DNA from: a virus
DNA: 23,328 nucleotides
IMG/VR virus record: IMGVR_UViG_3300030116_002384
Span: 3,575 to 26,902 of that record
Strand: one strand, 5' to 3'
Under the pieces are notes generated by a model that searched no databases, had not been told where the DNA came from, and was given only the letters and a program-made list of their open reading frames with translations. A program made the position numbers and the translations under genes. Below are positions 1 through 23,328 of this stretch, in pieces. How positions within the stretch are numbered: the first letter of the stretch is position 1; every line of letters starts with the position of its first letter.

Positions 1-144
1 ATTGATATTTTGTTAAATAAAACTAGAGAAGAGATAGCTAGAGAATATGTTACAAAAAATGAGTCCAGAGTAGTTATGAAAGACTTAGTAGATAGGCTAG
101 ATAAACTAGACGAAAAGCTTGACAAACTATTTGAATTAAGGTAA
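1..144 (+). CDS. C-terminal end of an unidentified phage protein (5' end outside window)
   Basis: An open frame enters from the left edge and stops with TAA at 142-144, giving the last 47 residues. It is highly charged and helical, with a leucine/lysine/aspartate-rich tail (RLDKLDEKLDKLFELR) that looks like a short coiled coil. The next gene begins 9 bases later on the same strand, so it probably belongs to the late structural operon. Too little is present to name a family. Small coiled-coil proteins near tail genes are common in phages, but no function can be assigned. The frame is clear because the next gene starts straight after the stop. Confidence 0.6.
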   Translation: MDILLNKTREEIAREYVTKNESRVVMKDLVDRLDKLDEKLDKLFELR

Positions 145-153
145 AATAGTTAA

Positions 154-2100
154 ATGAGCACTCCTGCGTGGTTAATAGGTTTCGGGAGTATACCTCTTCC
201 CGGAGATATGGGAATACTTCCTGACGGAACTGTCACATCTGGTTCACCTCTACCAACACAACAAGAAATAAAAAAACAACAAGAGATTAATGTTATGTCA
301 ACACAAAGAGACCAAAGAGTAAAAAGAACAGGAACTGCTATGGAACAAGCAGCTAAAGGTATTTTACCAGCAGCAGCTAAACCACAAGTAGAAGACATTA
401 ATGTGCAAGAAGGTATTATTAATACTGTTCCAAAAGTTGGTGCTACAGTGCCTGAGATGCCGCTTAGACAAGCTCAAGCCCCTAGCCCAGAACAAGTTAC
501 ACAAGGAGTAGCATCAGTACAGTTAATACCAGAAGATGTAGAGGTTACAACAGCTGACGTTTCTTTAGTAGGACAAGCACCTACTGCAGTTGCAGCTCAA
601 GTAGCTCCATCAGCTCAAACTGAAATAACTGAAGATGAGATTGCTAAGTTTGCAAATGTTCAAGACGTTCCTTTAATTCAAGGTCAAGATGTAACTATAA
701 AACCGGGAGCTTTACAAGAACAAGTAACAGGAGTGTTAAGTCCTGAAGCAATGGCTACAGCAGCTCAAGCTGCCGGAACAAGTCTTGCTAGAGTAAGTCG
801 AGCTAAAAAACAATTAAGAAATGCAGGATTAAGCGAACAAGTTATTGAATCTTTAGGAAATAATCCGCAAGATTTAGAAGCTAAACTAACAACTTTTACA
901 GAGCAAGAAAGAGGTATAGTAGAGGGTTTACCAGAAGAAGCACTAGTTACTGTTCAATTAAATAACTTATTATCTGGCATTCAAGAAGGTAAAATACCTA
1001 CATGGGCACAACCTGCAGTGGCTGCTGTCGAGCAAATGTTAGCTCAAAGAGGTTTAGAAGCTTCTACAGTTGGTAAAGAAAATTTAGTAAATGCTATTAT
1101 TCAATCAACTATTCCTTTAGCTCAATCAAATGCTCAAGCTTTGCAAAGTTCTATTTCTTTAGACAAACAATTAATTGCTCAAGAAGAAAAACAAAATGCT
1201 TTGTTTAGACAACAAGTATCTGTACAAAATGCTCAAAATGTATTTAATATGGACATGGCTCAGTTCAATGCTGACCAACAAAGAGCAGTTAATAACAGTA
1301 AGTTTTTACAAGGAGTTAGTGTATTAGAAACTAACAACGAGCAACAAGCTGCTGTTCAAAATGCTGTTATATCTTCAACTATAAATAGAACAGAAGCAGC
1401 TTTAACAGAAAGATTGGCTAGTCAAAACGCAGAAAGATTTTTAAAACTAGATGTTGCTAATTTAAATGCTGAGCAACAAAGTAATATCATAAATGTTCAA
1501 GCAGAGCAACAAAGATTACTTTCAAATCAAGCAGCGGAAAACGCAAATGCTCAGTTTAACGCTAGAAATCAAATTCAAGTAGATGAATTTATGACTAGTT
1601 TAGCTTCTCAAATAGAGCAAAATAATGCTAATAGACTTACACAAATGAGTCAAATTAATGCAGCAGCAGAAAATGCAGCAGCTGCTAGAGCTGTAGGACT
1701 AGAAGTAGATGTTCAAAAATTTAACACGCAAATAGCTGCTAGTATTGACCAATATTTAGAATCTCAATTATTTGCTAGAGAACAGTTTAATGCTCAAAAT
1801 GAATTAGCAATACTACAAAGTAATACTGTTTGGCGAAGAGAAGCTAATAAAATTGACACAGCTGCTCAAAACGCTACTAATGCTAAAAATGCTCAAAATA
1901 GTTTTGCTATGAGTCAATCAGCATTAGCTCAACTTTGGCAAGAATTAAGAGACGAGTTTGACCAAATATTTAAAGCGTCAGACAACAACGAGCAAAGAAA
2001 AACTCAAATAGCTGTTGCAGGTCTTGGTAATAATCATACTAGGACTGATTCAACAGCAACTATAGACGGATTAAAAAGTTTTATAAACGCATTGACATAA
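154..2100 (+). CDS. Gln/Asn/Ala-rich virion structural protein, 648 aa
   Basis: The protein has three visible zones. Residues 1-160 are Pro/Val/Gln-rich and look extended. A conserved-looking helical core spans about 190-330 and includes LLSGIQEGKIPTWAQPAVAA (272-291) and a following NAIIQSTIPLAQSNAQALQ stretch. A long Gln/Asn-rich helical region spans about 340-600. In this last zone QFNA recurs at 370-373, 467-470 and 544-547, with a related NLNA at 436-439. From memory, core sequences of this type occur in structural proteins of marine tailed phages; this could not be searched. No signal peptide, membrane helix or catalytic motif is seen. The start ATG has only a weak upstream AAGG. It heads the row of virion genes, so an internal or tail-associated structural role is the likeliest reading. 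Confidence 0.6.
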   Translation: MSTPAWLIGFGSIPLPGDMGILPDGTVTSGSPLPTQQEIKKQQEINVMSTQRDQRVKRTGTAMEQAAKGILPAAAKPQVEDINVQEGIINTVPKVGATVPEMPLRQAQAPSPEQVTQGVASVQLIPEDVEVTTADVSLVGQAPTAVAAQVAPSAQTEITEDEIAKFANVQDVPLIQGQDVTIKPGALQEQVTGVLSPEAMATAAQAAGTSLARVSRAKKQLRNAGLSEQVIESLGNNPQDLEAKLTTFTEQERGIVEGLPEEALVTVQLNNLLSGIQEGKIPTWAQPAVAAVEQMLAQRGLEASTVGKENLVNAIIQSTIPLAQSNAQALQSSISLDKQLIAQEEKQNALFRQQVSVQNAQNVFNMDMAQFNADQQRAVNNSKFLQGVSVLETNNEQQAAVQNAVISSTINRTEAALTERLASQNAERFLKLDVANLNAEQQSNIINVQAEQQRLLSNQAAENANAQFNARNQIQVDEFMTSLASQIEQNNANRLTQMSQINAAAENAAAARAVGLEVDVQKFNTQIAASIDQYLESQLFAREQFNAQNELAILQSNTVWRREANKIDTAAQNATNAKNAQNSFAMSQSALAQLWQELRDEFDQIFKASDNNEQRKTQIAVAGLGNNHTRTDSTATIDGLKSFINALT

Positions 2101-2112
2101 ACGAGGTATAAT

Positions 2113-3309
2113 ATGTTAAAAGGATTATTTAAAGGAATAAAAAATGCCAGTAAAAAAATATTTAAAGGCATTAGAAAAGTCGTAAAACCTGTCGGTAAAG
2201 TATTAAAAGAAGTTTTAAAACCTTTCGGTAAACTACAACAAAAACTAGGACCGGTAGGAACGATGGCACTGATGTTTATAGCACCCTATGCTTTACCTGC
2301 AATATGGGGTGCTTTTGGTGCTTGGGCAGGTGCATTGCAAGGACCTATGGCAGGTTTAATGCAAGGTATTCACACTGCTGGAGTAGCAGTGGGTAAAGCT
2401 TACACTACAGTAACTGGATTTATTTCTGACACTATTGGTAAAATTGCTGGTAATACTATTGGTAAGATACCTTTAGGTGCAGATAAAACAGTAGCAAGTG
2501 TTTGGAAAGATTTCACTGGCTGGGCTGCAAGAACTTTAGAGAGTAATAATTTAAAATTTGGTAACGATATTGTTACTCAGGGAGCAGACGGAGCTTTAAT
2601 AGATAGTAAAGGTTTTGCAAGTGCAAAAGATTTAGGTTTAAAAAATCAAAACATACTTGAATTAGCACCTCCTACAGAAATACAAATACAGCCTGATTTA
2701 GCTTTTGACGAAGGAAGTTTATTAGACATGGGAACTAAAACTATAAAACCTACTATAGACATAGAAAAAGTTGCTGTTGGGTTTGATAGAACTGTTCCAA
2801 CTGGATTACCTAAAGGAGTACAAGGTTCTAACATAACTCCTAAGTTTGTAGATGTGCCTACTTCTTTTGTAGAACAAAATCCTGAATTATTAGCTAATAC
2901 AAAAGCAATGAATAGTTACGCTAATACAGTTAATAGTATAACTTCACAAAAATTACAAGAAGGCTATACTGTAGGTAAAGCAGTAGCTGCTCAAGGTGCA
3001 GATGTATTAAAAGATATCCAAGGCATACAAGCTGGTTACGAAACCCTCAAAGCAGAAGGTGAAGGCGGTCCAGCAGAACAACTTGGAGGTGACTTAGACT
3101 ATGCTCTAAGTATCGGAAGACCAGTAGACACAACTTCTCTTATAGATAGTGCTGCTGACTTTTCTACTTTATCTCAAGCTTATGCAGATGCAGGTTATGG
3201 AGGTTTAAATACTCCACAACAACAATATCAATCAGGTGCTTATGGCGGAGCTGGTTTCGCTACTAGATTAAATTATCTAGCACCTACAATTCAATTACCA
3301 AGAGTATAA
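2113..3309 (+). CDS. Putative virion protein with cationic amphipathic N-terminus, 398 aa
   Basis: Residues 1-45 are packed with lysine and spaced hydrophobic residues (MLKGLFKGIKNASKKIFKGI and onward, with repeated VGKVLKE / PFGKL units), typical of an amphipathic, membrane-seeking helix. A hydrophobic, Gly/Ala/Trp-rich stretch follows at about 48-90 (ALMFIAPYALPAIWGAFGAW), then a more polar remainder with no motif I recognise. A good Shine-Dalgarno (GAGGT, 2103-2107) sits 5 bases before the ATG, and the gene lies 12 bases after the previous stop. Proteins with this Lys-rich start are found in structural regions of marine phages. The combination suggests contact with a membrane or with packaged DNA during ejection, but that is inference. 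Confidence 0.55.
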   Translation: MLKGLFKGIKNASKKIFKGIRKVVKPVGKVLKEVLKPFGKLQQKLGPVGTMALMFIAPYALPAIWGAFGAWAGALQGPMAGLMQGIHTAGVAVGKAYTTVTGFISDTIGKIAGNTIGKIPLGADKTVASVWKDFTGWAARTLESNNLKFGNDIVTQGADGALIDSKGFASAKDLGLKNQNILELAPPTEIQIQPDLAFDEGSLLDMGTKTIKPTIDIEKVAVGFDRTVPTGLPKGVQGSNITPKFVDVPTSFVEQNPELLANTKAMNSYANTVNSITSQKLQEGYTVGKAVAAQGADVLKDIQGIQAGYETLKAEGEGGPAEQLGGDLDYALSIGRPVDTTSLIDSAADFSTLSQAYADAGYGGLNTPQQQYQSGAYGGAGFATRLNYLAPTIQLPRV

Positions 3310-3311
3310 TC

Positions 3312-3932
3312 ATGGCTATAGAAGAAAGAGATGTAGAGTTTTATCAAACTTATGAAAAAGCAACCCCCGGTCAATCTTTGACTAATTCTCCTAATTCTAA
3401 GTATGCTTGGGAAGAAGCTCCTTTGTATACTAATAGACACGAAGCTGAAGTTTTTATTTTAGAACAACTAACAGAAGAACCAGTTTTTATAGAATTAATG
3501 TCCTTAGTGGGTAAAGGGGTAGCTATTGAAGATATAACTACTACATATCTTTTAAATGGTTTTTCAGAAGGTTTATGGAATGCTGACTTATTAATTCTTT
3601 TAATGGAGTCTGTTGCTTTTATGATTATGGGCTTGGCTGAAAAAGTTGGTCTTGATTATAAATTGTATGAAGGCGAAGAAGAAGATGATGAGCTAGAAGA
3701 AATTAATGAAGACTATGAAGATGAAGAAAGGAAAACTTCTTTAGATAAATCTATCGAAGTGTTAAGAAATAGATTAAAACTAAATCCAGAAAACAAAGAG
3801 ATTGAACAAAAAATAGAAGAAGTACCAGAAGAAAAAATAACAAAGGTTAAAAGTTTACTAGAACAGAGTGAAGAACAAACGGAAGCACAACCTGTACCCG
3901 AACAACCTACAAGTTTATTAGCAGCGGAGTAA
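3312..3932 (+). CDS. Acidic virion-associated protein, 206 aa (gp14-sized)
   Basis: The N-terminus carries a short motif, PGQSLTNSP (19-27) followed by YAWEEAP (31-37). I recall this from small structural-region proteins of marine phages; no search was possible. A hydrophobic helix lies at about 88-112 (WNADLLILLMESVAFMIMGL), followed by a very acidic segment near 120-140 (EGEEEDDELEEINEDYEDEE) and a charged, Glu-rich tail. The start lies 2 bases after the previous stop. It precedes a 665- and a 1231-residue gene, so its place and size resemble T7 gp14 (about 196 residues) ahead of gp15 and gp16. No sequence similarity to gp14 is claimed. Function: probable internal or ejected virion protein. 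Confidence 0.5.
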   Translation: MAIEERDVEFYQTYEKATPGQSLTNSPNSKYAWEEAPLYTNRHEAEVFILEQLTEEPVFIELMSLVGKGVAIEDITTTYLLNGFSEGLWNADLLILLMESVAFMIMGLAEKVGLDYKLYEGEEEDDELEEINEDYEDEERKTSLDKSIEVLRNRLKLNPENKEIEQKIEEVPEEKITKVKSLLEQSEEQTEAQPVPEQPTSLLAAE

Positions 3933-3934
3933 AA

Positions 3935-5932
3935 ATGGCAAAAGCAGAAGACATAACTAAAAGTGAAGTATATCAAAGAGTAGTACAAGACCAGATAAAA
4001 GAGCCTTCAAAGTTTGAGCAGGTTATAGATATATTCGGTCAGTTTAAAAATTTAGTAGATAATAAAGTAAGTTCAAACATTGAGAATCTTCAAGGTAAAG
4101 GTGTTTTTGATAAAACTAGAGCCGTGTCTTTCTTAGAAAAAATAGACGGTATAAATCAAAAGTATGAAGATATTGATAATAACTATGGTGGGAATACTAA
4201 GGCTTACGCTAGAGCAGAATTAAAAAGAGGTTATGACGCTGAGTTATTATCTAGATTACCAGCTGGTTCTTTTAAAGAAGGAGATGTTATTAACTTAAAT
4301 AGACCCGATGCTTTTTATGGTGAAAACTTTGAAAAACAAGTTAATGAAAGAGCTAAAATGTATGATGATTATAGAATTACTTTTAGAGACGTTGCAGAAA
4401 AGTATAATACTGGAAAAGGCGGAGCAGACGAGTTAGTATTAAAATTAGAAAATGATTTAAAAAGAGCTACAAAGGTAACTGGTTTAGATTTAATTACTAA
4501 TTTTGGTAATAAAGATTATTATAAAACTGCGTTTACTGGTGAAGGTTTACTTGACAAAATAGAATCAGATAATATTTATGAAAAAGATATTAGCACTATA
4601 GACATGGTAAATCAAAAGTTTAAAGCTTTATTTAGACAAAGCCCAGCAGCTGCTACAAAATTTGAAGAGCTTGTTAAAGACGTAAGAATAAATGAAGAAC
4701 AAATCGCCATAGATAATACAAGAAGAGAACAAAAAAGAATAGATAATAAAACTGGTAGAGAGACTACAGTAACCGTGATGGACTATAAAATTACTTATAG
4801 AGACCAAAATGGTAGAAAACAAACTGAAGTTATTACTGAACCGGTTAGAGGTACAGACCCTATACGTACAGAAAATGATGTAAATAATGTTATGGTTTAC
4901 AGTAATCTTATTAAACCTGAAGGTCAAAGAGAATTTAATAGATTACTAAATGAACAAGACTATACTCCTAAAAGAGCTTATGCTGCTCTTTCTGAAAATG
5001 TTAAAAAGACTTATAGTGAAATAAGAAATGAAAATTTAAGAAAAGAAAACATGAGTAATTTACAAGAGTTGTTTAAAAATCATAAAGAAGAATTTTATTT
5101 TGAAGAAAAAATAGAAGGTATAAATGAGATTAAAACATTAAGAGATGATATCAAAGAGTATCAAAAGTATAAAAGCACTGGTAAATATGAAGGAACAACT
5201 CCTCCTACAAAACCTGCGTTTTACTATGATAACATAGAAGATTTTATTTCAGTAGAGCACCCTGAATATGCTAAGTTTAACGAAGTGTCTCAAAGTAACT
5301 TTAACTTAGAAACAAGAGGTTTAATATTAAACTCAACTTTTGATAATAGTCCAGAGTATATTGCTACATTTAAAGAGCTTGAAAAACCCGAAGGAGTATA
5401 TAATCAAATTATAAATAATTTAATTCCTGAAGGTGTTTCTGAAGAAGAACTATCTGAAGATTATTTTATTGAAGGCACTAGAGTTTTTGTAAATCCAATG
5501 GCAGCTCCTTTGAGAGGTATTGAACTAAATGAAGTTTTTGGCACTCAAAAGTTTAATCCTAGGGAAGAATATAACTTAGGTTATAATTTTGAAACAAGTA
5601 ATTTGGAAGCTATTTCAACTGGAGAGTTTGAGCCTGAAATAATATTCCAAGACAGTAGAGCATTAGGAGAAATGTCTCCAGCATCTCGTAAATTATTAGC
5701 AGAAACAAAAGCAAAAATTAATAGTTTAACAGAAAGAAGAAAAAGAAATACAGAAAAATTAAAACTAATTGAAGAAGGAAAAACCACTGGTCCATCTCGA
5801 AAAGGTACTGGTAAATCGACATTACTAAAACGTAATGAAGAATTAAATAAAGAAATAGAAGGTTTAATTGATACTGTAAATAGACTAGAAGTTCCTATTA
5901 AACCTGCTGGTATTACGGTAGAAACTCCCTAA
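3935..5932 (+). CDS. Putative internal virion protein, 665 aa (gp15-sized)
   Basis: A long, highly charged (Lys/Glu/Asp/Asn) protein, mostly predicted helical, with no membrane segment, signal peptide or recognisable catalytic motif. The C-terminal part (about 590-655) is a Lys/Glu-rich coiled-coil-like stretch. A Shine-Dalgarno GGAG lies 6 bases before the ATG, just inside the end of the previous gene. Its stop TAA overlaps the next ATG (TAATG at 5930-5934), implying translational coupling with the 1231-residue gene and probably matched amounts. By position and length it parallels T7 gp15 (747 residues), the periplasmic tube-forming ejection protein. This is a synteny and size argument only. 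Confidence 0.5.
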   Translation: MAKAEDITKSEVYQRVVQDQIKEPSKFEQVIDIFGQFKNLVDNKVSSNIENLQGKGVFDKTRAVSFLEKIDGINQKYEDIDNNYGGNTKAYARAELKRGYDAELLSRLPAGSFKEGDVINLNRPDAFYGENFEKQVNERAKMYDDYRITFRDVAEKYNTGKGGADELVLKLENDLKRATKVTGLDLITNFGNKDYYKTAFTGEGLLDKIESDNIYEKDISTIDMVNQKFKALFRQSPAAATKFEELVKDVRINEEQIAIDNTRREQKRIDNKTGRETTVTVMDYKITYRDQNGRKQTEVITEPVRGTDPIRTENDVNNVMVYSNLIKPEGQREFNRLLNEQDYTPKRAYAALSENVKKTYSEIRNENLRKENMSNLQELFKNHKEEFYFEEKIEGINEIKTLRDDIKEYQKYKSTGKYEGTTPPTKPAFYYDNIEDFISVEHPEYAKFNEVSQSNFNLETRGLILNSTFDNSPEYIATFKELEKPEGVYNQIINNLIPEGVSEEELSEDYFIEGTRVFVNPMAAPLRGIELNEVFGTQKFNPREEYNLGYNFETSNLEAISTGEFEPEIIFQDSRALGEMSPASRKLLAETKAKINSLTERRKRNTEKLKLIEEGKTTGPSRKGTGKSTLLKRNEELNKEIEGLIDTVNRLEVPIKPAGITVETP

Positions 5933-8900
5933 TGGCAACCATAAATTTACTAGAGGGTATTAAAGATACTCCGCCATCCCAACAACCCATAAATCTAATG
6001 GGTGAAGCAGAGCTATCTGAAGCTGAAGCTCTAAAGTATGTTGTTAAAAAAGGAATGATGGACTCTATTGATGGTCTTAGACAAATATATGGTCAAATAA
6101 CTTCAGACGATGAACTTCTTGAAAAGTTAAAAACTGAAGACGAAAAGCTAAAAAAAATATTCGACAATAAAGAATATGGAACTAAAGCTTTTTCTTCTTA
6201 TTTAGGAAGTGCTGTCGTTGCAGACCCTATAGGCTATATACCTATTCTTGGTTGGGCTAAAAAAGCTAAAACTTTATCTAAAGCAACTGCTTATGGAGCA
6301 GGAATGGGGGCATTGTATGGGTCTATTGGTTATGTTGGTGAAGGAGAATCAAGAGCTTTTAATGCCGTAGCCGGTAGTACTTTCGGTGGTGTCTTAGGTT
6401 TAGGTGGTGCTGGAATAGTTAGAGGTATTCAAAAAGCAATGGGTAAGAACCCTAGTTTTGCTAAACCTTTACAACAAAGAAGACAAGAAAATATAGAAAA
6501 AGGAGCTGCTCAAACTAAATTAAGCGGTGCTATACCTGAAGAAGAAATAGACAAAGTAGCAGCAGATGCTGTTGAAGAGATTCAAAAACTTAAACCAGCT
6601 ATTAGTCTTGATAGAGGTATAGAAAGATTTTACAAAGCTGTTGGTGGAGATAAGATTTGGGATGTCGCAGTTAAAAACTGGGGTACTGGTCTTTCAGCTG
6701 CAGCACTAGGGCTGGGCGGTTATAATGCTTTTGATGATGAAGACGCTACTCAAGGAGAAAGAATTACAGCTAGTTTAATACTAGCTTTACTAGGTGGTGG
6801 TGGAGCTAAAATAGCTGGTAAAATAGCTTTTAAAGATAAAACTTTATCTGAGATTATTCAGTCTGGCATAGTAGATAATTACGGATTACCTAAAGGTTAT
6901 TCGCAATTAGTTAAAACTACTTTTGGTGAAGTAAATGAACTAAGGAATAGATTTTTAGAATCTGTTCAAGAAATAGCCACATTAAAACCTGACGAAAGAA
7001 AAGCAGTTTATCAATTAATGGTAGGAGATGTTAATAATTTAGTTGATAGCGGTTTAGAAAACTTTAGTACAAAAGCCAGAGCAGTTGTTAAAAAAGCTGG
7101 TCAAGATATGGTTGATGCAGGTTTATTAAACGAAGATATATTTTTAAAAAACATTGACACTTACTTACACCGAACATACGCTAAACATGTTTTAAGAGAA
7201 GGCGGTAATAAAAATGTTTATAACGCTGCTAAGCAAATAAAAGTTATCGGAGATGAGCTTAGGAGAAGAGGTCAAAAACTAGATAAAGTTATAAATAGAA
7301 AAACCTATGAACGTAGTTTTAGAAGAGGAAGTAAAAACTTTGGACAATATAAAGACTTTGATGTGGAAGATATTGAAGTAACGGTTTCCGCTGAAAGATA
7401 TAAAAAATTAAACGAAAAATTAGCTAAGAAAAAAACTTTTAAAATAACTGATTACAAACTTAACGAAACAGTTAAAGATATCAGAGACTGGGAAGTTATT
7501 TCTGATGACGGTGCAGAATTAATTTTAAGAGATAAAAAAAGAGTAGCATTAAAAAGAGACTATACAAAACAAGAAAGAGAAGAGTTAGGTGAAATAGAAG
7601 ACGCTGCTTTTGCTATGGCTGAGACTGGTCGTTTAATGACTAATGATTTAGCTGTTTACAAGCTGTACAGTAACATAGCAAAAAATAAAGAGTTTTCTTT
7701 AGATGTAGATGAGTTTAATAAGTTTTTAGACGAAGGACAAATTAGAGCTGAAAACTGGGTGCAAATTCCTGTTGATAATATTACAAAGCTGCCTATAAAA
7801 AAATACGGACAACTAGCAGGTAAGTATGTTCCGCAAGAAGTTTATAACGATTTAACTAAAATACAAAAGCTAAAAGAAGGCGGTGGTCCTATTTTAGAAA
7901 ATTATTTAAAAGTTAATAGACTATGGAAAAAATCTAAAACAGCTTGGAATCCTGTAGTACACGTAAACAATACTGTTTCTAACATAATCCTATATGATTT
8001 AGCAGGGGCTAATTATAGATTCATGTCTAGAGGATTTAAAGAACTTTCTAAAGGAATAGAAGGAGATAAATCCGCTACGCTATACAACCTTGCTAAAGCT
8101 AATGGTGTTTTTGATAGTGACTTAGTTAGTAGAGAATTAACCGATGAAACTAGAGATACTCTAGAAGAAGCGTTAAAAAACTTAGCTGATGAGTTAAGTC
8201 CTGAAATTTTAAATGCTCAAAAATATTCTAATCAAGTTTTTGAAGGATTACAAAAAAAATTACAAAAGGGTTACGATTTAAGTTTTAAAAAGTTAGAAGA
8301 CATTTATCAGTTAGAAGACCAAGCTTTTAGAATGGGTCTATTTATGGATAGACTTTCTAAAGGAATGAACGTACAAGAAGCTGCTGCAGATGCTAAAAAA
8401 TGGTTTATTGATTATGATATTAACGCACCATTTATTAATCTTTTAAGAAGGTTTCCTACTCCGTTTCTTTCGTACACTTACAGAGTAATGCCTTTACTAG
8501 CCGAAGCAGCTGTTAGAAGACCTTGGAAGTTTGCTAAGTGGGCAGCTATAGGATATTCATTAAATGAAGTAGGTAAGGGTAAATATCCTTTTGCAGAATA
8601 TTTTTCTGATGACCCTGACTTTGGTAGATTTAAAGAAGAAGTAGGAGATGAAATATCAGAAAGAGCTTTAATGCGTGAGAATCTTAGAAACAAAATGTTT
8701 GGTATGCCTTTCTTACCAGAAACTTTGATTAAGACTCCTTTTAAATCTGGTAGAGATAAAGACACTCCGCTTTACATTGATGTGCGAAGATTTATTCCGG
8801 GTGGTGATGTGTTTACAGTAGGAGATAGAGGTATCGGTATACCTATTCCTACATTTGGAACTACAGAAAAAGATTTAAGTTTAAAAATACCTGAAACATT

Positions 8901-9627
8901 TACTCCTAGTTTTGGAGCTTTAGGTGAAGTTTTCTTACCTTTACTAACAGGAGTAGACCCTTTTACTTTACAAAAGATAGACGGCTTAGGTTTAGGCAAC
9001 GATGAAAAAGTTAAGTTTCAACATATTCTTAGTAGGCTAACTCCTAATATACCAACTGCTGCTTTTACTGCCCCTTTGTTTGGTCCAGAAAGTCCAGTAG
9101 TAAAATATGACCCTTTTAGTCAATCTTTTGGTTCTAAAAAAGTAATTACAGCTCTACGTCAATTAGAAGGCGATAATGAAAAAGAAAATCTTTATGGTGA
9201 AAACTACACACCTTTAGAATCTATTTTAAGTGTTTTCGGTTTTAAACTACAGCCAGTTACTTTTTCTAAACTAGTAGGTTCTAAAGGTAGAGAGTTTGAA
9301 AAACTTTATGGTAATGTCAGAAGACGTTATTACAGAATAGCAAAACAATATAGAGAAGGAAAGATAAGTCAAGAAGACGCTGAAACACAAATTAATGAAG
9401 TTTATAAAATTTTAGAAAGAGCAAATAAAAAAACTCAAGCTTTCAGAAATGAGATAAAAGAAAGAGAACAAAGATTAGTAAAGTTTGAAGGTGGCGAAGT
9501 AGACGTGCCTTTTGCTCAAGAAGAACCTGAAAATAGAATTAATCCTCTTACTGGAGAACCTTACAGCGTTACTGCGGGTTCAGAAACTATTGCTTCTGTT
9601 ATTGAAGAAAGAAAAAATGAAATATAA
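5932..9627 (+). CDS. Very large internal virion / ejection protein, 1231 aa (gp16-like position)
   Basis: This is the largest gene of the window. It has two glycine-rich hydrophobic zones near the N-terminus (about 90-165, with ADPIGYIPILGW and GAGMGALYGSIGYVGEG; and about 250-300, with LILALLGGGGAKIAGKIA) that could cross a membrane. A long charged middle follows. Near 672-690 is a WNPVVHVNNTVSNIILYDLAG block like one I recall from very large phage and mobile-element proteins. Near 840-875 is an aromatic/Pro-rich segment (FPTPFLSYTYRVMPLLAEAA). No Glu-centred lytic transglycosylase motif could be picked out. The start overlaps the previous stop by one base. Size and place match T7 gp16 (1318 residues), which is ejected into the cell envelope at infection. 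Function is inferred. Confidence 0.6.
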   Translation: MATINLLEGIKDTPPSQQPINLMGEAELSEAEALKYVVKKGMMDSIDGLRQIYGQITSDDELLEKLKTEDEKLKKIFDNKEYGTKAFSSYLGSAVVADPIGYIPILGWAKKAKTLSKATAYGAGMGALYGSIGYVGEGESRAFNAVAGSTFGGVLGLGGAGIVRGIQKAMGKNPSFAKPLQQRRQENIEKGAAQTKLSGAIPEEEIDKVAADAVEEIQKLKPAISLDRGIERFYKAVGGDKIWDVAVKNWGTGLSAAALGLGGYNAFDDEDATQGERITASLILALLGGGGAKIAGKIAFKDKTLSEIIQSGIVDNYGLPKGYSQLVKTTFGEVNELRNRFLESVQEIATLKPDERKAVYQLMVGDVNNLVDSGLENFSTKARAVVKKAGQDMVDAGLLNEDIFLKNIDTYLHRTYAKHVLREGGNKNVYNAAKQIKVIGDELRRRGQKLDKVINRKTYERSFRRGSKNFGQYKDFDVEDIEVTVSAERYKKLNEKLAKKKTFKITDYKLNETVKDIRDWEVISDDGAELILRDKKRVALKRDYTKQEREELGEIEDAAFAMAETGRLMTNDLAVYKLYSNIAKNKEFSLDVDEFNKFLDEGQIRAENWVQIPVDNITKLPIKKYGQLAGKYVPQEVYNDLTKIQKLKEGGGPILENYLKVNRLWKKSKTAWNPVVHVNNTVSNIILYDLAGANYRFMSRGFKELSKGIEGDKSATLYNLAKANGVFDSDLVSRELTDETRDTLEEALKNLADELSPEILNAQKYSNQVFEGLQKKLQKGYDLSFKKLEDIYQLEDQAFRMGLFMDRLSKGMNVQEAAADAKKWFIDYDINAPFINLLRRFPTPFLSYTYRVMPLLAEAAVRRPWKFAKWAAIGYSLNEVGKGKYPFAEYFSDDPDFGRFKEEVGDEISERALMRENLRNKMFGMPFLPETLIKTPFKSGRDKDTPLYIDVRRFIPGGDVFTVGDRGIGIPIPTFGTTEKDLSLKIPETFTPSFGALGEVFLPLLTGVDPFTLQKIDGLGLGNDEKVKFQHILSRLTPNIPTAAFTAPLFGPESPVVKYDPFSQSFGSKKVITALRQLEGDNEKENLYGENYTPLESILSVFGFKLQPVTFSKLVGSKGREFEKLYGNVRRRYYRIAKQYREGKISQEDAETQINEVYKILERANKKTQAFRNEIKEREQRLVKFEGGEVDVPFAQEEPENRINPLTGEPYSVTAGSETIASVIEERKNEI

Positions 9628-9985
9628 ATATTTTAACGAAGACGAACTAAAGTGTAAGCATACTGGTCAGTGTGATATGGACTGGGCATTCATGCAGACC
9701 ATAGAAAGAATTAGAGAACGCTGCGGTTTTCCATTTAAAGTAAGCAGTGCTTATCGTTCTCCAGAACATCCTATAGAAGCTAAAAAAAGCTCTCCCGGAG
9801 CTCATTCTTCTGGCAAGGCTATGGACATACTAGTCAATGGAGAACAAGCCATGACGCTTGTTAAAATAGCTATTGAAGAAGGTATTAATAGAGTAGGGGT
9901 TTCTCAAAAAGGAGACCGTGCTTCAAGATTTATTCATTTAGATATGGATAACTCTAGAGCTACTCCTCGTATTTGGAGTTACTAA
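9617..9985 (+). CDS. M15-type peptidase, probable endolysin (122 aa)
   Basis: A compact zinc peptidase of the Peptidase_M15_3 type, expected to cleave peptide cross-bridges of peptidoglycan. Visible motifs are SSAYRSPEHP (43-52), SPGAHSSGKAMDI (59-71) and SRFIHLDMD (103-111). The likely zinc ligands are His63, Asp70 and His107. There is no signal peptide, so release through the membrane would need the holin encoded 605 bases downstream of its stop. The frame is open upstream to 9512, but that part only re-reads the end of the virion gene. ATG 9617 is preceded by a purine-rich GAAGAAAG and gives the normal family N-terminus. It overlaps the previous gene by 11 bases. A virion-borne wall-opening role is a less likely alternative. 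Confidence 0.85.
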   Translation: MKYKYFNEDELKCKHTGQCDMDWAFMQTIERIRERCGFPFKVSSAYRSPEHPIEAKKSSPGAHSSGKAMDILVNGEQAMTLVKIAIEEGINRVGVSQKGDRASRFIHLDMDNSRATPRIWSY

Positions 9986-10236
9986 TGTTAGTATTATATA
10001 GAGAAAAAGACCTAGACGAAGCTTACAGAATAGATTGTAGAGCTAGAACTAAGGATAATGTACCTTGGTTGAAAAGAGAAGAATTTAGAGATATCTATGA
10101 AGCTTTATTAGATATGCACTTCACTAAATCGATAGAAAAAAAAGTAAAGAAAACAGAAACAGATGTTTCTGAATGGGTTATAGAAACTGTAAACAAAGCT
10201 TTACAAAAAACTATTGATTTTGAACCTGAAAAATAA
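9985..10236 (+). CDS. Small unknown protein in the lysis cassette, 83 aa
   Basis: I do not recognise this protein. It is soluble and charged, beginning MLVLYREKDLDEAYRIDCRA, with a helical, Lys/Glu-rich second half. The start was set at ATG 9985 because it overlaps the previous stop (TAATG, 9983-9987) and is preceded by GGAG (9975-9978) at 6 bases. An in-frame TTG at 9973 would place that GGAG inside the gene and is rejected. It lies between the M15 peptidase and the MscS-like gene. It may be a lysis accessory or virion assembly protein; nothing in the sequence decides. Confidence 0.6.
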   Translation: MLVLYREKDLDEAYRIDCRARTKDNVPWLKREEFRDIYEALLDMHFTKSIEKKVKKTETDVSEWVIETVNKALQKTIDFEPEK

Positions 10237-10237
10237 C

Positions 10238-10597
10238 ATGGACTTAGAACAATATTATGCCGAAGCTATCGGCTTTTTAATAACTTTGCTTACTGGACTA
10301 GCCTTGAAGGACTGGTCTATGTCTTTCATAAAAGGTGCAACCTTTAGATTTAGCAACTCCTTTAAAGAAGGAGATAAAGTCATTCTCGATGGACAAGTAG
10401 CAATGATTATTAAAATAGGATTTACTCAAACTGTATTCGGGGTATATTCTGATGATGGTTATACTTGGAGATATATTCCTAATCAAAAAATAGATTCTAT
10501 AAAACTAGAAAAAGTAGTAGACCAAGATTTACACGCTGACTCAGCTGCTGAGAAAGCTGAAAAACTTAGAAAAATATTGGAGGAAAAAGATGTTTGA
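10238..10597 (+). CDS. One-helix protein with MscS-like beta domain, 119 aa
   Basis: Residues 8-23 form one hydrophobic helix (EAIGFLITLLTGLALK), followed by an amphipathic stretch 26-40. The next part matches the beta domain of small mechanosensitive channels (MscS family, PF00924 type): FKEGDKVILDG (42-52), IKIGFTQTVF (58-67) and WRYIPNQKI (77-85). These correspond to the FxxGD..., I(x)IG...T... and IPN blocks that follow the pore helix in MscS. The C-terminus is a charged helix with no MscS vestibule alpha/beta domain. A full MscS has three membrane helices and about 286 residues, so this is a minimal version. The ATG at 10238 lies one base after the previous stop. It overlaps the holin-like gene by 8 bases, which points to a membrane or lysis role (inference). 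Confidence 0.75.
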   Translation: MDLEQYYAEAIGFLITLLTGLALKDWSMSFIKGATFRFSNSFKEGDKVILDGQVAMIIKIGFTQTVFGVYSDDGYTWRYIPNQKIDSIKLEKVVDQDLHADSAAEKAEKLRKILEEKDV

Positions 10598-10952
10598 TAA
10601 ATTAATTAAACCAGTAAGTGATATAGTTGGTAAGTTTGTAAAAGATAAAGATTTACAAGCACAACTTGACCACGAATTAAAAACATTGTTTCATCAAGCT
10701 AATTTAGCTCAAGTGGAAATAAATAAACTTGAAGCTAAAGGTAATTGGTTTCAGTCTTCATGGCGACCACTAACAGGTTATGTTTGTGTTGCCGGATTAG
10801 CTATTAACTTTTTAATATCACCAATCGCAAAAGGTTTTGGTATTGATATACCACAAGCTGATGCAGGTGTGATGATGCCCCTTCTAACAGGAATGTTAGG
10901 AATTGCAGGAATGAGAAGTTATGACAAACTGAAAAAAACAGACTCTAAATAA
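10590..10952 (+). CDS. Holin-like membrane protein (holin_3TMs type), 120 aa
   Basis: An N-terminal amphipathic helical region (1-50) leads into the signature WFQSSWRPLTGY (53-64), then hydrophobic segments at about 62-80 (VCVAGLAINFLISPIA) and 92-110 (AGVMMPLLTGMLGIAGM), and a short Lys-rich tail. The xxSWRPLTxx turn before the first membrane helix is typical of the phage holin_3TMs family (PF11351). Such proteins form lesions in the inner membrane that release or activate the endolysin. A strong Shine-Dalgarno GGAGG (10579-10583) precedes ATG 10590 by 6 bases and lies inside the MscS-like gene. Together with the M15 peptidase it makes up the lysis set. Only two membrane segments are clear; the N-terminal helix may be a third, weaker one. 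Confidence 0.8.
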   Translation: MFDKLIKPVSDIVGKFVKDKDLQAQLDHELKTLFHQANLAQVEINKLEAKGNWFQSSWRPLTGYVCVAGLAINFLISPIAKGFGIDIPQADAGVMMPLLTGMLGIAGMRSYDKLKKTDSK

Positions 10953-10979
10953 TAATGCTTACGGAGGTAAAAAAAGCGA

Positions 10980-11072
10980 GTGAAAAATGGTAATGGTCAG
11001 GATTTCTGTGTCCTGTGTGTCCTATTTTGGATAACAATAACAGTAATGTATGCTTCATTTACAGCAATATAA
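10980..11072 (+). CDS. Possible 30-aa single-helix membrane peptide after the holin
   Basis: A GTG-started frame with GGAGG at 10963-10967 (12 bases upstream, rather long) encodes 30 residues: a short polar head, then CVLCVLFWITITVMYASF as one hydrophobic helix. It is the last frame of the plus-strand block, 27 bases after the holin stop. Tiny single-helix proteins beside holins can be antiholins, pinholins or spanin parts, but 30 residues and a GTG start make this uncertain. It could be chance. Confidence 0.35.
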   Translation: MKNGNGQDFCVLCVLFWITITVMYASFTAI

Positions 11073-11098
11073 AAAAATAATAATTTAAATATTTTAAA

Positions 11099-11120
11099 AA
11101 ACAAAAAACTTATTTTGTTT
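11099..11120. terminator. Weak A/T-rich hairpin, candidate bidirectional terminator
   Basis: The 8-base inverted repeat AAACAAAA (11099-11106) and TTTTGTTT (11113-11120) with a 6-base loop lies where the two convergent transcripts must end. On the minus strand the second arm runs on into a U-rich tail. There is only one G-C pair, so stability is low and the call rests mainly on position. Confidence 0.3.
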
Positions 11121-11131
11121 AAGGGATTTTT

Positions 11132-11350
11132 TTAACTTAATTTTTGTTGCAAATCTTCATGTAAAGGTTTAACCCTTTTTTTAACAGTATAAACTAGCTT
11201 TTTTATCTTTTCTTTTTCAGGAAACTCAAATATTTTATCAATATCTTTGTCTTCGACAAAAGACAACTCAGTTATTAACCTGTTATCTTTATCTATTACT
11301 AGCTTCCAGCTAATAAGATTGCCTTCTTTACTTTTGTTGTTCCTCTTCAT
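11132..11350 (-). CDS. Small basic protein downstream of nrdB, 72 aa
   Basis: I do not recognise this protein. It is lysine-rich (start MKRNNKSKEGNLISWKLV), with a predicted beta-like N-terminal half and a Lys/Glu-rich helical C-terminal half. Its ATG lies inside the 3' end of nrdB in another frame, overlapping it by 23 bases. There is no clear Shine-Dalgarno, so it would depend on ribosomes finishing nrdB. It is the last gene of the minus-strand block. It could be an RNR-linked accessory gene or just a leftover open frame. Confidence 0.5.
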   Translation of the reverse strand: MKRNNKSKEGNLISWKLVIDKDNRLITELSFVEDKDIDKIFEFPEKEKIKKLVYTVKKRVKPLHEDLQQKLS

Positions 11351-12320
11351 TGGTAATACCTATAAATTTTACTTGGTCTTGTCTTCCTCTAAGTCCTGCT
11401 TTCATATAAGAAGTAGCACGACCTTCAAAAAAGTTCTGATGTTCAACACCAGTAACTTCATCTAGCCAAGGTAAAGGATTTTCTCTTTGGTCAAAGTTTG
11501 TTTTGAGTCCTAGTTGTAAAAGTCTTCTATCAGCTATGTATCTATTGTAAGCATACATATCTTTTTTAGTTAGACCTTCTATATCTCCCATGTCAAACAC
11601 TAAATCTAAAAACTTATCTTCAAGTTTTACCATGTGTCTACAGATATCATAAAGTTCTTTTTTAAACTTATCAGTCCATATATCTAAGTTTTCTTGAATA
11701 AACTCTCTAAATAATCTAGTCATAGCTTCAACGTGCATTGACTCATCTCTAATAGAATAAGTAACTATCTGCCCCATACCTTTCATCTTTCCAAATCTAG
11801 GAAAGTTTAATAAGATTGCAAAACTACTAAATAATTGTAGTCCTTCGGTAAAGGCTGAGTACACTGCTAAAGTTTTAGCAATACTCTGCTTGTCAGAACG
11901 AACAGTCTTTAAATCACTTATGTATTCGTGCTTATCAGACATTTCTTCGTACTCAGCGAATGCCTTGTATTCTATTTCAGGCATACCCACAGTATCTAAT
12001 AAAAGACTGTAAGCATCTTGATGTATTGCTTCCATGTTTGCGAAAGAACCCATCATCATTCTAGCTTCTGGTTTTCTAAATATTTTCATATATCTATCTA
12101 TGTACCCTGAAGCAACATCAACATCTGACTGCGTGAACAATCTAAATATCTGAGTTAGTAGGTTCTTTTCTTTATCTGTGATATCTTGCCAGTCTTTAAC
12201 ATCTGTGTGTAATGGTACAGACTCTGGCATCCAGTGCATTTGATTTTGGAGTTTGTAATAATCATACATCCAAGGGTAATCAAAAGGTTTATAGTATTCT
12301 CTAGTTTTTAATAAGCTCAT
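11328..12320 (-). CDS. nrdB: Ribonucleoside-diphosphate reductase, small (radical) subunit
   Basis: Class Ia RNR R2 subunit. It holds a diiron centre and a stable tyrosyl radical that starts ribonucleotide reduction in NrdA. All key residues are visible: metal ligands Asp66, Glu97, His100, Glu159, Glu193 and His196, and the radical Tyr104 in MEAIHQDAY. The Glu159-Glu193 spacing equals that of E. coli (204-238). Tyr305 (in TSYMKAG) lines up with E. coli Tyr356 of the electron-transfer path. At 330 residues it is shorter than E. coli R2 (375) but appears complete. The ATG directly follows the nrdA stop, with GAGGG just upstream, so the two subunits are coupled. It supplies deoxynucleotides for phage replication in the cytoplasm. 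Confidence 0.95.
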   Translation of the reverse strand: MSLLKTREYYKPFDYPWMYDYYKLQNQMHWMPESVPLHTDVKDWQDITDKEKNLLTQIFRLFTQSDVDVASGYIDRYMKIFRKPEARMMMGSFANMEAIHQDAYSLLLDTVGMPEIEYKAFAEYEEMSDKHEYISDLKTVRSDKQSIAKTLAVYSAFTEGLQLFSSFAILLNFPRFGKMKGMGQIVTYSIRDESMHVEAMTRLFREFIQENLDIWTDKFKKELYDICRHMVKLEDKFLDLVFDMGDIEGLTKKDMYAYNRYIADRRLLQLGLKTNFDQRENPLPWLDEVTGVEHQNFFEGRATSYMKAGLRGRQDQVKFIGITNEEEQQK

Positions 12321-14216
12321 TTATCCCTCACAAGCGATACATTCCACATCATCTAAACGAACACGTGGAATTTTAGTGTTAACATTTTCTACATTTCTGG
12401 CTGCATTAGTTCTAAAATAGTATAAAGATTTTAGTTTGTGCATACCGTACCAATGCACATCACTCACGTATTGCATGTATTCATCATGCACTTCTTGAGA
12501 TTCAGTAGCACTTGGTAAATTAAAAAATAAATTTACTGATTGGGCTTGACAGATAAACTCTTGCCTTTTATAAGCATGTTCTATTAGCCAAATCTGATTT
12601 ATTTCGTTTGCAGTTTTAAAAATTTCTTTTTCTGCATCGGTAAGAATATCTAGGTGTTGAACAGAACCTTCATTACCTGCTATATCTTTCCATAATTTTT
12701 CTAGTTCGTCTCCTTTTAAACCTTTACTACGTAATAGTTTTTCTAAGTATTTGTTTTTTACTTGATAACTACCGGATAAAGTTTTGTGGGTAAAGACGTT
12801 TGCTCTATAAGGCTCTATTGAGGGAGACGTACCAGAACATATAATACTACTACTAGCGTTAGGAGCAATGGCAAGGAGATGAGCATTACGCATACCAGAA
12901 CCAGATACATCAGGTGCTTCACCACGAATATCAGCGAGTTCCTGACTAGCTTTTGTAGCTTTATTTTTAATGTCTTTGAATGTTTGATAGTTAAATCCCG
13001 TAGCTTGGATGCCTTCCAACGGAATTTGATTTGATTGTAAATAGGCATGAAAACCCATCGCACCCATTCCCAGTGAACGCTCTCTGTAAGCCGAATAAGC
13101 GGCTTTAGCATAGCCCTCTTTGCCTTCTTTAACATAATTTTTAAAACGCTTAAAGTTAGCATTATACTCTCCCAGCTGCGATGTGTCAATAGCATTATCA
13201 ATAAAATGCTGTATAACATTATCCAACATAGTTATAAGGTCTTTTATAAAATCTTTATTATTTTTCCAAGTATCATAATGTTCTAAATTAACACTAGATA
13301 GACAGCACACTGCTGTTCTTTCTTCGTCAGTAGCTAAGGTTATTTCTGAACACAAATTACTTTGTCTTATTTTTAAACCTAAGTCTTTTTGTCCTTGTGG
13401 TAAATGTTCATTACAAGTATCTATGTTAATTAAGTAAGGCTCTCCAGTTTCTGCTCTAGCGTTAATTAACTGCCACCAAAGAGAACGAGCATTTACAGTC
13501 TTTACTGCTTCATTACTTTTAGGGTCTATTAATCTAAAGTTATCATCTTCTTCTACGGCTTTTAAAAACTCATTAGTAAGATTAATACCATTATGTAAGT
13601 TTAAATTCTTTCTATTTATATCCCCACCAGATTCTTTTCGCATGTTGATAAACTCTTCAATCTCTGGATGAGATATATCCATGTAAGCAGCATAGCTACC
13701 TCTTCTAGTTACCCCTTGATTAAAGGCTAACATTTGAGAATCAACTACATGTATGAATGGAATTGAACCAGTAGAACGACTCCCGCTAGAAGTAGATACA
13801 CCGTTACTCCTAATATCTCCCCAATATCCACCAATACCTCCACCTGCACTAGCCAACCAAATGTTTTCGTCATAATGAGCAGATAAACCAGAACGGCTGT
13901 CAGGTACATAATTAAGGAAACAGCTAATAGGTAGCCCACGACTAGTTCCCCCGTTACTAAGTATAGGAGTGCTAAACATGAACCAACCATCGGAACAGTA
14001 ATTATACAATCTCTGAGCCAACTCAAAGTCAGTGTGTTTTTTATATGTTGCTGCAAATACTGCAGCCCTTGCAAAAGATTCTTGTGCATGTGTTTCTTCC
14101 TCCCAGAAGTATCTATCTTTTAAAGTATCTAGACTAAATTTATCTAGTTTCTTTTCTTTGTTATAATTAATTTGAATGCCTAAATAAGGCTTTTCTCCAA
14201 TTTTATCATCGGACAT
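12321..14216 (-). CDS. nrdA: Ribonucleoside-diphosphate reductase, large (catalytic) subunit
   Basis: Class I RNR R1 subunit, converting ribonucleoside diphosphates to deoxy forms. The active-site set is present: Cys99 (PISCFL), Asn287-Leu-Cys289-Ser-Glu291 (NLCSEITL) carrying the thiyl-radical Cys and the base Glu, Cys304 (VCCLSS) as the partner of Cys99, Tyr599-Tyr600 (SLYYFRT) for radical transfer, and a C-terminal CIAC redox pair (626/629). At 631 residues it is about 130 shorter than E. coli NrdA. The catalytic Cys lies near 99 instead of 225, so the N-terminal ATP-cone is absent. GGAGGT lies 4 bases before the ATG. The frame is uninterrupted, with no intein or intron. It overlaps the upstream gene by 11 bases. 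Confidence 0.95.
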   Translation of the reverse strand: MSDDKIGEKPYLGIQINYNKEKKLDKFSLDTLKDRYFWEEETHAQESFARAAVFAATYKKHTDFELAQRLYNYCSDGWFMFSTPILSNGGTSRGLPISCFLNYVPDSRSGLSAHYDENIWLASAGGGIGGYWGDIRSNGVSTSSGSRSTGSIPFIHVVDSQMLAFNQGVTRRGSYAAYMDISHPEIEEFINMRKESGGDINRKNLNLHNGINLTNEFLKAVEEDDNFRLIDPKSNEAVKTVNARSLWWQLINARAETGEPYLINIDTCNEHLPQGQKDLGLKIRQSNLCSEITLATDEERTAVCCLSSVNLEHYDTWKNNKDFIKDLITMLDNVIQHFIDNAIDTSQLGEYNANFKRFKNYVKEGKEGYAKAAYSAYRERSLGMGAMGFHAYLQSNQIPLEGIQATGFNYQTFKDIKNKATKASQELADIRGEAPDVSGSGMRNAHLLAIAPNASSSIICSGTSPSIEPYRANVFTHKTLSGSYQVKNKYLEKLLRSKGLKGDELEKLWKDIAGNEGSVQHLDILTDAEKEIFKTANEINQIWLIEHAYKRQEFICQAQSVNLFFNLPSATESQEVHDEYMQYVSDVHWYGMHKLKSLYYFRTNAARNVENVNTKIPRVRLDDVECIACEG

Positions 14217-14493
14217 TTTTACCTCCTGAATCGTCTTGATGATTTATGTAAAATGTTATCATTGCATAATGTATTATTTTTAATAAGTCATTATAGTTTT
14301 TACCTTCTTTTTTACCATAACGCATAGCGTATTTCATTATGTTGCCCATAGCAAAACCTTCACCATGCCCTGCGTCAAGTATCATATCGGTAGCTTGATA
14401 TTTACCGTTTGCATAATGCTTACTGTAAGTATCGTCAATGTAAGTTCTTACGATACTAAGAATTACATCTTCTTTAAATTTATAATTAGCCAT
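14206..14493 (-). CDS. DUF3310 family phage protein, 95 aa
   Basis: The segment HYANGKYQATDMI (26-38), then GFAMGNIMKYAMRYGKK (46-62) and a DLLKIIHYA block (69-77), fits DUF3310 (PF11753; 'SaV-like nucleotide kinase' in some annotations). This family has no proven function and is common beside phage replication and nucleotide genes. The start was set at ATG 14493, with AGGAG 7 bases upstream. The frame runs open to 14580, but that part re-reads the endonuclease gene. It overlaps the endonuclease gene by 8 bases and nrdA by 11. The name 'nucleotide kinase' should be treated with caution: no P-loop is present. Confidence 0.8.
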   Translation of the reverse strand: MANYKFKEDVILSIVRTYIDDTYSKHYANGKYQATDMILDAGHGEGFAMGNIMKYAMRYGKKEGKNYNDLLKIIHYAMITFYINHQDDSGGKNVR

Positions 14494-14920
14494 TTTTAAA
14501 CTCCTCTGGTAATGTCTCTTCTGAGTACCATTTAAAATTATTCTTTTCAGCCCACTCAGCGTGGCTTCTTTTAGTTCCATCTTTTCTCCTCTTTGCTTGG
14601 GGCATAGGAGAACTAGGACTAGAAAACAAAAAAACTAATTCTTGATTTTCTTTTAAACTTTTCCTAATCCAAACATACTTGTTATATTCATTGTAATCCC
14701 AAAATCTTCCTTTTGCTTCTAATAAATATTCAACACCATTAATTGTTTTAGTAAAGTCAGGTTCATAATTATGTTCTACGATATAACTTACTTTGTCAGT
14801 ATGGTGTGCCCAAGACTGTAAAACAGAAGTGTGTAGTTTATACTCCCACTTAGAATCATATCCTTTGGGAACATCTTTTTCTACAGGTCTTACTTTTCTA
14901 GGCTTTCTATAACCTCTCAT
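14486..14920 (-). CDS. T7 gp3-like endonuclease I (Holliday junction resolvase)
   Basis: A 144-residue protein, close in length to T7 endonuclease I (149). The nuclease residues appear in order: Glu26 (SKWEYKLH), Asp55 (NYEPDFTK), Glu68 and Lys70 (YLLEAKGRFW), matching Glu20, Asp55, Glu65 and Lys67 of T7 gp3. The enzyme resolves branched DNA before packaging and helps break down host DNA. The N-terminus is very basic (RGYRKPRKVR), suitable for DNA binding. The start ATG overlaps the upstream stop (ATGA). It sits in the same operon as polymerase and exonuclease, as expected for recombination-dependent replication. Confidence 0.9.
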   Translation of the reverse strand: MRGYRKPRKVRPVEKDVPKGYDSKWEYKLHTSVLQSWAHHTDKVSYIVEHNYEPDFTKTINGVEYLLEAKGRFWDYNEYNKYVWIRKSLKENQELVFLFSSPSSPMPQAKRRKDGTKRSHAEWAEKNNFKWYSEETLPEEFKNG

Positions 14921-15177
14921 ACTAAGTCTTCTAGTTTAATTTTATCGAGAGGTTTACTTTTCATTTTTTGTTTAATCTTTTGTCTAAACCAACGGGGTGT
15001 GTAAGCAGAAACAAGAAACCTATTATTAGCAAACACGTGGCTTTCTGAGGGCACTAAAGCTTTATAGTTGTCTAGCGTTACCTTTTTTGCTTCTTCTTCT
15101 GGTAAAATGCTTCTTATCCATTCTAAAACAAAATACTCAGCTTTAGCTTTTACTTTTTTATAAGTTGTTCTATTCAC
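14917..15177 (-). CDS. Small basic protein of unknown function, 86 aa
   Basis: I do not recognise this protein. It is basic, with notable segments YFVLEWIRSILPEE (15-28), ALVPSESHVFANNRF (39-53) and a Lys-rich tail (WFRQKIKQKMKSK). The start is GTG at 15177, overlapping the upstream stop as GTGA, with AGGAG a few bases before. It lies between the Cas4-like exonuclease and endonuclease I genes, so a nucleic-acid role is plausible from context only. Confidence 0.7.
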   Translation of the reverse strand: MNRTTYKKVKAKAEYFVLEWIRSILPEEEAKKVTLDNYKALVPSESHVFANNRFLVSAYTPRWFRQKIKQKMKSKPLDKIKLEDLV

Positions 15178-16028
15178 AATATCTCCTCTACTTTAGGTTC
15201 ACTAACAATTTTAGTAAAGTAAATATTTCCTTTAGCGTACTTAAAAACTCGTAAACCCTTACCGTCATTCGCATCAGAATGACATTTAAATTTATAAGGA
15301 CAGTAAGAACAATCCATAGAAAGTTTCATATTTCCAGAAGCTCCCTCTGGTACAGAATCAAAACATTTATCAGGCGGTGTGTCTTTTTTAATAGCTCGTT
15401 TAACAGTAGCTATTTTTTGTTTAATGTTAGGCTTTGATAAGTCATCAGGTATAAATGTTGTTATTTCACCAGTCTCTTTATTCATAACGAGGAAACCTCC
15501 CTCGCTAGTTTTTTCATTCTCTTCATAACCTGCTAACTGAGTTAAGTAACCAAAGCTATCTTTTTCAGGCAGCGTACCGTCTTTAAATTTCTTAAACGAA
15601 TAACCAGAAGCAGTTTTAATATCTACTACTTCTCCATCTATTTTACAATCCATGTGTCCTTTTATTCCTGAAACATCTACTTCTTTTTGTTCATCAGTAA
15701 CAGTATGCCCAGACAACCGCACAAAAAATAAAAGCAATACTTCTAGCAAGTGACCATATAAAAACTTTATCTGTAAGCTAGGAGATATTTCTTCTTGAAT
15801 ACTATCGTCTTTTAACTCATACCATAGTTTTCTTAGTGGTCTACCTAAATTAGACATACGAACTGTGTTTCTACTTTGTAGATTAGGAGAAGCCCAGTGT
15901 TTTAAAGCTTCTGACATTTGAGAGCCAAATAAAGATAAATCTTCTTCTGTAAGATTTAAGTCTTTACCATCTGATAAGATACTAATTTTTTCATAAATAT
16001 CTTCTACTAATGTATCAATCTTTTTCAT
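15174..16028 (-). CDS. Cas4/RecB-like PD-(D/E)XK exonuclease, 284 aa
   Basis: A RecB-family nuclease core is clear: YGHLLE (91-96), GHMDCKIDG with Asp127, VVDIKTA with Asp136 and Lys138, and QLAGY (164-168), the QxxxY motif typical of Cas4/AddB-type exonucleases. An N-terminal RMSNLGRPLRKLWYEL segment (57-72) corresponds to the conserved region before the core. A C-terminal cysteine group Cys240-x2-Cys243-x5-Cys249 resembles the three C-terminal ligands of the iron-sulfur cluster. The first ligand, often a Cys just before the RxxWY motif, is Leu65 here. It probably takes the role of T7 gp6 exonuclease in host DNA degradation and recombination. AGGAG lies 7 bases before ATG 16028, and the upstream gene overlaps by 14 bases. 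Confidence 0.85.
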   Translation of the reverse strand: MKKIDTLVEDIYEKISILSDGKDLNLTEEDLSLFGSQMSEALKHWASPNLQSRNTVRMSNLGRPLRKLWYELKDDSIQEEISPSLQIKFLYGHLLEVLLLFFVRLSGHTVTDEQKEVDVSGIKGHMDCKIDGEVVDIKTASGYSFKKFKDGTLPEKDSFGYLTQLAGYEENEKTSEGGFLVMNKETGEITTFIPDDLSKPNIKQKIATVKRAIKKDTPPDKCFDSVPEGASGNMKLSMDCSYCPYKFKCHSDANDGKGLRVFKYAKGNIYFTKIVSEPKVEEIL

Positions 16029-16434
16029 TATCTAACTCCTTAAATGCTTTTATTACGTCTGTTGAAAACAACTTTGGTAAATTAACTAAAAACATCCTAC
16101 TTGCGTTATGGTCTCCACCGCTTACAGTCTTAAAAGTATCTAATTTATCTACAATTTTTTTGAGTACATCAGTCTTAAAAACCAAAGTACAATATTCTTC
16201 ATCTCCAATACAAAGGTTGTGAAACCAATAATCTGATTCAGTGGCACGAATACCAGAGGGTTTACCCCATGATTCATACTCAATACAAATGTTATTCGTA
16301 CCTACCCATATATCTCTTTCGGATTTAACCTCAATCTTTTTGTTGGTTAACATCTCTGCGATTCTATCTTCTCTGATAGAACCGTATGTCAAATCAAGGT
16401 CAAACTTTTTCCTATCTTGTTTAGTGGGTTTCAC
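16015..16434 (-). CDS. Putative PD-(D/E)XK-type nuclease, 139 aa
   Basis: An N-terminal acidic/aromatic stretch (FDLDLTYGSIREDRIAEML, with Glu22) precedes IEVKSERD (Glu35-x-Lys37), then NICIEYESWGKPSGIRATES (48-67) and DYWFH. This order of a Glu helix, an ExK strand and an 'IEYE..GKPSGI' block resembles small PD-(D/E)XK endonucleases of phages. No family name is certain. The start was chosen at GTG 16434 because GGAGGT (16442-16447) is ideally spaced at 7 bases; the in-frame GTG at 16443 overlaps that site. It overlaps the polymerase 3' end by 14 bases and the exonuclease by 14. A role in DNA processing is inferred from motif and neighbours. Confidence 0.6.
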   Translation of the reverse strand: MKPTKQDRKKFDLDLTYGSIREDRIAEMLTNKKIEVKSERDIWVGTNNICIEYESWGKPSGIRATESDYWFHNLCIGDEEYCTLVFKTDVLKKIVDKLDTFKTVSGGDHNASRMFLVNLPKLFSTDVIKAFKELDNEKD

Positions 16435-18151
16435 TCCAGTCACCTCCGACTTTGTATTCTCCTGTAAGAGGACATCTTAAATTAAAATGTCTACCTGCTT
16501 CTTCTATTGATTGTACAGCAGTTTCTCCTACAAATTCTGCTTGGGATTCTTTTACCTCAATTTGCCATTCATCGTGAATGTTAGCTACAAATTTAAAGTC
16601 TATAGTATTTAATTTTAACTTATTATTAAGAATAATTAAAGCTTTTTTCATTACAATAGCTCCTGCTCCTTGCAATAAAGTATTTAAAGCTGCGTATCTA
16701 TTTCTTAATATAATTTTTCTACCGTCTAAACCTTTTAGATACCCTTTTGCCGAAGCTCTTTGTATTCGGTTTGTAAGATTTTTATATGATGGATTATTAG
16801 ATATAAAATATTCTCGCATTCTTTGACCTTCTTTTCTATCTCCTCCAGTGATGCTTCCAAGTTTTGCATCTCCTGCTCCGTAAATGAGTGCATAGATAAA
16901 TGTTTTAGCCTTATCTCTTGATTCAAGTCTTGCAAGTCTTTGGTTAGTTGTGTGAATGTCTCCGTTAATGATTTCATTAGTATATTCCTCGTCAGCCATG
17001 TAGTGTGCTAACATTCTCAGCTCTAAACCAGAAGCATCAACACCTACCAATTTATAATTATTATCAACCACCCAACATGCTCTGCATTCCTTTCCATAAG
17101 GAGAAGAAACACTTGGTACTTGAGCCATGTTAGGTTTTATGTGGGTCATACGACCAGTTATAGCTCCAGTAGATATTACTGAGCCATGTACCCTATCATC
17201 TTTGTCTATAGCTTCAATCCAAGATTGGACTTGAGCTAATCTTTTTTGATAAAGTAAGTAATCAGCTATGAGTTTAGCTTCTTTTATATGAATAATTTCT
17301 TTTAAAGTACCCTCATCAACTATGGGTTGCCCAGTAGGTGTAAAGTTTTTAGGCTTCCAACCAAAATCTACTAAGTATTCTCCTATTTGTTTTCTACTAG
17401 CAAGATTAAACTCTTGTAATTTTTTTCGCATAAAAGGAGTAGTATCTTTAGATTTAACTCTATCTTGATATTCATAGTCAGTAAGACCAACCTTAGATAA
17501 AGTACCGTCTTTTTTTAAAGAGGGCTTGACTAACTTATCGTCAATCCATTTTGGCTTAAATGTTTTGTGTACCTCATACTCAATGTTTGATATTTTGTTT
17601 TGTAAATCGCTAGTTAAAAACATAGCTTTCTTTAAATCGAATTTAAAACCGTTTGCTTTTTGCTCTGCAAGTATATTTGTTATTTCGTTTTCAATAAGAA
17701 TACTTTCTTTAGAAAACATGTAAGATTCTTTTTGCAGTTGTTCATAAAGCTTTTTGTTTACCTTAACATCTTGTATACAATAATCTAGCATTTCTTTTGA
17801 AAACACTTCAAAGTCAGGCTTATCTTTTTTAGCTATACCTAACTTATAGCCCCACTTTTCTAAACTATGACCGCCCTCTCTTGTTGGGTTAAAAAGTCTA
17901 GATAAAACTAAAGTATCTATAACTTTGTTAGGGTTATATAAATCTACATTAAATAATTTTTTTAGCACTGGTAAATCAAAACCAATAATATTATGACCAA
18001 TTAATTTATCAGCACGTTTTAAAAGGTCTAAACCTTCATCAATATTATCCATCGTGTAAGAATAAACTTTATTATTCTCATCAATAGCTACTAGACACCA
18101 AAATATATTAGCATCTAAACTGTCAGTTTCTATGTCAAATACTATTTCCAT
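16421..18151 (-). CDS. Family A DNA polymerase (T7 gp5-like) with 3'-5' exonuclease
   Basis: The replicative polymerase. The proofreading domain shows Exo I DIETD (Asp6, Glu8), Exo II NIIGFD (Asp59) and Exo III YCIQD (Tyr124, Asp128). The polymerase domain shows motif A VDASGLELR (Asp372), motif B RDKAKTFIYALIYG (412-425) and motif C HDEW (526-529). Tyr420 occupies the position of E. coli Phe762 / T7 Tyr526. At 576 residues it is about 130 shorter than T7 gp5, so the thioredoxin-binding loop is probably absent and the processivity factor is unknown. The start overlaps the primase-helicase 3' end by 17 bases with only a weak Shine-Dalgarno, implying coupled translation. Confidence 0.97.
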   Translation of the reverse strand: MEIVFDIETDSLDANIFWCLVAIDENNKVYSYTMDNIDEGLDLLKRADKLIGHNIIGFDLPVLKKLFNVDLYNPNKVIDTLVLSRLFNPTREGGHSLEKWGYKLGIAKKDKPDFEVFSKEMLDYCIQDVKVNKKLYEQLQKESYMFSKESILIENEITNILAEQKANGFKFDLKKAMFLTSDLQNKISNIEYEVHKTFKPKWIDDKLVKPSLKKDGTLSKVGLTDYEYQDRVKSKDTTPFMRKKLQEFNLASRKQIGEYLVDFGWKPKNFTPTGQPIVDEGTLKEIIHIKEAKLIADYLLYQKRLAQVQSWIEAIDKDDRVHGSVISTGAITGRMTHIKPNMAQVPSVSSPYGKECRACWVVDNNYKLVGVDASGLELRMLAHYMADEEYTNEIINGDIHTTNQRLARLESRDKAKTFIYALIYGAGDAKLGSITGGDRKEGQRMREYFISNNPSYKNLTNRIQRASAKGYLKGLDGRKIILRNRYAALNTLLQGAGAIVMKKALIILNNKLKLNTIDFKFVANIHDEWQIEVKESQAEFVGETAVQSIEEAGRHFNLRCPLTGEYKVGGDWSETH

Positions 18152-19787
18152 TATTTTTAAATTCTAATTCTTCGTCAAAGTGTTCTGAAAGTCTCCCTGA
18201 AACACTATTATAAACTAAAGAAGTAGCTAAACCAACATCTCCAGTATACCTAGATTTTAATATCCTTAGTCGGGTAGTTCTAGATTCTATCTCATCAGTA
18301 GATTGTTGGTCTCGTTCTAAAGCAATGACACAATCAGAAAGCTGTGCGATACTGTTTGAACCTCTAAGATGAGATAGACTTACTGAGATACCATTTTCAT
18401 GTCCTTTATTACCTTCAACTCTACGCAAGTGAGATACTAAAATTATACCTGCTCCCGTTTCTTCAACTAAACTTCTAAGTCTAGTCATAATCATATCAAT
18501 AGTTCTTCGTTCATCACCCTCATTAGAAGCACTTACTAACATGTGTAAGTGGTCAACCACCACCCATTTGCAATCGCAACCTACAATTAAATATCTAAGT
18601 TTAGCAAAGATATCTTCAATATCGTTTGTGCCAAAGTGGGCATGAATGAATACCCTATCGTTATCAAATAACTTTTTATACATAGTTAAAAGTTCTTCTT
18701 CTGGTATTTCTTCTCTAATAGGGTCAATATATAATCGTTTATTAGCTTCGATAGAGAGTATACCGTCTACAGTTCTCCTCCAATCTTCTTCTAAAGCTAT
18801 AATTCCTATCTTATCATCTGTCGTATGAATCAGATGATGTTCTAATTCTCTTGTTATACTAGATTTACCTAACCCAGTACCTCCAGTTAACGTAACCAGC
18901 TCTCCTTGTCGAAGTCCATATAGTTTTTTGTTAAGACCTTCCCAAGGATAAGGCACACTATCTTTACGTTCTCTTTTTAAGAACGACTGTACCTTTTTTG
19001 AAACTCTAATAATGCCGCTAGGTGTGTAAGACTGAGCATCCCAAAAAGATTTAGTAAATTCTTCATGCTTCCTTTTCCTTAGCATATCATTAGCATCTTT
19101 ATAACCGTTTGGTAAAGACATTATCTTAGCTTTACCCGGTTTAATTATATTAGCAACTTTTTTAGCTGCTTCCTGACCTTGAGCATCTTTATCAAAACAA
19201 ATAACTACATTGTCAAAACTTTCAATGTACTCAATGTTTTCTTTAATATCTTTTACTGCGGATTGTGCTCCATTTCTTATGGAAACAACTGCCCATTTAC
19301 TACCCATAAGTTCATAGGCAGCCATAGCATCGCATTCTCCTTCTGTTATTGTGAGATATTTACCACCATGCTTAAATAAGTTTTGACCAAACAAAGAACA
19401 ACCTTGCATTGTACCTTCAAAGCGGAATATTTTATCTCTTATTAATCTTATTTTAACTCCACTAAGTTCTCCTTGATTATAGTAAGGATATAAATGTTGT
19501 GCTATGACTCCGTTAGAATCATAGACAGTTTTAACACCAAACTTAGTAGCCGTTTCTTGAGATATATTTCTATCAGTCAATGGAGCAAAAATACCTCCAT
19601 GCTTATCAGAAATATTATCGTGTTGTTGTTTTACATTAGTATTCATAATTACTTTATCTTTTTTATTGGGTATAAAAATACCGCAACTAAAACATTTTAA
19701 AGACCCGTCTTCATTAATAGAAGCAGCATCGCTACTATCACACTCAGGACAAGGCACATGATATTTTACAAATTTAGATTTTTCCAT
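18135..19787 (-). CDS. T7 gp4-like primase-helicase, 550 aa
   Basis: The bifunctional replication enzyme, with primase and hexameric 5'-3' helicase in one chain. The N-terminal zinc finger has Cys13, Cys16, Cys32 and Cys35 (CPECDSSDA...CFSC). The TOPRIM primase core has TEGECDAMA (Glu149) and CFDKDAQG (Asp199, Asp201). The RecA-like helicase has Walker A GGTGLGKS (302-309), the catalytic-type ALEED (331-335), Walker B WVVVDHLHM (Asp412) and a SHLRR segment. Length is close to T7 gp4 (566). No Shine-Dalgarno precedes ATG 19787; a 17-codon leader frame ends 8 bases upstream and may deliver ribosomes. Polymerase follows with a 17-base overlap. Confidence 0.96.
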   Translation of the reverse strand: MEKSKFVKYHVPCPECDSSDAASINEDGSLKCFSCGIFIPNKKDKVIMNTNVKQQHDNISDKHGGIFAPLTDRNISQETATKFGVKTVYDSNGVIAQHLYPYYNQGELSGVKIRLIRDKIFRFEGTMQGCSLFGQNLFKHGGKYLTITEGECDAMAAYELMGSKWAVVSIRNGAQSAVKDIKENIEYIESFDNVVICFDKDAQGQEAAKKVANIIKPGKAKIMSLPNGYKDANDMLRKRKHEEFTKSFWDAQSYTPSGIIRVSKKVQSFLKRERKDSVPYPWEGLNKKLYGLRQGELVTLTGGTGLGKSSITRELEHHLIHTTDDKIGIIALEEDWRRTVDGILSIEANKRLYIDPIREEIPEEELLTMYKKLFDNDRVFIHAHFGTNDIEDIFAKLRYLIVGCDCKWVVVDHLHMLVSASNEGDERRTIDMIMTRLRSLVEETGAGIILVSHLRRVEGNKGHENGISVSLSHLRGSNSIAQLSDCVIALERDQQSTDEIESRTTRLRILKSRYTGDVGLATSLVYNSVSGRLSEHFDEELEFKNNGNSI

Positions 19788-19795
19788 AATTTTAT

Positions 19796-19849
19796 TTAAT
19801 ATATAAAGAAAAGCTCCGAGTTTTTACACTCAGAGCTCAACTTTAACAT
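19796..19849 (-). CDS. Possible 17-aa leader peptide spanning a terminator hairpin
   Basis: ATG 19849 is preceded by AAGGA at 7 bases and opens a 17-codon frame (MLKLSSECKNSELFFIY) that runs through the whole hairpin at 19812-19837 and stops 8 bases before the primase-helicase ATG. It could couple translation to the next gene, which has no ribosome site of its own, and ribosomes on it would disrupt the hairpin. The peptide has no run of a single regulatory amino acid. This is a structural reading of the sequence, not a known element. Confidence 0.4.
   Translation of the reverse strand: MLKLSSECKNSELFFIY
19801..19837 (-). terminator. Intrinsic terminator or attenuator before primase-helicase
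   Basis: On the minus strand the arms AGCTCTGAGT and ACTCGGAGCT (19812-19837 with a 6-base loop) form a 10-bp stem whose only non-Watson-Crick pair is a G-U wobble. A tail TTTTCTTTATAT follows directly. On the plus strand the same position would be a C-A mismatch, so the hairpin is suited to leftward transcripts. It separates the SSB operon from the replication operon, and no promoter-like sequence is obvious after it, so partial read-through is expected. Confidence 0.75.
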
Positions 19850-19859
19850 AGAGGTGTCC

Positions 19860-20117
19860 TTATGAATTTACTTCTTTTGTTTCAGCTTCAACTGATTCAT
19901 CAGGTGCATCTTCAACTAGACTTTCAGGTGCGTCAGCTAATAACTTTTCTAAGTTATTCCTATGAGTCTGACTAGTAAAAGACAAAGCTTCTATCATAAC
20001 TTCTAAAGTTCCGGTTTTAGAAATAATTACAGCAGCTTCTCTAGCCAATGCTTCATTTTTTATTTTATCAGTATCATAGACTGATTCGCCTGAATCATTT
20101 TTAATGGTGATAATCAT
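19860..20117 (-). CDS. Small acidic protein next to SSB, 85 aa
   Basis: I do not recognise this protein. It begins MIITIKNDSGESVYDTDKI, is helical in the middle, and ends in a strongly acidic tail (LVEDAPDESVEAETKEV). The ATG directly follows the SSB stop, and GAGGAA lies 7 bases upstream, so it is co-transcribed and probably made together with SSB. Position suggests a helper of replication or a DNA mimic, but that is only inference. Confidence 0.7.
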   Translation of the reverse strand: MIITIKNDSGESVYDTDKIKNEALAREAAVIISKTGTLEVMIEALSFTSQTHRNNLEKLLADAPESLVEDAPDESVEAETKEVNS

Positions 20118-20576
20118 TTAAAATTCCTCACCATCTGCGTAAGGAGATAGTTCATCTCCATCACTTGCTTTACCAGTAAACTCAACTAAGTTGATTACTT
20201 GCAAAGCTTGTAAATCAAGAGACTTTCCGCTTCTACCAGCATACTCCCAGTCATATACATTATACTGTACACGGACATCAGAGCCATTACCGACTTTAAC
20301 ATCTATCTCTTTCTTATCTTTATCGAAAAGTTTAGGAGCTGGTCGAACGCCCGTTTTACCGCCATTAACTTTTCTTTTGATAGTAACTGCTTTACCAACG
20401 TATTGTGGCTCACCACTTTCATCTTTGAGAGAAAAGTCTTTTACTTTAAAACCTTTACCCTCAAACTCTTTAGCAACCTCATCACTCACTACTAAATCAA
20501 CTGTATAAACAGGTTCAAAAGTAGTATTAGGTTGGGTTACACTAGCCCAGTAGGCTTTTCCTTCAACTATTGCCAT
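20118..20576 (-). CDS. Single-stranded DNA-binding protein (T7 gp2.5-like), 152 aa
   Basis: The length, a beta-rich OB-fold-like pattern (GKAYWASVTQP at the start; GKAVTIKRKVNG; VRVQYNVYDWEY; LDLQALQVINLVEF) and the acidic C-terminus ending in an aromatic residue (ADGEEF) fit phage single-stranded DNA-binding proteins of the gp2.5 type. The terminal Phe and acidic tail are known to contact polymerase and helicase in T7. The gene has a strong GGAGGT site 8 bases before its ATG and lies just downstream of a near-consensus sigma70 promoter, which fits its need for high expression. It coats single-stranded DNA and promotes annealing during replication. Confidence 0.85.
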   Translation of the reverse strand: MAIVEGKAYWASVTQPNTTFEPVYTVDLVVSDEVAKEFEGKGFKVKDFSLKDESGEPQYVGKAVTIKRKVNGGKTGVRPAPKLFDKDKKEIDVKVGNGSDVRVQYNVYDWEYAGRSGKSLDLQALQVINLVEFTGKASDGDELSPYADGEEF

Positions 20577-20621
20577 TTATTTTACCTCCGTAATTTCTGA
20601 CATTTGTTATTTATAGAGTGC

Positions 20622-20650
20622 ATTTTATTCGCAAGACAAAATATTGTCAA
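20622..20650 (-). promoter_or_regulatory. Near-consensus sigma70-type promoter for the SSB operon
   Basis: On the minus strand a perfect -35 TTGACA (20645-20650) is followed after exactly 17 bases by TAAAAT (20622-20627), one base from TATAAT. It lies in the 97-base gap between the 164-residue gene and the SSB gene, pointing at SSB, with a start site expected near 20615. This implies use of host RNA polymerase for the middle genes. No phage-specific promoter is seen in the window. Confidence 0.8.
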
Positions 20651-20673
20651 GCATAAAACACGCATATAATTCT

Positions 20674-21168
20674 TTAAACTGTTTCTAAGTTCCACCACTT
20701 AGGTTTTGACCTGCCTTTCTCCCATTTAGCATACTCCTTTTCATTAACTACATATCTGCGATAAGCAACGATAGGGTCTTCATGCTTGTATTCATCAGGC
20801 ATAGCTTGTGCTAGTGGTGTCATCTCGCCCTGCTTTATATTCTTTGGATATTGCATTAAAGGTTTTTCTAACTTAACAAGACTTGCATGTTGTTTACCAT
20901 AGCGAAAAGTATACTCCATACCTAGTGCTAGAAAGTGTTGATACAGCCATAAATAATTTTGACTTGACTCTCTTGCCCAAACTGTGCAAGGGTGGTTTTT
21001 ATATGCAGTTTTGTAAAGTCCTACTCTGTCGGCATACTCGTCTCCGTCTAGTTCTCTATGTGCTGTACATAACATCTGTGCTGTTTCCAACGGCATCTTT
21101 ACTAGCATTTTATCTGGTTGTGCTTCTGCCGAAGTTATTGGATTGTGATTAAAATAAAATATATTCAT
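20674..21168 (-). CDS. Conserved phage protein of the MNIFYF...MPDEYK type, 164 aa
   Basis: Motifs run MNIFYFNHNP (1-10), MPLETAQMLCTAHRELDG (25-42), YKNHPCTVWARES (56-68), NYLWLYQHFLALGMEY (71-86), AMPDEYK (122-128) and AYRRYV (135-140), ending in Trp-rich KPKWWN. I recall proteins with this arrangement in many tailed phages and some large viruses, annotated as hypothetical. The several conserved His, Arg and Lys residues suggest an enzyme, but the activity is unknown to me. Its start overlaps the small basic gene upstream (ATGA). It is the last gene before the SSB promoter. Confidence 0.75.
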   Translation of the reverse strand: MNIFYFNHNPITSAEAQPDKMLVKMPLETAQMLCTAHRELDGDEYADRVGLYKTAYKNHPCTVWARESSQNYLWLYQHFLALGMEYTFRYGKQHASLVKLEKPLMQYPKNIKQGEMTPLAQAMPDEYKHEDPIVAYRRYVVNEKEYAKWEKGRSKPKWWNLETV

Positions 21169-21323
21169 TTACCTTGTCCTCGATATTTAGTTTTTCGTTG
21201 TCTACGTTTATGTTTGTTCATGTGCTTGGTAGATTTTTTAATCTTCCTGCCACGACCTGCCATGCCCTGAGAAGTTGCCTTCTTGACATGTTTAATTAAA
21301 ATTGCTTCTCTTTTAATCGCCAT
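21165..21323 (-). CDS. Very basic 52-aa protein
   Basis: Short but well supported. ATG 21321-21323 has GGAAG 6 bases upstream, and its stop overlaps the next ATG (ATGA at 21165-21168). It contains about 20 Lys/Arg in 52 residues, dense in the second half (GRGRKIKKSTKHMNKHKRRQ at 23-42). Almost certainly it binds nucleic acid or an acidic protein surface. Small basic proteins of this kind in early phage regions often target host transcription or the nucleoid, but no identity can be given. Confidence 0.7.
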   Translation of the reverse strand: MAIKREAILIKHVKKATSQGMAGRGRKIKKSTKHMNKHKRRQRKTKYRGQGK

Positions 21324-21438
21324 ACATTACTTCCATGTATATTTTTTCTACTTCATTTTTATACTCTATAGTGCTTAGTTGTCCTATAGGTATCTCTTTT
21401 ACTAAAGCTTTAAAATGTATAACATCATTCTTTTTCAT
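21313..21438 (-). CDS. Small unknown protein, 41 aa
   Basis: A 41-codon frame starts at ATG 21436-21438 with AGAGGT 5 bases upstream. It overlaps the upstream gene by 14 bases and the basic 52-residue gene by 11, so it fills a gap in a fully overlapping operon. The sequence is mixed-charge and helical (MKKNDVIHFKALVKEIPIGQ at the start). No family recognised. The ribosome site and tight overlaps support it as real. Confidence 0.6.
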   Translation of the reverse strand: MKKNDVIHFKALVKEIPIGQLSTIEYKNEVEKIYMEVMYGD

Positions 21439-21811
21439 TTTTAACCTCTTTTATAAATTGCTTTTCTAAAAAACTTTTATTTTTTTCTGTATAATCTTCT
21501 AAAGATTTATAAGGTTTTATACCTAAAGCAACTCTTTCTTTAGTATTTTTATTATACATTTCTATAACAAACGAACTATAATCATTCATATCTACTCCGA
21601 ATATTCTTTTAGAATCTATACAAACAAAAGACAAAGCTGATGTATTGTATTCCTCTTTAATATAATTATTTAACCCTTTGTAATTATCACTTACAAATTC
21701 TAAACACTTTTCTTGAGTATCGAAAGTGAACTCAAAAATATGTATATCTTCTAAGACAACTGCTGTTGTTGGTGTTTCAAACAAAGCTAATATAACCCAG
21801 ATACTTAACAT
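21425..21811 (-). CDS. Unknown protein with possible N-terminal export signal, 128 aa
   Basis: The first 20 residues are hydrophobic without charge (MLSIWVILALFETPTTAVVL) and could be a short signal or membrane anchor. It has no Lys/Arg at the N-terminus, so it is not a classic signal peptide. The rest is charged, with two cysteines (Cys36, Cys64) that could pair if exported, and a Lys/Glu-rich tail. A GAGGAA site lies 4 bases before the ATG, and the gene overlaps the previous one by 7 bases. Function unknown; an early membrane-associated protein is possible, for example one blocking superinfection, but this is speculation. Confidence 0.65.
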   Translation of the reverse strand: MLSIWVILALFETPTTAVVLEDIHIFEFTFDTQEKCLEFVSDNYKGLNNYIKEEYNTSALSFVCIDSKRIFGVDMNDYSSFVIEMYNKNTKERVALGIKPYKSLEDYTEKNKSFLEKQFIKEVKNEKE

Positions 21812-22134
21812 AGTTTCCTCAACTCTTCTTGTAGTTCCTCAATAGTCTTTGGAACATTTTTATTATACCTTTTTTTGTAAAAATTTATACCTTTATCAAG
21901 GGCTTCTTTTTTTATTTTACTCTCTGCAACATGACCTTCCCATGTTCTAAAATCTTTTTGTCGGCAAATATCCCGCCACTTTTTAATAGATATCTTTCTA
22001 AAATTTCCTTCATTAGAAAATCTAAGATAGACCCACTTGCGACCAATAGAACGAACAGTAGCTTTGCGATAGCCACAACCTTCTCCTTTTAGTCCAGTTT
22101 TAATATCATCGTGATAAAAATAATAATGTTCCAT
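21805..22134 (-). CDS. Unknown basic protein, 109 aa
   Basis: I do not recognise this protein. The first half looks beta-rich (GCGYRKATVRSIGRKWVYLR, residues 19-38, then FRKISIKKWRDI), similar in character to small SH3-like or KOW-like barrels. The second half is Lys/Glu-rich and helical. The start ATG has GAGGAA 6 bases upstream, and that site overlaps the stop of the preceding gene. A nucleic-acid or protein-binding role is possible from charge alone. Confidence 0.65.
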   Translation of the reverse strand: MEHYYFYHDDIKTGLKGEGCGYRKATVRSIGRKWVYLRFSNEGNFRKISIKKWRDICRQKDFRTWEGHVAESKIKKEALDKGINFYKKRYNKNVPKTIEELQEELRKLC

Positions 22135-22143
22135 AAGTTTTCC

Positions 22144-22296
22144 TCAATAATCTGAATCAATATATTTTACTGTTCCTTGTTTATCAAATCTATTATTAGG
22201 TTCTTTTGGTTTGTAACCTAACAAAAATAAAGTAGATATTGCTATAGTAAAAGCTACTATAACAAACATCAATAAGTAACCATGCACATCTTCCAT
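22144..22296 (-). CDS. Small single-pass membrane protein, 50 aa
   Basis: The ATG at 22294-22296 overlaps the stop of the upstream gene (TAATG) and has an excellent GGAGGA site upstream. Residues 7-27 form one membrane helix (YLLMFVIVAFTIAISTLFLL), followed by a polar Lys/Asn/Asp-rich tail ending YIDSDY. The short acidic N-terminus and basic residues after the helix suggest the tail is cytoplasmic. No family recognised. It could be an early inner-membrane protein acting on a host transporter or against superinfecting phage. Confidence 0.7.
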   Translation of the reverse strand: MEDVHGYLLMFVIVAFTIAISTLFLLGYKPKEPNNRFDKQGTVKYIDSDY

Positions 22297-22562
22297 TATG
22301 TTTCCTCCTCCAAGTGTCTTGTAATTAAATTCTGCATAGACTTCTCAACCTTCATAAGCTTCTGTCTTGTTTCCCATTCAGACCTATTTTTAATCTCAAA
22401 GATTTCAATAGCTTCATAGTTATCGTCAGCTCTTCGCCACCAATCTATGACTCTGTTTTTAAATGGGAGAATGCTATCAGTATTATCATACTCCACATGA
22501 ACTGTACCTGCGATATAATCTTTGGCTACAGTTATCCCTTTGTCTATTAATTTAACTTCCAC
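22296..22562 (-). CDS. Unknown protein, 88 aa, GTG start
   Basis: I do not recognise this protein. It starts at GTG 22562 with a strong AGGAGGT site 5 bases upstream, which decides the start. The N-terminal half looks beta-rich (VKLIDKGITVAKDYIAGTVH), followed by VIDWWRRADDNYEAIEIFEI and a helical C-terminus. It overlaps the upstream 44-residue gene by 16 bases and shares a TAATG junction with the membrane peptide gene. Soluble, no motif. Confidence 0.65.
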   Translation of the reverse strand: MEVKLIDKGITVAKDYIAGTVHVEYDNTDSILPFKNRVIDWWRRADDNYEAIEIFEIKNRSEWETRQKLMKVEKSMQNLITRHLEEET

Positions 22563-22681
22563 TCTTTACCTCCTATTCCTGTGAAAAATTCTTCGAGTTC
22601 TTTTTGTTCTTCCTTAGTTGGTTTGAAGTGAGGATTTAAAAAATACTCTTGCAACAATGTACCTTTTTTATAGCCCTCCAT
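22547..22681 (-). CDS. Small unknown protein, 44 aa
   Basis: A 44-codon frame from ATG 22679-22681 with GGAAG 3 bases upstream (GAGGAAGTAA context). It begins MEGYKKGTLLQEYFLNPHFK and has a Glu-rich centre. It overlaps the upstream gene by 14 bases and the downstream GTG gene by 16, fitting the gapless operon. No family recognised. Confidence 0.55.
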   Translation of the reverse strand: MEGYKKGTLLQEYFLNPHFKPTKEEQKELEEFFTGIGGKEWKLN

Positions 22682-22976
22682 TTACTTCCTCCTCTATGTA
22701 AGTGTCAGGGAAAAGTTCATCTTCGTCTATTGGATTCCAGTCTTCATCAAGATAAGAGTCCATTGACGACCACTTCCAATCTGTATTATCTAATTCAGGC
22801 GTCATTTGTGTTGAAATAAACGTGCCGTCTTTTAACGTAATGTGTAATGCAGCCCACTTACCTACTTCAACCTTTTCAATATCTTCAAATTCAAAGCCTT
22901 CGTATTCAGCAATCCTTTCAATATCCCACATGATAGTGGTATCATACTTTGCTTCTACATATCTAACTTTAGTCAT
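22668..22976 (-). CDS. Unknown acidic protein, 102 aa
   Basis: I do not recognise this protein. It is strongly acidic, especially in the last third (MDSYLDEDWNPIDEDELFPD), with an aromatic-rich middle. The start is placed at ATG 22976 because GGAGG (22984-22988) is 7 bases upstream and the codon overlaps the upstream stop (ATGA). An in-frame ATG at 22991 would put the ribosome site inside the gene. The high negative charge would suit a DNA-mimic inhibitor, but no evidence goes beyond composition. Confidence 0.65.
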   Translation of the reverse strand: MTKVRYVEAKYDTTIMWDIERIAEYEGFEFEDIEKVEVGKWAALHITLKDGTFISTQMTPELDNTDWKWSSMDSYLDEDWNPIDEDELFPDTYIEEEVNGGL

Positions 22977-23215
22977 GCTTCTTCCTCCCATTTAAGATAC
23001 CTCCACTCACTCATAATTTCTCCAACTATTAAATCTAAAGTACGAAGCTCACTTTTAGTAGGCTTGTCAGGATTTTCAAATTGAAAGAAAATATCAAGCT
23101 CATGCGGGTCTATAATATGTCCTTTGTCTTTTATGTACTGGAACTTTTCTTCTACAGTCATGCTATAGATTTGTTGTAGTTCCATTTCTTTTTCTTCTGA
23201 AATATTTATTGTCAT
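22973..23215 (-). CDS. Unknown protein, 80 aa
   Basis: I do not recognise this protein. It is soluble and helical, with Glu-rich ends (start MTINISEEKEMELQQIYSMT; end EWRYLKWEEEA). GAGGT lies 5 bases before ATG 23215, and the previous stop is only 3 bases away. It is part of the early, tightly packed operon of small genes. Confidence 0.65.
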   Translation of the reverse strand: MTINISEEKEMELQQIYSMTVEEKFQYIKDKGHIIDPHELDIFFQFENPDKPTKSELRTLDLIVGEIMSEWRYLKWEEEA

Positions 23216-23218
23216 GTT

Positions 23219-23328
23219 TTACCTCGTATTATTTTTAACTATATGCCAACAGTCTATTATAAATTCTGCTGGTTCTCGGTCAGCTTCGCCTTCATATTGG
23301 TCAACAAACTCATATACAAGTTCTTCAA
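23219..23328 (-). CDS. C-terminal end of an unidentified early protein (5' end outside window)
   Basis: An open frame enters from the right edge and ends with TAA at 23219-23221, giving the last 35 residues (beginning EELVYEFVDQYEGEADREPA). It is acidic with a final Lys/Arg/Asn-rich tip. It ends 3 bases before the next start codon, in line with the operon. Nothing more can be said about its identity. Confidence 0.6.
   Translation of the reverse strand, partial: EELVYEFVDQYEGEADREPAEFIIDCWHIVKNNTR

Follow-up and report, generated by a model that had tools for sequence, protein, structure and literature searches.

The window that we analysed, a stretch of 23,328 nucleotides, comes from a virus record of 26.9 kb whose DNA polymerase is ~50–52% identical to those of the pelagiphages HTVC115P, HTVC103P and HTVC104P. 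Because of this resemblance, the host of the phage is probably a SAR11-type marine bacterium. In the lysis cassette of the window, a small gene that we call mini-MscS (product P0001) is located just upstream of a holin gene (Table 1). Its ATG is supported by the homologues L002 and L005, in which an in-frame stop codon is found a few codons upstream. The ATG of the holin gene, together with its GGAGG, falls within the last mini-MscS codons, and the two genes overlap by 8 nt. Both the cassette location and this overlap had been noticed in a first-pass annotation of the DNA and were borne out in our analysis. The 83-aa ORF went unmentioned in that annotation; in another phage lineage, a shorter relative of it (L107:4811-4978) lies ahead of mini-MscS and overlaps it.

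Table 1. Features of the lysis cassette in the window, and members of phrog_10198 other than that of phage C72C1
Feature	Position	Strand	Description
M15 peptidase endolysin, 121 aa	9620..9985	+	PF08291 E 4.6e-10; phrog_894
83-aa ORF	9985..10236	+	between endolysin and mini-MscS; stop codon 1 nt ahead of mini-MscS ATG
mini-MscS gene (P0001)	10238..10597	+	119 aa; one TM3-like membrane helix, a beta domain of five strands and a short helix at the C terminus
TM3-like helix, codons 3-38	10244..10351	+	single long predicted helix
MscS-type beta domain, codons 45-94	10370..10519	+	strands 47-50, 53-60, 64-71, 74-81, 90-92
C-terminal helix, codons 103-118	10544..10591	+	occupies place of MscS alpha/beta vestibule domain
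GTA_holin_3TM holin gene, 120 aa	10590..10952	+	PF11351 E 1.7e-16; phrog_3427 'holin' E 1e-24
phrog_10198 member	L058:4443-4790		
phrog_10198 member (KVP40)	L310:2971-3201		

The first-pass annotation had attributed to the mini-MscS ORF one membrane helix and an MscS-type beta domain, marked by the blocks FKEGDKV, IGFTQT and IPNQKI, and neither further helices nor a vestibule. All three blocks are contained in the translation, and the rest of this description agrees with the structure model and the vestibule scan given below. The PF00924 profile, which had been proposed as a check, matched the single P0001 sequence below the curated Pfam cut-off (E 0.049; 14.2 bits against 20.2 bits), although this ORF gave the sole PF00924 signal when the whole 26.9 kb record was translated in six frames (E 0.0011). 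When a phage profile of 20 representatives (shallow, Neff 2.2) was aligned by hhalign with an MscS profile of TM3 and the beta domain (41 rows, of which L118 and L119 had been fetched for their resemblance to the phage protein), the probability was 96.5 and the score 54.0 over 75 aligned columns, while 100 column-shuffled versions scored at most 18.65 (mean 11.5, SD 2.4). The AlphaFold monomer, built on a 37-row alignment (pLDDT 75, pTM 0.46), has a helix at residues 3–38, which is followed by five strands and another helix at the C terminus. With this model as the Foldseek query, all 48 PDB matches at E <= 1e-3 belonged to the MscS family (best 4.4e-5, probability 1.00), and the fold was common to three small viral proteins in BFVD (A0A516MLU7, A0A1B1IQW5 and A0A516LVN0; E 5.6e-9, 1.3e-5 and 1.7e-5). 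The hhalign score and the MscS-only PDB folds thus bear out the beta domain. Independently of the hhalign comparison, a search of 398 Pseudomonadota genomes with the phage profile found 13 cellular proteins, about 281–328 aa in length (E 2.7e-8 to 5e-5), one of which, L312, carries both PF00924 (4e-17) and PF21082 (8.7e-8); the motif GFALKDLAASFIAG of these MscS-type proteins corresponds to GLALKDYSVSFIKG in the phage family. A full-length SAR324 MscS was also matched by tblastn, with an E value of 4e-6 relative to the candidate stretches. Searches with P0001 gave no match in PHROGs, no match to any holin family profile of Pfam or PHROGs, and, among PDB sequences, only ribosomal L38-type noise and similar. 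A chance motif match was rejected on the grounds of the sole PF00924 signal in the record, the shuffle control, the MscS-only folds and the MscS-type cellular matches. Homology of P0001 to the pore helix (TM3) and beta domain of MscS, with TM1, TM2 and the vestibule missing, is well supported, the decisive evidence being the profile comparison, the cellular matches, the SAR324 match and the structure model.

E. coli MscS V99–V136 corresponds to P0001 I11–V48 with no gap from TM3a to the start of the beta domain, residues 11-23 covering TM3a 99-111. In this register, the gate residues L105 and L109 correspond to L17 and L21, the kink pair Q112–G113 to K24–D25, and the hinge glycine G121 to G33; the closest cellular subfamily, too, usually has KD at the kink. 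All 20 phage rows have L, V or I at position 105, L or M at 109, and G at 121. The TM3 register, the gate, kink and hinge positions, and the fold and motifs of the beta domain are therefore alike in the phage protein and the MscS family (PF00924, MS_channel_2nd), whereas bulky residues replace the small ones of TM3. At positions 101, 102, 104 and 106, small residues occur in 5, 0, 35 and 0% of the phage rows (n=20) against 95, 78, 98 and 95% of the 41 MscS rows. Every phage row has Leu, Ile or Val at position 106, and G108 alone is retained of the Gly/Ala-rich packing face (101, 102, 104, 106, 108). In E. coli MscS, the A106V mutation causes a gain of function (PMC7299334). The bulky residues could reflect either a ring biased towards the open state or the needs of a lone helix against lipid, the alignment being compatible with both.

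Outside the pore helix, the phage protein differs from E. coli MscS in its longer beta hairpin (GYTWRY) and its own C-terminal helix, as well as in being viral and encoded beside a holin. TM1 and TM2 are absent, as family members of 119-170 aa have one hydrophobic helix. A 16-residue helix is the only element after the beta domain in the model, LHxD...EKAxK is conserved in this region of the family, and a scan of 37 members with the PF21082 vestibule profile gave no match at E <= 0.1. The hydrophobic core of the membrane helix is short. By inspection, acidic residues lie ahead of this helix and basic ones behind it, a charge pattern suggesting that the topology is likely N-out/C-in with a cytoplasmic beta ring. 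The nearest cellular relatives in the 398 sampled genomes are gammaproteobacterial-type MscS-like channels of ~295 aa (L312-L324), which have in common with the phage family the motif KD-x-x-x-SF/I-x-x-G and the start of the beta domain; however, they are full-length, more than twice the size, and possess additional hydrophobic segments at the N terminus as well as a vestibule domain (checked in L312, which matched PF21082).

We collected 262 loci encoding relatives, mostly from marine IMG/VR contigs, which formed 19 clusters at 85% identity. One scan yielded at least 301 relatives, and hundreds of copies are present in ocean phage contigs. The proteins are 119–170 aa long, save one 99-aa fragment among the 262 loci. 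Nucleotide comparisons between close relatives gave dN/dS values of 0.03–0.08, which point to purifying selection on a constrained, working gene. Because all 262 loci possess the same truncated architecture and dN/dS is this low, the hypothesis that mini-MscS is a degenerate, decaying fragment of a host MscS was rejected. The family is unnamed and is absent from PHROGs and the annotated phage collection as searched: in the latter, tblastn with P0001 found none at E 0.01, and its weak matches at E 7-9 were all unrelated. No relative was detected in named cultured phages by tblastn with three family members, nor by a profile search of regions from HTVC115P, HTVC103P, Mosig, C48C1, KVP40, C72C1, CRP-810 and Venkman. 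Matches of E. coli MscS in the phage collection by tblastn were not used, as they were apparent host DNA (near-identical to Salmonella, in short records that lack annotation) or came from unannotated faecal contigs. A phage-like contig in a Gammaproteobacteria MAG (TMED104; L117:6001-6775) carries the mini-MscS–GTA holin pair, which hints at a host other than SAR11.

After removal of near-identical sequences, 138 neighbourhoods were left, and the counts that follow are of sequences rather than independent events. The first-pass annotation had called for a survey of homologs beside holin and M15 genes, with a scattering away from lysis genes as the result that would speak against it, and the outcome was divided. 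A GTA holin gene is directly downstream of mini-MscS in 62 neighbourhoods, and a two-helix protein of phrog_10198 is encoded nearby in 18 (directly upstream in 8, one gene off in 10). Another recognised lysis or partner gene is found inside the flank in 34 cases, 20 neighbourhoods are cut or too short, and no recognised lysis gene is present in four that have at least 3.5 kb on either side. However, in the 33 neighbourhoods of the L107 cluster, mini-MscS is apart from the holin gene, following it by about 3-3.6 kb where both are visible, and the copies in T4-like phages adjoin uvsX/DnaB-type helicase or baseplate genes. In two loci (L263:3309-3743 and L266:3929-4363), mini-MscS comes right after the gene for a T4-like baseplate hub (gp5-type) and thereby differs in position from the copies in lysis modules.

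The arrangement seen in the window recurs in phages with differing surrounding genes. The most frequent mini-MscS/holin overlap is 8 nt (the window and the L145, L146, L154 and L193 clusters), and it persists across mini-MscS proteins that differ by up to about 40%; the holins of mini-MscS phages match that of the window at only 35-61% identity. The pair outlasts changes of the surrounding genes, in at least three gene orders: M15–ORF–mini-MscS–holin in the window, mini-MscS–holin–64 aa–M15–XhlA-like in L145 and L146, and primase–nuclease–mini-MscS–holin in L117 and L130.

The second recurrent neighbour, phrog_10198, is a two-helix membrane protein that is labelled 'unknown function' and occurs in 355 phage records. 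In phage C72C1 (L325:3263-3472), a member is flanked by a phage lysozyme (PF00959) and a GTA holin and so fills the very slot that mini-MscS has in the window. In CRP-810 and Venkman, which like C72C1 lack mini-MscS, the slot upstream of the GTA holin is taken by further small ORFs whose products have apparent helices. Both records of the L058 type, 61–63 kb long, possess phrog_10198 and gave no match to the PF11351 holin, so that the GTA holin and phrog_10198 look like alternative partners of mini-MscS. The phrog_10198 protein is a candidate holin or antiholin, and our results bring it to attention as a possible membrane protein of lysis.

Phage proteins that resemble MscS are not in themselves entirely new, since gp51 of the Paraglaciecola phage PANV1 has been reported as MscS-like by HHpred (99.7%; PMC9239159); for that protein, membrane transport is the only function proposed. 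On phage MscS, the literature that could be searched, largely outside subscription journals, contained this one protein and general statements on salinity-related viral genes, and the holin-linked single-helix family is undescribed in it. Among miniature forms of MscS, the closest precedent with a known function is TcMscS of Trypanosoma cruzi, which gates under tension (PMC12334622). Like the phage protein, it lacks TM1 and the C-terminal portal (vestibule) domain and has a minimal beta domain; unlike it, TcMscS is eukaryotic, has two membrane helices and proven mechanosensitivity, and has no lysis context. Because TM1/TM2, the vestibule and the small TM3 packing residues are missing, we do not file the phage protein as a mechanosensitive channel, though it may work like one. 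To our knowledge, it would be the smallest MscS-derived protein. In holin/antiholin or two-holin pairs beside an endolysin, for example GTA_holin_3TM cassettes, a small membrane-protein gene likewise overlaps the holin gene. We know of no holin or antiholin that is MscS-derived.

Because mini-MscS usually adjoins a holin or another small membrane protein gene, it probably helps to control the opening of the membrane at lysis. The explanation that we favour, with some hesitation, is that mini-MscS would be a second lysis membrane protein, derived from MscS and acting together with the holin. It would represent a phage-domesticated MscS fragment, comprising TM3 and its interfacial continuation, an Sm-like beta domain and a short helix that replaces the vestibule. 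In MscS, the Sm-like beta domain forms a cytoplasmic ring. P0001 would assemble in the inner membrane as a ring of single helices and work with the adjacent small membrane protein, which would be the GTA-type holin here and the phrog_10198 protein elsewhere. This ring might form a small pore that leaks or is plugged by lipid, or might serve as a scaffold, and might depolarise the membrane or set the moment of holin opening, after which the M15 endolysin would gain access to the wall. Several observations stand against this explanation. First, the genes beside the T4-like copies need not be expressed late. Second, the copies of the L107 cluster are apart from the holin, and the four well-flanked neighbourhoods have no recognised lysis gene. 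Third, phrog_10198, itself of 'unknown function', lies mostly away from lysis genes in the isolates inspected. In addition, the hydrophobic core is short, the confidence of the monomer model is moderate, and the bulky TM3 residues may simply suit a lone helix facing lipid. If a lysis role is true, mechanosensitive channels would be linked to phage lysis, and mini-MscS is a natural case in which to test whether one helix and a beta ring suffice for a pore. A bolder form of the favoured explanation, in which marine phages would have made the bare MscS pore module into a new class of lysis protein, with an open-biased TM3 ring as a pinholin-like trigger of the neighbouring holin, seems to us doubtful.

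The first-pass annotation had suggested a tension-sensing pore, a regulator of lysis timing or a dominant-negative partner of host MscS, and all three are still to be read as suggestions. In one rival scenario, mini-MscS would co-assemble or compete with host MscS-type channels through the TM3 and beta interfaces, jamming them or locking them open, and so give the phage control of solute release. This is consistent with the nearness of the phage TM3b and beta motifs to those of the gammaproteobacterial MscS subfamily (GFALKDLAASFIAG, FQVGDRVTFEGN), with the PF00924 proteins encoded in 58 of 60 sampled Pseudomonadota genomes, and with the gain of function in E. coli MscS caused by a bulky residue at the A106 site. 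However, the phage sequences, across very different phages, are far closer to each other than to any cellular MscS found, their longer hairpin and C-terminal helix are absent from MscS, and their different TM3 packing positions should disfavour mixed rings. The scenario also leaves the holin adjacency unexplained, and we consider it unlikely.

Tension sensing is weakened because TM1 and TM2 are absent and the small-residue packing positions of TM3 are lost, though it is conceivable given the TcMscS precedent. In another scenario, mini-MscS would be an autonomous osmotic safety valve that vents solutes from turgid infected cells and averts a premature burst, its place in the cassette reflecting late expression only. 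TcMscS works as a tension-gated channel without TM1 and the vestibule (PMC12334622), mechanosensitive-channel genes have been reported in marine viruses and to rise there with salinity (PMC13288924), and the T4-like copies outside lysis modules fit a general function. Yet the second membrane helix of TcMscS is missing from the phage protein, and the holin-gene overlap in diverged phages would have no explanation; we consider a valve rather improbable. Least probable, and to our minds quite improbable, is a membrane-anchored protein with no pore, serving superinfection exclusion or, as an antiholin, shielding against premature holin action: the single-helix topology with a cytoplasmic domain, the early-type genes near some T4-like copies, and the coupled expression implied by the holin start within the mini-MscS 3' end would all suit it, but such an anchor has no obvious need for gate positions 105 and 109 to be conserved in 20 of 20 rows.

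A conserved, soluble-looking protein of ~64 aa also recurs in marine phage lysis modules (L116:4260-4454, L146:3251-3451, L058:4783-4977 and L193:4775-4969). It has no significant Pfam or PHROG match, and its gene occupies either the gap between the holin and M15 endolysin genes or that between phrog_10198 and mini-MscS.
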